Origin: Acinetobacter tjernbergiae DSM 14971 = CIP 107465 | Lineage (GTDB): Bacteria > Pseudomonadota > Gammaproteobacteria > Pseudomonadales > Moraxellaceae | Length of the DNA stretch: 64,000 nucleotides | Reading direction: 5' to 3' | Assembly: GCF_000374425.1 (NCBI RefSeq) | Contig: NZ_KB894375.1 | Coordinates: 1 to 64,000 of the forward strand | In this document: piece after piece, positions 1 to 64,000 of the stretch | How positions within the stretch are numbered: the first letter of the stretch is position 1 | Layout: every line of letters starts with the position of its first letter | Notes under the pieces: model-generated | The model's input: only the letters and a program-made list of their open reading frames with translations | The model's database searches: none | What the model was told of the DNA's origin: nothing | Made by a program: the position numbers and the translations under genes

Positions 1-11
1 AGGAAAATCAA

Positions 12-1202
12 ATGGCTAAGGCTAAGTTTGAACGTAATAAACCACACGTAAACGTGGGTACAATTGGTCACGTTGACCATGGTAAAACAACTTTAACTGC
101 TGCGATTGCAACTATTTGTGCAAAAACTTACGGCGGTGAAGCGAAAGATTACTCACAAATCGACTCAGCTCCTGAAGAAAAAGCACGTGGTATTACAATT
201 AATACTTCACACGTAGAATACGATTCTCCAATCCGTCACTACGCTCACGTAGACTGTCCTGGTCACGCCGATTATGTTAAAAACATGATTACTGGTGCTG
301 CTCAGATGGATGGCGCGATCCTTGTATGTGCTGCGACTGATGGTCCAATGCCACAAACTCGTGAACACATCCTTCTTTCACGTCAGGTTGGTGTACCATT
401 TATTCTTGTATTCCTTAACAAGTGTGACCTTGTTGATGATGAAGAATTACTTGAATTAGTAGAAATGGAAGTTCGTGAACTTCTTTCTACTTATGACTTC
501 CCTGGTGATGACACTCCAATCATCCGTGGTTCAGCGCTTCAAGCATTAAACGGTAATGACGGTCCTTACGGTGAAGCATCAGTTCTTGCACTTGTTGAAG
601 CGCTTGATACTTATATTCCAGAACCAGAACGTGCAATCGACAAAGCATTCTTAATGCCAATCGAAGATGTATTCTCTATCTCTGGTCGTGGTACTGTAGT
701 AACAGGTCGTGTTGAATCTGGTATCGTTAAAGTTGGCGAATCAGTTGAAATCGTTGGTATCCGCGATACAGTTGTAACGACTGTAACTGGCGTAGAAATG
801 TTCCGTAAACTTCTTGACGAAGGTCGTGCGGGCGAGAACTGTGGTGTTCTTCTTCGTGGTACTAAGCGTGAAGACGTACAACGTGGTCAAGTACTTGCTA
901 AACCAGGTACAATCAAGCCGCACACTAAATTCGATGCAGAAGTATATGTACTTTCTAAAGAAGAAGGTGGTCGTCATACTCCATTCCTTAACGGTTACCG
1001 TCCACAGTTCTACTTCCGTACAACTGACGTAACTGGCGCAATCCAATTACAAGACGGCGTAGAAATGGTAATGCCAGGTGACAACGTTGAGATGTCAGTA
1101 GAATTAATCCACCCGATCGCAATGGATCCAGGTCTACGTTTTGCAATCCGTGAAGGTGGTCGTACTGTAGGTGCCGGTGTTGTTGCGAAAGTAACTGTAT
1201 AA
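12..1202 (+). CDS. tuf: Translation elongation factor Tu
   Basis: EF-Tu carries aminoacyl-tRNA to the ribosomal A site in a GTP-dependent cycle in the cytoplasm. The 396-residue protein has the family's usual length and all GTPase motifs: GHVDHGKT at residues 19-26 (P-loop), DCPGH at 81-85 and NKCD at 136-139, followed by the two beta-barrel domains. A ribosome site (AGGA) lies at the window edge just before the ATG. A strong hairpin with a T tract follows, so this is probably the last gene of an operon. In related genomes a tuf copy ends the rpsL-rpsG-fusA-tuf operon; the genes before it lie outside the window, so that placement is inferred. Identification is certain. Confidence 0.99.
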
Positions 1203-1220
1203 TCGCCTAAAGTAATAAAA

Positions 1221-1246
1221 AAACACCCCATTGGGGTGTTTTTTTA
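1221..1246 (+). terminator. Rho-independent terminator after tuf
   Basis: AACACCCCA/TTGGGGTGTT stem followed by a run of T, about 20 bases after the tuf stop codon. Confidence 0.9.
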
Positions 1247-1277
1247 TGTCTATTGTTCGACAATCTATCTGTAATAG

Positions 1278-1310
1278 TGTCCTAAACTGATACCTTGCTG
1301 TCCTAAACTG
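1278..1310 (+). promoter_or_regulatory. Direct-repeat operator candidate before first hydrolase
   Basis: The 12-mer TGTCCTAAACTG occurs twice (1278-1289 and 1299-1310) exactly 21 bp apart, two helical turns. A possible -10 (TAATAT) lies about 26 bases downstream at 1336-1341. The same arrangement, diverged, precedes the paralogous gene at 2392-2424. Two same-face direct repeats just upstream of the core promoter are the usual geometry for AraC-type activators. The regulator itself is not in this window, so the assignment is inference. Confidence 0.5.
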
Positions 1311-1405
1311 CACTTAATTCATTGCAATAAAACCGTAATATAAAACATAAGAAAATGAACAAAAGTACTAAATGGAAAATATTCCATTTAAAAGGAGTCA
1401 GCAGC

Positions 1406-2287
1406 ATGAACGCTAAAGTAAATATTTCAAACCGTGCAGGTGCAAGTTTTCCAGTACGTCGTATGAACTTTGATTTTGATCAAGTACCCGAATATTGGAT
1501 GAATGGTTCTGTTGGTTTAACCCATTTTATGACAGGACTTTCGGCCTTGTTTCCAGATGGTGAAAAATTATTTATTGATTCAGTGCGTGCTGTGCGCTAT
1601 CACCCAGCAATTAAAGACAATGAAGAACTACAAAAAGAAATTAGTGCATTTATTGGTCAAGAAGCTATGCATACGCAAGAGCATGTCAATTTCAATGCCT
1701 CTGCACAAAAATATGGTCATGATGTTGCAACATTAGAAAGACGAACAGGTGTTGTGATCCAAACAGGTCGTAAGTTATTTGCTAAATTAGTCAAGCCGTT
1801 TGGTATGACTCAAGAAATGGTGGATTTAACAGCGACTACGGCACTGGAACACTTTACTGCGACAATTGCTTCTGAATTACTGCGTAACCCACATATTCAA
1901 GCATTGATGCAAGATGACACCATGTCATATATGTGGTTATGGCATGCTGTAGAAGAAAATGAACATAAAGCAGTTGCTTATGATGTTTATGAAGAAATAT
2001 TCGGACGAGGTGTTAAAGCTTATGCTTTACGTAATACGGCACTCGTGGTTGCAATGGTCGCAATTTTTTTAACACAATCTTCATTTGTACTTAAATTATT
2101 GAAAGATGATGGAAAGCTGAATCTGAAAGAATTAGGTATGATTTATACCTATGCATATAGCCCATCTAAAGGGATTATTGCGGGTATGGCTGGTGAAATG
2201 TTGGCTTATTTTAAACCGCGTTTTCATCCAAATGATTTAGATACAGTACAGTTACTGAAGGATTGGAAAGCAAAATTGGGTTTGTAA
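1406..2287 (+). CDS. PF10118-type predicted metal-dependent hydrolase (copy 1)
   Basis: A 293-residue protein I recognise as the PF10118/COG3687 predicted metal-dependent hydrolase family, whose substrate is unknown. Conserved acidic/histidine clusters that could hold metal are visible: EAMHTQEH at residues 86-93, EH at 148-149, H180 and EENEHK at 183-188. A hydrophobic stretch at about 211-228 could touch the membrane. I chose ATG 1406 because AAAGGAG sits 9 bases upstream and because the paralogue starts with the same residues MNAKVNISNR. An upstream in-frame ATG at 1355 has no such site. It has its own promoter region and terminator, and forms a tandem pair with the gene at 2511. Family call is firm, function unknown. 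Confidence 0.85.
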   Translation: MNAKVNISNRAGASFPVRRMNFDFDQVPEYWMNGSVGLTHFMTGLSALFPDGEKLFIDSVRAVRYHPAIKDNEELQKEISAFIGQEAMHTQEHVNFNASAQKYGHDVATLERRTGVVIQTGRKLFAKLVKPFGMTQEMVDLTATTALEHFTATIASELLRNPHIQALMQDDTMSYMWLWHAVEENEHKAVAYDVYEEIFGRGVKAYALRNTALVVAMVAIFLTQSSFVLKLLKDDGKLNLKELGMIYTYAYSPSKGIIAGMAGEMLAYFKPRFHPNDLDTVQLLKDWKAKLGL

Positions 2288-2321
2288 TTTTGCATTAGAT
2301 CTCTAGTCATATCGTTTTATA

Positions 2322-2350
2322 GAAGGGCATGAAAGTTGCCCTTTTTTATT
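2322..2350 (+). terminator. Rho-independent terminator after first hydrolase
   Basis: AAGGGCA/TGCCCTT stem followed by a T-rich tract, between the two hydrolase genes. It implies that they are separate transcripts. Confidence 0.8.
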
Positions 2351-2391
2351 TTTAATCTCTGATTTACCCCTATGTTTTCAGGACGATGACA

Positions 2392-2424
2392 TGTCCTAAG
2401 ATGATGCTTTTCTGACCTTATCTG
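2392..2424 (+). promoter_or_regulatory. Direct-repeat operator candidate before second hydrolase
   Basis: TGTCCTAAGATG (2392-2403) and TGACCTTATCTG (2413-2424) are 21 bp apart and align with the repeats at 1278-1310. The shared block continues into CTGCACTTA. A possible -10 (TATAAC) follows at about the same distance (2452-2457). Conservation of the block next to diverged sequence suggests a common regulator. Confidence 0.45.
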
Positions 2425-2510
2425 CACTTATTGAATGCATTTAAAAGAGCGTATAACTAAAGAATAAATCATGATGAGTGAAACATATTCACCATAAAGG
2501 AGAACAAAGT

Positions 2511-3395
2511 ATGAATGCGAAAGTCAATATTTCAAATCGAGCTGGTGCTAGTTTTCCTGTACGCCGAATGGATTTTGAATTTGGTGAAGTGCCACGCTAT
2601 TGGGCAAATGGTGATGCTGCTTTAACACATTTCATGACCGCACTTTCAGCTTTGTTTCCAGAAGGTGAACAATTCTTTGTAAATAGTACTCGTGCAGTAC
2701 GTAATGATTCGAAACTTACTGATCCTCGGTTACAGAAAGAAATTAGTGCTTTTATTGGTCAGGAAGCGATGCATTCTAAAGAGCATTTGGCATTTAATGC
2801 AGCTGCGCAGGCTTATGGTTATGATGTACGTAAATTGGAAGCAAAAACGGGTAAAGTCATTCAATATGGTGTTGCTGTAAGTGCTAGATTATTAAAGCCG
2901 TTTGGTTTTACCAAAGAAATGATTGGTTTAACGGGAACTTGTGCTTTAGAACACTTTACCTCAACCATTGCCGAAGAACTGCTGAGTAATCCTAATATTC
3001 AATCCATGTTCATGGATGAGACCATGTATCACTTATGGATGTGGCATGCCGTTGAAGAAAATGAGCATAAAGCAGTGGCTTTTGATGTGTATGAAGCGAT
3101 GTATGGGCAGGGGTTTAAAGCTTATTTTATGCGTTCATTAGCTTTAGTCATTGCAATGGGCTTAATCTTTATTACGCAGTCCTATTTCACTGCAACACTG
3201 TTAAAAACCGATGGTAAATTGACATGGCGTGATACCAAATACATGCTCAACTTCATGTATGGCTATAAAGGTTTTATGACGCGTCAGATTCCAACCTTGT
3301 TGGCATTTTTAAGACCTAAATTCCATCCAAATGATGATGATACAACTGCATTATTGAATAAATGGCGTGCTGAACTGGGTTTTAATATGAGTTAA
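2511..3395 (+). CDS. PF10118-type predicted metal-dependent hydrolase (copy 2)
   Basis: A 294-residue paralogue of the preceding gene, near-identical over the first 20 residues and keeping the same acidic/histidine motifs: EAMHSKEH, ALEHFT and HAVEENEHKAVAFD. It belongs to the PF10118 family, whose reaction is not established; a di-metal centre is inferred from the motifs. Start ATG 2511 is fixed by AAAGGAGAAC just upstream and by alignment with the first copy. Divergence outside the motifs indicates an old duplication rather than a recent one. It has its own promoter region and a downstream hairpin. The two proteins could act on different substrates or be expressed under different conditions; the sequence does not say which. 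Confidence 0.85.
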   Translation: MNAKVNISNRAGASFPVRRMDFEFGEVPRYWANGDAALTHFMTALSALFPEGEQFFVNSTRAVRNDSKLTDPRLQKEISAFIGQEAMHSKEHLAFNAAAQAYGYDVRKLEAKTGKVIQYGVAVSARLLKPFGFTKEMIGLTGTCALEHFTSTIAEELLSNPNIQSMFMDETMYHLWMWHAVEENEHKAVAFDVYEAMYGQGFKAYFMRSLALVIAMGLIFITQSYFTATLLKTDGKLTWRDTKYMLNFMYGYKGFMTRQIPTLLAFLRPKFHPNDDDTTALLNKWRAELGFNMS

Positions 3396-3398
3396 TTC

Positions 3399-3429
3399 AA
3401 ATGGGCAAGCAAAATTGCCCATTTTCTTA
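3399..3429 (+). terminator. Terminator-like hairpin after second hydrolase
   Basis: AATGGGCA/TGCCCATT stem with an 8-base loop and a short T-rich tail (TTTTCTTAT). Confidence 0.7.
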
Positions 3430-3489
3430 TTCAAATTTTGTATCGAATTACTGATAATCTACAGCAATATTTTATAAGAGTAGTAGGCC

Positions 3490-3951
3490 GTGATTCGATT
3501 GATGCAAGAAAGCGATTTAGATAGCGTTGTTGCAATTGAGCGTTTAGTGCAAACACATCCTTGGTCGAAGCAACAGTTTCAAGAATCTTTAGCCTCGTAT
3601 CAATGTACGGTGTATGAGCAAGCCAATCAGGTGGTGGGTTTCTGTATTTTGCAGCCTGTTTTGGATGAAGCAAATTTATTATTGATGGCAATTCATCCAA
3701 ATCAACAGGGGAAGGGATTGGGATATATATTATTGGATCATTCAATCCAACAATTAAAGAATCATCCGATCCAGATTTTTTTAGAAGTGCGTGAAAGTAA
3801 TACAGCCGCCATTGGTTTGTATGAAAAAATAGGTTTTCATCAAATTGATTTACGCAAAAACTATTATCCAAATCGTGATGGTTCAAAAGAGCATGCTGTG
3901 ATTATGGTCAAAACATGCACGGATGATTTTGCAGCCTTATTTAATAATTAA
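3490..3951 (+). CDS. rimI: Ribosomal protein S18 alanine N-acetyltransferase (RimI-like GNAT)
   Basis: RimI acetylates the N-terminal alanine of ribosomal protein S18 using acetyl-CoA. The 153-residue protein is close to the family length (about 150). It shows the GNAT acetyl-CoA loop NQQGKGLGYILL in the middle and the RimI-type C-terminal block ESNTAAIGLYEKIGF followed by RKNYYPN. I kept the GTG start at 3490 because the N-terminus then reads MIRLMQESDLD, as RimI proteins do; an ATG four codons later is possible. Its last 15 bases overlap the 3' end of the convergent bpt gene. Other GNAT substrates cannot be excluded, but RimI is the best fit. Confidence 0.88.
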   Translation: MIRLMQESDLDSVVAIERLVQTHPWSKQQFQESLASYQCTVYEQANQVVGFCILQPVLDEANLLLMAIHPNQQGKGLGYILLDHSIQQLKNHPIQIFLEVRESNTAAIGLYEKIGFHQIDLRKNYYPNRDGSKEHAVIMVKTCTDDFAALFNN

Positions 3952-4752
3952 ATTATTCCACTCAGAAGGTAGGGTACTCATCAATGAGTTGCCGAGCTGA
4001 TGGATTTCATTTTCTGAGAGCGGACGATTAAGTCGACGCCATTGCCCATCGAGCAATAATTCCAGTGGTGTATATTGCGATTTATAATTCATTTTGGCTG
4101 AATGTGGCACCCAATAGCCTAGATATAAGTAATCTAGATTGAGCGTGCGTACATATTCAATTTGTTTAAGGATCGCAAATACCCCCAATGAACGGCGTTG
4201 TTCATTTGGATCGAAAAAGGTATAAACGGCAGAGAGCCCATCATCCATTAAGTCACAGGTGGAGACGGCAATCAGTTTTTGATCATCCCAAAGTTCGATA
4301 AAAAAACTTTCAGTACAGCTATGTACAAGGAATTTTTCAAACTGATCCAGTGTCGCTGGGTACATATCACCATCGGCATGGCGCTCGTTAATATAGCGTT
4401 CATATAAATCGTAATGTTGTTGAGAGGCTTGCGAGGTTGGCAAGATACTCATTGTTAAATCTTGATTGCGTTTCCATGCCTTTTTCTGGCTGCTATTCAT
4501 TTTAAATTCTTGAATCGGAACACGACAAGATAAACATTGACGACATAAATGGCATTCAGGGCGATAGACAAAATCACCGCTACGGCGGAAACCGACGCGT
4601 GAAAGTTCTGACAATGTCACCACATCAATGCGGTGAATCGGGTCTAAAAATACCATCCGAGCTGACTTGTTATCAAGATAGCTACAGTCGTGTGGCGGCG
4701 TAATATAATACTGTAAGTCATTTAAAAGGGACTTGGGTTGGTATGATTTCAT
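3937..4752 (-). CDS. bpt: Aspartate/glutamate leucyltransferase (Bpt)
   Basis: Bpt transfers leucine from Leu-tRNA to proteins with N-terminal Asp or Glu, marking them for ClpS/ClpAP under the bacterial N-end rule. The 271-residue protein is of family length. It has the N-terminal segment PPHDCSYL and the Cys cluster CHLCRQCLSCRVP seen in Ate/Bpt proteins, then the conserved YLGYWV and KMNYKSQYTPLE blocks near the C-terminus. It lies directly downstream of aat (start 28 bases after the aat stop), the other N-degron transferase, a pairing common in gammaproteobacteria. The Bpt rather than Ate specificity is inferred from this bacterial context. Confidence 0.93.
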   Translation of the reverse strand: MKSYQPKSLLNDLQYYITPPHDCSYLDNKSARMVFLDPIHRIDVVTLSELSRVGFRRSGDFVYRPECHLCRQCLSCRVPIQEFKMNSSQKKAWKRNQDLTMSILPTSQASQQHYDLYERYINERHADGDMYPATLDQFEKFLVHSCTESFFIELWDDQKLIAVSTCDLMDDGLSAVYTFFDPNEQRRSLGVFAILKQIEYVRTLNLDYLYLGYWVPHSAKMNYKSQYTPLELLLDGQWRRLNRPLSENEIHQLGNSLMSTLPSEWNNLIIK

Positions 4753-4780
4753 GAATCTGTCCCTCCAAGGTGTTAATCCA

Positions 4781-5512
4781 TTAACCGTCTAATTTTGCAC
4801 AAAGTGCTATTGTTTTACTTGAAAATACACGTTCTTGATAACTTTTCCAATTGATAGAGGGGGCAATAATTACATCTTGTAACGATTTTAGATAGACTTG
4901 GCGAGAAAGTGTACAAGCACCTAAGCTTAAAAGATGTTCATTGACCAATTGGCAATCTATCCAAGGTAATTTATTTTCCTGACCAATCAACATCAGTGTG
5001 TAAAAAGCCATTTTAGAAACGTCGGTTTCAGTACTAAACATGGACTCACCAAAACAACCTTTTCCAATGGTTACACCATATAAACCACCAACCAATTTTT
5101 CTTGGTGCCATACTTCTACACTATAGGCATAGCCTGCTTCGAATAAGGCACAGTACCCCTGAATGATGTCTTCACTAATCCATGTTTCATTGGCATAACT
5201 ACGTGGGAGTGAACATGAGCGAATGACATCTTCAAAAGCATGATTAATCGTAATGTGATAATCATACTTTTTCATATTTCGAATCAGTGATTTACTTGGT
5301 TTGTACGCATAAGGCTCAATAATACAGCGAGGCTCTGGACTCCACCAACAAATCGGCTCATCTTCGTTGAACCAAGGGAATAGACCGTGTGTGTATGCTT
5401 CAAATAAGGTAGAAGGGGAAAGATCTGCACCTATGCAAATAAAGCCATGTCCTTCTGGATCGGCTTCAATAGGATCTGGGAAAATATATTGTGATAAAGG
5501 CAGCGCTTGCAT
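4781..5512 (-). CDS. aat: Leucyl/phenylalanyl-tRNA-protein transferase
   Basis: Aat adds Leu or Phe from charged tRNA to proteins with N-terminal Lys or Arg, creating ClpS-recognised N-degrons. From ATG 5512 the product is 243 residues. Hallmarks are [18 protein letters not shown] near the N-terminus and [19 protein letters not shown] further on, both typical of Aat. I chose ATG 5512 (MQALPLSQY) because the conserved family region begins at once. A longer frame begins with TTG at 5569 but adds 19 residues that do not look conserved; no strong ribosome site favours either. It sits between trxB and bpt on the same strand. Confidence 0.92.
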
Positions 5513-5605
5513 AGTTGCTAAAGTGAATAAGAATGATTCTAAATTAACGCAACTAGAGCGCGTTGACAATCTATTCTAAATTGTCAACGCAAGGGAATAT
5601 AGAGA

Positions 5606-6571
<966 letters not shown>

Positions 6572-6837
6572 TTATATTAAAACTGTTAAAATTATACGTT
6601 AATCCACATCAAAGTGGGGTGGATAATATTGATAAACCTAATCGAATTGAGCTATATCATGGAGAGCATTTACTGATATTTCATCAATGTTTGCAACAAC
6701 TATGGATGTTAACAACAACAGTAAACAATCGTGCATCTTTTTTGTAAGAACGAGTGCATAATATAAAACTTATTGATCAAGGTCAGTTAGACCTTAATCG
6801 ATACCTACAAATAACAAATTGGGTTACAGGACTGTAT

Positions 6838-9800
6838 ATGGCTGCGGTGTCAAGTGTTTATGCACAACGCTTTTTAATGACATTATTTTTGATTTCTTTT
6901 GGCATTTATCTATTTCTTGCCACAGTAACCTACACACCTTTCGATCCTGGTTGGATGCATATTTCAAGTGATACGCAACAGGTCTCAAATGCAAGTGGTG
7001 TTGCTGGTGCTTGGATTGCAGATTTGTTATTTGGTTTTTTAGGCTGGGCAAGTTTATTTATTCCTCTATTCTTGTTTATGGAAGCGATTCAAGTTTGGTG
7101 GCCTAGAAGTTTTTTAAATCGTCCATTTCGTTATGCAGCTCAGTTTTTCTTGATTCTGTCTATTTCGAGTTTATTGTATTTGCATTGGAATGTCCCTGCG
7201 GATACTTTAGAAAATGCGGCAGGTGGAATCATTGGTTATGAATTAGGTCAGAGCTTGTCTCAACTTTTGACGATTTATGGCGCAACATTTTTTTTACTAT
7301 CCTTTAGTATTTTATTACTGACTTTGGCTTTTGGCATTCAGTGGAACAAAACATGGGCAACATTAAAAAATATGCCAGCCTATTTACAAGATTTATTCTA
7401 TAAAAATATACCGCAACATGAATCTGCATATGATCTGACTGAGCAATTGGCTGTAGCGCAAACGCCTGTTTTAAAGACCAAGTCTTCGCTACCTGCTGAT
7501 GAAACAAAGACTGTAGAAACTGGGGAAATAAGTCAGAAGGTAGAACCGAGCGTTCAGCCTAAATCTACGGCAGTAGATAATGCTCATCATCAACTATTAG
7601 CAGAAAAGTTGTTTGCTGATGTCGTTGCTAAGGAACAGCAAAATGCTCAACAGCAAGACGTATTGTCAGCAGAAGACTTTGAACAAACTTTAAAACATGC
7701 CCATCAACTAGAGGCCGAGAGTCAGCGTTTAGTTCAAACAGGGGAGGTGTGGCGTGCATTACAACACGATGATGCGAGCCATAAACAAGAAATTGATGCG
7801 CTTTTAAGAGCGGCTGATGATGCCGAAACTGTTCCATTTCAATATTCACAATCAGATAGCGCATCTTTAACTCAGCGTTCGAGTCAAAGTCATGTTGATT
7901 GGAATGATGACCAAATCTTTGATGAGTTATTGGCTGCTGTGCCAAATAGTAAAACTGCAACTGATCTGCATAAACCATTTACTCAAGACTTATCATCAAA
8001 TCCCCATACAGAAATAGATGAAATTGAGTTTGAAATAGATACTGAAGTAACCGTTATTGATTCTACTCCACCATCAAATGTCATTCATTCACATGCCACT
8101 GCTGTTAAGGAGATGGGACATGATGATAAACATGCTTTTGCAAGTGATGATTTCGATGATCTTTTAATTGATGATAAAGATGAAAAAACTGAGCTTCAAA
8201 CGACAAGCTATGCTCAGCCTCAGACTTTTGTAAAAGCACCCATTGAAGTTGAAGCGCCTAAAGAAACATTATCAAAAGAAGCATTTATTGAGGCATGGCA
8301 AGAGACTGCGGGTAAAGTTGAAGAAAATTTTGATATTGAAGATGATTTTGACTTAGATGCACCCTTAACAGATTCATTTGGTCGCCCAATGTCTCGTGCA
8401 ATGCAAGTGGCACAAAAACGTCGTGACTTGCCAACTTTACCTGGTTTAGAGTTGTTAGATAAGGTCGATCCGAATAAGAAGGTGAATTTTACTGCTGAGC
8501 AATTAGCGCGATTATCAGAACTTTTAGAAATTAAACTACAAGAATTTAATGTTAAAGCCCAAGTTGTAGAGGCTCAACCTGGTCCAGTGGTGACTCGTTT
8601 TGAACTTGATCTTGCGCCGGGTGTGAAAGCATCTAAAGTCACCAATATTTCGCGTGATTTGGCACGTTCAATGTCGATGGCATCTGTTCGTGTGGTCGAA
8701 GTTATTCCAGGCAAACCTTATATTGGCATTGAAGTTCCGAATAGTAGCCGTGAAATGGTACGCTTGATTGAGTTGTTAAAAACGCCTGCATTTGAAGATC
8801 CTGCGGGCTTGCTCTCGATGGCGATGGGGAAAGACATTTCTGGCAATCCTGTGATTACCGACCTCGGCAAAGCACCGCATATGTTGGTTGCAGGAACAAC
8901 GGGTTCAGGTAAGTCAGTTGCAGTCAACTCAATGATTTTGTCGATGTTATTAAAATACACGCCTGATCAATTACGCTTAATTCTAATTGACCCAAAACAG
9001 CTTGAATTAGCCAACTACAATGATATTCCACATTTATTAACACCTGTTGTTACTGATATGAAAGATGCTGTAAGCGCATTGAATTGGTGTGTCAATGAAA
9101 TGGAGCGTCGTTATAAGCTAATGTCTTTTCTTAAAATTCGTAAGTTAGCAGACTATAACCGTAAAGTGGAAGAAGCAATTGCAAATGGTGACGATCTGAT
9201 TGATCCGACATGGAAAGCCAGTGATTCGGTTGTCGGTGAGCGTGCGCCGCGTTTGGCTCCATTACCATCGATTGTGATCGTTGCCGATGAATTCGCCGAC
9301 ATGATTATGCAGGTCGGTAAAAAAGCAGAAGAAATGATTACACGTTTAGCACAAAAATCACGTGCGGCAGGTATCCATTTACTACTAGCAACCCAACGTC
9401 CATCTGTAGATGTGATTACAGGTTTGATTAAAGCGAATATTCCAACGCGTGTTGCTTTACGTGTAAACAGTAAGATTGATTCACGAACGATCCTCGATGC
9501 AGGCGGGGCAGAAGACTTATTGGGACATGGTGACATGTTATTCTTAGGGCCAGGTAAAATTGAGCCTGAGCGTGTGCATGGTGCTTTTATTAGTGATGAT
9601 GAAGTGAACCGTATTTGTGATGCATGGCGTGAACGTGGTGAACCAGATTATGTTGATGAAATCTTAACGCCATTTGATGAAGAACCAACGTCACGTGGTT
9701 TTGAAGATGGTGATGGTGACCCAAGTCGTGATGCACTTTATGATCAATGTGTTTCTTTTGTTTTAGAAACTCGTAAGGCTTCAACTTCATCGTTACAACG

Positions 9801-9909
9801 CAAATTTAGTCTTGGCTATAACCGTGCGGCGCGTATCATTGATCAGATGGAAGAGAATGGGATCGTGAGCTCGATGGGAGCAAACGGTAAGCGCGATATT
9901 TTAGTTTAA
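6838..9909 (+). CDS. ftsK: DNA translocase FtsK
   Basis: FtsK anchors at the division septum and pumps chromosome DNA toward XerCD/dif before cell separation. From ATG 6838 the product is 1023 residues. It has about four membrane spans in the first 170 residues, an acidic low-complexity linker, then the RecA-like motor with Walker A GTTGSGKS at about 686-693 and Walker B IVIVADEFADM near 811. The C-terminal winged-helix gamma domain ends SSMGANGKRDILV. The frame is open from a GTG at 6754, but the extra 28 residues look unconserved and ATG 6838 begins where the membrane domain does. Start certainty is moderate, identity high. Confidence 0.95.
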   Translation: MAAVSSVYAQRFLMTLFLISFGIYLFLATVTYTPFDPGWMHISSDTQQVSNASGVAGAWIADLLFGFLGWASLFIPLFLFMEAIQVWWPRSFLNRPFRYAAQFFLILSISSLLYLHWNVPADTLENAAGGIIGYELGQSLSQLLTIYGATFFLLSFSILLLTLAFGIQWNKTWATLKNMPAYLQDLFYKNIPQHESAYDLTEQLAVAQTPVLKTKSSLPADETKTVETGEISQKVEPSVQPKSTAVDNAHHQLLAEKLFADVVAKEQQNAQQQDVLSAEDFEQTLKHAHQLEAESQRLVQTGEVWRALQHDDASHKQEIDALLRAADDAETVPFQYSQSDSASLTQRSSQSHVDWNDDQIFDELLAAVPNSKTATDLHKPFTQDLSSNPHTEIDEIEFEIDTEVTVIDSTPPSNVIHSHATAVKEMGHDDKHAFASDDFDDLLIDDKDEKTELQTTSYAQPQTFVKAPIEVEAPKETLSKEAFIEAWQETAGKVEENFDIEDDFDLDAPLTDSFGRPMSRAMQVAQKRRDLPTLPGLELLDKVDPNKKVNFTAEQLARLSELLEIKLQEFNVKAQVVEAQPGPVVTRFELDLAPGVKASKVTNISRDLARSMSMASVRVVEVIPGKPYIGIEVPNSSREMVRLIELLKTPAFEDPAGLLSMAMGKDISGNPVITDLGKAPHMLVAGTTGSGKSVAVNSMILSMLLKYTPDQLRLILIDPKQLELANYNDIPHLLTPVVTDMKDAVSALNWCVNEMERRYKLMSFLKIRKLADYNRKVEEAIANGDDLIDPTWKASDSVVGERAPRLAPLPSIVIVADEFADMIMQVGKKAEEMITRLAQKSRAAGIHLLLATQRPSVDVITGLIKANIPTRVALRVNSKIDSRTILDAGGAEDLLGHGDMLFLGPGKIEPERVHGAFISDDEVNRICDAWRERGEPDYVDEILTPFDEEPTSRGFEDGDGDPSRDALYDQCVSFVLETRKASTSSLQRKFSLGYNRAARIIDQMEENGIVSSMGANGKRDILV

Positions 9910-9931
9910 AATTTTTAGATATCGGATCAAA

Positions 9932-11143
9932 ATGAAAAAGACCTTAAATTTTTTTAAAATTTCCATTTGTGTTTTTGCGGGGATTTTATTTTGTGGGTGT
10001 GATAATAGTCGTGCAAATCAGATGAAATCAGATAATTTAGAAATTGATAAGAAAAATCATGCATCTGATATTGTAGAAGTTGATGAGGAAACTCATCAAT
10101 ATGATGTGAGTAGAGTTAGAAATAATGAAATATTAGATAGGCAAAATTTTCAGGAAAATATTCAAGTATTGTTTGAAAATAACAAATTTGATGAGTTGAA
10201 TAAAATTTATATTCAACTTTTAAAAAGTGAAGAACGGACGTCAAGTGGTTTATGGAAACTAACAGTCTTTTATGATAGTTTTGACAAAATTCTTACTGCT
10301 AAAGAGGAAGAACAGTCAAAGAAGATATGGGAGTCTCACTATAAAAAAATATCAAAATGGAGTTCAGAATACCCGAATATTGCACTGCCTGAAATTTTAA
10401 AAGCAAAATTACTTTTAGCAAGAGCTTGGCAATATCGAGGCGAAGGATATATTTCAACCGTATCAACAGAAAATTTAAAGCAATGGAATACATATCTGAC
10501 TAAAGCTAATGATTATTTAAATCATAAAATACCAAGTTTATCTAATGTAGATCCTGAATGGCATGTAGTTAACTTAGATGTAAAAACTTTCTTGAATAAC
10601 TCTGAGCTAGAATATAAAAGTGCATTAGAGGATGCAACTAATCGTTTTCCTTATTATTATCCAATCTATTTTAATGCAGTCGTTTCTCATTACTCTCCTA
10701 AATGGGGAGGAGACTATGAGGAAATAGAAAAATTTGCTCATTTTGCTGTATCAAAAACGAATGCTAAAGAAGGTACTGCAATCTATTCTAGAATATATTG
10801 GGTTGTTGCAGACAATATGGAAATAGATAAATTAAGAAAAGAATCATATATAGATTGGCAATATTTTCGTAAATCAGTAAGAGAAGTTTTAAAACAATAC
10901 CCAGATCAATGGAATTTTACTAACTATATCTATATATCATGTCAAGTTAAAGATAAAAAATTTACATCTGAACTCTTCCAAGGAATATCATTTCATGATC
11001 TTAATAATTGGAAGAATGAGTATGCATATGAAAATTGTCTTGCTTTTGCAAAAGGTACAGAAGATGAGTTAATGAAAGAACGAGAGCAAAAGTATATGGA
11101 ACAGTTGAAAAAGGATTATCCTGAATATTTCCAAGTGAATTAA
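9932..11143 (+). CDS. Putative lipoprotein of unknown function, DUF4034-like
   Basis: A 403-residue protein with a lipoprotein signal: basic start, hydrophobic core, then a Cys at residue 23 (FCGC) as likely lipidation site. The mature part is mostly helical, rich in Lys, Glu, Asn and Tyr. The stretch around NKFDELN and SSGLWKLTVFY reminds me of DUF4034 proteins; that is recollection without a search. Repeated helical segments suggest a TPR-like fold. The gene begins 22 bases after ftsK in the same direction, so it may be read from the ftsK transcript. Its base composition is visibly more AT-rich than ftsK, which hints at later acquisition. No function is proposed. Confidence 0.6.
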   Translation: MKKTLNFFKISICVFAGILFCGCDNSRANQMKSDNLEIDKKNHASDIVEVDEETHQYDVSRVRNNEILDRQNFQENIQVLFENNKFDELNKIYIQLLKSEERTSSGLWKLTVFYDSFDKILTAKEEEQSKKIWESHYKKISKWSSEYPNIALPEILKAKLLLARAWQYRGEGYISTVSTENLKQWNTYLTKANDYLNHKIPSLSNVDPEWHVVNLDVKTFLNNSELEYKSALEDATNRFPYYYPIYFNAVVSHYSPKWGGDYEEIEKFAHFAVSKTNAKEGTAIYSRIYWVVADNMEIDKLRKESYIDWQYFRKSVREVLKQYPDQWNFTNYIYISCQVKDKKFTSELFQGISFHDLNNWKNEYAYENCLAFAKGTEDELMKEREQKYMEQLKKDYPEYFQVN

Positions 11144-11237
11144 GTTTTAAACAATTACGAAAAGATTACTTTAATTCTACGATAGAAATATTTTCTTTAA
11201 TTTACTCTATATAAATTGTAAAAAATTTAGGCTAAGT

Positions 11238-11570
11238 TATGTTCGTTGCATTATGTACACTAATTTTTGTGCATTGATTACGCCAGACCTAGATTTCTTT
11301 TGGTTTCACAAACTGCAATCAGTCGCTCCCGTAAAGAAGCTGTGTTGGTTTTTTGGGTATTTGCCTAGGTGCAATGCTATGGTCTTTATTGGCATTAATG
11401 GGACTGAATATTATTTTTGAGAAAATGGCTTGCTATGGTTTTTAGTGGTGGCTTTTGTATTCTCATTACCTACATTCAGAACTGCATATCAAAATTTTGC
11501 AAAATGGATTGATGGGATCTCTGGTGGAATTTTTACCCTATTAGGGATGTATCTGATTGGAAGTCGATAA
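11238..11570 (+). pseudogene. Decayed LysE/RhtB-family amino-acid exporter
   Basis: Reading across frames recovers pieces of a LysE-family exporter. The piece around 11269 gives ALITPDLDFF, matching the family's N-terminal ITPGPDFF. Around 11304-11350 one frame gives LVSQTAISRSRKEA, and the next frame gives GAMLWSLLALMGLNIIFEKMA (split by a frameshift at about 11355 with a TAG). From about 11433 a third stretch gives a C-terminus ending FAKWIDGISGGIFTLLGM and stopping at TAA 11568-11570. About 330 bases remain of a gene normally about 610 long, so a central deletion accompanies the frameshifts. The product would be non-functional. Confidence 0.8.
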
Positions 11571-11584
11571 CAATAATAGAGCTA

Positions 11585-11612
11585 AAAAAGCCTGCTTGAT
11601 GCAGGCTTTTCT
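11585..11612. terminator. Bidirectional terminator between exporter remnant and PA4642-like gene
   Basis: AAAAGCCTGC/GCAGGCTTTT stem, loop TTGAT, with A/T tracts on both sides, so it can serve both converging units. Confidence 0.85.
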
Positions 11613-11613
11613 A

Positions 11614-11901
11614 TTAAGCAAATTTTGCTAAAACTTCTAAGAAACCATCTTTCTGACGTGGAAATTGAGCGATCACGTCATGAATACGCTGTCCTTCAGG
11701 ATTAGTTGCATTCAGGTCACGACCATCAGCTAAAAATTGAGTAATCAAGCGCTCATAATCGAAAGGGCGCATATGTTTGAATGCATGATAGAGTACATGA
11801 AAGTCAGCATTTACATCTGCGGGTGGAAGTTGGTTGAGGTAGGCAAAAACACGCTCATCTGACCATTCTTCATTGAAAGTTGCTGGCTGTGATAATGCCA
11901 T
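11614..11901 (-). CDS. PA4642-like small conserved protein
   Basis: A 95-residue cytoplasmic protein reading like the small family named after Pseudomonas PA4642, known only as conserved. It has a repeated acidic/aromatic helical pattern (WSDERVFAYLNQLPP, FDYERLITQFLADGRDLNATN). No signal peptide, membrane segment or catalytic motif is visible. Start ATG 11901 is set by GAGGAG upstream; the open frame extends further but only through the upstream hairpin. It lies downstream of minE on the same strand, separated by a large hairpin. No function is known to me. Confidence 0.7.
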   Translation of the reverse strand: MALSQPATFNEEWSDERVFAYLNQLPPADVNADFHVLYHAFKHMRPFDYERLITQFLADGRDLNATNPEGQRIHDVIAQFPRQKDGFLEVLAKFA

Positions 11902-11927
11902 GACAATCTCCTCAGTCTTAAAATAAT

Positions 11928-11996
11928 AAAGGCAAAATACGAGACTGAATAAATAACAAAGCATCGCTTTGTCCAGTCGTAAGGTATTTTGCCTTT
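11928..11996 (-). terminator. Large compound hairpin between minE and the PA4642-like gene
   Basis: Perfect 13-base arms (AAAGGCAAAATAC at 11928-11940 and its complement at 11984-11996) enclose a second pair (GACTG/CAGTC) and an inner hairpin CAAAGC-ATC-GCTTTG. On the minus strand a T-rich tract follows the outer arm, so it probably ends the min transcript. The nested form is more elaborate than a simple terminator. Confidence 0.6.
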
Positions 11997-12026
11997 ATTT
12001 GCGAAAAATCGCTAATGAAAAAACTT

Positions 12027-12299
12027 CTATCGATCTTCAGGTAAATTGATATTCATTTCTAGCATTTCGATATTTGCTTCAGAACGAACTTGCATTTGAA
12101 TATGCTGTTCATCTACACCACGAACATAACGACTGACCACTTGCATGATTTCTTTTTTCATTTGGTCAATTTTGTCTTGGCTTAAACGACGGCCTAAACC
12201 TTGTTCTGATGCAACAATAACTTTCAAGCGATCTTTGGCGGTTTGCGCACTTGATGGTTTTTCATCATTGCTGAATAGTTTACTCCAGAATCCTGCCAT
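12027..12299 (-). CDS. minE: Cell division topological specificity factor MinE
   Basis: MinE stimulates MinD ATPase and drives the pole-to-pole oscillation that keeps FtsZ rings at mid-cell. The 90 residues match the family length. The N-terminal MinD-binding part contains TAKDRLKVIVASEQG, followed by the dimerising topological domain with DQMKKEIMQVVSRYV and the C-terminal strand NIEMLEMNINLPE. It follows minD with only a two-base gap, as part of a minC-minD-minE transcript on the minus strand. There is no oddity; identification is secure. Confidence 0.97.
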   Translation of the reverse strand: MAGFWSKLFSNDEKPSSAQTAKDRLKVIVASEQGLGRRLSQDKIDQMKKEIMQVVSRYVRGVDEQHIQMQVRSEANIEMLEMNINLPEDR

Positions 12300-12301
12300 A
12301 A

Positions 12302-13123
12302 TTACGCTCCAAATAGTCTAGCTAACCAACCTTTTGGCTGTACTGCAATGTGTCGATAAGGACGATCTTCGCCGAGGAAACGAGCAACTAAATCATCATA
12401 GGCTTGCCCAGCTTTAGTTTCATCATAAAGAATTACGGGTTTACCTTCGTTAGATGCTTGTAGTACGCTTGGACACTCAGGAATAACACCCAAAGTCGGC
12501 ACACGTAAAATATCTTTAGAAATATCATCAATCGTTAACATTTCTTGTTTGTCAGCACGTTCAGGGTTGAAACGTGTGATACAGAGATGTTTACGGATAC
12601 GGCCTTCGTTGTGTTCAACTTTTTTAGTTTTACTATCAAGCATACCAATAATACGATCTGAGTCACGCACTGATGAAATCTCAGGGTTTGTCACAATGAT
12701 TGCTTCATCAGCATGATACATTGCCAAGATCGCGCCACGCTCAATCCCCGCAGGTGAATCACAGATAATATAGTCAAACTCTTGAGCAAGCTCATCAATC
12801 ACACGAGCAACGCCTTCATCACTCAAAGCATCTTTATCACGTGTTTGTGATGCAGGGAGAATGTACAAGTTTTCGATTTCTTTATCACGAATCAATGCTT
12901 GTTGTAAGCGAGCTTCATTATTGATGACATTCACAAAGTCATAAACGACACGGCGTTCGCAGCCCATGATCAAATCAAGATTACGTAAACCTACATCGAA
13001 ATCGATCACAACAGTTTTATGACCACGTAGGGCTAAACCTGTTGCAAAAGATGCACTTGTTGTAGTTTTACCTACACCACCTTTGCCTGACGTTACGACA
13101 ACAATTTTGGCCACCGAATCCAC
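12302..13123 (-). CDS. minD: Septum site-determining ATPase MinD
   Basis: MinD is a ParA-type ATPase that binds the membrane in its ATP form, recruits MinC and is released by MinE. The 273-residue product has the deviant Walker A GKGGVGKTTTS near the N-terminus, IDFDVGLRNLDL, and the switch region CDSPAGIE. A C-terminal amphipathic membrane-targeting helix ends GWLARLFGA. It lies between minC and minE on one strand with tight spacing to minE. Length and motifs are standard. Confidence 0.98.
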   Translation of the reverse strand: MDSVAKIVVVTSGKGGVGKTTTSASFATGLALRGHKTVVIDFDVGLRNLDLIMGCERRVVYDFVNVINNEARLQQALIRDKEIENLYILPASQTRDKDALSDEGVARVIDELAQEFDYIICDSPAGIERGAILAMYHADEAIIVTNPEISSVRDSDRIIGMLDSKTKKVEHNEGRIRKHLCITRFNPERADKQEMLTIDDISKDILRVPTLGVIPECPSVLQASNEGKPVILYDETKAGQAYDDLVARFLGEDRPYRHIAVQPKGWLARLFGA

Positions 13124-13179
13124 TCCTATTTATGGTCATACGCCCCTAAAAGGGCTTTTTTGGTGTTTAATAAGTTAAA

Positions 13180-13914
13180 TTAAAACTGTAAGGCTTCAAA
13201 TTCAAGCTCTTGCTTGTTATTTAAATAAATATGTACGGGTTTTTTGATCATATCCTTGGGAATATCATCTGCGACACAATACGTCCCTGCAATAGAGATC
13301 AATTCAGCTTCTAATGAATGACAAAAAACTCGAGCTGAAGTATGTCCGCCTGCACCTGCAATGACTCTACCACGAGCATTGCCATAAATGTGAATATTTC
13401 CAGATGCAATGACTTCAGAACCACTGTTCATACCTGCATTGAGGATAATATCACCTTGATCTTGTACCAAACATTGCCCAGTACGCAAAATCTCATCATG
13501 ATAAGAGGTGATATGTGTGGTTGATGTTTGTTTTTGCGGTGTTTGTATTTCTGGATTTTCTGGTACTTTTTCAGCAGTCGTCTTTTCAGGGGTATGATCA
13601 ACGATCTGTTCTTTCGATGCTTTGATACGTTGCAAAGGTTGGTCAGCAGGTAGGACAGGGAATTGAATGGCACGAGCCTCATCACCCAAGAGACCATCAA
13701 TCACCGCCATTGGTTGTAAACCCAGATCGATGAGGAGCTGAATTAATGCAATCAGCTCTTGTTCAACAGTACTATCAATAATGACTAGAGTTCCAAGATA
13801 AGAACCTTCATTGAGTGTGCTTGAAAGTTGCTGGCGGATTGCATTATGGTCATTTGTGTCGAACGTGAGTCGACTAAAATTTACCATTCTGCCCGTAATC
13901 CGTATATCAGCCAT
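13180..13914 (-). CDS. minC: Septum site-determining protein MinC
   Basis: MinC inhibits FtsZ polymerisation at the poles when carried by MinD. The 244 residues consist of an N-terminal FtsZ-inhibiting domain (about 1-100), a variable Pro/Thr/Gln-rich linker (about 105-140), and a C-terminal beta-helix domain with [19 protein letters not shown] and [17 protein letters not shown], the MinC signature. It is the first gene of the leftward min operon; minD starts 56 bases downstream. A weak hairpin (GCCC/GGGC) lies in that gap but has little chance of stopping transcription. Confidence 0.95.
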
Positions 13915-14032
13915 AATTTATCCTTAAGGGCTTTTTGAAGCACTCTATTGTGTTAAAGCATGTTGTAAATAAACGCAGATGCTAGAACAAATTACAGGAA
14001 TTCTCTAGCTAGATTGGTAAATTTTCTTGTAA

Positions 14033-15091
14033 TCATTCTGCTTTTTTATCCAATTGATCATATTCATGCAAGGTTTGCTGCCATTGTTTGATTTTTACTT
14101 GTTTTCGTATGGCTGCAAGGCTCTCAAATACAACTGATTCAACCAATTCTTCTAAGTATTGATTATCAATATTTAGCTCACTGACTTTTTCTGCAATCAA
14201 TTGATAATTTTCATTTGGGTTGTGCGCAGAGCCCGCTGTAAAAGGTTCAATTAAACCGATACTAATATTTTCACCTAGGCGTTGCCCAATAGTTTGAATT
14301 TGTTGTTCAATTCTTCCACCAACAAGAGGAATTAAACGTAATAACTGGGTTAGTTCAGGCGTATCTTCAATGGCTTGATTGACAATAATGCCAACTTTTT
14401 TAGTAATCATAGGTTGTTGTTCTTGCAACGTTTTTGCTAATGATTCTTGTAGTAAAGAAGATAGCGCTACGGTAAACAACTGACGATGATGGTCAACGAG
14501 ATCATGAATAATTTTTTTATGACTTGAACTGGTTTCAAGTTCTTGTCGAACGCCATCTATGACCGAAATGACAACGCGATCAGAGAGTTCTTCCATGATA
14601 ACACTGTAGTAAAACGCTGCTTTAATACGAACGTTGTCAGGTACAACCTTGTAACCAAGTTCATGCAGGCGATATGCAATAATGCCTGCGCGGAATAAAC
14701 GAAGAAAACGTAGATGGGGAATAATGGCTAAGATTTCATACCAATGAATAAATGGGAAAAACCACCAACGAGTGTGGTGTTTATTTACAATTGCAATTGT
14801 CCAGCGGACGACAAGCTCAGTGATTAAAAAAATAATAAACCATGCTTCTGTCGTAATCACCCAAGGGTGTAAGTAACTACGATAAAACTCAAGCACATTG
14901 GGTAAATGAATTGTATTAAAAAACCATTCGCCAATATTACTCATTAAAAAAAAGTTCATGCCTAAGCAGAACAAATTAAAAACAATAATAAACACCATGA
15001 AAATGTCATAAACAAGAAACAGTTTAAAAAACTTACTGTTTGGATTTACAAGGCTATATTTAGAGTTTTGTTTTGAGTCCTGCTGAGTCAT
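14033..15091 (-). CDS. Voltage-sensor-like membrane protein lacking a pore
   Basis: A 352-residue membrane protein. Four hydrophobic segments at about 23-48, 78-102, 110-125 and 127-143 match the order of an ion-channel voltage sensor. The second carries an acidic residue (ITELVVRW), the third reads HWYEILAIIPH, and the fourth has Arg every third residue (LRFLRLFRAG; R128, R131, R134). No pore helix or GYG-type filter follows; instead about 200 soluble, amphipathic-helical residues do. I chose ATG 15091 (AGGA upstream) over a TTG four codons earlier. It ends a two-gene block with the acyltransferase at 15116. Relation to voltage sensors is my reading of motifs; function unknown. Confidence 0.6.
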   Translation of the reverse strand: MTQQDSKQNSKYSLVNPNSKFFKLFLVYDIFMVFIIVFNLFCLGMNFFLMSNIGEWFFNTIHLPNVLEFYRSYLHPWVITTEAWFIIFLITELVVRWTIAIVNKHHTRWWFFPFIHWYEILAIIPHLRFLRLFRAGIIAYRLHELGYKVVPDNVRIKAAFYYSVIMEELSDRVVISVIDGVRQELETSSSHKKIIHDLVDHHRQLFTVALSSLLQESLAKTLQEQQPMITKKVGIIVNQAIEDTPELTQLLRLIPLVGGRIEQQIQTIGQRLGENISIGLIEPFTAGSAHNPNENYQLIAEKVSELNIDNQYLEELVESVVFESLAAIRKQVKIKQWQQTLHEYDQLDKKAE

Positions 15092-15115
15092 GTGGCGAGT
15101 CAATTCCTAATGAGA

Positions 15116-16033
15116 CTATTGATAATATTTAGATTTCATTTGTGAAATCAATTGGTCTTTTTCTGTCCAGATTTGATCGACCCATTGCTGAAAACGCTCG
15201 CGGTAAATCGGATCATCTTCATAATTGCCATGAAGCAACCAATCTGGAATATCAATCTTACGCAAATCTACAGCAATACGTGAGACATCACCTAACCAAA
15301 AATCACCATAATCTGGCGCACCGTCTGGATAAACAATGGTCATATCGACTAAGGCATCGATTTTATCGCCTAAAATATTTAAAGCCAATGCTAAACCACC
15401 GGCTTTTGGTTTGAGTAGATTCTGATAAGGCGATTGCTGCTCAGCATGTTTTTCGGTAGTAAAACGTGTTCCTTCGAGATAATTAAGTAAGGTAAAAGGC
15501 TGACTTAATAATTGTTCACAGGCTTTACGTGCTTCTAGCATATCACGGTGTTTCAGCTCAGGATTTTTTGCCACTTGTGCTTTGCTATGGCGTTTCATCA
15601 TTGGGAAGCCCAAAATCTTAAATGCTTGTCCAACAAAAGGAATAAAGATGAGTTCCCATTTGGTAAAGAAACGAGTGAGCGGCATACGAGTCAATCCAAA
15701 ATATTGATTGACAGTTGTGTCCACCCAACTTTGATGATTACAAATCATCATATAACGACCGTCTAAATTGAGGTCAAGTGCTTTATCAATGCTTATATCC
15801 CATTTTAGATTGGGAAGAACTTTTTCAATCAACTGGTTGTTAATACCAATCCAACTATTGGCCAATTGAATATTGGTTTCATCTATTTTTTTTAGATTTT
15901 TGAATAGCTTGGTGATACCTAATGTCAGGATAGGGGGCCCATGAAAAAAAGTGTTTCCAGTAATCACTGAACCAACCGTAAGTCCTTTACCAAGCTTTTG
16001 CAGTAAGGATGCTTTTTTATTTGTGGTAGACAT
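15116..16033 (-). CDS. PlsC-type 1-acylglycerol-3-phosphate acyltransferase family protein (YihG-like)
   Basis: A 305-residue membrane-associated acyltransferase that probably transfers a fatty acyl chain to a lysophospholipid. The catalytic HX4D motif is at residues 100-105 (NHQSWVD) and the glycerol-phosphate-binding EGTR motif at 187-190 (NYLEGTRFT). A hydrophobic segment near residues 18-45 is the likely membrane anchor. The overall layout resembles Escherichia coli YihG rather than housekeeping PlsC, which is shorter. It lies immediately before the voltage-sensor-like gene, with a 24-base gap, suggesting co-transcription. Exact substrate is not readable. Confidence 0.85.
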   Translation of the reverse strand: MSTTNKKASLLQKLGKGLTVGSVITGNTFFHGPPILTLGITKLFKNLKKIDETNIQLANSWIGINNQLIEKVLPNLKWDISIDKALDLNLDGRYMMICNHQSWVDTTVNQYFGLTRMPLTRFFTKWELIFIPFVGQAFKILGFPMMKRHSKAQVAKNPELKHRDMLEARKACEQLLSQPFTLLNYLEGTRFTTEKHAEQQSPYQNLLKPKAGGLALALNILGDKIDALVDMTIVYPDGAPDYGDFWLGDVSRIAVDLRKIDIPDWLLHGNYEDDPIYRERFQQWVDQIWTEKDQLISQMKSKYYQ

Positions 16034-16424
16034 AAATCAAACCTTGAGTGCAGATTTTTGAAAAAAGAGGTCTTTCAACTATAAACAACAGATATTTAAA
16101 TACAACTGTATATTTAGTGATGTTCACATTTTTTATATATTTTCAGCACTTTTAGATACAAATTCTAAATTAAGCCGAATTTTTCAAATCAAAGATAGCA
16201 TACGTTGGCGTAATTTTTGTTCATGTGATTTTATCTCATCTTATTGGTATTCTACGAAATATAAAATATTGAAGAAAATGTGAGGATGTATTCAAGAAAA
16301 GTGCATCAAAATATTACAAAACTACAAATAAACTGTTTATTATTAACAAAATATCAATGGTCTAGCTTGATTTTCTCATTCATTATTTGTTCAGACAACA
16401 AAATACATAGACAGGAGCTACGCA
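16034..16424. other. AT-rich divergent intergenic region
   Basis: About 390 bases between the leftward acyltransferase and the rightward OmpA-type lipoprotein. It is strongly AT-rich and must hold both promoters, but I could not single out convincing -35/-10 pairs. No open frame here looks protein-like. Confidence 0.5.
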
Positions 16425-17078
16425 ATGCGTGCATTAGTAATTTCAACACTGGTCGGGGCTGGTTTGGTACTTTCAGGTTGCCAAACTACGGGTAATAATA
16501 TTGGCGGCGTTGAATATGATAAAGCTGCTTTAGGTGCTTTAATTGGTGCTGCTGCGGGTTATGGTGTATCTAGAGGTAATGCTAACTCATCATCTCAAAA
16601 CAACCGTGCTGCTGCTATTGGTGCAATTTTAGGTGGTGCAGGTGGTTTATATCTCGATAACAAAGAGAAAAAATTACGTGAACAAATGGCGGGTACAGGT
16701 GTTGATGTAGGTCGTAATCCAGATGGTTCTGTTCAATTAATCATGCCGGGTAGCATTACATTTGATACCAATAAATCAAATATTAAACCTAACTTCTATG
16801 GCACTTTAAACAAAGTTGCACAAGTTTTGGCTGAAGACAATAAGAGCGCGATTTTGGTAACAGGTTATACTGATAATACAGGGAATGATTCTATCAACCT
16901 CCCATTATCTCAAGCACGCGCACAGTCAGTGAAAAACTATTTGTCTAGCCAAGGTGTTTCAGGTGGTCGTATTGATGCACAAGGTCTTGGTTCTGCAAAC
17001 CCTATTGCAAGCAATAGCACCGCTGCTGGACGTGAGCAAAACCGCCGTGTAGAAATTAGCATTTATGCGAAACAGTAA
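16425..17078 (+). CDS. OmpA-family outer-membrane lipoprotein (YiaD-like)
   Basis: A 217-residue lipoprotein: signal sequence ending LVLSGC with Cys19 as lipidation site. Next comes a glycine-zipper-like stretch (ALGALIGAAAGYGVSRG, then AIGAILGGAGGLYLD). From about residue 100 onward there is an OmpA peptidoglycan-binding domain with ITFDTNKSNIKP, VTGYTDNTG and the closing NRRVEI. It would tether the outer membrane to peptidoglycan. AGGAG lies just upstream of ATG 16425 and a terminator follows, so it is probably a single-gene unit. Which OmpA-lipoprotein subgroup it belongs to is not decided here. Confidence 0.9.
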   Translation: MRALVISTLVGAGLVLSGCQTTGNNIGGVEYDKAALGALIGAAAGYGVSRGNANSSSQNNRAAAIGAILGGAGGLYLDNKEKKLREQMAGTGVDVGRNPDGSVQLIMPGSITFDTNKSNIKPNFYGTLNKVAQVLAEDNKSAILVTGYTDNTGNDSINLPLSQARAQSVKNYLSSQGVSGGRIDAQGLGSANPIASNSTAAGREQNRRVEISIYAKQ

Positions 17079-17093
17079 TTTTTACTGAGTTCT

Positions 17094-17120
17094 AAAACCA
17101 CCTTCGGGTGGTTTTTTTAT
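17094..17120 (+). terminator. Rho-independent terminator after OmpA-type lipoprotein
   Basis: AAAACCACC-TTCG-GGTGGTTTT stem with a stable tetraloop and T run. Confidence 0.92.
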
Positions 17121-17260
17121 CACTTTAAAAATATAGCGACAACTTATGGCGCGTTATTGAGATAAGGCATCATAATTTATACATATCCCAAGATTTACTA
17201 TTGGGATTCTAAAACAGAGATGTCTATAATCATGCTCGAAAACGAGAGAGGTATTCCGAG

Positions 17261-19300
17261 ATGTCATCTGCCAGTCAACTCAATGACAAGCAACTTGAAG
17301 CTATGAAATATGTTCAAGGGCCATTGTTGGTGCTTGCAGGTGCAGGTTCAGGTAAAACCTCCGTAATTACTCGAAAAGTTGCTTTCCTTGTACAGCAATG
17401 TGGTATTCCTGCACATCGTATTACTGCAATGACCTTTACCAATAAAGCTGCGCGTGAGATGAAAGAACGTGTAGGTAAATTATTGTCTCGTGAAGAAGCC
17501 AAAGGACTCTCAGTTTCGACTTTCCATACTTTTGGCTTGAATTTATTACGTTTAGAATTAAAAAACCTACCACTTAAAGCCAACTTCTCGATTTTAGATG
17601 CGGATGACTGCAAACGAATTCTGATGGACTTAATGCAACGTGACAATTTGTCGGGTGCAGAGAGTAAAGAACTCATCGCAAAAGCAATGAAGAAAATTTC
17701 AGATTGGAAAAATGATCTAGTCTTACCTGAGCAAGCCCATTCAACTTGTGAAACTGTTGATGATGTACAGTTGGCGCATTTGTATCAACTTTATGAACGT
17801 AACCTACGTGCCTATAATGCAGTTGATTTTGATGATTTGATTGTAATGCCAGCTCGCTTACTTCAAGAAAATGCTGAAGTCAGAGATAAATGGCAAAACC
17901 GTGTGCGCTACTTATTGGTGGATGAGTATCAGGATACCAACACGGCACAATATACTCTGGTAAAACTTCTTGTTGGCGTGATGGGGCAGTTCACCGCAGT
18001 AGGTGATGATGACCAATCGATTTATGCATGGCGTGGCGCAAAACCTGAAAATATGGCTTTGCTCAAAGAAGATTTTCATAATTTAAAAGTCATCAAACTT
18101 GAGCAAAACTACCGTTCAACGAGCCGTATTTTAAAAGCAGCAAATGCTGTGATTGAAAACAATCCACATATTTTCGATAAGAAATTGTGGAGTGACAAAG
18201 GGCATGGCGAAAATATTCGTGTGATCACGTGCCTAAATGATGATGATGAGGCCGAGCGCGTTGTCAAAGACCTCATCACGCATAAGTTGATGAATGGTAA
18301 AAATTGGAAAGACTATGCCATTTTATATCGTGGTAATTTCCAAGCGCGGGTATTAGAAACCCAACTGCGTCAAATGCAAATTCCGTATAAATTATCAGGT
18401 GGGCAATCTTTCTTTGCTCGCGCTGAGATTAAAGATGTGATGAGTTATTTACGCCTCATCATTAACCCTGAAGATGATAGTGCTTTTTTACGCATTATTA
18501 ATACACCGAAACGTGCGATTGGACCTGTCACTTTAGAAAAATTAGGTTTATTTTCCCAAGAAAATACTTTGTCGTTGCTCACTGCTGCTTCTGATCAGCG
18601 TTTAGCGATGGTGTTACCCAAAAAAGCAGCGACACAATTACATGAATTTGCTGATTTTATTGCTACTTTTACACGTGAATTGTTAGATGATGATGAGCCT
18701 GTACCTAAAGTTCGTCAAATGATCAATGAAGCAGGCTATATTGATTATATCCGTGAACAAGCGGCGACTCCTGCACAAGAAAAAACCAAACTCGACAGTA
18801 TTGAAAGCTTATATAGCAGCATTCAAAATCTACTGAATCGTACAGATGATGTTGATGAAAAAAATATTGAAAGTGTGATTCGTAAACTGGTATTGCTCGA
18901 TATGCTGGAGCAACAGCAGGAAGAAGAAGATACTGATAAAGTCAATTTATTAACATTACATGCGGCAAAAGGTTTGGAATTTCCTTATGTGTATATGATT
19001 GGCTTAGAAGAAGAGCTATTGCCACATAAGAACTCAATTGCTTCTGAAACCATCGAAGAAGAACGCCGTTTGATGTACGTTGGTATTACTCGCGCTCGCC
19101 AAGGTTTAACTTTGACGCTTGCTGAACAACGTAAGAATGGTGGTCAAATGCGTCAAATGACACCAAGCCGTTTTTTGGATGAATTGCCACAAGATGATTT
19201 GGAATGGCATGGGCGCAAAAAGAAACTTGCGCCAAATGTTGATCCCAAAGAACAAGCTCAGCAATATCTTGCAAATTTAAAAGCATTATTGAAACGTTAA
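17261..19300 (+). CDS. rep: ATP-dependent DNA helicase Rep
   Basis: Rep is a 3'-to-5' superfamily 1 helicase that helps replication forks pass bound proteins. The 679 residues match Rep length (about 673 in Escherichia coli). Motif I is AGAGSGKT at 26-33, Ia is TFTNKAAREMKERV, motif II is VDEYQDTN at about 219, motif III is DDDQSIYAWRGA, and motifs V/VI are LLTLHAAKGLEFPYVY and RRLMYVGITRA. The N-terminal pattern and length favour Rep over UvrD, which is longer with a different C-terminus. It is followed 23 bases later by dut in the same direction. Confidence 0.93.
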   Translation: MSSASQLNDKQLEAMKYVQGPLLVLAGAGSGKTSVITRKVAFLVQQCGIPAHRITAMTFTNKAAREMKERVGKLLSREEAKGLSVSTFHTFGLNLLRLELKNLPLKANFSILDADDCKRILMDLMQRDNLSGAESKELIAKAMKKISDWKNDLVLPEQAHSTCETVDDVQLAHLYQLYERNLRAYNAVDFDDLIVMPARLLQENAEVRDKWQNRVRYLLVDEYQDTNTAQYTLVKLLVGVMGQFTAVGDDDQSIYAWRGAKPENMALLKEDFHNLKVIKLEQNYRSTSRILKAANAVIENNPHIFDKKLWSDKGHGENIRVITCLNDDDEAERVVKDLITHKLMNGKNWKDYAILYRGNFQARVLETQLRQMQIPYKLSGGQSFFARAEIKDVMSYLRLIINPEDDSAFLRIINTPKRAIGPVTLEKLGLFSQENTLSLLTAASDQRLAMVLPKKAATQLHEFADFIATFTRELLDDDEPVPKVRQMINEAGYIDYIREQAATPAQEKTKLDSIESLYSSIQNLLNRTDDVDEKNIESVIRKLVLLDMLEQQQEEEDTDKVNLLTLHAAKGLEFPYVYMIGLEEELLPHKNSIASETIEEERRLMYVGITRARQGLTLTLAEQRKNGGQMRQMTPSRFLDELPQDDLEWHGRKKKLAPNVDPKEQAQQYLANLKALLKR

Positions 19301-19323
19301 GAAATAGTCAGTAGGAAGTTGTA

Positions 19324-19776
19324 ATGAAAGTCCAAGTTAAAGTATTAGATGCGCGTTTAGGTCAAGAGTGGGCACTGCCTTCGTATGCGACTACAGGTTC
19401 AGCAGGTTTAGATCTACGTGCATGTCTAGATGAAGCCATTGAAATTGCAGCAGGTGAAACGGTCTTAGTGAAAACTGGCTTAGCAATTTATATCGAAGAT
19501 CCAAACTTTGCAGGTTTAATTTTACCGCGTTCAGGTTTAGGTCATAAGCACGGTATCGTATTAGGAAACTTGGTGGGTTTAATTGATTCTGACTATCAAG
19601 GCGAGTTGATGATTTCGGTTTGGAATCGTGGGCAGAACACCTTCCGTTTAGAGCCAGGTGAGCGTTTAGCTCAATATGTTTTAGTGCCTGTGGTACAAGC
19701 TGAGTTTGAACAAGTGAGTGAATTTGTCGCAACTGAACGTGGTGCAGGTGGCTTTGGACATACAGGTCAGCACTAA
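19324..19776 (+). CDS. dut: Deoxyuridine 5'-triphosphate nucleotidohydrolase
   Basis: dUTPase cleaves dUTP to dUMP and pyrophosphate, keeping uracil out of DNA and feeding thymidylate synthesis. The 150-residue protein has all five trimeric dUTPase motifs: [43 protein letters not shown] and the C-terminal [10 protein letters not shown] arm that closes the active site. It starts 23 bases after rep and is followed by a hairpin, then algC and argB. Confidence 0.97.
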
Positions 19777-19796
19777 GTTTCGTTAATTATCACTTT

Positions 19797-19830
19797 AAAT
19801 GCAATGCTTTACTGAAAAGCGTTGCATTTG
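19797..19830 (+). terminator. Hairpin after dut
   Basis: AAATGCAA-GCTTTT paired with AAAAGC-TTGCATTT around a short loop. The T tail is weak, so it may be an attenuating or partial terminator. Confidence 0.55.
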
Positions 19831-19972
19831 TCATATTGATTGTTCCCTAGATTTGTATTAAAAAGCAGCTGATGAATTACTTTAATTTTTCTGAATAAGG
19901 GTTATTTAATTTCTTAATAGTTTCTGTTTTCTTTTTTGAATCAGCTAATGATTATAAAAATAGGGGTTTACT

Positions 19973-22307
<2,335 letters not shown>

Positions 22308-22373
22308 TTTTTGAAAAGTTTGCACAACCTCATGGAATGTGTAAGATCACATATCTTGTGTATAGGTATTTCT

Positions 22374-22466
22374 TTACTTTTCAAGGATGAAAAGTAACAA
22401 AAATCCTTTGTTTGACTGACGGCACGTCCTTGATACCGCAGTCAAACGGGCGGCATCCATGCCGCC
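22374..22466. repeat. Three-hairpin intergenic element
   Basis: Three consecutive inverted repeats lie downstream of argB: TTACTTTTCA/TGAAAAGTAA (22374-22397), GTTTGACTG/CAGTCAAAC (22410-22447) and GGCGGCAT/ATGCCGCC (22449-22466). The last two are GC-rich compared with surroundings. The organisation resembles a dispersed palindromic element, but copy number outside the window is unknown. Confidence 0.55.
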
Positions 22467-22582
22467 TCCGCGATAGTTAATAGATGTTGATATTGAATTT
22501 AAGTCATGATCTGTTCATCTTTTATTCATTGAAGTGTCATTGAAGCGATTTAAGGTAACTCTAGACATAAGGAGCTTTCATT

Positions 22583-23359
22583 ATGCTAGAAAAATTAAAT
22601 CATTATCGCCAGACATTAACTTCACCTTTACGTCAAAAGCCGTCACCAAACCAATTCCGTTTTGGGTGGGTGGATAATCTAAAAGAATTACAAGAAGTAC
22701 AACGTTTTAGAGCAAATCAATTCTCTCATCAATTTGGTATCTCTTTTGAAGATGGGCTAGATCAAGATCTTTATGATTTTGGTTGTGAACATGCGGTGTT
22801 ACGTGAAAAATGGACGGGTGAAATTGTTGCCTATACACGTCTTAAATTGTTTCAAGGTCATGAAATTGGGCAAAGTTATAGTGCTAAAGAGTTTGATGTT
22901 GTTCCAAACTTTTCACATTTGCCAAGTATCTTGGAAATAGGGCGGACGTGTGTACATCCGCAATTCCGTTCTGGAAAAGCATTATCAATGCTGTGGTTGA
23001 ATTTGGTGCCAAAGGTACTGTGGTCTATGCGTGCGAAGTATGTGATGGGATGCGTGAGTATTCATCTTGAAGATAACTTGGCGCGAGCTTATTACACCCA
23101 TCGTCAAATTCAACAATTGGCTGATCATCAGATTATTGATATCCGTTCAAACCGTGCATTTGAACCAGAACGCCCTGAATATAGTTTTCCGCAAGATGAA
23201 CGTATGCCAAAGCTTTTCGATACCTATCTTGGCATGCAATCCAAGCTTTCAAAACAAGCATTTTATGATGAAGATTTTAAATGTTTAGACTATTTTGTGT
23301 TCTTAGAAATTAACAAGATCGCAACTTCTTTTGTGATGAATAAAATGGTGCAACGTTAG
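22583..23359 (+). CDS. GNAT-type acyltransferase, OlsB-like (ornithine lipid synthesis)
   Basis: A 258-residue protein resembling the PF13444 acyl-ACP-dependent N-acyltransferases, of which OlsB makes lyso-ornithine lipid from ornithine and 3-hydroxyacyl-ACP. Visible signatures are RFRANQF near residue 40, the EIGRTCVHPQFRSGKAL core, and HLEDNLARAYY. The start ATG is preceded by AAGGAGC. It is flanked by the structured element upstream and the amidotransferase downstream, and appears to be a single-gene unit. The substrate is inferred from family resemblance; autoinducer or haemolysin-like acyltransferases share this fold. Confidence 0.7.
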   Translation: MLEKLNHYRQTLTSPLRQKPSPNQFRFGWVDNLKELQEVQRFRANQFSHQFGISFEDGLDQDLYDFGCEHAVLREKWTGEIVAYTRLKLFQGHEIGQSYSAKEFDVVPNFSHLPSILEIGRTCVHPQFRSGKALSMLWLNLVPKVLWSMRAKYVMGCVSIHLEDNLARAYYTHRQIQQLADHQIIDIRSNRAFEPERPEYSFPQDERMPKLFDTYLGMQSKLSKQAFYDEDFKCLDYFVFLEINKIATSFVMNKMVQR

Positions 23360-23456
23360 TTATATCATTGTTAATCTAATACTGAGCACATATTGAGATT
23401 TACAAGATGTCTGTACCTCATGCACAATAGGCACAGATGTTAGATAGTTAGAAGAT

Positions 23457-24305
23457 ATGTGCCAGCTATTAGGAATGAATTGCGCGACTCCGACGGATAT
23501 TACCTTTTCCTTTCGTGGATTTTCCCAACGAGCAGGGGTCACGTCTGATCATTGTGATGGTTTTGGTATAGCATTTTTTGAAGACAAAGCATGTCGTTTG
23601 TTTGTTGACAATCAATCGGCAGTTGAATCTCCGATTGCGGACTTAGTGCGTAATTATCCAATCAAATCGCGTAATGTGATTGCACATATCCGAAAAGCAA
23701 CTCAGGGTAAAATTACCCTAGAAAACTCACATCCTTTTTTACGTGAGTTGTGGGGCAGACATTGGATTTTCGCACACAATGGTGATCTACACGATTTCAA
23801 TCCTCGTTTGAGTGGACGTTTTGAACCTGTTGGTAATACCGATAGTGAACGTGCTTTTTGCTATTTGTTAGATCAGATGGTTGAAGCATTTGGATATACA
23901 GAGCCATGTATAGAAAAAGTTTTTTCTCTTTTAGAGCGGATTTCGCCTGAAATTGCTGAGCATGGTACGTTTAATTTTTGCTTGTCTAATGGGCAAGCAT
24001 TATTCAGCTATGCAACGACCAAACTACATTGGTTAGTACGAGAATATCCATTTCAACCTGCACATTTAATTGATTTAGATGTAAAAGTTGATTTTAGTGA
24101 AGTGACCACACCACAAGATCGGGTTGCAGTCATCACGACTGAACCTTTAACACATAATGAGTCATGGACTGCCTATCAAGCTGGTGAAATGATTTTATTT
24201 CAGCATGGTCAACCCATTAAGCATGCACTCACTCGAGTTGAACGTCTCATTCGAGAAGCAGAAAATCCAAACCTAAAACGCGTGACGAGAGCGGATCAAT
24301 ATTAA
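23457..24305 (+). CDS. Class II glutamine amidotransferase (YafJ-like)
   Basis: A 282-residue protein starting Met-Cys, so Cys2 would be the N-terminal nucleophile after Met removal. Class II (Ntn) amidotransferase features follow: RGFSQRAG, DGFGIAF, VIAHIRKATQG, the oxyanion segment FAHNGDL and the GNTDSERAF glutamine-binding loop. It resembles Escherichia coli YafJ, whose acceptor substrate is unknown. No synthetase domain is fused to it, so it would hydrolyse glutamine for a partner or act alone. It stands alone with about 280 bases of AT-rich DNA after it. Confidence 0.88.
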   Translation: MCQLLGMNCATPTDITFSFRGFSQRAGVTSDHCDGFGIAFFEDKACRLFVDNQSAVESPIADLVRNYPIKSRNVIAHIRKATQGKITLENSHPFLRELWGRHWIFAHNGDLHDFNPRLSGRFEPVGNTDSERAFCYLLDQMVEAFGYTEPCIEKVFSLLERISPEIAEHGTFNFCLSNGQALFSYATTKLHWLVREYPFQPAHLIDLDVKVDFSEVTTPQDRVAVITTEPLTHNESWTAYQAGEMILFQHGQPIKHALTRVERLIREAENPNLKRVTRADQY

Positions 24306-24587
24306 TCAGTATAATAAAAATTAATAGATGCTATATCATTTATTTATAGTATCTATTCTTAACTATTTATATTTTAATGAAATTATAATTATTTTTCTCG
24401 AATTGGTTAAAAAATACTTGAGTGTTTTAATCGGTTAAAATATTTAAATAAATATAAAACAATAGGTTAATTTATTTTATTGAAAATATTTGAAATCTGA
24501 CAAAAATGCTGTGTTTTTATTTAATTGTTTAGCCGATATTATGTCCTTATTCAATAAATCACATTGGTTTTAGGGATAGAGATAGGT

Positions 24588-25037
24588 ATGAAATGGTCTG
24601 CCGAATATAATACAGGAATAGAAGTTATCGATGATCAACATCGACGTATTCTGGATTATATTAATGAAATCGCTGATTTAAAATATTCCCATGATCGTGT
24701 CAAAATGAAGAGTGTATTAGACAATATTATTGATTATACACAGTCACATTTTACCTTTGAAGAAAGCTTGCAAGAAGAAGCAAATTATAAATATCGTGTG
24801 CCACATAAACGTGTGCATGATTTATTTATCAAAAAGATAGAGACTTATCGTGAACGTTTTGAATTAGGGCATGAAATTGATAAAGAATTGCATGAAGCAC
24901 TTTCAAAATGGTTAATCAATCATATTCGGCATGATGATGCTGATTATGTAGGTGCTGTTAGAGAAAATATGGTTGGCATTATTAAAGAAAATGAAAAGAA
25001 AAAAGGCAAGAATTGGTTTTCACGGTTCTTTGCTTGA
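24588..25037 (+). CDS. Bacteriohemerythrin
   Basis: A 149-residue single-domain hemerythrin, a di-iron oxygen-binding protein. All expected ligands are visible: H18, H54, E58, H73, H77, H112 and D117, within DDQHRRI, HFTFEES, HKRVH and NHIRHDD. I chose ATG 24588 with GGGATAGAGATAG upstream; the open frame reaches 24564 but adds unrelated residues. The C-terminus is Lys-rich. Its role could be oxygen storage, sensing or iron handling; context does not decide, as neighbours are unrelated. Confidence 0.9.
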   Translation: MKWSAEYNTGIEVIDDQHRRILDYINEIADLKYSHDRVKMKSVLDNIIDYTQSHFTFEESLQEEANYKYRVPHKRVHDLFIKKIETYRERFELGHEIDKELHEALSKWLINHIRHDDADYVGAVRENMVGIIKENEKKKGKNWFSRFFA

Positions 25038-25137
25038 CAATAAAATAATAACAATAAGACCTCTTATGGTAGAAAAATAATAAGGTGAAGATGAGTAAAA
25101 AATAAGAGGTCAGATTTATATAATAATAACTAGGCGC

Positions 25138-25170
25138 GGCAAGTCATCTTTATGGTGATTTGCCTTTTTC
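25138..25170 (+). terminator. Rho-independent terminator after bacteriohemerythrin
   Basis: GGCAAGTCATC pairs with GGTGATTTGCC (two G-T type pairs), loop TTTAT, then TTTTTC. A separate 10-base inverted repeat GACCTCTTAT/ATAAGAGGTC lies just upstream at 25058-25111. Confidence 0.7.
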
Positions 25171-25282
25171 TTTGGGCATCTTTTGTTTTGATTTTCAGAC
25201 GTGACAAAGGCAAAATAGATTGAATATTTCATTGTAAGCTCCATAAAGCACAATGAGTTCAAAGCTTTTTAAGGAATGCAGT

Positions 25283-26365
25283 ATGCAGGACATAACTCTG
25301 TCACGCTGGCTTACACCAGTGATGGCGTTTTGCTTATCTTTTGTCATGATTAGCACATTAGCACCAACTGTGGGTATCCAAATTGATCGTCAATTTGATT
25401 TTTGGCTTTTGTGGTTGGGAAGCATGCTTTTATTAGCATTACCGATTGGTTATCTTGAAATTGCTTTGGCAAAACGTTCACAGACAACCGCGCTACAAGC
25501 GCTTTCTACCTTAACACGTGATGCAGATGCTTCACCAAGATGGCGCGTAGTCGGGTGGTTAGCCGTTGTTTTTGTTCCTTTCTTTGCGGGTAGTATTGTA
25601 AATACATCGGCTCATGTTGTGAGTCAGCAGCTTGGATTAAATCTTCCGACTCAAATTATTTTTGCGATTTTTGCCGTTATTGCATTGGGATTGTCTTTTA
25701 TCCCTCGTCAATTTTTGATTGGTTTGACAACAGTTGGTGTTATTGCCGCTTGTATTCTTGCCAATGTAATGGGAACTCATTTAGCCGCTTGGCATTGGAC
25801 GGGGATTGAGTTTAAAGAGTGGGGCAATGCCACTGTTCTTACTCTAGTCGCAAGTGGTTTAGGGCTAGGACTATATTGGCAGAGCAGCCTATCGACTTTA
25901 AGCAAACAACAATCAGCAACAACGTCAGCACTTCCTATTTGGATTGCACAATTGCTTGCGGTTATTGCTTTTGGTTTCTTCTCTGTTCAAGCACAACTTC
26001 CTGCTTTGGTCTGGGGCTTTGCTGCAACGATATCTACTGCTTTGCTTATTCAATGTGCAAAAGAACAGTTAGCACAGCGTCAACTTGCAATCGTGATTCA
26101 ATGGGTTATTGTTCTTGCTGCAATTGCAGTTTGGGCTGTACCACAAGTTGAGCAAATTTTTAATACGCTATTGATGCTATGGGGATTGGCGATTTGTTTG
26201 ATTTATGCCGTATTTGCAGGTTGGATTATGAAGATCAGTCATCTTCGTAAAGCCATGGGCTTTAGTAATGAACTATTTTATAACGTTTGGCGTATTGCGG
26301 TACGTTTAGTTTTACCGCTTTCAATTCTGATTGCGATTGTCGCGGTTATTGGGCAAGTGTTGTAA
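25283..26365 (+). CDS. SNF (neurotransmitter:sodium symporter)-like membrane protein, degenerate
   Basis: A 360-residue polytopic membrane protein with roughly ten or eleven hydrophobic helices. The region LLALPIGYLEIALAKRS resembles the conserved end of TM2 in sodium:neurotransmitter symporters, and the C-terminal block around YNVWRIAVRLVLPLSI resembles the end of that family. The diagnostic TM1 GLGNIWRFP motif is absent, and it is about 100 residues shorter than typical members. ATG 25283 has AAGGAA upstream; the frame is open to 25253. Its stop overlaps the rnfH start (TAATG), implying translational coupling. Transport function is uncertain. Confidence 0.55.
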   Translation: MQDITLSRWLTPVMAFCLSFVMISTLAPTVGIQIDRQFDFWLLWLGSMLLLALPIGYLEIALAKRSQTTALQALSTLTRDADASPRWRVVGWLAVVFVPFFAGSIVNTSAHVVSQQLGLNLPTQIIFAIFAVIALGLSFIPRQFLIGLTTVGVIAACILANVMGTHLAAWHWTGIEFKEWGNATVLTLVASGLGLGLYWQSSLSTLSKQQSATTSALPIWIAQLLAVIAFGFFSVQAQLPALVWGFAATISTALLIQCAKEQLAQRQLAIVIQWVIVLAAIAVWAVPQVEQIFNTLLMLWGLAICLIYAVFAGWIMKISHLRKAMGFSNELFYNVWRIAVRLVLPLSILIAIVAVIGQVL

Positions 26366-26688
26366 TGGAACATGCAAAACAAGTTTGGGTTGCTTTTACA
26401 ACACCTAAACAGCAATTCCATATTGCTGTCACCTTTAATGAAGGGATGAATGCGCAGCAAGCGATTGATGCAAGTGGTATCGCAGAACAGGTCACACTGC
26501 CAGAAGTTCTGAATCTTGGGGTGTTTGGTAGCAAAATTGAAGCGGATACTGTTTTGCAAGTGGGTGATCGGGTTGAAATCTATCGTGCTTTGACCATTAA
26601 TCCAAAGGATATTCGACGTAAGCGAGCTGCACAGAACCCTGTTGGGCGTTTTATTAAAGGTAATCGTTTTAGATCATCAGCTCCATAA
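26365..26688 (+). CDS. rnfH: RnfH family ubiquitin-like protein
   Basis: A 107-residue member of the RnfH/UPF0125 family, a beta-grasp ubiquitin-like fold of unclear function. The signature is visible in VWVAFTTPKQQFHIAV, AIDASGI, LGVFGSK and DRVEIYRALTINPKD, ending in a basic RRKRAA tail. The start ATG at 26365 shares its A with the preceding TAA stop. In many proteobacteria rnfH lies beside ratA and bamE; here bamE is convergent next door, which supports the call, while ratA is not seen between them. Confidence 0.9.
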   Translation: MEHAKQVWVAFTTPKQQFHIAVTFNEGMNAQQAIDASGIAEQVTLPEVLNLGVFGSKIEADTVLQVGDRVEIYRALTINPKDIRRKRAAQNPVGRFIKGNRFRSSAP

Positions 26689-26690
26689 AT

Positions 26691-26725
26691 AAAACCCCTC
26701 ACGAATGACTCGATGAGGGGTTTCT
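26691..26725. terminator. Bidirectional terminator between rnfH and bamE
   Basis: AAACCCCTCA/TGAGGGGTTT stem with an 11-base loop, A tract on one side and T-rich on the other, between converging genes. Confidence 0.88.
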
Positions 26726-26741
26726 TTTCTTTAGAAAGCAA

Positions 26742-27140
26742 TTATAGTGGTGGCGCAGTCAAAATCGCTTCTTTTGATGCAGGTAAACCAGGTTGTGATT
26801 CAGGGATTGTATCTAGACCTTCTAAACGTTCAACGTTGCCATTTGCATCAAAATAAATTTTTAAATGTTGACCACGGGCTGCTGGTATTTTTGCTTTTTT
26901 CGCATAAGTACCAGGCGTATAGTTGTAGATATAGTCCCAGCGTAAAGGATTCAATGGGTCTGTAACAGTTGGGCTGCCCAGTAGGAAACGAACTTGCTGA
27001 AAGCTCATGCCGACTTGTACTTGAGATGCTTGGGCTTTGGTTAATGGTGTTCCTTGTGGAATATCAACTTTATAAACACCAAAGACTGAACAACCGCTAA
27101 GTACTGAAGTGACGAATAACGCCAGCATGATTTTTTGCAT
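26742..27140 (-). CDS. bamE: Outer membrane protein assembly factor BamE
   Basis: BamE is a small lipoprotein of the BAM complex that inserts outer-membrane beta-barrels. The 132 residues begin with a lipoprotein signal ending LSGC (Cys17). The SmpA/OmlA domain follows, with VGMSFQQVRFLLGSP and NPLRWDYIYNY, both typical. A Pro/Ala-rich tail ends the protein. It is divergent from fur, the arrangement found in many gammaproteobacteria, so the 110-base gap holds both promoters. Confidence 0.95.
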   Translation of the reverse strand: MQKIMLALFVTSVLSGCSVFGVYKVDIPQGTPLTKAQASQVQVGMSFQQVRFLLGSPTVTDPLNPLRWDYIYNYTPGTYAKKAKIPAARGQHLKIYFDANGNVERLEGLDTIPESQPGLPASKEAILTAPPL

Positions 27141-27251
27141 TTTGCTACACTATCCTGATAAATGATGATGCATTTGATTCAAGGATAGATCATACTGCAT
27201 CTAAACTCTATTGCCTATTCCAACTTAAGATTTGTTGAGAGACCTTTTTAC

Positions 27252-27689
27252 ATGCCTATTTCCAATCAAGACTTACGCAAAGCTGGACTTAAAGTCACCC
27301 TTCCTCGTATTAAGATTTTGGAATTGTTAGAAAATTCAAAGCAACATCATTTAAGTGCTGAAGATATTTATAAAACTTTGCTTGAGCAAGGTGAAGATGT
27401 TGGTTTAGCAACGGTTTACCGTGTGTTAACACAATTCGAAGCTGCGGGTATTATTCAGCGTCACCATTTCGAAAATAATCATTCAGTTTTTGAAATCATG
27501 CAAGAAGATCATCATGATCATTTAGTTTGCCTAAACTGTAACAAAGTCGTTGAATTTACGAATGATATTATTGAGAAAGAGCAGCATGCTGTTGCAGATC
27601 AGCACAACTTTGCTTTAACTGGACACTCTTTAAACTTATATGGTTATTGTAGTGATTCTGAATGCCAAGATGCTTATCGTAAAAAATAA
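27252..27689 (+). CDS. fur: Ferric uptake regulator Fur
   Basis: Fur represses iron-uptake genes when loaded with ferrous iron. The 145 residues consist of a winged-helix DNA-binding part with GLKVTLPRIKILELL and the recognition helix GLATVYRVLTQFEAAGI, then a dimerisation part with the metal-binding HHDHLVCLNCNKVVEF. The usual second Cys pair is represented by GYCSDSEC near the C-terminus. It is divergent from bamE and followed by a strong terminator, so it is monocistronic. Self-regulation is common in the family; a possible imperfect box is noted separately. Confidence 0.97.
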   Translation: MPISNQDLRKAGLKVTLPRIKILELLENSKQHHLSAEDIYKTLLEQGEDVGLATVYRVLTQFEAAGIIQRHHFENNHSVFEIMQEDHHDHLVCLNCNKVVEFTNDIIEKEQHAVADQHNFALTGHSLNLYGYCSDSECQDAYRKK

Positions 27690-27733
27690 GTCTTATTGAT
27701 TTAAAAATTAATAGTTCACTAAAAGTGAACAAA

Positions 27734-27770
27734 TAAAAAAAGGAAGGTTACAAAAACCTTCCTTTTTTTA
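27734..27770. terminator. Terminator between fur and pilU
   Basis: AAAAAAAGGAAGGTT pairs with AACCTTCCTTTTTTT around a short loop. A and T tracts on both sides let it serve both convergent genes. Confidence 0.92.
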
Positions 27771-27785
27771 TAATCTTAAGATGGA

Positions 27786-28904
27786 TTATTGACCATCAAA
27801 GGTAATGTTTCTGCTCGCATTCAATAACTGATCTGCACCTTCTTCAGAAAGTTTAATTGTGAGGCGTAAGTCATTTGGTGAGTCAGCATGTTTTAGTGCA
27901 TCTTTATAAGTGATTTCACCCGCTTTATACAGATCAAATAATGCTTGGTCAAAAGTCTGCATACCTAATTCACGAGAGCGTTTCATCAAATCTTTAATTT
28001 CGTGAACTTCACCTTTACGAATATAGTCAGCCAATAATGGTGTGTTGATCAAAATTTCAATTGCCGCACGGCGTGAATTTCCATCTGGAGTAGGAATAAG
28101 CTGTTGTGCAACCATTGCTTTTAGATTGAGGGATAAGTCCATATACAATTGGCTGTGACGGTCTGCTTCAAAGAAATGAATAATACGATCAAGTGCTTGG
28201 TTAGCATTGTTTGCATGCAGCGTTGCCAGTACTAAGTGACCCGTTTCAGCAAAAGCAATCGCATAATCCATAGTCTCACGTGAACGAATCTCGCCAATTA
28301 AGATCACATCGGGTGCTTGACGAAGTGTATTTTTTAACGCGACTTCAAATGAATCTGTATCAATCCCGACTTCACGCTGAGTGACGATACAACCCGCATG
28401 TTGATGTACAAATTCAATTGGGTCCTCAATCGTAATGATATGTCCTTTAGAATTATGATTACGAAAACCAATCATTGATGCTAAAGAAGTTGATTTACCT
28501 GTACCTGTCGCCCCCACAAAAATAATGATGCCACGTTTGGTCATGGCAAGTTCTTTTAAAACTGTAGGGAGTTTTAGATCATCCATAGTTGGAATTACTG
28601 TTTCAATACGACGTAAAACCATGCCAGGCATATCACGTTGTTGGAAAGCACTTACACGGAAACGTGAGGTCTTTTCACGATTGACGATTGCAAAGTTACA
28701 CTCTCGTGTTTCTGCAAATTCTTTACGCTGTTTATCAGTCATGATTGAGTTAAGTAATTGACCAACAACATCACCAGACAACTTAGTTTTTGCAACAGGT
28801 ACAATCTGTCCATTGATCTTCATTGACGGTTCAACATCTGCAGTGACAAATAAATCAGATGCATTTTGTTGAATCATGAGATTCAGTAAATCATTAAAGT
28901 CCAT
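27786..28904 (-). CDS. pilU: Type IV pilus retraction ATPase PilU
   Basis: PilU is a hexameric ATPase that supports PilT in pulling back type IV pili (twitching, DNA uptake). The 372 residues carry Walker A GATGTGKST at 131-139, the Asp box ITIEDPIEFVH, Walker B DVILIGEIRSRETM and the His box TGHLVLATLHANN. It lies 24 bases after pilT on the same strand. Its more acidic C-terminus (DSPNDLRLTIKLSEEG) and length of about 370 separate it from PilT. Confidence 0.95.
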   Translation of the reverse strand: MDFNDLLNLMIQQNASDLFVTADVEPSMKINGQIVPVAKTKLSGDVVGQLLNSIMTDKQRKEFAETRECNFAIVNREKTSRFRVSAFQQRDMPGMVLRRIETVIPTMDDLKLPTVLKELAMTKRGIIIFVGATGTGKSTSLASMIGFRNHNSKGHIITIEDPIEFVHQHAGCIVTQREVGIDTDSFEVALKNTLRQAPDVILIGEIRSRETMDYAIAFAETGHLVLATLHANNANQALDRIIHFFEADRHSQLYMDLSLNLKAMVAQQLIPTPDGNSRRAAIEILINTPLLADYIRKGEVHEIKDLMKRSRELGMQTFDQALFDLYKAGEITYKDALKHADSPNDLRLTIKLSEEGADQLLNASRNITFDGQ

Positions 28905-28928
28905 GATATTTCTCTAATCCTTTTATTA

Positions 28929-29966
28929 TTATAGGAATGATTCAGGTTGTTTTGCCGCAGTACGGGCACTTTGAGGACTAATAATACCTTTCGAAACCAA
29001 AGTTTTAAGACTTTGATCGAGTGTGGTCATACCGTAGTTTGCACCCGTTTGGATGGCAGAATACATTTGAGCAACTTTATTTTCACGAACAAGGTTACGA
29101 ATGGCAGGAATTCCGATCATGATTTCATGCGCTGCAACACGACCACCCCCATTTTTCTTTAATAGGGTCTGAGAAATAACAGCCTGTAATGATTCAGAAA
29201 GCATGGCACGAACCATGTCTTTTTCTTCGGCAGGGAATACGTCGATAACACGGTCAATGGTTTTCGCAGCAGAGGTCGTATGCAGTGTACCAAAAACCAA
29301 GTGACCTGTTTCAGCTGCAGTTAATGCAAGTCGAATGGTTTCTAAGTCACGCATCTCACCGACAAGAATAATGTCAGGGTCTTCACGAAGTGCAGAACGA
29401 AGTGCGGCATTAAAGCCATGGGTATCACGATGCACTTCACGTTGGTTAATCAAACATTTTTTCGATTGATGTACAAATTCGATTGGATCTTCAACCGTTA
29501 AAATATGGTCATAACGGTTTTCATTAATGTAATCGATCATCGCTGCAAGTGTGGTTGATTTACCAGAACCCGTAGGTCCTGTGACCAATACAATACCACG
29601 TGGATAATCACAGATTTCTTTAAAAATTGCACCTAAACCAAGGTCTTCCATACTTAAAACTTTAGATGGAATGGTACGGAATACTGCACCTGCACCACGG
29701 TTTTGGTTGAATGCGTTTACACGGAAACGGGCAATATTGGGTACTTCAAATGAAAAGTCCGTTTCTAGGTCTTCTTCAAAATCACGACGTTGTTTATCAT
29801 TCATGATGTCGTATACCAAACGGTGTACATCTTTATGTTCTAGTGCTGGTAAATTAATACGACGGACTTCACCATCTACACGAATCATTGGTGGCATACC
29901 TGATGAAAGATGTAAGTCTGAAGCACCGTTTTTTACTGCAAATGCTAGTAATTCTGTAATATCCAT
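28929..29966 (-). CDS. pilT: Type IV pilus retraction ATPase PilT
   Basis: PilT is the main retraction motor of type IV pili at the inner membrane base. From ATG 29966 it has 345 residues, the standard length. Walker A is GPTGSGKST at 130-138, then DHILTVEDPIEFVH, the Walker B DIILVGEMRDLET and the His box GHLVFGTLHTTSA; AIRNLVRENKVAQM is the AIRNLIRE motif needed for retraction. GGGGAAA lies upstream of this ATG, whereas the open frame extends 25 codons further without homology. It forms an operon with pilU and is divergent from yggS. Confidence 0.96.
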   Translation of the reverse strand: MDITELLAFAVKNGASDLHLSSGMPPMIRVDGEVRRINLPALEHKDVHRLVYDIMNDKQRRDFEEDLETDFSFEVPNIARFRVNAFNQNRGAGAVFRTIPSKVLSMEDLGLGAIFKEICDYPRGIVLVTGPTGSGKSTTLAAMIDYINENRYDHILTVEDPIEFVHQSKKCLINQREVHRDTHGFNAALRSALREDPDIILVGEMRDLETIRLALTAAETGHLVFGTLHTTSAAKTIDRVIDVFPAEEKDMVRAMLSESLQAVISQTLLKKNGGGRVAAHEIMIGIPAIRNLVRENKVAQMYSAIQTGANYGMTTLDQSLKTLVSKGIISPQSARTAAKQPESFL

Positions 29967-30090
29967 GATTTCCCCGAAACAATCAAAATGTCTCATTCTT
30001 TTATAGAATAATATACGGCTTTCACTCTGTGTTACCAACATATTATAGAATGTGAAAGAAAAAAAGATTTTGTAAGTGAGAACTGTGTCA

Positions 30091-30780
30091 ATGAATGAAT
30101 CTGAACAATCCCGCCAACATGTTTTAACTCAGATAGAACAAGCGTGTTTGCGCGTTCAACGTGAGCCGACTTCTGTACAATTGTTAGCAGTATCAAAGAC
30201 ACACCCAAGTCAAGCTTTACGAGAAATGTATGCAGTTGGGCAGCGTTGTTTTGGTGAAAACTATTTGCAAGAAGCATTAACTAAAATTGATGAATTACAA
30301 GATTTGGATATCGAATGGCATTTTATTGGTCATGTACAACGAAATAAAACTAAGCATTTAGCTGAAAAGTTTGCTTGGGTGCATGGTGTTGATCGTTTGA
30401 TGATTGCAGAGCGTTTGTCGAGTCAGCGTTTATCGAGTCAGCAGCCTTTAAATATTTGCATTCAAGTGAATATTGATGGGCAAGATTCTAAAGATGGTTG
30501 CCAGCCAGCAGAGGTCATTGAACTAGTTCAGCAAATGAGTCAGCTTCCGAATGTCCGTTTACGTGGATTGATGGTTATTCCTGCTCCTGAGAATAAGGCA
30601 GCTTTTGCAGATGCAAAAACCTTATTTGAGCAAGTAAAATCTCAGCATGCACAGCCGCAAGACTGGGATACTTTAAGCATGGGCATGTCGGCTGATTTGG
30701 AGACAGCGATTGCGGCAGGCTCAACCATGGTGAGGGTAGGGACGGCATTGTTTGGTGCGAGAGATTATTCAAATATTTAA
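30091..30780 (+). CDS. yggS: YggS/PROSC family pyridoxal phosphate homeostasis protein
   Basis: A 229-residue PLP-binding protein without known catalysis, involved in PLP homeostasis. The PLP lysine lies in LLAVSKTHP near residue 35, followed by FGENYLQEAL, WHFIGHVQRNK, LRGLMVIPAP and the phosphate-binding LSMGMSADLETAIAAGSTMVRVGTALFG pattern near the end. I chose ATG 30091; an in-frame GTG at 30076 is possible. It is divergent from pilT, the arrangement seen in pseudomonads. Confidence 0.93.
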   Translation: MNESEQSRQHVLTQIEQACLRVQREPTSVQLLAVSKTHPSQALREMYAVGQRCFGENYLQEALTKIDELQDLDIEWHFIGHVQRNKTKHLAEKFAWVHGVDRLMIAERLSSQRLSSQQPLNICIQVNIDGQDSKDGCQPAEVIELVQQMSQLPNVRLRGLMVIPAPENKAAFADAKTLFEQVKSQHAQPQDWDTLSMGMSADLETAIAAGSTMVRVGTALFGARDYSNI

Positions 30781-30794
30781 TAACAAGGTGGAAG

Positions 30795-30820
30795 CTTCTC
30801 TATTTCACGAAATAGAGAAG
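30795..30820. other. Strong hairpin after yggS
   Basis: CTTCTCTATTT pairs perfectly with AAATAGAGAAG around CACG, 15 bases after the yggS stop. There is no T tract on the plus strand, so it is not a standard terminator; it may protect the mRNA end. Confidence 0.6.
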
Positions 30821-30966
30821 TAATTACCATTATATAAAATTTATGTACTGCTGAAAAAAACAGCTTAATTTAGAATAATTTTTTGATCGTTTATATCGTA
30901 TTTGTATAACCTATTAAAAATTATTTACTCACAACGATAAAAACTGAATGTAGGGTTAGTTTGAAA

Positions 30967-31689
30967 ATGAAGAAATTCTATTTTTTAATCTCTTTTATTT
31001 TATGTCTATTTTTAGCTGCATGCAGTAAAAAAGAAAGTGAAATCGTTACTGAGCAGAATGCTCAAGTCACAGCAGATGAAAAATTGGGTACAAAATTGGG
31101 AGATGAAGTTACGTCACATGTGACTGAGGTGAATTTAGCTCGTTTATCTGACCAAGCGATTGCTGAATCACAAGTCCATTATGCTAATAAGCAATACCAA
31201 GGTAAAACAGTGAATAGTATTTCTTTGGCAGCAGGGAAGATTAGTTTCTCTATTGTTGATGATGCCGATCATGTACTCCCTTTATTTCGAGATGGTCAGA
31301 GCTATTATCTTTCAGGTCAAGACGGACAAAGCTATCAATTAAAATATGAGAACAACACAGATAATACTTTCGAAGTGGTTGCAAGTGTAGATGGTATCGA
31401 TGTACTCAATGGTAGTACGGCTTCACAAAATAACGCTGGTTATGTATTACATCCGCACAGCGCAATTCAGATAGAAGGTTTCCGTAAGAGCGACTCCGCA
31501 GTGGCATCTTTTACTTTTAGTCAGCCTGAAGATGCTTATGCTGCAAATTCGGATCATGGTACAATTCAAAATACAGGCATTATTGGAACAGCAATTTATC
31601 AACTTGAATCTCCTGATTCAAAAGATGACATAAAAGATTCATCTCAATATGCACCGCCACCTAAAGCCTTTCCTGCGGACAAAGAATAA
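30967..31689 (+). CDS. Putative lipoprotein of unknown function
   Basis: A 240-residue protein starting MKKFYFLISF with the lipobox LAAC at Cys19, so a lipoprotein. The mature part is acidic and polar, with ARLSDQAIAESQVHY early, a beta-rich middle (YYLSGQDGQSYQLKY, NTFEVVASVDGIDVL) and a Pro/Asp-rich tail ending PPPKAFPADKE. I do not recognise the family. I took ATG 30967 rather than a TTG two codons earlier. It stands alone behind a 180-base AT-rich gap and ends in a hairpin shared with the convergent neighbour. Confidence 0.7.
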   Translation: MKKFYFLISFILCLFLAACSKKESEIVTEQNAQVTADEKLGTKLGDEVTSHVTEVNLARLSDQAIAESQVHYANKQYQGKTVNSISLAAGKISFSIVDDADHVLPLFRDGQSYYLSGQDGQSYQLKYENNTDNTFEVVASVDGIDVLNGSTASQNNAGYVLHPHSAIQIEGFRKSDSAVASFTFSQPEDAYAANSDHGTIQNTGIIGTAIYQLESPDSKDDIKDSSQYAPPPKAFPADKE

Positions 31690-31699
31690 TTTAATTTAA

Positions 31700-31727
31700 A
31701 TAATACCTTGTTTTTTACAAGGTATTA
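31700..31727. terminator. Hairpin between converging unknown genes
   Basis: TAATACCTTG/CAAGGTATTA stem with a T-rich loop. It spans the stop codon of the minus-strand gene. The T tail is poor in both directions. Confidence 0.5.
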
Positions 31728-32287
31728 ATCTGCTGATTAATTGTGCGCTCAAAATCTAGAAATAGTGTGGTTTTGAATTTGTCACCGTCAATAAAATGAA
31801 TCAAATTTTCATTAATGTCTGGTAATTGATATTTTAAAAAATAAATCAAAGAATCCACTTGACGATAAATTGTAGGCATAGCGGAAAAATTTGGAACTTC
31901 AAATGGATTTTTAAGACAGAAATGATATTTTTTTTCGGTTTGGATATCAAAAAAGTCATAGGTCCTTAGATAAAAATCAGTCGTAAAATAAGTCCGGCTG
32001 ATTTCATCTCCTTTATTTTTTTTATTCCAATAATAATCTATCGTGGCTCGTATATATAAATGAATATTAAAATATCGTTTTAAACGAGGCTGAAAATAAG
32101 AAAATTCAATCCGAAAACGCACAATCACAGGGATATGAGCACCTTGATTTTGCTTGGAATATAAGGCAGCTTGATAAATTTGTTCTTTTAATATTTCTGG
32201 ATGAAGAATCGTGAAAGGGTGATTTTTGCCAACTTGTTCTGTAAAAAAATTGCTAGCTTCCTCATCACTCAGCTTAATTGCAGCCAT
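31715..32287 (-). CDS. Hypothetical protein, unknown family
   Basis: A 190-residue protein without signal peptide or membrane span. It is rich in Phe, Tyr, Lys and Asn, with a beta-like middle (VIVRFRIEFSYFQPRLKRYFNIHLYIRAT pattern) that could form a barrel or sandwich. ATG 32287 has GAGAA upstream; an ATG four codons earlier lacks a site. I do not recognise a family, though such compact AT-rich single genes are often immunity or accessory proteins; that is only a possibility. The low GC matches the adjacent small gene at 32526. Confidence 0.5.
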   Translation of the reverse strand: MAAIKLSDEEASNFFTEQVGKNHPFTILHPEILKEQIYQAALYSKQNQGAHIPVIVRFRIEFSYFQPRLKRYFNIHLYIRATIDYYWNKKNKGDEISRTYFTTDFYLRTYDFFDIQTEKKYHFCLKNPFEVPNFSAMPTIYRQVDSLIYFLKYQLPDINENLIHFIDGDKFKTTLFLDFERTINQQINTL

Positions 32288-32525
32288 AAAAATTCTCATA
32301 TTGAATTGATGTTTTTTGATAAAATAGTCAAAATTATGAGAAATAACAATCTCTTTCTAAGTAAATACGACATGAGATGTCGTTTTTAAAAATAATAATT
32401 AAAGTAATTCAGTGCTAATGCTATTGGTTGAGTTTATGAGGAGAAATAATAACTTTTAGCTGAATCGGTTAGTATATTTATGAATATGTGAAGAGAAACT
32501 GATTTTTTTATTTGATTAAAAATAA

Positions 32526-32771
32526 TTAGCTGAAATCTAAATCATGTTGCTCAATCGCTTTTTGAATTGAAGAAAACCATTTACAACGAGACAGAGGTGA
32601 CTCTTCAAGTAACAACTCAACAGTTAGTTTTTTAAAATAAGCATGATCCTCATTTGAGGAAGTTAGGCTATAAAAATTAGTGCATAAGACAGCGTATTGT
32701 TTTGTCTCTAAGCTATATAAACAAATGTATTCTGCAAGTTGTTGGTCAGAAATACGCTTAAATATTGGCAT
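32526..32771 (-). CDS. Hypothetical small protein
   Basis: An 81-residue protein, soluble and probably helical (ISDQQLAEYICLYSLETKQYAVL, then acidic LTVELLLEESPL). No family recognised, no signal peptide. It begins at ATG 32771 without a strong ribosome site and lies alone between an AT-rich gap and the end of sbcC, on the same strand as its neighbours. Codon make-up is ordinary for the region. Being short and unsupported by homology I can see, it may or may not be expressed. Confidence 0.4.
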   Translation of the reverse strand: MPIFKRISDQQLAEYICLYSLETKQYAVLCTNFYSLTSSNEDHAYFKKLTVELLLEESPLSRCKWFSSIQKAIEQHDLDFS

Positions 32772-32830
32772 GAGTTGAAATAGATCATTTTATTCCATTT
32801 TTTATTTCCATAATCATGATTATATTTATC

Positions 32831-35800
32831 CTACACTTCAATCCGACTTGAACCTGATCCAAGTGGTTGTACTTGAATTTGTACAGGAATACGTTCATGC
32901 ATTTCCTGAATATGCGAGATCAATACCACTTTACGCCCTTGGCTTTGTAATTGATCCAGAGCATTCATCACCATATGCAACGAAGAAGCATCCAGCGTCC
33001 CAAAACCTTCATCAATAAATAGCGATTCAATTTTCATGGAACCCGAGGCCATATTGGCAATTGCCAAAGAAATTGCAAGGGCAGTCAGGAAGGACTCACC
33101 ACCAGACAGTGAAGCTACTGAACGGGTTTCACCATCCATATCGTGGTCGATAATCGCCAAACTAAGTGAGTTATCCAAACGTTTTAAAGTATAACGCTGT
33201 GACAACATGCTGAGTTGTTGGTTGGCATATTCAAGCAGAATATCTAGATTATATTGCTGAGCTAAATCACGGAAATCTTTACCTTTAGAATCACCAATCA
33301 AACTGGAAATTTTATTCCAGCGGTGTTCCTGCTGCTGAATCTGTTGGATTTGATCTGCAAATTGTTTTTGTTTCGCTAAGTTTTGCTGATGCAATTCGAT
33401 TTGAACTTTATATTGATCTCGTTGTCCAGTGAGTTGTTCTAGTTGAGTTTGATTTAACTGGATTTGTTCAATCAGTTGTGCTTGATTAATTTGAGGTTGC
33501 TGTTGTTGATGTATCTGTAATTGCTCTTGCAGTGTTTTGAGTACCGCAGTTGCTTCATTCAGTAGACGATCAGCATTTTGTAAGAAGATTCGAATTTGCT
33601 GTTCTTGCTCTGAACGAATTGCAAGTAATTCAGATAATTGGCTTCCTACAAACTCAGGATGTTGTACCAACCAAGTCTGAATGTCATTTTTATATTGGTC
33701 GAATTCAGTTTGTTGTCGTTGTTGCTGTGCTTGAAGCTTTTCTACTTCATTTTTTTGCTGTTCAAAGCTTTGACGAGCCTGTTCAAAATGCTGCTTGATC
33801 TGCTGATATTGATTTTGGAGTTGCTGACGCTGTTGATCGTTTTGGTTTAACCATTCATTGGCTTTGAGTTCGGTTAAACCTGTCATTGCCACAATCAGTT
33901 GATGCGCTGACTCTGTATTTTGTTTACCTTTAATCTCGACATCTTTCAGTTGCTGGCTAAACTCGGTATGTTGAGTGATTAAGCTGGTTAAATTGGACTT
34001 TAATAGATTCAGTTGCTGTTCAAGCTGCTGCTGTTGTTTGCTGAGTGTTTCAGCTTGTTCAAGGTGCTGGACACGTTGCTGTAAACGTTGTGCTAGCTGT
34101 TGAGCAGAGCTTAGCGTTTGCTGTTGCCATAAGTTTTGTTCATCAGTCGTCAGACAATCTACAACATGCTGAATCTGTTGCTGTGACTGCTGTACGCTTT
34201 CGAGTTGATAGTGGATATGTTGAATCGTTTGGGTCAGGTGATAGTGGTCTTTATTGGCCTGTTGCAGTTGCTGTAACTCAATTTCAATCTGTTGTTTGAA
34301 TTGGGTTGCCTCATTGATGCATTGCTGTTGGGCTCTAGTCGTTTCCGCATGCGCTTGAGTTAAATCTAACTGGATCTCGAACTGTGCTGCATGTTTGACT
34401 AATTCTTGATGTTGTAGTTTGAATTTGTCATCCGCTTGTTGCATGGCAGATTGCAATTGCATCAGTTCGGTACGAATCTGGGTAAATTGCTGTTGTGTGT
34501 GTTGCCAATGCTGAAAGTATTGTTGTTCCTGTTGAATCGCCTGTTGCTCTTGCTGTTGTTGCAGCTCATACAAGGCTTTGGAGAGCTGACTGGCATCATC
34601 ACGATAGGGGTGTTCGGTGCTGCCACAGACCAGACAGGCTTCGCCGTGTTTGAGTTCTGCACGCAGATGTTCAATATTTTCAGCATGTAATAAACGTTGT
34701 TGTTGCAACATTAGCTGCAACTTTTCCCGTTCATTTTTGGCAGATTGGAATGCGCCTTGGCTAGTTTGCAATTGCTGTTCAAGCTGCTGATGTTGTTGCT
34801 GTGTGCTACTGAGCTTATCGCCTAGCTCATCACGTTCTTTTTTAAGCTCAAAATAATGCTGTAACTTTTGCTGAATCAGATCCAGTTGATTCAGTCGGGC
34901 TTGTTGCTGTTCTCTGAGTTTTTGTTTCTGTTCAAGCTGGCTTTCAATCTGTTGTGGTGTACCAAATTTTTGAATGAGCTCATTCAACACGATCTGATCT
35001 TGTTCAAGCTTGGGCTGAGCCTGTTGAATCGAACCTAAATTCTGTTCGACTTTTTGGTATTGCTGAATAAATTGCTGCAGTTGTTGAAGGTGTGCATTCA
35101 AGCCTTTATCTAAAGTGGAGAATTGCGCGCTCTGTTGCAGTTGTTCAGAGCAGCTTTGTTGTTGTATGGATAGACTGTGGCGACTTTGTTCAAACTGCTG
35201 CTGTTGCTCAAGTAATGGTTGTTGTTGCGCTTCGTTTTGGTTTAGGCGGACTTTGGTTTTTTTATATTCATCGGCAATGTATTCACGTTCCTGTACATAT
35301 TTACGCACTTGAGTGAGTTCATGTTGATGGTTTTTTTCAAAACTCTGAAATTGTTGTAAGGCCGTTTCAGCCTGTGTATAAGCTATTTTTTCTTGCTCAA
35401 ATTGGGTGCTTACAGCGGTAAATTGCTGCTGCTTGTGTTGAATCTGCGGTTCAAGCTGTTGCAGTGCTTTTTCCAGTTGTTGCTGTTGGAACACAACAGG
35501 ACGAATGCCTGAGAAGGTTTCGAGTTGGCTGAGTCGACTGCGATCTGCTGCTAACGCTTCATGTGCTTGAATTTGAACGTCATGTTGTTGTTGTTTCAGT
35601 GTGATTTCAGTTTGAAGTTTCTGTCGCTGTTCAAACCATTGTTGCTGTTGATTGAGCTGAACTTTGTCGGCTTCCAACTGTTGAACCTGTTGTTGTATCT
35701 GCTGAAATTGAGTCTGTAATTCAGCAACTTCTTCATCTGAGCGAATTTCAATATGACCTAAAACATTTTCCAGTTGTTTGCGTTGGTTGCTAATTTCACG

Positions 35801-36421
35801 GGTCTTTTCAAAAGCCAGTTGTCCAATTTTGGCAAAAATACTGGAGTTGGTCAGATATTCGAGTAATTCACCACGCTCATTATCGCGTGCTTTTAAAAAT
35901 GCGGTGACTTCGGACTGCGCCAACAGTACCGCACGGGTGAATTGCTCAAAACTCAGTTGAGTAATCTGTTGAATATGTACTTCAACCGCTTTGGTTTTAT
36001 CAGCAATCACTACACCGTCAGTCAGGCATTTGAGTGAGCGTTGTACACTTTGCAGTTTGCCACTGGCATTTTCACGGGCACGTTTAATTTCCCAGCGTGC
36101 GAGGTAGTGTTTCTGATCTTGTGCCACAAAACACAGTTCGGCAAAACCATGTCCTGTGCCACGACGTAGAACCGTTAAAGGGGAGTTGGTCAGCAGTTCA
36201 GAGCCATCGACATCTAACAGCTTGCCGTCACTTTCTTTCAGACGGGGAATTTTATTAAATAACGCCAGACACATGGCATCTAAAATGGTGGATTTACCCG
36301 CGCCAGTTTTCCCGACAATGGCAATCAGCCCAGCACTGGCCAAAGGTTCACTTTCAAAGTCGATAAAATGTTCACCTGCAAGAGATGCCAAATTTTTCAG
36401 CCGAATCGATAAAATTTTCAT
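32831..36421 (-). CDS. sbcC: Exonuclease subunit SbcC
   Basis: SbcC is the SMC/Rad50-like ATPase of the SbcCD nuclease, which opens hairpins and palindromic DNA. The 1196-residue product has Walker A GKTGAGKS at 37-44, two long coiled coils, the zinc-hook CLVC near residues 593-602, the ABC signature SLSGGESFLTALA near 1102 and Walker B SLFIDEGFGTLD near 1133. The coiled-coil arms are extraordinarily Gln-rich, with many QQQ runs, and longer than in Escherichia coli (1048 residues total). It starts 9 bases after sbcD on the same strand. Confidence 0.95.
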   Translation of the reverse strand: MKILSIRLKNLASLAGEHFIDFESEPLASAGLIAIVGKTGAGKSTILDAMCLALFNKIPRLKESDGKLLDVDGSELLTNSPLTVLRRGTGHGFAELCFVAQDQKHYLARWEIKRARENASGKLQSVQRSLKCLTDGVVIADKTKAVEVHIQQITQLSFEQFTRAVLLAQSEVTAFLKARDNERGELLEYLTNSSIFAKIGQLAFEKTREISNQRKQLENVLGHIEIRSDEEVAELQTQFQQIQQQVQQLEADKVQLNQQQQWFEQRQKLQTEITLKQQQHDVQIQAHEALAADRSRLSQLETFSGIRPVVFQQQQLEKALQQLEPQIQHKQQQFTAVSTQFEQEKIAYTQAETALQQFQSFEKNHQHELTQVRKYVQEREYIADEYKKTKVRLNQNEAQQQPLLEQQQQFEQSRHSLSIQQQSCSEQLQQSAQFSTLDKGLNAHLQQLQQFIQQYQKVEQNLGSIQQAQPKLEQDQIVLNELIQKFGTPQQIESQLEQKQKLREQQQARLNQLDLIQQKLQHYFELKKERDELGDKLSSTQQQHQQLEQQLQTSQGAFQSAKNEREKLQLMLQQQRLLHAENIEHLRAELKHGEACLVCGSTEHPYRDDASQLSKALYELQQQQEQQAIQQEQQYFQHWQHTQQQFTQIRTELMQLQSAMQQADDKFKLQHQELVKHAAQFEIQLDLTQAHAETTRAQQQCINEATQFKQQIEIELQQLQQANKDHYHLTQTIQHIHYQLESVQQSQQQIQHVVDCLTTDEQNLWQQQTLSSAQQLAQRLQQRVQHLEQAETLSKQQQQLEQQLNLLKSNLTSLITQHTEFSQQLKDVEIKGKQNTESAHQLIVAMTGLTELKANEWLNQNDQQRQQLQNQYQQIKQHFEQARQSFEQQKNEVEKLQAQQQRQQTEFDQYKNDIQTWLVQHPEFVGSQLSELLAIRSEQEQQIRIFLQNADRLLNEATAVLKTLQEQLQIHQQQQPQINQAQLIEQIQLNQTQLEQLTGQRDQYKVQIELHQQNLAKQKQFADQIQQIQQQEHRWNKISSLIGDSKGKDFRDLAQQYNLDILLEYANQQLSMLSQRYTLKRLDNSLSLAIIDHDMDGETRSVASLSGGESFLTALAISLAIANMASGSMKIESLFIDEGFGTLDASSLHMVMNALDQLQSQGRKVVLISHIQEMHERIPVQIQVQPLGSGSSRIEV

Positions 36422-36430
36422 GGCAGGTCC

Positions 36431-37681
36431 TTAAACAGTTTGATCATCTTCAAGTTTTTTCTGTGCTTCAGCAACGAGACTTAAAAAGTCTTTGGTCACT
36501 TCATCATCGGCGTGATAGCCTTTTTTCTCCCAAATTTGTTGGAATAATTTTTCAGGTGTCGGTGGTTCTAAGCTAATACTTTGCTTGCTCTCTGCATTGC
36601 TTTCATTGGAGAGATATTGTCTGGAAATACGGACTAAACGATAACGATCTTTAGGTAGCGCATCCTCAAATTGTTGTCGTAGATTGGGTTGTGGCGGTAT
36701 CGCCGTATGATATTCAATATCTACATATTCACGGTGGTCGATATTGTCTATGGGTTGATTGGGGAGACTTTTAAGATGCTGCATCACTTCAGTCAATTCA
36801 CCCTTAATTTTATGCAGTTGAATACTTCGAGGTATCGCTAAAGCTTCAAAGCTAAATGGGACTTCACTTTTTTTAGGATCAATCGTAACTTCAACCACTT
36901 GATGTTTATAGTTGATCTCGCTAAATGACAGTGGAATGGGGGAGCCGCTATAACGAATATGAGGATGTTGTACTTTTTGTGGTTTATGCAGATGTCCAAG
37001 TGCTACATAATCAATGCTGTCATCGAACAGAGCCGTAGATAGGGCTTCTTCATTACCAATAATAATCGGTCGTTCTGAGTCGGAGGTTTCCCCGCCTTGC
37101 ATATGCGCATGTGACATTAGAATTAAGGCTTGATCATCAGTTTTACGGCGTTTCGCTTCAGCAATCAGTTGTTGATGTAGGTACGCAATCGCATTTTGGC
37201 TGTTGGTGGTGTGCTCATTAAAGCCTGTGATTTCAGCTGAACGTAGGAATGGCAGGGCAATACACCACGCCACGATCTGCTTTTGTTGATCATAAATCGG
37301 CAAAATTAAACGTTCTAAATCGAGGCTTTTATCTTGATTCCAGCGAATCACACCGACCGTTTTGGCATTGTATTTTTCTAATAATGGCTCAACTTGTTCA
37401 ATGCGATAACCTGAGTCATGATTGCCTGCAATCATTAAAGTTTGCATGTGTGGGGCAAGCTCATGTGCATCGGCAAGGAATTGATACAGTTGTTTTTGTG
37501 CCTGTGAGCTCGGGTTGATCACATCAAAGATATCACCCGCAATTAATAATGCATGCGGCTGTTTGGCTTTGATCTGCTCAAGTAACCATGCCAAGAATTG
37601 TTCATGTTCGTAGTGGCGGGAATGATTATAAAAAAACTGCCCCAAATGCCAGTCAGACGTATGAAAAAAACGCACGGTCAT
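36431..37681 (-). CDS. sbcD: Exonuclease subunit SbcD
   Basis: SbcD is the Mre11-like Mn-dependent nuclease partner of SbcC. The 416 residues carry the metallophosphoesterase motifs in order: HTSDWHLG (I), AGDIFDVINP (II), IAGNHDSG (III), LMSHAHMQ (IV) and GHLHKPQ (V). ATG 37681 starts with MTVRFFHTSDWHLG; the open frame extends 14 codons further through a hairpin without homology. sbcC follows after 9 bases, so they are one operon. A perfect 9-base inverted repeat lies just upstream of the start. Confidence 0.95.
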   Translation of the reverse strand: MTVRFFHTSDWHLGQFFYNHSRHYEHEQFLAWLLEQIKAKQPHALLIAGDIFDVINPSSQAQKQLYQFLADAHELAPHMQTLMIAGNHDSGYRIEQVEPLLEKYNAKTVGVIRWNQDKSLDLERLILPIYDQQKQIVAWCIALPFLRSAEITGFNEHTTNSQNAIAYLHQQLIAEAKRRKTDDQALILMSHAHMQGGETSDSERPIIIGNEEALSTALFDDSIDYVALGHLHKPQKVQHPHIRYSGSPIPLSFSEINYKHQVVEVTIDPKKSEVPFSFEALAIPRSIQLHKIKGELTEVMQHLKSLPNQPIDNIDHREYVDIEYHTAIPPQPNLRQQFEDALPKDRYRLVRISRQYLSNESNAESKQSISLEPPTPEKLFQQIWEKKGYHADDEVTKDFLSLVAEAQKKLEDDQTV

Positions 37682-37783
37682 GAAATAGAAAATCCCTATT
37701 TTTGAATAGGGATAAGGTAGCATAAATTAAGGATAAAATTTGAGTGGATAAGGCAATTTAACTTTTGTTGTTTGATAATGATT

Positions 37784-38506
37784 TTAGCTTTGTGCCCAGA
37801 TAAATTCGCAATTTTCGAAGTTTAAATTCTTTAAATCTTCTTTGGATATGAGAACAGTAAAAACACCTTCATCATTAAATCCATTTTCTCCAATTTGTAG
37901 CAAAATGGTTCGATCCGAAAATGTAATGTGTTCAACTTCTTCTTGTCCAGACTGACAATTGGTATAAATACCAAAGATTTTAGATGTGTTACAACCTATA
38001 AAACTGTCCCAAACTTGACCATTTTCATTCATTTCTTCTTGTTCATATTCATCTTCTGGTTCTCGGAAACGTTCATCAAATGTTTCTGTATCAGCGAAAA
38101 TATCCTGAATTAGAACACCTGAGAAAAAATTATCTTCATGCTCTTTTATAACTCTGACTAATTTTTCATTTGGTGTATCTGTGTAAATGACTTTACCTTT
38201 GTCATTCATAATATCTGCAAAGAAAATAAGTTGTCCTGTTTTAGGTAAAAGCCCTGATTTGTCAAATGGGGAAAATTGAGTTAAATCGAGTTGTGCTGCA
38301 AAACATAAGTCTTCTGGATATTCAGATCCATTTGGTAAATCAACAATTGCTCCGCCATATCGGGATTGCCCTAATAAGATATTCATTTCGGTATGGGCGA
38401 CATTATTTTCCCTCATCCAACTTGGACTGCCGAGTGATGCTGGATAATATTGTTGGTTGTCTGCTGTGAATCTTATGATTTCAAATATTTGCTTAGTTTT
38501 GATCAT
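37784..38506 (-). CDS. DUF1963 (YwqG-like) protein
   Basis: A 240-residue soluble protein that reads like the DUF1963/YwqG family: RYGGAIVDLPNG, LCFAAQLDLTQF and KTGQLIFFADI are typical of it, as is the closing LLQIGENG region. Function of the family is unknown; members are often single genes and some stand near polymorphic toxin loci. An acidic insert (EPEDEYEQEEMNENG) lies near residues 155-170. It follows sbcD on the same strand only by position, with its own 5' region, and has no clear partner here. Confidence 0.75.
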   Translation of the reverse strand: MIKTKQIFEIIRFTADNQQYYPASLGSPSWMRENNVAHTEMNILLGQSRYGGAIVDLPNGSEYPEDLCFAAQLDLTQFSPFDKSGLLPKTGQLIFFADIMNDKGKVIYTDTPNEKLVRVIKEHEDNFFSGVLIQDIFADTETFDERFREPEDEYEQEEMNENGQVWDSFIGCNTSKIFGIYTNCQSGQEEVEHITFSDRTILLQIGENGFNDEGVFTVLISKEDLKNLNFENCEFIWAQS

Positions 38507-38782
38507 AAATTTTTCTTAGGATTGAGTTGTAGAGTGAATGAAAATTGAAGTAAGCATAAATCATTGGTAAAGATTTTAGTTGTTCGAAAACACCTGAGTG
38601 TAGAAGATTATTATCTAGTATTAATAAAAATCAATGATTCTAGGATAATAAACCTTTATCGAACTCTCAACCAAGAAGTAGTTTTTATGGTGAGAAAATA
38701 CCTACAAGATGTGCCTTGATCATTCTTAAACGATCAACTAGTTTGGTATCAAAGACATCATTATAAAATGAGGAAATAGAAA

Positions 38783-39565
38783 ATGAGCTTAGGAAAAGTC
38801 AGCCGCGAAATCAAGGATCATATTATGTTGATTGGCTTAGACCGAGTGGCAAAACGAAATGCCTTTGATAGCCATATGATTGCGGATTTGTCTTTAGCTT
38901 TAACTGAATATGAAAATAATCCTGAATTACGCTGTGCTGTCATTTTTGCACATGGTGATCATTTCACGGCGGGTTTAGACCTTGTTGAATTACAACCCAA
39001 AATCCCTCAAGGAATTTTTAGTTTCGAAGAAGGTCAAATTAACCCTTGGGGTGTCGGTGGTCGGCATCGAACTAAACCTGTGGTCGTAGCTGTACAAGGA
39101 ATCTGTTATACCGCTGGGGTAGAGTTAATGTTGAATGCAGATGTCGTTGTCGCTAGCGAAGACACGATTTTTGGTCAGCTTGAAGTGCTACGTGGAATTA
39201 TGCCTTTTGGTGGCGCAACCGTACGTTTTGTGCAGGCTGCAGGTTGGCAAAAAGCCATGCCGTATTTATTGACAGGGAAAACTTTTGATACTCAGAAAGC
39301 CAATGAACTGAATTTGCTTTCTGAGGTTGTTGCTAAGGGCACAGAGCTTAATCGGGCTATCGAGATTGCCCAAGAAATTTGTATTGCTGCGCCACTTGCA
39401 GTGCAAGCATTGTTGGCTTCTGCAACAGATGGCGTGATTTTAGGACAGACGGTTGCTTTTGAAAAAATGGATAATTATCTCAAACCTTTATTTGAATCTG
39501 AAGATGCTCAAGAAGGGGTTAGAGCCATGCTTGAAAGACGTCTGCCACAGTTTAAGGGTAAATAA
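38783..39565 (+). CDS. Crotonase/enoyl-CoA hydratase family protein
   Basis: A 260-residue member of the enoyl-CoA hydratase/isomerase superfamily, acting on an acyl-CoA thioester. The CoA-binding start is DRVAKRNAFDSHM; the first oxyanion region is HGDHFTAGLDL, and the second is GICYTAGVELMLNADVVVASE. In place of the two catalytic Glu of true hydratases, residues at the second site read GQLEVLRGIMPFGGA, so one Glu is kept. The reaction cannot be fixed. The gene stands alone, preceded by GAGGAAATAG. Confidence 0.85.
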   Translation: MSLGKVSREIKDHIMLIGLDRVAKRNAFDSHMIADLSLALTEYENNPELRCAVIFAHGDHFTAGLDLVELQPKIPQGIFSFEEGQINPWGVGGRHRTKPVVVAVQGICYTAGVELMLNADVVVASEDTIFGQLEVLRGIMPFGGATVRFVQAAGWQKAMPYLLTGKTFDTQKANELNLLSEVVAKGTELNRAIEIAQEICIAAPLAVQALLASATDGVILGQTVAFEKMDNYLKPLFESEDAQEGVRAMLERRLPQFKGK

Positions 39566-39630
39566 GTCCAAAATTCTATTTTAATCATCAAGTAAAAATA
39601 CGATAAGTTGATTTAGAGTTTTTAGGGAGG

Positions 39631-40026
39631 CTATACCAATTTTTTAAAATCTAAATCAACTTGTTGGATTTCGTTCGTGCCATGAAACCAAATATAGACT
39701 AGATCTGAAAGCGTATGTTGGTCGTGTACCTGTGGAAGAAAAACTAAATAATCTCCACATCCATTACGGGCGATTGCAATTGCATGTAATGGAAAACCAG
39801 TCCATTGTTTCGCAATTTTTGTTTCATGCAAGATATGATTGCATGTGCGTATTTTTCTTTTTTGATTAGATTGATCGAAAAATGGGAAAATTTGCCAGTC
39901 ATCATCTTGAACAAAAACATCACCACCATTTTCGATCATCATTTTATTTTTAAAAGATGTTGGAAATACAAGGTTGAGTTGTTTCTCAGCCGCTAGAATA
40001 TATTGTTCCTCAATTGGAAACGCCAT
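39631..40026 (-). CDS. SMI1/KNR4 (SUKH) domain protein
   Basis: A 131-residue protein of the SUKH superfamily, many of whose bacterial members are immunity proteins to nuclease or deaminase toxins. The pattern is typical: EEQYILAAEKQLNLVFPTSFKNKMMIENGG at the start, the WQIFPFFD strand, then IAIARNGCGDYLVFLP and IWFHGTNEI. It starts three bases after the end of the zinc-ribbon membrane gene, so both are surely co-transcribed. No toxin gene is visible nearby; it may be an orphan immunity gene or have a housekeeping role. Confidence 0.82.
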   Translation of the reverse strand: MAFPIEEQYILAAEKQLNLVFPTSFKNKMMIENGGDVFVQDDDWQIFPFFDQSNQKRKIRTCNHILHETKIAKQWTGFPLHAIAIARNGCGDYLVFLPQVHDQHTLSDLVYIWFHGTNEIQQVDLDFKKLV

Positions 40027-40029
40027 GAA

Positions 40030-40683
40030 TTATCTTCGCTCAGGCTTATATTGTGATTGTATTTTTTTCAATGCATGAAATAGGTAGTGGTATCTTTCTG
40101 GAGGAAGCCCTAAGCCGAAACTAATTGGTTGATTTGCATCAATTACGATTTGAGCTTGCTGTTTATTGGATGAGTTCGTTGAACGGTTTTCTCTAATTCG
40201 ACTAACGTCATGCCAATTAAAATATTTTGATTTTCCTATTCTGCCAATTCCAGTAAAAACACGTCCACCTTGTTGATTAATGGTGAGCTCGATTTTACCG
40301 AATAGCATCATCAGTGTAAGTGAACCAAAAATGATGGTTCCAATCAGAAAGGGGATACCAAATAAACTTTGTAAAAGGCTAAATTGTTGTTTTGCGATTT
40401 GAGTACCATAAATGCCACCCAATGAGCCACCAGACCAAATCAACATAAAGGGTACTAAAAAGAAGGCAATCGGGCTTCTTAGTGTTGCACCCAATTTGAT
40501 TTCTTGCAGATTGTTTTTATACCAAGTACCACGTGGCGGTTGATTGATATCAAACGCATATGTTGGCGTATCAAAATTCTCTGAAACACGGAAAATATGG
40601 TTACAAGCTTGGCATTTCCCCATATCCGTTTGGATATTTATATTCTCATTTATGACGTCAACTTGGCAGTTTGGACATTTCAT
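40030..40683 (-). CDS. Zinc-ribbon membrane protein of unknown function
   Basis: A 217-residue protein. An N-terminal zinc ribbon (CPNCQVD, then CQACNHIF at residues ~3-30) is followed by two predicted membrane spans (IAFFLVPFMLIWSGG and FGIPFLIGTIIFGSLTLMML) and a C-terminal soluble beta domain with ELTINQQGGRVFTGIGRIG and SISFGLGLP-like segments. I chose ATG 40683 (MKCPNCQVD) because the ribbon starts at once; the frame extends to 40767. It is the first gene of a pair with the SUKH gene. Family not recognised. Confidence 0.65.
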   Translation of the reverse strand: MKCPNCQVDVINENINIQTDMGKCQACNHIFRVSENFDTPTYAFDINQPPRGTWYKNNLQEIKLGATLRSPIAFFLVPFMLIWSGGSLGGIYGTQIAKQQFSLLQSLFGIPFLIGTIIFGSLTLMMLFGKIELTINQQGGRVFTGIGRIGKSKYFNWHDVSRIRENRSTNSSNKQQAQIVIDANQPISFGLGLPPERYHYLFHALKKIQSQYKPERR

Positions 40684-40732
40684 TTTTATAGGGCTTAACT
40701 CGCTTAATTTTATGAATTTTAGTATAGCATTG

Positions 40733-40992
40733 TCATTTTGCATTCTCATCAATTTCATATCGAGCAAAGACGTAATGATCTAAATTCATGAAATAGTCTT
40801 GCCAACAACAGTTATGGATTACACGTTTATTCAGCGTGACAATACCACTTAAAGTTAAAATACTCATTGCAGTTTTATCAAAGTTTTCTATTGCAATATG
40901 ACCCATAAATGCATTTACAGCACCCAGTGGATGGCATGGCAACGAGGTTTGCAATACGCTGTCGTGAACACTTTTGTTTTAATAGGATAATA
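40733..40992 (-). pseudogene. Possible gene remnant without start
   Basis: An open stretch after a TAA at about 40993 encodes VHDSVLQTSLPCHPLGAVNA and onward to YVFARYEIDENAK, ending near 40733. It has a protein-like composition (His, Cys, Trp spread) but no ATG near its beginning and no ribosome site. I read it as the C-terminal part of a lost gene, family not identified. It could be a chance open frame. Confidence 0.3.
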
Positions 40993-41131
40993 TTCAATTG
41001 AAAGATTTCCTATTTTTCTAAAGTCTTAACTGAACATAGATGTGTATTGCATTGTGAACTTGAAAATTGAATTTCAATAGATATGACATGGTTTATATTC
41101 TGATTTTTTATTTTTGAGCATTATAAAAAAT

Positions 41132-41330
41132 AAAAACCGACGATTCGAGTGATGAGAAATCGTCGGTCAAAATCTTTATCAACGGTTTTGGCTGCTAACA
41201 AAACCATAATTAAAGATAGAAAGTCATAATGAAAGGTCACCGAAAAATATTGCGGATGCCGTGCAATCAACATTCGGTTGCTGCGACCTTGTACCCTATA
41301 TAACGCTGCTAGATGTGGATTGGTTGACAT
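41132..41330 (-). other. Attenuator-like leader: short ORF ending in a terminator hairpin
   Basis: On the minus strand an ATG at 41330 opens a short frame whose middle is hydrophobic and leucine-rich (DFLSLIMVLLAAKTV). It runs into a strong hairpin, ACCGACGATT/AATCGTCGGT (41138-41167), followed on that strand by a long T-rich tract. Short ORF plus terminator without an intact gene downstream resembles an amino-acid operon attenuator. The ORF lacks a clear ribosome site, so translation is doubtful; the terminator itself is convincing. Confidence 0.45.
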
Positions 41331-41398
41331 AAAAATGAAAAAAAAGTGAAAAAAATTTATAATTATTTTTTGAAGTGAATTAGATTTGGTTTATTTAT

Positions 41399-41848
41399 AT
41401 GATTTCATTGCGTTTGTACTATCTTTGGTTTTTTATTGTATGCCTAATTTCTAGTCTAGTTGCTGGAGTTATGGCGGCAATTTTACCCAATAGCATTGGT
41501 GGTGTACTTACTGCAATACCTTATTTGATTGCAATGATTTTTGTTTTATTTAAATTTCTAAAGCAACAACGTCGCGCACCGACGAGTTCAGAGAAAAGAA
41601 GATTTAGCCTCGCATTTAGTTTAATTTTTTGGGGCTACAACTTATGTGGTTTACTACTGGGTTTGTTTATTTTTGCACGTAAAGATCCCGAAGTTTGGCA
41701 AAATTTTATCTTATATTTCAAACAACCTGAATTTTTACTGACTGTTTTTGCGATATGGTTGATGATTGCTGCACCGTTATTTTTAATTACGTATTGGTTT
41801 TATGGCGCACAAGCACAACGAATGGCGAACAAGATGTTTAAGATGTGA
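41399..41848 (+). CDS. Small four-helix membrane protein, ABZJ_00895-like
   Basis: A 149-residue inner-membrane protein with four hydrophobic helices (about 7-28, 34-52, 68-90, 112-133) and basic loops. It reads like a family I know from Acinetobacter as ABZJ_00895; no function is known. The start ATG 41399 follows a very AT-rich segment that could hold its promoter, and no strong ribosome site is visible. It stands alone upstream of the epimerase gene. Confidence 0.65.
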   Translation: MISLRLYYLWFFIVCLISSLVAGVMAAILPNSIGGVLTAIPYLIAMIFVLFKFLKQQRRAPTSSEKRRFSLAFSLIFWGYNLCGLLLGLFIFARKDPEVWQNFILYFKQPEFLLTVFAIWLMIAAPLFLITYWFYGAQAQRMANKMFKM

Positions 41849-41920
41849 GTAAAGTTCACTTATAATTCACCTGTATTCTGCTAAAACTTTTAATACAATT
41901 CATTTTTGATAGATCAATCC

Positions 41921-42826
41921 ATGAAAAAAATGACGGTATTGGTGACAGGTGCAAGTGGATTTATTGGTTCTCATCTTTTACCTTTTTTATTGAAAAATAA
42001 TTTTCACGTGATTGCGCTGACACGACAAAAAAATAAAGCTTCTCATCATTCAGATTTGACATGGGTAAATCATTTCGATGCAATTACATCAAATGAGATT
42101 GATTATGTAATTAATCTCGCAGGAGAAAATATTGGTCAAAAACGTTGGACTGATCAAAGAAAGAAACAACTGATTCAAAGCCGAGTTGATATGACTGAAC
42201 AGCTTTATCAATGGTTGCAGCAAAAAAGTATTTTCCCCCAATGTATTATTTCTGGTTCGGCAATTGGTTATTACGGGATTGATCCTCAAGAAAAGTGGAT
42301 GGCGATCTGTGATGAAAATACACAGCCACAAGCAATTTTTATGTCTGAGCTTTGTCAGGCTTGGGAACAAACAGCACTTAAATTCACTCAACAAAATACT
42401 AAGATTATCCGTTTAGCTGTTGTTTTTGGTGATGGTGGAATCTTGCCACAAATGTTATTGCCGATTCGATTGAATATGATTGCTAAAATTGGGTCAGGCA
42501 AACAACCTGTTGTTTGGATTCATATTCAAGATGTTTTAAGAGCAATTATTTTTTTACTTCAATTACAGGCTGACCAAAAAGTTTACAATTTAGTTGCTCC
42601 AGAACAAATCAATCAACAAGGTTTTGCTGATGTTGCTGCACGAGTTTTGAAACGTAAACCTTTTATGACAATGCCTAAATGCGTGTTTGAATTAGCATTA
42701 GGGGAGCAGTCACAATTGATTTTAAATGGCCAATATGTAACGCCTCAGGCATTATGCAGTCATGGTTTTAAATTTCAGTATCCCAATTTAGAGCAAGCCT
42801 TAACTGAAATTTTATTGGGTCACTAA
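41921..42826 (+). CDS. TIGR01777-type NAD(P)-dependent epimerase (YfcH-like)
   Basis: A 301-residue short-chain dehydrogenase-like protein of the TIGR01777 group. The nucleotide-binding loop VTGASGFIGSHL is at the N-terminus, followed by INLAGENIGQKRWTDQRKKQL, SGSAIGYYG and the RLAVVFGDGGILPQMLLP block diagnostic of this group. A C-terminal DUF1731-like segment ends the protein. I chose ATG 41921; an upstream TTG is in frame. Its 3' end overlaps the convergent thiO by 15 bases. Substrate unknown. Confidence 0.88.
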   Translation: MKKMTVLVTGASGFIGSHLLPFLLKNNFHVIALTRQKNKASHHSDLTWVNHFDAITSNEIDYVINLAGENIGQKRWTDQRKKQLIQSRVDMTEQLYQWLQQKSIFPQCIISGSAIGYYGIDPQEKWMAICDENTQPQAIFMSELCQAWEQTALKFTQQNTKIIRLAVVFGDGGILPQMLLPIRLNMIAKIGSGKQPVVWIHIQDVLRAIIFLLQLQADQKVYNLVAPEQINQQGFADVAARVLKRKPFMTMPKCVFELALGEQSQLILNGQYVTPQALCSHGFKFQYPNLEQALTEILLGH

Positions 42827-43933
42827 ATTTTGTTTCTTCAAACGACTTGGTGAATATGCACTTGGGTCAACAATTGGTGCTTGTTTTAAAATGAGTTGGC
42901 GTAACAATTGCGCTGAACTAGCACCCATGCATAGACCATTGCGGAAATGCCCGAAATTTGCCCATAAGTTGGCTATATCAGGCATTTCACCAATATAAGG
43001 AATTCCCTGAGGTGAACTAGGACGTAAACCTGCCCAGCGGCTCACGATGGGGAATTGTTTTAACTCAGGCACCATATCTAAACATGCGCTTAAAATATTT
43101 TGCTGTGTTTGCTCATCCACAGCCGTACTAAAACCACAGTCAGCCATACTCGAACCACAGACAATATGACCATCTTGACGTGGAATGAGATACATCACAC
43201 GGTTCATACACATGGTAGGTAACCAGTTTTCAGGTGTTTTGAACAGCAGCATTTGCCCCTGTATGGGATGCACAGGAATTTTTCGATGTATGTGTTCTTC
43301 CCAATATTGACTCCATGCGCCTGAGGTCAGAACAACATGATCAGCATGAAAAACTTGACCGTTTGGGGTTTGTATCCCGTGTACCATTTTATTTTTAACA
43401 ATCAGTTGATCAATCGGGCAGTGTTCAAAAAAACGAACGAAAGGATGCTGTTTAAGATAGCTGATGAGAGATTGTAATAAACGAGGATTACGTACATTCG
43501 ACAGTTGCGGAAAATGGATGGCTTGTTGAAATTTTTCTGAAATATGCGGATTAATTTGTTCAAGTTGTTTGCGATCTAACAAATCACACTGCTGCATGGC
43601 TTCTTGATATTGATTGGCATAGTTCAGCCCTACATCAAAGTCTTCCTGATCGAAAATCAGCATGCCTGTATTGTGGATTTGAAAATCAATCCCCGTGATA
43701 GGCAGAAGTTTTTCATTCCACATTTGATACAGCGATTTACCGTATTGTGCAAGTTGGTTCACTTCTGGTGCATAACGCCACGGATACATCGGGGAAAGAA
43801 TTCCACCACCTGCCCATGAAGCAGCTTGACCTGCTTGTTGTTGATCAAAAATATCAACAGAGCAGCCTTGTTCAGCAAGTTCTAATGCTGACATCAAGCC
43901 GCTAATACCCGCACCAATTATGGCAATATGCAT
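42812..43933 (-). CDS. thiO: Glycine oxidase ThiO / DadA-type FAD oxidoreductase
   Basis: A 373-residue FAD-dependent amine oxidase. In thiamine synthesis ThiO oxidises glycine to the imine used for the thiazole ring. The dinucleotide-binding IIGAGISGLMSALELAEQG starts the protein, then the ThiO-like QQQAGQAASWAGGGILSPMYPW, and the closing GHFRNGLCMGASSAQLL binds FAD. The WAGGGILSP stretch favours ThiO over DadA. No other thi genes adjoin it, so the assignment rests on sequence pattern. It converges with the epimerase gene. Confidence 0.82.
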   Translation of the reverse strand: MHIAIIGAGISGLMSALELAEQGCSVDIFDQQQAGQAASWAGGGILSPMYPWRYAPEVNQLAQYGKSLYQMWNEKLLPITGIDFQIHNTGMLIFDQEDFDVGLNYANQYQEAMQQCDLLDRKQLEQINPHISEKFQQAIHFPQLSNVRNPRLLQSLISYLKQHPFVRFFEHCPIDQLIVKNKMVHGIQTPNGQVFHADHVVLTSGAWSQYWEEHIHRKIPVHPIQGQMLLFKTPENWLPTMCMNRVMYLIPRQDGHIVCGSSMADCGFSTAVDEQTQQNILSACLDMVPELKQFPIVSRWAGLRPSSPQGIPYIGEMPDIANLWANFGHFRNGLCMGASSAQLLRQLILKQAPIVDPSAYSPSRLKKQNLVTQ

Positions 43934-43984
43934 ACTTTAGCCCAAGTTCAAGAAAATTAATCCTGAAATTTGATACTCGGAGAC

Positions 43985-44146
43985 GTCATCCGCAACCTGC
44001 GTGGTATAAACAAGATAATGTTTTTGCAATAAAATTAAATAAATGCAAGAAATGAACAGGTTTTGCGGATGACAATGGTTTTGCCTACTTTTGTCGAAAC
44101 AAAAGTAGGGCGAGCCTGAGCAAACCAAAGCGACTAAAGCTTTGGT
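43985..44146. repeat. Large foldback element between thiO and hemB
   Basis: Outer arms GTCATCCGCAACCTG (43985-43999) and CAGGTTTTGCGGATGAC (44057-44073) pair over most of their length. Next comes a perfect 11-base hairpin CCTACTTTTGT/ACAAAAGTAGG (44084-44109), then ACCAAAG/CTTTGGT (44124-44146). Together they fill almost the whole 305-base gap. No gene is supported here. It resembles a dispersed palindromic element. Confidence 0.6.
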
Positions 44147-44238
44147 ATAGCGCAAGACGAAGTTGCTTATCCTGAAAATAAGATGAGAACTCAGCAAGAC
44201 TCTGTTGTATATATTATCATATTAAAATCAATTAGATA

Positions 44239-45303
<1,065 letters not shown>

Positions 45304-45423
45304 TCATGCTAGGGAGAACTTAGCGGCTAAGTTCAATTAAATATCCTCGCTATTGTAGCCCCATAATTTTAGATTTGTACAAAATAATGGGATGTTTATC
45401 GTTCCTTTGGATTCAGGCAGCGT

Positions 45424-45921
45424 ATGAATGATGTAAAGAAAAACTGGACAGGCAATATTCAGTTAGGTGCTAAAGCCGATCATGACGTGGTATTAAAGCA
45501 GCTTTGTAAAGCATTTAATTCTTCACCATTTTTTAAGCATTGTGGCATGAGCATGCGCGTTGTTGATGATCAAATTGAAGGTTATATCGAAATGCAGCCT
45601 GAGTTGGTTGGTAATGTTGCCTTCCAAATTTTGCATGGTGGTGTTGCTGCGACCTTACTGGATAGTATTGGTGGTGTGGTTGCAATGGAACAACTGTATC
45701 GCCGTGCAACTCCAGAAGATCTTCCTGACACGATTAAAAAAGTATCGCGTTTAGCAACTGTGGATATGCGTGTTGATTATCTTGCACCTGGTCGTGGGCA
45801 GTTTTTTACGGCACGTGCGGAAACATTACGTTTAGGACGCAAAGGCTGTACCATGCGTATGACCATGCTCAATGATGAAGCTAAACCAATTGCAACAGCA
45901 ATTGCTTCTTACGCATTCTAA
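45424..45921 (+). CDS. Hotdog-fold thioesterase (YigI-like)
   Basis: A 165-residue hotdog-fold protein expected to cleave an acyl-CoA thioester. The family signature is the HGGVAATLLDSIGGVVAM helix with upstream GNVAFQILHGG, and the strands VDMRVDYLAPGRG and ARAETLRLGRKGCTMR. The length and N-terminal part recall Escherichia coli YigI, active on medium- and long-chain acyl-CoA. ATG 45424 is the natural start. A terminator follows, so it is monocistronic. Confidence 0.85.
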   Translation: MNDVKKNWTGNIQLGAKADHDVVLKQLCKAFNSSPFFKHCGMSMRVVDDQIEGYIEMQPELVGNVAFQILHGGVAATLLDSIGGVVAMEQLYRRATPEDLPDTIKKVSRLATVDMRVDYLAPGRGQFFTARAETLRLGRKGCTMRMTMLNDEAKPIATAIASYAF

Positions 45922-45937
45922 GTACAGTATTCGATAT

Positions 45938-45964
45938 GAAAGCGTCTTTTGACGCTTTTTTATT
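45938..45964 (+). terminator. Rho-independent terminator after thioesterase
   Basis: AAAGCGTC/GACGCTTT stem, TTTT loop, then a T tract. Confidence 0.88.
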
Positions 45965-46102
45965 GTTTAAATGAAAGTGAAGTAAAAAATAATTATCAAA
46001 ATATAAGAATTGAACGCATCAGTTATTTTTTTTATTCTCGCCATATGATTTTTTATCGTTAAAATGCGATTTAAATTTTTGTTTGTATTTTGATCTTAGG
46101 TT

Positions 46103-46117
46103 TTAACAATTGGTTAA
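46103..46117 (+). promoter_or_regulatory. Palindrome in emrA promoter region
   Basis: TTAACAATTGGTTAA, a near-perfect palindrome (TTAAC/GTTAA arms), lies about 75 bases before emrA. EmrAB-type pumps are often controlled by MarR-family repressors that bind such AT-rich palindromes. No regulator gene is adjacent, so this is only a candidate. Confidence 0.3.
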
Positions 46118-46189
46118 GTTAAAAAAACTAGACTGATCGGCTGATTAAACCAAAAGTTAAAAATCCCTTTAATTTTTCAGGAATAACAT

Positions 46190-47338
46190 ATGACTGACGC
46201 CCAAGCTAATCAACAAGATATTGCTGCTAATTCGGCATCAGATGATGCAATGAAAGCAAAACGTAAAAAGTTTTTAGGATTTTTCGCACTTATTCTTATC
46301 CTTGCAGCAATTTTGTATGCTATTTGGGCGTTGTTCTTTAACCATGCTGTTAGTACCGATAATGCCTATGTTGGGGCGGAAACGGCACAAATTACTTCAA
46401 TGGTCAGTGGGCAAGTCGCTGAAGTTTTGGTGAAAGATACGCAACAAGTGAAAAAAGGTGATGTGTTAGTACGCCTTGATGAGCGTGATGCCAAAATTCA
46501 ATTGGCACAAGCACAAGCCGAATTGGCAAAAGCGCAGCGTCAATACAAGCAAAGTCAAGCCAATAGTAGCTCATTGAATTCTCAAGTTGTGGTTCGCAAT
46601 GATGAAATTACCAGTGCGCAGGCACAAGTAACTAAAGCACAAGCAGATTTTGATAAAGTTAACTTAGAATTAAAGCGTCGTAATGAACTTGCTGCTTCAG
46701 GGGCAATTTCTAAAGAAGAATTGAGCAAAGCGCAAAGTGCTGTATCGACAGCACAAGCAAGCTTAGATTTAGCCCAAGCGGGTTTGGCGCAAGCAACTTC
46801 AAGCCGTAAAGCCGCAGAAAGTACACTTGCGGCAAATGAAGCATTGATTCAAGGGGCGAATGAAGCATCAACACCTGATGTCTTGGTTGCAAAAGCACAT
46901 GTCGAGCAGGCTATGCTTGATCTAGAACGTACCGTTATTCATGCGCCTGTTGATGGTGTGGTGGCGCGTAAAAGTACTCAAATTGGGCAACGTGTTGCAC
47001 CTGGGACTGTGATGATGTCAGTGGTGCCTGTCGCTGCACTGTATGTCGATGCAAACTACAAAGAAAGTCAACTTGCTAAAGTGAAAGCAGGGCAGAAAGT
47101 AACGTTGCGTTCAGATCTGTATGGTGATGATGTGGTTTATCATGGGACAGTACAGGGCTTCTCTGGCGGGACAGGTGCAGCATTTGCCTTGATTCCAGCA
47201 CAGAACGCGACAGGAAACTGGATTAAAGTAGTACAGCGTTTGCCTGTACGTATTACGCTTGATCCAAAAGAACTTGCAGAACATCCATTGCGTGTAGGGT
47301 TGTCGATGCAAGCGGACATTGATCTCGCATCGAAGTAA
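46190..47338 (+). CDS. emrA: EmrA-type membrane fusion protein of a drug efflux pump
   Basis: A 382-residue HlyD-family adaptor linking an inner-membrane MFS pump to the outer membrane. One N-terminal membrane anchor (about 29-49, GFFALILILAAILYAIWALF) is followed by the lipoyl half VSTDNAYVGAETAQI, a long coiled coil rich in Ala/Gln/Lys (~95-215), then the second lipoyl half VIHAPVDGVVARKSTQIGQRV and a beta-barrel. emrB follows after 6 bases. Substrates (hydrophobic drugs, uncouplers) are known for the family, not for this pump. Confidence 0.92.
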   Translation: MTDAQANQQDIAANSASDDAMKAKRKKFLGFFALILILAAILYAIWALFFNHAVSTDNAYVGAETAQITSMVSGQVAEVLVKDTQQVKKGDVLVRLDERDAKIQLAQAQAELAKAQRQYKQSQANSSSLNSQVVVRNDEITSAQAQVTKAQADFDKVNLELKRRNELAASGAISKEELSKAQSAVSTAQASLDLAQAGLAQATSSRKAAESTLAANEALIQGANEASTPDVLVAKAHVEQAMLDLERTVIHAPVDGVVARKSTQIGQRVAPGTVMMSVVPVAALYVDANYKESQLAKVKAGQKVTLRSDLYGDDVVYHGTVQGFSGGTGAAFALIPAQNATGNWIKVVQRLPVRITLDPKELAEHPLRVGLSMQADIDLASK

Positions 47339-47344
47339 TCAGCC

Positions 47345-48871
47345 ATGAAAACGCAGAATCCTTTTGCAGAACTCAGCGGTGGGCGATTACTGCTTGCTGC
47401 TTTTGTCATTGCACTTTCAAATTTTATGGTGGTACTCGATACCACCATTGCCAATGTTTCAGTGCCTCATATTACAGGTAACTTAGCTGTTTCCAGTTCA
47501 CAAGGGACGTGGGTGATTACCTCCTACGCCGTTGCGGAAGCCATTTGTGTTCCTTTAACGGGTTGGTTGGCAGGGCGGTTTGGTACAGTCAGAGTTTTTG
47601 TCTTTGGACTGATCGGCTTTACCATCTTTTCATTTTTATGTGGTTTAGCAACCTCATTAGAAATGTTGGTATTTTTCCGTATTGGTCAAGGACTTTGTGG
47701 TGGTCCACTTATGCCACTCAGTCAAACCTTGTTAATGCGAATTTTCCCACCAGAAAAACATGCACAGGCAATGGGGCTTTGGGCGATGACAACCGTCATT
47801 GGACCGATCTTAGGACCAATTTTAGGCGGACTGATTAGTGATAATCTGTCTTGGCACTGGATTTTCTTTATTAATATCCCTGTTGGAATTTTCTGTGTTT
47901 TAGCTGCAATTCGTTTATTAACCGTTGCTGAGACTAAAACTGAGAAATTACGAATAGATGCAGTTGGTTTAGGTTTGTTAGTCCTGTGGATTGGTGCTTT
48001 ACAATTGATGCTAGATCTCGGGCATGAACGAGATTGGTTTAATAGCACCAGTATTATTGTATTAGCATTGACAGCAGTGATTGGTTTTATTGTCTTTATG
48101 ATCTGGGAACTGACGGAAAAGCATCCTGTGGTCAATCTGTATGTGTTCCGACACCGTGGTTTTGCAGTTTCTGTGCTTGCACTCGCTTTTGGCTTTGGTG
48201 CATTTTTTGGCAGTATTGTTTTAATTCCGCAATGGCTACAAATCAATTTGGGCTATACCGCGACATGGGCGGGGTATCTAACTGCAACCATGGGGTTTGG
48301 TAGTTTAACCATGTCACCGATTGTGGCAAAACTTTCGACTAAATATGATCCACGAGCATTGGCAAGTTTTGGTTTGGCTTTGTTGGGTACAGTGACAATT
48401 ATGCGGGCATTTTGGGTCACGGATGCGGACTTTATGGCATTGGCTTGGCCACAAATATTGCAAGGTTTTGCCGTACCATTTTTCTTTATCCCACTCTCCA
48501 ATATTGCAATGGGTTCGGTTTTAGCTCAAGAAATGGCATCAGCCGCTGGTTTAATGAATTTTTTGAGAACGATGGCAGGAGCGATTGGTGCTTCAATTGC
48601 AGTAACAATTTGGGATGATCACACGAAGGTAGCACGTAGTGAAATGGTGAATAATTTGCATCCACAAGAAGTGCAAAATACGTTGCTTCAAAATGGTTTT
48701 TCACCTGATGCAACACTAGCAACCATTGCAAATTTAGTTGATAAAGAAGCGATTACTATGTCAGCAAATCATGTGTTTATGCTTCTGGCAATTGTGTTTA
48801 TTTTTGCGAGTGCGTTAATTTGGATGAGTCCAAAACCGAAACCGATTATAGGTGGACCTGCACCACATTGA
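47345..48871 (+). CDS. emrB: EmrB-type MFS drug transporter (DHA2, 14 TM)
   Basis: A 508-residue proton-driven exporter of the DHA2 drug:H+ antiporter family with about 14 membrane helices. The TM1 motif NFMVVLDTTIANVSVPHI, the LTGWLAGRFGTVRVF loop (motif A) and the GPILGPILGG motif C in TM5 are all present. It pairs with the membrane fusion protein emrA just upstream, which would take the substrate across the periplasm. A terminator hairpin follows. Substrate range not predictable. Confidence 0.93.
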   Translation: MKTQNPFAELSGGRLLLAAFVIALSNFMVVLDTTIANVSVPHITGNLAVSSSQGTWVITSYAVAEAICVPLTGWLAGRFGTVRVFVFGLIGFTIFSFLCGLATSLEMLVFFRIGQGLCGGPLMPLSQTLLMRIFPPEKHAQAMGLWAMTTVIGPILGPILGGLISDNLSWHWIFFINIPVGIFCVLAAIRLLTVAETKTEKLRIDAVGLGLLVLWIGALQLMLDLGHERDWFNSTSIIVLALTAVIGFIVFMIWELTEKHPVVNLYVFRHRGFAVSVLALAFGFGAFFGSIVLIPQWLQINLGYTATWAGYLTATMGFGSLTMSPIVAKLSTKYDPRALASFGLALLGTVTIMRAFWVTDADFMALAWPQILQGFAVPFFFIPLSNIAMGSVLAQEMASAAGLMNFLRTMAGAIGASIAVTIWDDHTKVARSEMVNNLHPQEVQNTLLQNGFSPDATLATIANLVDKEAITMSANHVFMLLAIVFIFASALIWMSPKPKPIIGGPAPH

Positions 48872-48906
48872 TTTGAACGAAAAGATCGTTATTTCTGTTC
48901 TAAAAA

Positions 48907-48937
48907 CTCTCGGATCTATGCATCCGAGTTTTTTATT
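48907..48937 (+). terminator. Rho-independent terminator after emrB
   Basis: CTCGGAT/ATCCGAG stem around CTATGC, then TTTTTTAT. Confidence 0.88.
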
Positions 48938-49465
48938 TAAATTTGGTCTGAAGGTTCATTTAGCCCTTTTAATCGAGTCTGAAAGCTTCTTTTTGATGAC
49001 TTATACGATCTAATATAATATTTGTAGATCTTCAGAATAGAAGCACAATGATTGGGAATTTTATTTCAATCATTTAAACTTAAGTATTAGAAAAATATCT
49101 ATTGATACCTGATGTAGATCATCTCTTAAATTCTGTTTAAAAAATAAGTATATTTTTACATTTTCACAACTTCCCATATACATGCGATGCAAGTTAAAAA
49201 ATATTTTGATCTGTAAAATTAGAGACGTCATCTTTTTCTATTGCGATGGACTCTATATTTTACTCGCTGGCTATTGATGGCATGCATAAATATGAGTTCA
49301 CATAAATGGTAATAGTAAGTTCCTATGTCTAACCTGTAGCTAAGTTTGAAAAATGAGTCAGTCAAATTTCATTTCCACAAAAGTGGTTCATCTAAAAATG
49401 TGATTCGGATTGTAAGCTCATTTTGATTCTTTAAATCATTTATTTTAAACGGCAATCAACGTCTT
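48938..49465. other. Gene-free AT-rich interval before marC
   Basis: About 530 bases without an open frame I can support, AT-rich throughout. It presumably carries the marC promoter. I found no strong hairpin or repeat in it and no trace of a decayed gene. Confidence 0.5.
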
Positions 49466-50089
49466 ATGTTTTCTCCTTATATTCATGCATTTGCATTGTT
49501 TTTTTCATTATTGAATCCCTTTTTAATGAGTGTTTACATGGTCGGGATGATCCGTAACACCGATGTAAAAGTCTTTAATAAAGCCCTGATTCAAGGAAGC
49601 CTGATTGCTTTTGCTGTTTTTGCATTATTTGCATGGGGAGGTGAGAATATTTTTAGTCGTTATCTAAATGTACGCTTTGAATCATTCCAAATTTTTGGTG
49701 GATTAATTTTCCTTGTTATTGGTTATCGTTATGTATTTCAGGGTGCTGAAACAATTGGGGAAATGCGAGGTGCTCCTGAGCATTTGGCAGGAACGATTGC
49801 CATGCCGTTTATGATTGGGCCAGGTACGATTAGTGCTGCAGTTGTAACCGGTGTAAGTGTTCCATTCACAGGTGCAATCGCTGTTATTGCGGTTACGCTT
49901 GCACTGACGTGTAGTATTTTAATTGCGATGAAATATGGGCATGATCATTTACGTTATAAACATGCCAAGCACATTGATCGTTATTTTGACATTATGGGGC
50001 GTTTATCTGCTTTACTGATTGGTACGATTGCGGTTGATATGATCGTCAATGGTGTTATGGGATTGATGCAATCAGCAAATTTGCATTGA
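49466..50089 (+). CDS. MarC family integral membrane protein
   Basis: A 207-residue inner-membrane protein with about six hydrophobic helices of the MarC/UPF0056 family. The typical pattern is present: FFSLLNPFLMSVYM near the start, FGGLIFLVIGYRYVF, and the second-half repeat PFMIGPGTISAAVVTGV. The helices show the internal symmetry of the family. Function is unknown; an early link to multiple antibiotic resistance was not borne out. It begins with ATG after a long AT-rich gap and is probably monocistronic. Confidence 0.88.
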   Translation: MFSPYIHAFALFFSLLNPFLMSVYMVGMIRNTDVKVFNKALIQGSLIAFAVFALFAWGGENIFSRYLNVRFESFQIFGGLIFLVIGYRYVFQGAETIGEMRGAPEHLAGTIAMPFMIGPGTISAAVVTGVSVPFTGAIAVIAVTLALTCSILIAMKYGHDHLRYKHAKHIDRYFDIMGRLSALLIGTIAVDMIVNGVMGLMQSANLH

Positions 50090-50295
50090 GTTTTTTGATA
50101 TGTAATTTTGTATATATGGTATTTATTTTTGAAATGTATTTTTATTAAATTTCAGTAAATTCAATAAAAATACTGTTAATGTAATCGTTCTGAAATAATC
50201 CCCCGAGATACCATAAAAATCGTTGATGATGTTTTATGGATTTATCCGTATTTTTACGGAGGGGAATGAACGATAATAGCCACGTTGTATTCTCT

Positions 50296-50832
50296 ATGAG
50301 TTCTCCTATGTATCCATTAGATCAATTGAACCAAGCACCTGACGACCAGTCAGAGCTTACAATGTCAGTTTTGATGACACCTGATATGGCAAATTTCTCA
50401 GGTAATGTTCATGGTGGAGCAATTTTAAAACTGCTTGACCAAGTTGCTTATGCTTGTGCAAGTCGTTATTCAGGTAGCTATGTTGTTACCTTGTCGGTTG
50501 ATAAAGTAAATTTCAAAGAGCCGATTTACGTTGGTGAATTAGTCACTTTTTTAGCGAGTGTTAATCATGTTGGGCGTACTTCTATGGAAGTGGGTATTCG
50601 CGTAGAAGCACAGAATATCCAGAAACGTACCATTCGACATACCAATACGTGTTATTTCACGATGGTTGCTGTTGATGAGGAACGAAAACCAAAAGCAGTT
50701 CCGATCTTGAAATTAGATACAGATTGGAAACGTTGCCGTTTTGAAGCTGCTGAGCAGCGTAAAGATATGCGCTTACAAGAGGTTCATCAACCTTCGTGCA
50801 GTATTTTTAAAAAACCGAGCAGTGTTAATTAG
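50296..50832 (+). CDS. Acyl-CoA thioesterase, hotdog fold (YciA-like)
   Basis: A 178-residue hotdog thioesterase of the YciA/BFIT group. The catalytic-helix region NFSGNVHGGAILKLLDQVAYACASRY is clear, followed by the strands VVTLSVDKVNFKEPI and VNHVGRTSMEVGIRVEA. Three in-frame starts exist: ATG 50236, ATG 50266 (GGAGG only three bases away) and ATG 50296. I chose the last as the conserved part follows soon, but 50266 is possible given the purine-rich GGAGGGG. A terminator follows. Confidence 0.85.
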   Translation: MSSPMYPLDQLNQAPDDQSELTMSVLMTPDMANFSGNVHGGAILKLLDQVAYACASRYSGSYVVTLSVDKVNFKEPIYVGELVTFLASVNHVGRTSMEVGIRVEAQNIQKRTIRHTNTCYFTMVAVDEERKPKAVPILKLDTDWKRCRFEAAEQRKDMRLQEVHQPSCSIFKKPSSVN

Positions 50833-50849
50833 TTTATAAAAAGACTTTA

Positions 50850-50890
50850 AAAAAAGATCGAACCGCAGCATGGTTCGATCTTTTTTTTAT
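50850..50890 (+). terminator. Rho-independent terminator
   Basis: AAAGATCGAACC/GGTTCGATCTTT stem with a 7-base loop and a long T run, after the thioesterase. Confidence 0.92.
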
Positions 50891-50952
50891 TTGTAATTTA
50901 AGATTGCGAAGATCCTTACAAAAGTTGTGTGAGAGTAAATGTTAAGACCGCT

Positions 50953-51168
50953 TTAATTTGTTGTGGTCGTCGCAGAGCTTGCACTTGCTTCACTTGCAGT
51001 TACATCCGTTGTTGCTAGATCTTGTGTTTCAGGTTGTTCCTGAGTGGATACAACGACTTTTTCTTCCGTTACGTCGGCACGATGTGATTCCTTATGATTT
51101 GATGCAGCGAACGCTGTTGCCGCAGCAAGCGTTAGTGTTGTAGCAATTAAAGTTTTGATAAGTTTCAT
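50953..51168 (-). CDS. Small secreted Ser/Thr/Ala-rich protein
   Basis: A 71-residue protein with a clear Sec signal peptide (MKLIKTLIATTLTLAAATAFAA, cleavage likely after AFA). The mature part of about 50 residues is polar, low-complexity, acidic then rich in Ala, Ser and Thr, ending with a TTTT run. ATG 51168 has GGATG upstream. Likely a disordered periplasmic peptide of the kind many Acinetobacter species carry; function unknown. Confidence 0.65.
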   Translation of the reverse strand: MKLIKTLIATTLTLAAATAFAASNHKESHRADVTEEKVVVSTQEQPETQDLATTDVTASEASASSATTTTN

Positions 51169-51638
51169 GTTTGGCATCCATATTTCAATTTGATTTAAGT
51201 TTTAGCCAAAATTTAAGTCATCAATGAATATGAGATCTCAAACCTTGGCATGGAGTTCATGCTAAGTGCCAAACTTTTTTACAGCAATATTTTTAACAAT
51301 CTTTTACGTTGATCTTAACAATAGTGCAGCATAAATGAGCCTTATGTGGTTTCTCGGTAAAACTTTAGCTTTTAAGAGAGCGTGATAATGTATCTAAATA
51401 TATTTTTGTGGTTGAAAAATAAGCTAGAAATTTACGTGTTTAGAACAATCCTGAGATTCGATGCCGCTTCTCATGATTGAATAAAGTTATTGGTATGCCT
51501 GAATTGAGAATATTTTTAGATGTCAGTACAGGCCAGGAGAGATGCTGAGCTTTTAGTTTGTTAAAGCCATGATGAAAACTATTCCATTCTTAGAAATTTT
51601 ATCTATAAAATAAAACAAAGTTCAATTTAGAGAACCAT
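51169..51638. other. Gene-poor interval before the COG0523 GTPase
   Basis: About 470 bases, AT-rich. It must contain the promoters of both flanking divergent genes. A 31-codon open frame (MYLNIFLWLKNK start at 51388) with a weak purine-rich site is present but not supported. A short TTGGCA/TGCCAA inverted repeat occurs near 51245-51270. Confidence 0.4.
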
Positions 51639-52643
51639 GTGAAGATTCTTGCTCCTAAACCTGTTCCAACACATATTATTTCTGGTTTTTTAGGTGCGGG
51701 TAAGACAACTTTATTACAGCATTTATTAGCACAAAAGCCTGAACATGAAGTCTGGGCGATTCTTATGAATGAGTTTGGTCAAATCGGTGTCGATCAGCAA
51801 TTGATTGCACAACAGCAAGGCTATGCCGTTAAAGAATTATTAGGTGGCTGTTTATGTTGTAGTAGTCAATTGCCCATGCAAATCGCACTGTCTCGATTAC
51901 TGAGTGAGAGTAAGCCTGATCGATTATTTATTGAACCTACAGGCTTGGGGCATCCAGCTCAATTATTAGAACAACTCACCGAGCCACATTGGCAAAGCAG
52001 TTTGAATATGCGTGCTTTGGTGATTGTGGTTGATGGTAGTCGTTTACATGATCGTGAATGGGTACAACAGAATTTATATACCGATCAACTTAAAGCTGCA
52101 CAAATTGTTGTCCTTTCACATGTTGATTGTATGAATGATGCGGATTGGCAGGCGTATTCGGCGTTAAAACAAGAATATCAAACCTATGTACAGTATTGGA
52201 TTGAGGCTGAAAATGGACAAGTTGGATTGCCTCAACTTGATATTGTGCAACAACCTGTGCAACGTAAAATTCAACCACTATTAAAATTGCAAAAAATACA
52301 GTCAAATGATGAAAAGAGAGCTGAAATAAAACAACTTCCTTATCATTATGTAGAGACAACCCAAGGCTATACGGTTGGGGGGTGGAAATTGCCGAAACGT
52401 TGGCAATTCAACTTTTATAATTTATTAGACTTACTCTGTGCCCAACAAGATTGGGTCAGAATTAAAGGGATTTTTAATACTGATCAAGGGTGGAAGAGCT
52501 TTAATTTTAATCCTCAACAGTTTAACTATAAGTCTGCTGATGAAAGCATTGATAATCGAATTGAAATCATTACCCAGTCACATCAAGATTGGTTCGCATT
52601 TGAAACGCAGTTATTAGCGTGTTGCCGTAATATTGATCAATAG
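51639..52643 (+). CDS. COG0523/CobW-family metal-binding GTPase
   Basis: A 334-residue G3E GTPase. The P-loop GFLGAGKT is at residues 16-23, the metal-binding CxCC at 71-74 (GGCLCCSS), the Walker B/switch region FIEPTGLGHP near 98, and the base-recognition SHVD near 153. A CobW C-terminal domain follows. Members deliver zinc, cobalt or iron to client proteins; the metal cannot be read from sequence. The start is GTG 51639, which overlaps an out-of-frame ATG-TGA. No Zur-like box was evident upstream. Confidence 0.85.
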   Translation: MKILAPKPVPTHIISGFLGAGKTTLLQHLLAQKPEHEVWAILMNEFGQIGVDQQLIAQQQGYAVKELLGGCLCCSSQLPMQIALSRLLSESKPDRLFIEPTGLGHPAQLLEQLTEPHWQSSLNMRALVIVVDGSRLHDREWVQQNLYTDQLKAAQIVVLSHVDCMNDADWQAYSALKQEYQTYVQYWIEAENGQVGLPQLDIVQQPVQRKIQPLLKLQKIQSNDEKRAEIKQLPYHYVETTQGYTVGGWKLPKRWQFNFYNLLDLLCAQQDWVRIKGIFNTDQGWKSFNFNPQQFNYKSADESIDNRIEIITQSHQDWFAFETQLLACCRNIDQ

Positions 52644-52730
52644 CGATGTTAACAAAACAGCGCATTATATTCAATAAATAGAGTATGCTTAGCGCCAAAT
52701 TTGAGAACACAGTATCGAAGAGTATCGTTT

Positions 52731-53261
52731 ATGGCGTTGAAAGCAACAATATATAAGGTAGACCTGAATATTGCCAATATGGATGAGCATATCTATGCGG
52801 ATTATCAACTAACGCTTGCTTTGCACCCATCGGAAACGATTGAGCGTTTAATGGTACGTATTTTGGCTTATGCTCGATATGCAGATGAACGCTTAGAGTT
52901 TACCAAAGATCTATTTGAAACAGATGAGCCAGCGTTGTGGCAAAAAGACCTGACAGGGCTTTTAGAAAAGTGGATTGAAGTGGGTTGTCCATCTGAAGAT
53001 AAAGTGAAAAAAGCCAGTGCGCGTTGTAAGAAAGTAGCCGTGGTGACTTACGGCTCTCAATCTGATGATTGGTGGCAAAAGAATACCAAGATTAAGACCT
53101 TAAGTAATGTGGACGTTTGGCAGTTAGTACCTCCAACGACACAAGCACTTGAACAGTTATGTGAACGCACCATGCAATTACAATTGAATATTATGGATGG
53201 GGAGTGGACACTGTTAAGCGACAAAGGGCAAGTCGAGATTCAGTGGCAACAATTGCAATAA
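52731..53261 (+). CDS. YaeQ family protein
   Basis: A 176-residue protein of the YaeQ family, which adopts a PD-(D/E)XK nuclease-like fold with no proven enzymatic role. Typical blocks are ALKATIYKVDLNIANMDEHIY at the start, HPSETIERLMVRILAYA, WIEVGCPSEDKVKKAS and VVTYGSQSDDWW. ATG 52731 agrees with the conserved N-terminus; an upstream TTG at 52701 does not. It lies 38 bases before the FKBP gene in the same direction. Confidence 0.92.
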   Translation: MALKATIYKVDLNIANMDEHIYADYQLTLALHPSETIERLMVRILAYARYADERLEFTKDLFETDEPALWQKDLTGLLEKWIEVGCPSEDKVKKASARCKKVAVVTYGSQSDDWWQKNTKIKTLSNVDVWQLVPPTTQALEQLCERTMQLQLNIMDGEWTLLSDKGQVEIQWQQLQ

Positions 53262-53299
53262 TTTTCAATAGAACTGTGTCTACGTTTGGAGTGAAATAA

Positions 53300-53641
53300 A
53301 TGAGTACTGAATTAGAGATTATTGATTTAAAGATTGGTGAAGGTAAAGAAGCTGTTAGAGGGGCTTTAATCACAACGCATTACACGGGGTGGTTGGAAGA
53401 TGGTACTCAGTTTGACTCTTCAATTGATCGTGGCAATTATTTTGAAACAGTGATTGGTACTGGTCGAGTCATCAAAGGTTGGGATCAAGGCATCATGGGA
53501 ATGCGCGTTGGTGGAAAGCGTAAGCTTATCGTACCTGCTCATTTGGCTTATGGCGCACGTAAGATGGGAAAAATTATTCCTGCAAATGCCAATCTTACAT
53601 TTGAAATTGAGCTTTTTGATGTAAAGACTCGAGACGAGTAA
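53300..53641 (+). CDS. FKBP-type peptidyl-prolyl cis-trans isomerase
   Basis: A 113-residue single-domain FKBP that would speed proline isomerisation in the cytoplasm, since no signal peptide is present. The FKBP core residues are seen in HYTGWLEDGTQFDSS, the GRVIKGWDQGIMGMRVGGKRK stretch and PAHLAYG, ending with LTFEIELFDV. It probably shares a transcript with yaeQ. The length and sequence are those of the compact soluble FKBPs. Confidence 0.95.
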   Translation: MSTELEIIDLKIGEGKEAVRGALITTHYTGWLEDGTQFDSSIDRGNYFETVIGTGRVIKGWDQGIMGMRVGGKRKLIVPAHLAYGARKMGKIIPANANLTFEIELFDVKTRDE

Positions 53642-54039
53642 TTCAATCTGAAATTTTACAAAGCATGGATCGTGTTGATTTGCTGAATGAGTCCTTGCTT
53701 TGTAACTAAATTACAAAAAATTACAATAATAGTACGAATTGCATTTTTAGATTAATGATAAATAATTGAATTTAATCACTTTTACTTTTTTCTATTTGTT
53801 CTGACATTCTTCTGAAAATTGTTGATTCTATAGACGGTTCTGTATATCTTTTAGATAAAGAGCAATGTATTTTTAATCAAATTTTTTTAAAAAAATGTGA
53901 TGTTAATTTACCTTTTGGAGAAATTGCTTTTAATCATTGCCATCGGTGATCAGTCTAGTCACAACAATGGCTCGGTAAATTATAAAAATTCGATGTCTGT
54001 ATTTACAGGCACTAAAAATTTGAGTGAGTAGAGGTAGCT
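53642..54039. other. AT-rich interval after the FKBP gene
   Basis: About 400 bases. A long-range inverted repeat TTACAAAGCA/TGCTTTGTAA (about 53656-53706) follows the FKBP gene. From about 53776 to 53949 one frame stays open and reads VDSIDGSVYLLDKEQC and so on, but has no start codon or ribosome site; it may be chance or a remnant. Confidence 0.4.
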
Positions 54040-54432
54040 ATGAATGACTATTTGGATATCACCGCATCGGAACTATTAAAAGAGCTGCATAATTTTTTCT
54101 TGATCAATACATATAATGGTGCTGAAGCTGGTTTTTGGGTCAATGAGAAAGCATTGATTGATAAACATTATTGGATGGATGGGGAAAATAAAGTCGAAAT
54201 TGTAAGAGAACTGAGTCCTTCACATCAGCATGCACCAGATTACCAAATCACCTTACTATCACCCTTGGATGGTCATGTTGTATTGCTAGAATATGATGGT
54301 GTAGGTAAAAAAATTCAAACCTTCCGCCGTGGAGAGTGGGTCAATCGGTTATATAAATATTTCTATCAAAAAGAACGCTATTATTTACAACAATTGTCTG
54401 AACACCCCAATTTTCAATTAATTCAATATTAA
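54040..54432 (+). CDS. Conserved-looking hypothetical protein upstream of pgaB
   Basis: A 130-residue soluble protein, acidic with many aromatics: TASELLKELHNFFLINTY, then FWVNEKALIDKHYWMDG, and a basic aromatic tail (RLYKYFYQKERYYL). No signal peptide, membrane span or known motif. ATG 54040 is preceded by GTAGAGGTAG. A strong terminator separates it from pgaB, so it is not part of the pga transcript although it occupies the position where pgaA might be expected. Family not recognised. Confidence 0.6.
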   Translation: MNDYLDITASELLKELHNFFLINTYNGAEAGFWVNEKALIDKHYWMDGENKVEIVRELSPSHQHAPDYQITLLSPLDGHVVLLEYDGVGKKIQTFRRGEWVNRLYKYFYQKERYYLQQLSEHPNFQLIQY

Positions 54433-54442
54433 TAGAGTTTTG

Positions 54443-54480
54443 AAGTGCTCAACATGCAGAATGTTGAGCACTTTTTCTTT
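54443..54480 (+). terminator. Rho-independent terminator before pga genes
   Basis: AGTGCTCAACAT/ATGTTGAGCACT stem, short loop, then TTTTTCTTTT. Confidence 0.92.
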
Positions 54481-54675
54481 TGTTGTGAAAAAATCATTTT
54501 ATATTGCTATATATTTCATAAAATAAACTTTTAAGATTATTTTCAGATTCTAAAATTATAAATACAATCCTCACTCCCAGTTGGCGCACTAGAAGCTCTT
54601 ACTTGTCCATAAATTGTAAGATGATTCATGCATGATTCGCGATCAGCCATTTTCTAATATTGAGACGATATCTCT

Positions 54676-56673
54676 ATGACAACACGTTTAGTGTCTTCGA
54701 CCTTTAAAAAGTTTTTAGGTCTAATGATTGGTGTGGTTGCGACTACGGCAACTTTTGCAGAAAATTCCAAAATTGATGCGACAACGTTAACCGTCATTGG
54801 TTATCATGAAATTACTGATCATAAAGATGCACTTATTCCAAGCTATGCGGTAACAACACAACAATTTAGTGAACATATTGATTGGTTACAAAAGAATGGC
54901 TATCACTTTATTAATGTTGATCAACTCCTTAAAGCTCATCAAGGCAAATATACGTTACCAACGAAGCCCGTTTTATTGACTGTTGATGATGGTTATCAGT
55001 CTTTTTATCAAAATGCTTATCCAATTATCCGTGCAAAAAAAATTCCAGTGGTGTTGGCTGTGGTTGGTTCTTGGTTAGAGCCAAAAGCCGATCAGAAAGT
55101 TGATTTTGGTGGTGATGAGATCGCACGGAATAAGATTTTAAGTTGGAATGAACTTAAAGAAATGCAAAATAGTGGTTTTGTTGAAATTGCGAGCCATAGT
55201 TATCATTTGCATCGTGGTGTCACCGCAAATCCTCAAGCTAACTCAGAGCCTGCTGCGATTACTCGAATCTACGATCTAAAAACCAAAACCTATGAAAGTG
55301 ATGCGAGTTACCGAACACGTGTTTATCAAGATTTAAAAAAGAATAATGACTTATTAAAAGCACATGGTTTGCGTTCACCACGTGTCATGGTTTGGCCTTA
55401 TGGTCGGTACAATATGCAATTAGTACAAATCTCCAAGCAATTGGGTATGCCGATTACAATTACTTTGGATGATGGTGCTGATCATGCAAAGCAATCGATT
55501 CAGAATATGGGACGTATTCTCATTCAAGGTAATATGTCGACCAATGCATTGGCACAGGAAATTAAAAATCGCGAACTCAATTTCAATGATAATAATCGTC
55601 CACAGAAAATTATGCATGTTGATTTAGATTATATTTATGATCCAGATCCACAACAACAAGAGCGTAATTTAGGTAATCTTTTAGATCGCATTAACGGAAT
55701 GGGTGTAAAAACCGTTTATTTACAAGCATTTTCTGATCCTGACGCCAATGGTTCTGCGGATATGGTATATTTCCCAAATCGTCATATTCCAATGCGTGCT
55801 GATTTATTTAACCGAGTGGCTTGGCAAATTCAAACGCGTACGCCAGTACAACGTTTGTATGCTTGGATGCCTTTGCTTGCATGGGAATTACCTAAATCAG
55901 ACCCAGTATCAAAAGAGTTGGTTGTAACACAGCAAGCCAAAGCAGATGAACATTTGAATATGGGTTATATACGTTTAAGCCCATACTCACCTAAAGCAAG
56001 ACAAGCCATTAAAGAAATTTATCAAGATCTTGCAAAATCAACGCCTTTTGATGGTCTATTATTCCATGATGATGTGACATTGTCAGATTATGAAGATGCA
56101 AGTCCTCAAGCCTTAGCTGCTTATGCGAAGCAAGGTTTACCAACAGATCTTGCTCAAATACGGGACAATGATGACAAATTGCAGAAATGGACAGCATATA
56201 AAACGCGGACATTAGACGATTTTGCAATGGAGCTTGCAGGTGAAGTGCGTCAATATCAACCTTATTTGATGACGGCACGTAATTTGTATGCACAAGTTGC
56301 ACTGAATCCATATGCGGAAAATTGGTACGCACAATCTTTGGAAGAGTCATTAAAACGCTATGATTTCACAGCGATTATGGCAATGCCTTATATGGAACAA
56401 GTGGATAATCCAGAGAAGTTTTATACTGATATTATGGATCGTGTAAAACAGTATCCAAATGGGATTAAAAAGACGGTCATGGAGTTACAAGCAATTAATT
56501 GGCGCAATGATCAGAAGATCCCTTCAGAAGAAATGGCTGCAACGATTAAATCACTTTATCAACAAGGTGCGATGCATATTGCGTATTATCCTGATGATCC
56601 GATTAAACAACATCCAGATGTAGAAACGATGCGTAAGGCTTTTGCTTTAAAATCATCACAATTAGTACCATAA
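54676..56673 (+). CDS. pgaB: Poly-beta-1,6-N-acetyl-D-glucosamine N-deacetylase PgaB
   Basis: PgaB deacetylates poly-N-acetylglucosamine (PNAG) in the periplasm during export. The 665 residues begin with a Sec signal (ending ATFA, near residue 28) that lacks the lipidation Cys found in Escherichia coli PgaB. The NodB-type deacetylase has TVDDGY (D104, D105) and HSYHLH (H174, H179). The C-terminal glycoside-hydrolase-like half begins HVDLDYIYD near 315 and has LLFHDDVTLSDYED. pgaC follows after 15 bases. No pgaA precedes it. Confidence 0.93.
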   Translation: MTTRLVSSTFKKFLGLMIGVVATTATFAENSKIDATTLTVIGYHEITDHKDALIPSYAVTTQQFSEHIDWLQKNGYHFINVDQLLKAHQGKYTLPTKPVLLTVDDGYQSFYQNAYPIIRAKKIPVVLAVVGSWLEPKADQKVDFGGDEIARNKILSWNELKEMQNSGFVEIASHSYHLHRGVTANPQANSEPAAITRIYDLKTKTYESDASYRTRVYQDLKKNNDLLKAHGLRSPRVMVWPYGRYNMQLVQISKQLGMPITITLDDGADHAKQSIQNMGRILIQGNMSTNALAQEIKNRELNFNDNNRPQKIMHVDLDYIYDPDPQQQERNLGNLLDRINGMGVKTVYLQAFSDPDANGSADMVYFPNRHIPMRADLFNRVAWQIQTRTPVQRLYAWMPLLAWELPKSDPVSKELVVTQQAKADEHLNMGYIRLSPYSPKARQAIKEIYQDLAKSTPFDGLLFHDDVTLSDYEDASPQALAAYAKQGLPTDLAQIRDNDDKLQKWTAYKTRTLDDFAMELAGEVRQYQPYLMTARNLYAQVALNPYAENWYAQSLEESLKRYDFTAIMAMPYMEQVDNPEKFYTDIMDRVKQYPNGIKKTVMELQAINWRNDQKIPSEEMAATIKSLYQQGAMHIAYYPDDPIKQHPDVETMRKAFALKSSQLVP

Positions 56674-56688
56674 CGGAGTAATGTGTCG

Positions 56689-57945
56689 ATGAGTATAATT
56701 GCTTTATTATGGGCTAATGCCATTAAATTTGTTTTTTATTATCCATTATTTATGTCGTATTTATGGATGGTAGGGGCAATTATTTTCTACTGGAAAGAAC
56801 GCCAAGATCCACCTTATCAACAACCTGCAGCTTTGTCTGAATATCCTAAGGTTGCTGTTCTTGTTCCTTGTTTTAACGAAGGCGATAACGCAGAAGAAAC
56901 CATCAGCCATGCTCTAAAATTAGATTATCCGAATTTTGAAGTGATTGCGATTAATGATGGAAGTTCAGATAACACGGGTGAAGTGCTGGATCGTCTAGCT
57001 GCACAGCATGAAAAATTACGTGTGGTACATCTTGCACAAAACCAAGGTAAAGCTATGGGGCTGCAAGCAGGCAGTTTAATGACGGATGCAGAGTTCCTGA
57101 TCGGGATTGATGGAGATGCTTTACTTGATCCACATGCGGCACAGTGGATGATGCGCCATTTCCTAGAAGATCCAACTGTGGCAGCCGTAACAGGGAATCC
57201 ACGTATTCGTACACGTTCAACATTATTGGGACGAATTCAGGTTGGTGAGTTTTCTTCAATTGTGGGCATGATTAAACGAGCGCAACGTACTTTTGGTCGT
57301 TTATTCACAGTCTCTGGTGTGATTACAGCCTTTCGTAAAAGCGCCGTGCATCAAGTCGATTATTGGTCTCCCAATATGCTGACTGAGGATATTGATATCA
57401 CTTGGAAATTACAACGTGCTGGTTGGGATGTCCGTTTTGAGCCAAATGCCTTGGTTTGGATTTTGATGCCAGAGACTTTTAATGGTTTATGGAAGCAACG
57501 TTTGCGTTGGGCGATGGGTGGGGCACAAGTTCTGATTAAGAATATTGATGTATTTTTTAAACCGAAGCTCAATTTTCTTTGGCCATTAATGTTAGAGCTT
57601 TGTTTGACATTGGTTTGGTCATATTTGATGCTTATTATGGCTGTCATGTGGTTGTTACATTTTGTATTTACTATACCAGCCCTTGCTGTCGTCAGTTCGC
57701 CATTTTTACCATACGGTAGCGGAATTTTATTAGGTGCGACCTGCTTAATTCAGTTTGCTTTAAGCAAATGGATGGATAGTCGTTATGAACCAAGCTTAGG
57801 GAAAAATTATTATTGGATGATTTGGTACCCATTTGTATTTTGGTTAATTACGATTACTGCTACAATCGTCGCCTTTCCAAAAGTGCTATTTCGCGCTGAA
57901 GAAAAACGCGCTCGTTGGATTAGCCCTGATCGAGGAATTCGCTGA
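56689..57945 (+). CDS. pgaC: PNAG synthase PgaC
   Basis: PgaC is a membrane family 2 glycosyltransferase that polymerises N-acetylglucosamine from UDP-GlcNAc into PNAG. The 418 residues include an N-terminal membrane span, then the catalytic domain with AINDGSSDNT, IDGDALL (DxD), the general-base region TEDIDITWKLQRAGW and QRLRWAMGG (QxxRW), followed by about three membrane helices. Starts are GTG 56683 or ATG 56689; a GGAG lies before both. It is the middle gene of pgaBCD. Confidence 0.95.
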   Translation: MSIIALLWANAIKFVFYYPLFMSYLWMVGAIIFYWKERQDPPYQQPAALSEYPKVAVLVPCFNEGDNAEETISHALKLDYPNFEVIAINDGSSDNTGEVLDRLAAQHEKLRVVHLAQNQGKAMGLQAGSLMTDAEFLIGIDGDALLDPHAAQWMMRHFLEDPTVAAVTGNPRIRTRSTLLGRIQVGEFSSIVGMIKRAQRTFGRLFTVSGVITAFRKSAVHQVDYWSPNMLTEDIDITWKLQRAGWDVRFEPNALVWILMPETFNGLWKQRLRWAMGGAQVLIKNIDVFFKPKLNFLWPLMLELCLTLVWSYLMLIMAVMWLLHFVFTIPALAVVSSPFLPYGSGILLGATCLIQFALSKWMDSRYEPSLGKNYYWMIWYPFVFWLITITATIVAFPKVLFRAEEKRARWISPDRGIR

Positions 57946-57975
57946 GTCGCAAGATTCATTTTGCTGAGAATAGAA

Positions 57976-58392
57976 ATGAAAGCAAATAGTTTGATTATTG
58001 ATGTACGTCGCCAACTCCCATGGCATAAACGCTACTTTTCTACGACCACGACAGCGATGATGTGGGGCGGTTGGTTGTTATTATGGCGGCCATTTATTTT
58101 GGTTTGGGTGTTAATTGAGCTGCAAAAAACGCATCTTGCTCAACGTTTAATGGCAGCGTTCAGTCAAGGTCTTGAGCACGGAATTACGGCACTTTTCATG
58201 TGTGCAGTAGCATTATTATTATGGGGACTCTTACCTTCAAAACGCATACATAAAAAACATGCGATTGAAAAAGAACTCCCAGATTATGCGCATTATTTCG
58301 AGTTGCCTGAACAAGAGATTCAAGCGGGTCGTCAACAGAAAGTCACAACACTACATCATGATGAAAATGGTAAAATTATTCGTGTTGAATAA
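57976..58392 (+). CDS. pgaD: PNAG synthesis protein PgaD
   Basis: A 138-residue inner-membrane protein with two membrane helices (about 30-50 and 76-98) that partners PgaC and is stabilised by cyclic di-GMP in Escherichia coli. The N-terminus DVRRQLPWHKRYFSTT and the C-terminal ELPDYAHYFELPEQEIQ match PgaD as I know it from Acinetobacter. ATG 57976 follows TGAGAATAG; the frame is open to a TTG at 57961. It ends the pga operon and a hairpin follows. Confidence 0.85.
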   Translation: MKANSLIIDVRRQLPWHKRYFSTTTTAMMWGGWLLLWRPFILVWVLIELQKTHLAQRLMAAFSQGLEHGITALFMCAVALLLWGLLPSKRIHKKHAIEKELPDYAHYFELPEQEIQAGRQQKVTTLHHDENGKIIRVE

Positions 58393-58420
58393 TGTTTATT
58401 GTTATCTCTAAATGAAATTG

Positions 58421-58453
58421 AATGCCTTAATGTAAATTGAGGCATTTTTTTAT
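58421..58453 (+). terminator. Rho-independent terminator after pgaD
   Basis: AATGCCTTAA pairs with TTGAGGCATT (one G-T pair), then a run of seven T. Confidence 0.85.
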
Positions 58454-58473
58454 GGGTGTACTAAATTTTAGGC

Positions 58474-58503
58474 ATAAAAAAACCAGCTTAGGCTGGATTT
58501 TTA
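58474..58503 (-). terminator. Terminator of left tRNA-Leu
   Basis: On the minus strand CCAGCCTAAGCTGG forms a short stem followed by seven T, about 30 bases after the tRNA 3' end. Confidence 0.75.
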
Positions 58504-58531
58504 TTTGCACCATTTTTCATTAGTTGAAAAA

Positions 58532-58617
58532 TGGTGCCCGAGGCCAGACTCGAACTGGCACGCTTTGTGGGCGGGGGATTTTAAATCCCCTGTGTCTACC
58601 GATTTCACCACTCGGGC
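58532..58617 (-). tRNA. tRNA-Leu(UAA), left copy
   Basis: The minus strand folds as a class II tRNA: acceptor GCCCGAG/CTCGGGC, a D arm with GGTAGACA, the anticodon stem GGGGA/TCCCC with loop TTTAAAA (anticodon TAA), a long variable arm and a T loop GTTCGAGTC. CCA is encoded. It decodes UUA and UUG. It stands alone with its own terminator and is identical to the copy at 60704. Confidence 0.97.
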
Positions 58618-58730
58618 ATGTGCGCAATAATAGAGGAGACTTTAAAACTTGGCAAGACTAAAATGCATTAACTGCTTTCTTTTCAATCAAGTTATGTATT
58701 TATTTGACAAAAAATGAGCATTACTGATCT

Positions 58731-58770
58731 ATTTCATGATTATTTCATCAAACTGAGATCAAAGCTTCAT
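58731..58770 (+). promoter_or_regulatory. Pho-box-like phased repeats before phoD
   Basis: ATTTCAT occurs at 58731 and 58742, separated by four bases, which is the 7-4-7 spacing of a PhoB site. A third related heptamer GCTTCAT lies 22 bases further (58764), still in phase. Each matches CTGTCAT in five of seven positions or so. It is 54 bases or more before the phosphatase start. Confidence 0.45.
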
Positions 58771-58823
58771 CTAAGTTAATTAGGTTTTATTGTTTGTAGT
58801 AATAAAATTAAGGTAGCAATCAG

Positions 58824-60584
58824 ATGACAGCAAAAATTTCACGACGGGAACTCATTCAGAAAAGTTTATTTGGTTTTGGGGCTTTATCCTTATCGGTTGG
58901 TTTTACAGGATGTAATGATAGTTCAGATCAAGAAACATCTGCTTTACACGTTAATTTTGATCATGGCGTTGCGAGTGGTGATCCATTACAGGATCGTGTG
59001 ATTTTATGGACACGTCTTACTCCTAGCGATTTAAGTGCGCGTTTACAAGTGACATGGCAAATTGCCTTGGACAGTCAATTTAAACAAATTATTAAATCAG
59101 ACAAGGTGATAACTTCTGCATCGCAAGATTTTACCGTGAAAGTTGATGCGACAGGTCTAACTGCAAATCAAAGCTATTTTTATCGTTTCGTTTTTGGCGA
59201 TAAAATTTCGCCAGTGGGTCAAACTAAAACCTTGCCGACCAGTACATCAACGGTCAGTTTTGCTGTGTGCTCGTGCTCTAATTATCCAGCAGGCTATTTT
59301 TATGTTTACCGTGAAATGGCAAAACAAAATGTAGATGTCGTGATTCATCTAGGTGACTATATTTATGAGTATGGTGCTGATGGTTATGCGACAGAAGATG
59401 CAGCGAAATTAGGGCGTACGCTTCCTACGGATAATAATAAAGAAATTATCAAATTAGATGATTATCGCAAACGCTATGCTTTATATCGTACAGATAAAGA
59501 CTTACAAGCTTTACATCATCGCCATCCTTTTATTGTGATTTGGGATGACCATGAGTTAGCTAATGATACATGGAGAGAGGGTGCTGAAAATCATCAAGCC
59601 AATGAAGGTCCATTTCTCGATCGTAAATTAGCAGCATTACAAGCTTATTTTGAATGGATGCCAATTCGTCCAATTGATGATCAGCATATCAAGATTTATC
59701 GACAGTTTGATTTTGGTAATCTCGTTCAGCTCACCATGTTGGATACACGCATTATCGCGCGTGATAAGCAATTAGATTATGCAGATTATATGACTGCAAA
59801 TGGTTTGAATGCTGCAAAATTCCAAGCGGACTTAACCAACCCTGCACGTACTTTGATGGGCTATACCCAACGGGATTGGTTACTCGGAAAACTTCAACAA
59901 TCTAATGCGACATGGAATGTTTTGGGTCAACAAATATTAATGGCGAAGATGTTGATCCCAACTGAGTTATTATTATCTTTGGCTGCGATTGTATCGGGTA
60001 ATCCGAGTGCAGAAGCTTTAAATCAAATGAATACACAAATCACTGAATTGGTGAAGTTAAAAATTCGTTTGCAACAAGGTGATCCAACCTTAACCCCACA
60101 AGAAAAAGCGCGTGTCCAGACGGTTGCACCTTATAACTTAGATGCATGGGATGGTTATTTTGTTGAGCGTGAAATTTTATACGGCACTTTGGCACAATTA
60201 AATAAAAAAGTTGTGGTGTTGGCAGGAGATACCCATAATGCATGGTCGTCTAATTTATATAGTAAAGATGGCGCATTTGTGGGTGTGGAATTGGCAACCA
60301 GTTCGATTTCATCACCGGGTTTAGAGAAATATTTAAGTATTCCATTGGCTCAGTTACAACAGTTTGAATTTGCCTTCACCACATTGATTGATGAGTTGAA
60401 TTACTGCAACCTGAATCAACGTGGTTACTTAATTGTTCAATTTGATGAAACTCGGGTTCAGTCACAATGGATTTATGTTGATTCAATTAAGAAAGCTGAA
60501 TATGTTGTTGATACAGCTAGACAATATCAGCTCAGTTTTGATAAGAGTTTGTTGCCAGTAAAAACGGCACAGCAAGTTGCGTAA
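58824..60584 (+). CDS. phoD: PhoD-type alkaline phosphatase/phosphodiesterase, Tat-exported
   Basis: A 586-residue secreted phosphatase that releases phosphate from esters. The N-terminus has a twin-arginine signal (SRRELIQKS) and a possible lipobox FTGC, so it may be a Tat-exported lipoprotein. A PhoD N-terminal domain (HGVASGDPLQDRVILWTR) precedes the metallophosphatase core with HLGDYIYEYG, IVIWDDHELANDTW and VLAGDTHNAW. It is a single gene with its own terminator, bracketed by two identical tRNA-Leu copies. PhoB control is suggested by upstream repeats. Confidence 0.92.
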   Translation: MTAKISRRELIQKSLFGFGALSLSVGFTGCNDSSDQETSALHVNFDHGVASGDPLQDRVILWTRLTPSDLSARLQVTWQIALDSQFKQIIKSDKVITSASQDFTVKVDATGLTANQSYFYRFVFGDKISPVGQTKTLPTSTSTVSFAVCSCSNYPAGYFYVYREMAKQNVDVVIHLGDYIYEYGADGYATEDAAKLGRTLPTDNNKEIIKLDDYRKRYALYRTDKDLQALHHRHPFIVIWDDHELANDTWREGAENHQANEGPFLDRKLAALQAYFEWMPIRPIDDQHIKIYRQFDFGNLVQLTMLDTRIIARDKQLDYADYMTANGLNAAKFQADLTNPARTLMGYTQRDWLLGKLQQSNATWNVLGQQILMAKMLIPTELLLSLAAIVSGNPSAEALNQMNTQITELVKLKIRLQQGDPTLTPQEKARVQTVAPYNLDAWDGYFVEREILYGTLAQLNKKVVVLAGDTHNAWSSNLYSKDGAFVGVELATSSISSPGLEKYLSIPLAQLQQFEFAFTTLIDELNYCNLNQRGYLIVQFDETRVQSQWIYVDSIKKAEYVVDTARQYQLSFDKSLLPVKTAQQVA

Positions 60585-60599
60585 ACGATTGATACATCG

Positions 60600-60630
60600 A
60601 GCCAAACATTAATGTTTGGCTTTTTTTATT
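60600..60630 (+). terminator. Rho-independent terminator after phoD
   Basis: AGCCAAACATTAATGTTTGGCT is a perfect palindromic stem followed by seven T. Confidence 0.92.
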
Positions 60631-60645
60631 TATTAAATCACAGAC

Positions 60646-60675
60646 ATAAAAAAACCAGCTTACGCTGGATTTTTA
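60646..60675 (-). terminator. Terminator of Cys-Leu tRNA unit
   Basis: On the minus strand CCAGCGTAAGCTGG forms the stem, then T run; same position as in the left copy. Confidence 0.75.
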
Positions 60676-60703
60676 TTTGCACCATTTTTCATTAGTTGAA
60701 AAA

Positions 60704-60789
60704 TGGTGCCCGAGGCCAGACTCGAACTGGCACGCTTTGTGGGCGGGGGATTTTAAATCCCCTGTGTCTACCGATTTCACCACTCGGGC
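60704..60789 (-). tRNA. tRNA-Leu(UAA), right copy
   Basis: Same sequence as the copy at 58532: class II tRNA with acceptor GCCCGAG, anticodon TAA and encoded CCA. It lies 14 bases after tRNA-Cys on the minus strand, so both come from one transcript. This is probably the ancestral copy, since it has a tRNA partner and promoter upstream. Confidence 0.97.
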
Positions 60790-60803
60790 TTTAAAACCAA
60801 ATT

Positions 60804-60877
60804 TGGAGGCGGGGGTCGGAATCGAACCGGCGTACACGGAGTTGCAGTCCGCTGCATGACCATTCTGCCACCCCGCC
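60804..60877 (-). tRNA. tRNA-Cys(GCA)
   Basis: The minus strand gives acceptor GGCGGGG/CCCCGCC, anticodon loop CTGCAAC with anticodon GCA, T arm with GGTTCGATTCC and encoded CCA. Discriminator base is T (U73), the known identity element for cysteine. It is first in a Cys-Leu unit. Confidence 0.97.
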
Positions 60878-61029
60878 ATCATTTGGTGATGCACATATTA
60901 GCAACCTTTAGAAAAAAAACAATAGTGTTTGCCGTGAATATGCACATAAAAACAACATCTAAAAGAATATTGGTCAAATTATCATGTATTATTTACGCAA
61001 TTGATTCATACCCACTTTGGAGATGCGCT

Positions 61030-61878
61030 GTGGCATTGGTTTTAGACGGTCGTGCGTTGGCAACACAAATCGAAGCTGATTTGTTGGTTCGTGTAGAAGC
61101 ATTAAAAGCAAAAACGGGACGTACCCCAATTTTGGCAACAATTTTGGTTGGTGATGATGGTGCATCGGCAACGTATGTGCGTATGAAGGGCAATGCATGT
61201 CGCCGTGTCGGTATGGATTCACTGAAAGTTGAGCTTTCTAAAGAAACCACTACAGAACAATTGCTTGCTGAAATTGAAAAATTAAATGCGAATCCAGATG
61301 TACACGGTATTTTGTTGCAGCATCCAGTGCCTGAACAAATTGATGAGAGAGCATGTTTTGATGCGATTTCATTGGCGAAAGATGTTGATGGTGTAACATG
61401 TCTTGGTTTTGGTCGTATGGCAATGGGTGAAGCAGCTTATGGTTCTGCAACTCCAGCAGGTATTATGACAATCTTGCAAGAAAACAAGATTGAGATCGCG
61501 GGTAAACATGCAGTTGTTGTTGGTCGCTCTGCTATTCTTGGTAAGCCAATGGTAATGATGTTGTTACAAGCCAATGCAACAGTAACAATCTGCCATTCAC
61601 GTACCCAAAACCTACCTGAATTAGTCAAACAGGCAGATATTATTGTAGGTGCAGTGGGTAAAGCTGAATTGATTCAAAAAGATTGGATCAAGCAAGGTGC
61701 AGTTGTCGTTGATGCTGGTTTCCATCCACGTGATGGTGGTGGTGTCGGTGATATTCAATTGGTGGGTATTGAAGAGGTTGCGTCTGCATATACACCAGTT
61801 CCAGGTGGTGTCGGTCCAATGACGATTACAACGTTGATTCGTCAAACGGTTGAAGCTGCTGAAAAAGCATTAGGATAA
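61030..61878 (+). CDS. folD: Bifunctional methylenetetrahydrofolate dehydrogenase/cyclohydrolase FolD
   Basis: FolD converts 5,10-methylene-THF to 10-formyl-THF via methenyl-THF, with NADP. From GTG 61030 it has 282 residues, the usual length. The family signatures are [16 protein letters not shown] with the catalytic Lys, [38 protein letters not shown]-like [25 protein letters not shown] and [15 protein letters not shown] lies 8 bases upstream of the GTG. The open frame extends back into the tRNA-Cys gene, which is excluded. Confidence 0.96.
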
Positions 61879-61889
61879 ATATTAATAAC

Positions 61890-62046
61890 TCCTTTCCAAG
61901 CGGTAATATTGGTCAGTTAAGCATTTTAAATTCTCCCCTTGCGAAGCGATGCTTCCCCTCTTTTTCAAAGAGGTTAGGGGAGATTTATCAATCAGTAATA
62001 ATGAAATTATGCATAATTGACTGGCATTACTCGCCAAGAGGGGTTT
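61890..62046. repeat. Large imperfect foldback between folD and the methyltransferase
   Basis: The centre has AATTCTCCCC/GGGGAGATT arms (61929-61986) around two small hairpins, GAAGC/GCTTC and CCTCTTT/AAAGAGG (61957-61973). Outside this, GGTAATATTGGTCAGTTAAGCA and the region around 62011-62031 are roughly complementary, extending the foldback to about 150 bases. It ends in a T run near 62044. Resembles the other two structured intergenic elements in being multi-stem. Confidence 0.5.
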
Positions 62047-62063
62047 TTTAGAATTGCATAAAT

Positions 62064-62732
62064 ATGAGTTGTACATTTCAATTTGCTAAAGCGCCTGAGC
62101 AATTGCTGAAAGCGTTGCATGATGTCATTCCAAGCACAGATTTATTAGCGCAGCAGCTCCCCGAAACGCCGATTTCTTTATGGTTAATTCCACCTGTGTT
62201 TCCAACAGACCGTTTAGATGACGAAGTGATTCGTCGTATTTGGAATGAAACGCCGTATTGGATTTTTTGTTGGGCTTCTGGTTTGGCGATGGCGCAATGG
62301 TTACTCGCTGAGCCTCATCATGTAAAAGACAAAGTGGTCTTAGATTTTGGTGCAGGTTCTGGTGTGGTTGCAATTGCTGCAAAAATGGCAGGTGCGAAGC
62401 GTGTAATTTGCTGTGACATTGATCAGGTCAGTTTGGCATCATGTCGTGAAAATGCATTGTTAAATAACGTCGAACTTGAGTACTTGGATGATTTATATAA
62501 ATCTGAGCAAGTCGATGTATTACTGGCTGCGGACGTCTTATATGATCAATGCAATCGTTTCTTTTTAGATGAATTTCTTAAGTTTGCACCAGAGGTTTGG
62601 GTTGCGGATAGCCGAGTCAAAAACTTTAGCCATCCTCAATATATGAAAATAGATGAACGAAGTGCAACGACTTGGCCTGATTTGGATGAATCCAAAGAGT
62701 TTAGAAATGTGAGTTTTTATAAAACGCTGTGA
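62064..62732 (+). CDS. Class I SAM-dependent methyltransferase, EtfB-lysine methyltransferase-like
   Basis: A 222-residue methyltransferase with motif I VLDFGAGSGVVAIAA near residue 93, the acidic D of CDIDQVSLASC, and DVLLAADVLYDQ as motif post-III. The N-terminal TPYWIFCWASGLAMAQWLL pattern recalls the METTL20/ETFB lysine methyltransferase and nicotinamide methyltransferase-like group. Probable target is electron transfer flavoprotein beta, by resemblance only. No etf genes are adjacent. A terminator follows. Confidence 0.75.
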   Translation: MSCTFQFAKAPEQLLKALHDVIPSTDLLAQQLPETPISLWLIPPVFPTDRLDDEVIRRIWNETPYWIFCWASGLAMAQWLLAEPHHVKDKVVLDFGAGSGVVAIAAKMAGAKRVICCDIDQVSLASCRENALLNNVELEYLDDLYKSEQVDVLLAADVLYDQCNRFFLDEFLKFAPEVWVADSRVKNFSHPQYMKIDERSATTWPDLDESKEFRNVSFYKTL

Positions 62733-62749
62733 TTACAGCGTTTTTTTAA
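62721..62749 (+). terminator. Rho-independent terminator after methyltransferase
   Basis: AAAACGCTG/CAGCGTTTT stem that overlaps the last codons, then a T run. Confidence 0.9.
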
Positions 62750-63048
62750 AACATCAAAAATGATTAAACCAAAATTTTTGATTGTGAGCATTTGATAAAT
62801 TAGGTTTTATGATAACGATTCTTTGCTATGAAGATATGGGCATGCCAGTTTAATTTTCGGCGAATATTTTTCCGTTGTGGATCAAAATAAGCTAGTGGGG
62901 ATTTTGAGTGTACTGAACTGAAAGGCGCTCAGCCTCAGTTTGAATAAACTGTATTTATCCATCTTTAGGCAGATCAGAAGATGTTTGCTGATAATAAGAT
63001 AAAGCAATGTTTTAAATGAAAGACATGGTCATGAATAATGTATTCTAA
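62750..63048. other. Gene-free interval
   Basis: About 300 bases of AT-rich DNA between the methyltransferase terminator and the lipoprotein's hairpin. No open frame, repeat or tRNA-like fold I can support. Confidence 0.5.
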
Positions 63049-63079
63049 TCAAATACCATATTACAGATATGGTATTTGA
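63049..63079 (-). terminator. Hairpin after the small lipoprotein gene
   Basis: CAAATACCATAT pairs perfectly with ATATGGTATTTG around TACAG. The T tail on the minus strand is weak. Confidence 0.6.
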
Positions 63080-63091
63080 TCTTTGATTTTA

Positions 63092-63514
63092 TTAAGAACA
63101 AGTATAACGAACGACTTTGAGCGTACTAGGGCGAGTTTCAAGTGCTTGACGTGTTGCATAGCCTTCACTGTTATTGAAATCAGGTGAGTTTGAAAGCCCA
63201 AAAGTTGCGCGGCTGTTCCCGAGTTTTACACCATATTGTTCTTGTTGGGCGGTATTTATAATTTCATTGACGCTGAGTATCGAAATTTTATAAGTTTTTC
63301 CTATGCCTAAAACTTGATTACAAGCATGTTGTAGTTTCTTTTCATCCAAATCTTGATTATTACGTGCTGCAAGCGTGTAGGCAATTGTTGCCGAAGTCGT
63401 TGTTTTATTTTCTATTTGATAACCTGTTACGCCATTGAATTGATGGGGCGTACTTTGGCATGCGGTGATGAGAACAGCACTGCTTATGATAAGGAATAAA
63501 TTGGTTTTTTTCAT
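63092..63514 (-). CDS. Putative small lipoprotein
   Basis: A 140-residue protein with the lipobox ITAC at Cys19 (MKKTNLFLIISSAVLITAC). The mature part alternates strands and helices: HQFNGVTGYQIENKTT, ATIAYTLAARNNQDL, then a Cys-containing helix (LQHACNQVLGIG) and a final Cys (VVRYTC), so an intramolecular disulfide is possible. I do not recognise the family. It is divergent from glpK with a gap of about 260 bases and ends in a hairpin. Confidence 0.65.
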   Translation of the reverse strand: MKKTNLFLIISSAVLITACQSTPHQFNGVTGYQIENKTTTSATIAYTLAARNNQDLDEKKLQHACNQVLGIGKTYKISILSVNEIINTAQQEQYGVKLGNSRATFGLSNSPDFNNSEGYATRQALETRPSTLKVVRYTCS

Positions 63515-63776
63515 ATCTATGATCCTATTATTTCTATAATTAGTATGGCATAAAATAAGATCTGTATTGTGAGTAATCTTTACAACTCGGGTTATTCATC
63601 GTATTGGGGTTCAAAATTAAAGAAAAAATTTTCGTTTTCGAACAATTTTGCATATAATCTGCCAAATTTTTTATTCAATACAAAAGTCGTTGCTTTATTG
63701 ATTGCAGTATTTTTGCTCGTTTTAACGGGCATTTAGTTTATTGGTCTGTTATAAGGCAAGTCTGGATAGGTGTGTC

Positions 63777-64000
63777 ATGATCTCTACAGATAGTCAAAAA
63801 AAATATGTGGTTGCGTTTGACCAAGGTACAACAAGTTCACGAGCAATCGTGTTGGATCATGATGCAAATGTTATCAGTATTGCTCAGCGTGAATTTACGC
63901 AAATTTACCCACAGCCAGGTTGGGTTGAGCATGATCCTATGGAAATTTGGGCAACTCAAAGTTCTGTTTGGGTTGAAGCATTGGCGCAAGCAGGGATTTC
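63777..64000 (+). CDS. glpK: Glycerol kinase, N-terminal part (cut by window end)
   Basis: GlpK phosphorylates glycerol to glycerol-3-phosphate with ATP. Only 74 complete codons are in the window. They read [20 protein letters not shown] at the start, with the FGGY-kinase phosphate loop [10 protein letters not shown], then [21 protein letters not shown], the classical glycerol kinase N-terminal block. The start ATG 63777 lies in GGTGTGTCATG, with TAGG upstream. A plausible -10 (TATAAG) lies at 63751-63756. The remaining ~430 residues lie beyond the window. Confidence 0.93.

Follow-up and report, generated by a model that had tools for sequence, protein, structure and literature searches.

Organisation of the locus

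The window, by which is meant the whole 64,000-nucleotide stretch of DNA analysed here, carries on its minus strand an open reading frame that starts with an ATG at 15091, runs for 352 codons and ends with a stop codon at 14033-14035; a TTG at 15103 provides an alternative start. A sequence-only reading had assigned a voltage-sensor protein to these coordinates, which stand with the correction that the gene lies on the minus strand. The three stretches picked out in that reading, ITELVVRW in S2, an S3 ending in AIIP and LRFLRLFR in S4, were all found in the ORF. In the window yihG lies 24 bp upstream of the gene, and the two are probably co-transcribed; minC and the MinD-like and MinE-like ORFs follow downstream (Table 1).

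Table 1. Features of the locus and of the encoded protein, in positions of the window
Feature	Position	Strand	Details
Pore-less voltage-sensor protein	14033..15091	minus	352 aa
S1 helix, residues 20-50	14942..15034	minus	model helix H20-50; column counts
S2 helix, residues 64-102	14786..14902	minus	model helix H64-102; E82, residue 89, E92, R96
S3 helix, residues 109-121, WWFFPFIHWYEIL	14729..14767	minus	model helices H109-115 and H117-121; E/D119
S4 helix, about residues 126-144	14660..14716	minus	model helix H130-144; R128, R131, R134, R141
C-terminal soluble helical domain, residues 151-352	14036..14641	minus	family-specific
YihG-type 1-acylglycerol-3-phosphate acyltransferase	15116..16033	minus	NF058536, 306.8 bits (cut-off 260)
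MinC	13180..13914	minus	next gene downstream; PF03775, E 3.5e-26
MinD-like ORF	12302-13123		after minC
MinE-like ORF	12027-12299		after the MinD-like ORF

Conservation of the voltage-sensor signature

Residue counts are based on 139 distinct sequences (87 of the genus, 52 of other origin), the window's own protein being entered once; an earlier, diverse set of 24 members included sequences with as little as 22% identity to the window protein. R128 is retained in 138 of the 139 sequences and R131 and R134 in all of them, with the three-residue spacing present throughout (139/139), as the description of a voltage-sensor-like S1-S4 with an arginine at each third S4 position had it. Orthologues lacking this periodicity were looked for as a refutation and none was found. 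The acidic residues are similarly constant; E/D92 in S2 and E/D119 in S3 are acidic in every sequence (139/139 each), and residue 82 is E or D in 131/139. By column counts, D29, N39 and N/D46 are the conserved positions of S1. The spacing of the S2, S3 and S4 positions corresponds to that of E226, F233, E236 and D259 of Kv1.2 together with its S4 arginines. One position counts against the voltage-sensor reading: residue 89, three before E92, is Leu and not an aromatic plug in the window protein and in the entire genus (Leu in 96/139, comprising all 87 genus rows and 9 others; aromatic in 43/139).

After the triad, residue 137 is I, S, V or A, residue 140 is mostly Tyr, and R141 is Arg in 118 sequences and Asn in 18. 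S3 and S4 are short. Just 2 or 4 residues separate the proline of S3 from the leading arginine of S4, so the protein lacks the outer “paddle” tip known from animal channels. In S2, R96 is replaced by Gly or Gln in 16 of the 139 homologs (for example L027, L040 and L211); these homologs, Halomonas and its relatives among them, retain the S4 triad and the S2 and S3 acids.

These features bear on an alternative in which the protein is a retired voltage sensor, its fold and buried salt bridges kept for stability alone, and acts as an anchor or scaffold for the C-terminal domain. The restriction to three regular S4 charges, the short S3-S4 and the hydrophobic residue or Ser at the fourth charge position speak for retirement, as do the replacements of R141 and R96. 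Pure anchors, however, tend to lose S4-type charges, and both key counter-charges are retained here. Furthermore, R131 and R134 are the sole invariant arginines among the 15 in the window protein, with R128 varying once, whereas most of the others drift (the exceptions are R172, which is Arg in 137/139, and R108, kept in 130 of 140 rows). On this evidence retirement of the sensor seems unlikely, if still worth serious consideration.

Absence of a pore

The K+ filter motif, searched for as T-x-G-[YFL]-G with limited x, was found in none of the 139 homologs. This pattern is blind to a Na+ or Ca2+ filter, so the claim that no pore of any type is present rests on hydropathy. In the hydropathy set of 140 rows (139 distinct sequences, with the window's in twice, after 139 of 140 unique homolog stretches had been kept) no row has a 19-residue window above 1.6 beyond residue 150, the maximum being 1.52. 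Both results agree with the earlier statement that the pore helix and selectivity filter are missing, there being no transmembrane-grade segment past S4. Within the sensor itself the S1 and S2 peaks are strong and the S3/S4 peak is weak.

Relationship to bacterial K+ channels

Judged from profile comparisons, the S1-S4 domain (VSD) and the corresponding domain of short Kv-type K+ channels of bacteria are homologues. When the VSD part was compared by HHalign with an alignment of K+ channels, the score was 63.3 (E 1.7e-9) over 59 columns spanning S2-S4. Since this channel set had been found via a bridging relative, the comparison was repeated with K+ channels picked by PF00520, and a score of 57.7 (E 3e-8) over 101 columns, S1-S4, was obtained; this second set holds 22 of 30 loci, the other 8 having no ORF with the K+ filter pattern, and some may be Na+ channels. 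The best of 27 control families scored 18.8, a soft control because these were neighbour genes of the family, and the representative has at least two predicted transmembrane segments in just 6 of the 27. The VSD-only profile also matches two channels bearing TVGYGD directly (E 1.1e-5 and 3.3e-4). In each of two genomes the profile of the family matched a second gene besides its own member (E 5e-5 and 1e-4), and both of these genes are K+ channels with TVGYGD filters; one of them, L142, matches Ion_trans at E 6.9e-22 and Ion_trans_2 at E 8.6e-16. The Kv-type channels (PF00520 with Ion_trans_2; for example L142, L149 and L262) and the pore-less family have in common an S3 end of the form W-x-D-x-x-x-x-I-P leading into an R-x-x-R S4, as well as the counter-charges. 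They differ in that the pore-less family is without S5, pore helix, filter and S6 and has a soluble domain of its own instead.

The search with PF00520 that had been proposed earlier did not recognise the window protein; among the 24 diverse members it matched 4 whole proteins (best E 0.0014) and 5 VSD segments (best E 1.2e-4), Ion_trans being the sole Pfam family to match more than 2 of the 24 VSD segments. Direct searches of the window protein against Pfam, NCBIfam and PDB sequences gave noise only, and a profile search of the PDB likewise gave noise, the best PDB hits falling on the helical C-terminal part. In a tree of the VSD region (69 rows, with 23 of 24 loci entered out of 30 searched) the 24 pore-less proteins fall on one side of a branch with 97/97 support, which is consistent with the pore having been lost once; the tree carries a long-branch warning, and it is this split and not the deep order that is supported.

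A conductance of protons or cations through the VSD itself, a bacterial counterpart of Hv1 in which the soluble domain would serve assembly, is an alternative that fits the missing separate pore, the acidic residues in S1 and S2 and the three S4 arginines, a number also reported for Hv1 (PMC8926398). One homolog, L198 (G077:C101, about 6025-7008, minus strand), has the sole His at the first S4 arginine among the 139 sequences (FHSLRILR), a substitution reported to yield a proton shuttle in other VSDs (PMC5065317). The S4 tryptophan described as totally conserved in Hv1 (PMC10377628) is nonetheless missing from the family. Moreover, the relatives found by sequence are K+ channels, while Hv1 was judged by description and not by sequence, and the ~200-residue C-terminal domain and bacterial hosts are further differences. 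At residue 130, which we take to be the equivalent of that tryptophan (R-x-W-R), Leu is found in 136 and Phe in 3 of the 139 sequences. The selectivity aspartate of Hv1 lies in mid S1 (D112 in human); in the family the conserved D29 and N/D46 stand on either side of mid S1, and 8/139 sequences have Asp at residue 39, any equivalence with the Hv1 residue being tentative. Finally, leakage of protons would come at the expense of the cell's proton-motive force. We regard such a conductance as improbable.

The homology of the VSDs, together with the presence of an Ion_trans channel in the window's own genome (G000:C25:18304-18966), could also point to an accessory K+-channel subunit akin to a silent voltage-sensor subunit. 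This role is disfavoured because three genomes that carry the pore-less gene (G001, G014 and G018) give no PF00520 match at E <= 0.05, and we hold it to be highly improbable.

Predicted structure

AlphaFold models were built from alignments of Acinetobacter and its near relatives, the 80 named loci being thinned to 59 at 95% identity. Both models are of middling quality; the full-length one reached pLDDT 69.6 and pTM 0.37, and that of the VSD alone, residues 16-152, pLDDT 73.3 and pTM 0.59. With the VSD-only model all 13 matches listed by Foldseek are NavAb or a NavAb chimera, none of them significant (best E 0.77), and all 28 rows listed by VIA are NavAb or CavAb (two are titled just “HypoPP mutant”), the best being NavAb with Z 7.4 and an rmsd of 4.9 over 99 residues. 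NavAb and CavAb, which bear a pore, are thus the closest solved folds among the matches listed for this model, by a weak match. The full model gave 42 Foldseek matches (best E 1.4) with NavAb first, and also helical toxins, apolipoproteins and others. In VIA, 47 of the 50 rows listed for it are voltage-gated channels, most at an rmsd of about 9-34 Å; its residues 21-148 align to HCN1 with Z 7.6 and an rmsd of 3.0 over 103 residues.

Since values of Z below 8 can be reached by unrelated helical bundles, the fold match is taken as no more than supportive. In the comparison with solved sensors that the sequence-only reading had called for, nearly all the matches of the predicted folds are to channel VSDs, and these matches are weak. 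Chemoreceptors and helical toxins among the matches of the full model were put aside as apparently reflecting generic long helices.

The C-terminal domain

The last ~200 residues are joined directly after S4 and form long helices in the model. This part of the original description, a helical soluble domain of about 200 residues in place of a pore, was upheld, with long helices predicted for residues 151-352 and no convincing known family. Its conserved residues are Y161, E167, E168, S170, D171, R172, P255, G258 and W337. Among the 25 of 53 Pfam families listed, any one family matches the C-terminal domain of at most 3 of the 24 members, and phosphatase families are absent from the listed matches. 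As the only Cys of the window protein is residue 42, the soluble part has no Cx5R active site. A profile of the domain searched against 249 genomes found members of the family only, plus two marginal open frames; at E 0.001 it did not match a shorter relative in genome G160 (see below). As far as the libraries searched go, the domain appears to be new.

The two marginal frames, L252 (G420:C56) and L253 (G443:C2), are each of 878 residues and weakly like the C-terminal domain (E 5.9e-4 and 7.5e-4, respectively). The part of L252 examined has helix-like segments and one transmembrane-like segment.

Distribution and constraint

In the genus the gene is present as one copy in 59 of 60 genomes, the exception being a genome that is 65% complete. 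Across the order it is found, again as one copy each, in 66 of 293 genomes and 28 of 118 genera, and in a sample of the phylum in 20 of 398 genomes, all 20 of the same class and one of them carrying the shorter G160 relative. A contig scan matched 594 stretches, of which 557 were relatives; the named loci are the best 80 of these, and the named relatives in Acinetobacter are up to 92% identical to the window protein. The copy in Halomonas sp. PA16-9 is 95% identical to the G132 protein. Viral contigs gave 38 pattern matches with no relative among them. The A. baumannii orthologue (CP040048.1, 404189-405235; L210) is annotated as “preprotein translocase subunit SecA” or as a hypothetical protein; the SecA identity was rejected, since neither Pfam nor NCBIfam gave the window protein a match to SecA.

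Selection was estimated from 42 pairs with dS of 0.2-1.5, drawn from 60 sequences. For the VSD, regional dN divided by the dS of the whole gene has a median of 0.054, and for the C-terminal domain 0.059, values that indicate strong purifying selection on both domains alike. That the C-terminal domain is constrained as much as the VSD is a further point in keeping with an anchoring role for a retired sensor.

Gene neighbourhood

The order yihG-VSD-minC-minD is found in all 80 named loci (79 from Acinetobacter and 1 from a Moraxellaceae MAG; the best 80 of 557 relatives), and by extrapolation yihG lies 23-41 bp from the VSD gene in at least 65 of the 80. The gene was located in 36 further neighbourhoods, in all 36 by tblastn and in 32 by ORF picking; L200 proved to be the same contig as L087 (both 80,908 bases) and was counted once. 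Of 4 other neighbourhoods from the Moraxellaceae, L174, L176 and L201 have the same order, and the fourth, L175, shows no yihG. Outside the Moraxellaceae, yihG and minC/minD were found within ~6 kb either side in 0 of 31 neighbourhoods. The linkage to the acyltransferase, whose constancy had been proposed as a check, is therefore a property of the Moraxellaceae among the neighbourhoods sampled. Since the linkage is missing from 31/31 neighbourhoods elsewhere, control of the acyltransferase is not a family-wide function, and the broader proposal that the protein couples potential to lipid metabolism through this enzyme is not sustained.

The adjacency to minCDE deserves equal notice with the acyltransferase link. 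In E. coli both the membrane binding and the oscillation of MinD are described as dependent on membrane potential (PMC3793866, citing Strahl and Hamoen 2010). Within the Moraxellaceae the protein might accordingly be a regulator of its neighbours, passing membrane potential to acyl-chain remodelling by YihG or to Min placement; the constant gene order and short spacing, as well as the behaviour of MinD, would suit such a role, but the 0/31 outside the family limits it to a lineage-specific use at most. As the explanation of the protein we think this distinctly improbable. An acyltransferase described in PMC13345540 (locus tag ACX60_00365) was considered as a YihG-type enzyme and ruled out, being of the AT3 superfamily.

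No partner gene is conserved across lineages in the neighbourhoods surveyed. The recurrent neighbours outside the Moraxellaceae, named by eye, are lineage-specific: thioesterases, exonuclease III, acyl-CoA dehydrogenase/amidase and YaeQ-like genes. In four f36 (Halomonadaceae-like) genomes (L181, L203, L204 and L209) a gene resembling acyl-CoA thioesterases is found 35-60 bp upstream, on the same strand. Taken with yihG in the Moraxellaceae, the thioesterase-like gene, itself named by eye, is a hint that more than one lineage has acyl-lipid neighbours.

Discussion

What can be read from the sequences is a set of hydrophobic helices, counter-charges in S2 and S3, three regularly spaced S4 arginines, the lack of a pore and the strong conservation of both domains. 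The explanation that we consider best is a sensor of membrane potential that relays the movement of S4 to the cytoplasmic domain, and we give it an even chance of being right. In such a protein S4 would move with the membrane potential, its movement would pass via the helix from about residue 152, with its YYxxxxEELSDR motif, into the soluble domain, and that domain would act either on a partner or on the membrane's inner surface. The analogy is with the animal voltage-sensing phosphatases, in which S4 drives a phosphatase. In the Moraxellaceae, where the gene lies between yihG and minCDE, control of membrane lipids or of Min and division would be a plausible local output and not one of the whole family. 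The fuller history is put forward more tentatively, at somewhat below an even chance: a Kv-type sensor may have lost its pore once in the Gammaproteobacteria and gained a new helical effector, so that a VSD that is not a channel reads the potential, in the Moraxellaceae beside lipid acylation and Min.

Although it is a pore-less VSD protein, the family is distinct from Hv1 and from the voltage-sensing phosphatases. With the latter (Ci-VSP) it shares the layout of a VSD followed by a cytoplasmic effector domain; it differs in the lack of a phosphatase domain among the listed matches and of a Cx5R site in the soluble part. TMEM266 is a voltage-sensing protein not known as a channel; it is an animal protein, likened here by description and not by sequence. 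It is named in a reference of PMC13095418. According to a 2023 review, every prokaryotic VSD known to date comes with a pore domain (PMC10377628); that review and PMC13095418 both say that neither bacteria nor archaea have been found to carry Hv1-type channels. A VSD motif search that included bacteria is reported in PMC4878010, with its hit lists placed in the supplements. In the open-licence PMC literature no description of a prokaryotic pore-less VSD was found. If the reading of the family as a potential sensor is true, it would shift where the pore-less VSD architecture is thought to have arisen, provide a small system, in bacteria, for studying how S4 works mechanically, and open to experiment the question of how bacteria convert membrane potential into a cellular response.

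A second, shorter form of pore-less protein was also observed. The G160 relative (L144:3709-4494, minus strand) is a pore-less VSD protein of 261 aa whose profile match runs from S3 into the early C-terminal domain. Used as a query against 299 genomes it found matches in 27 of them; most of these are genuine K+ channels or belong to the main family, and no second close copy was seen. Its gene adjoins one for a patatin/NTE-type phospholipase with a cyclic-nucleotide-binding domain (L144:1925-3712).
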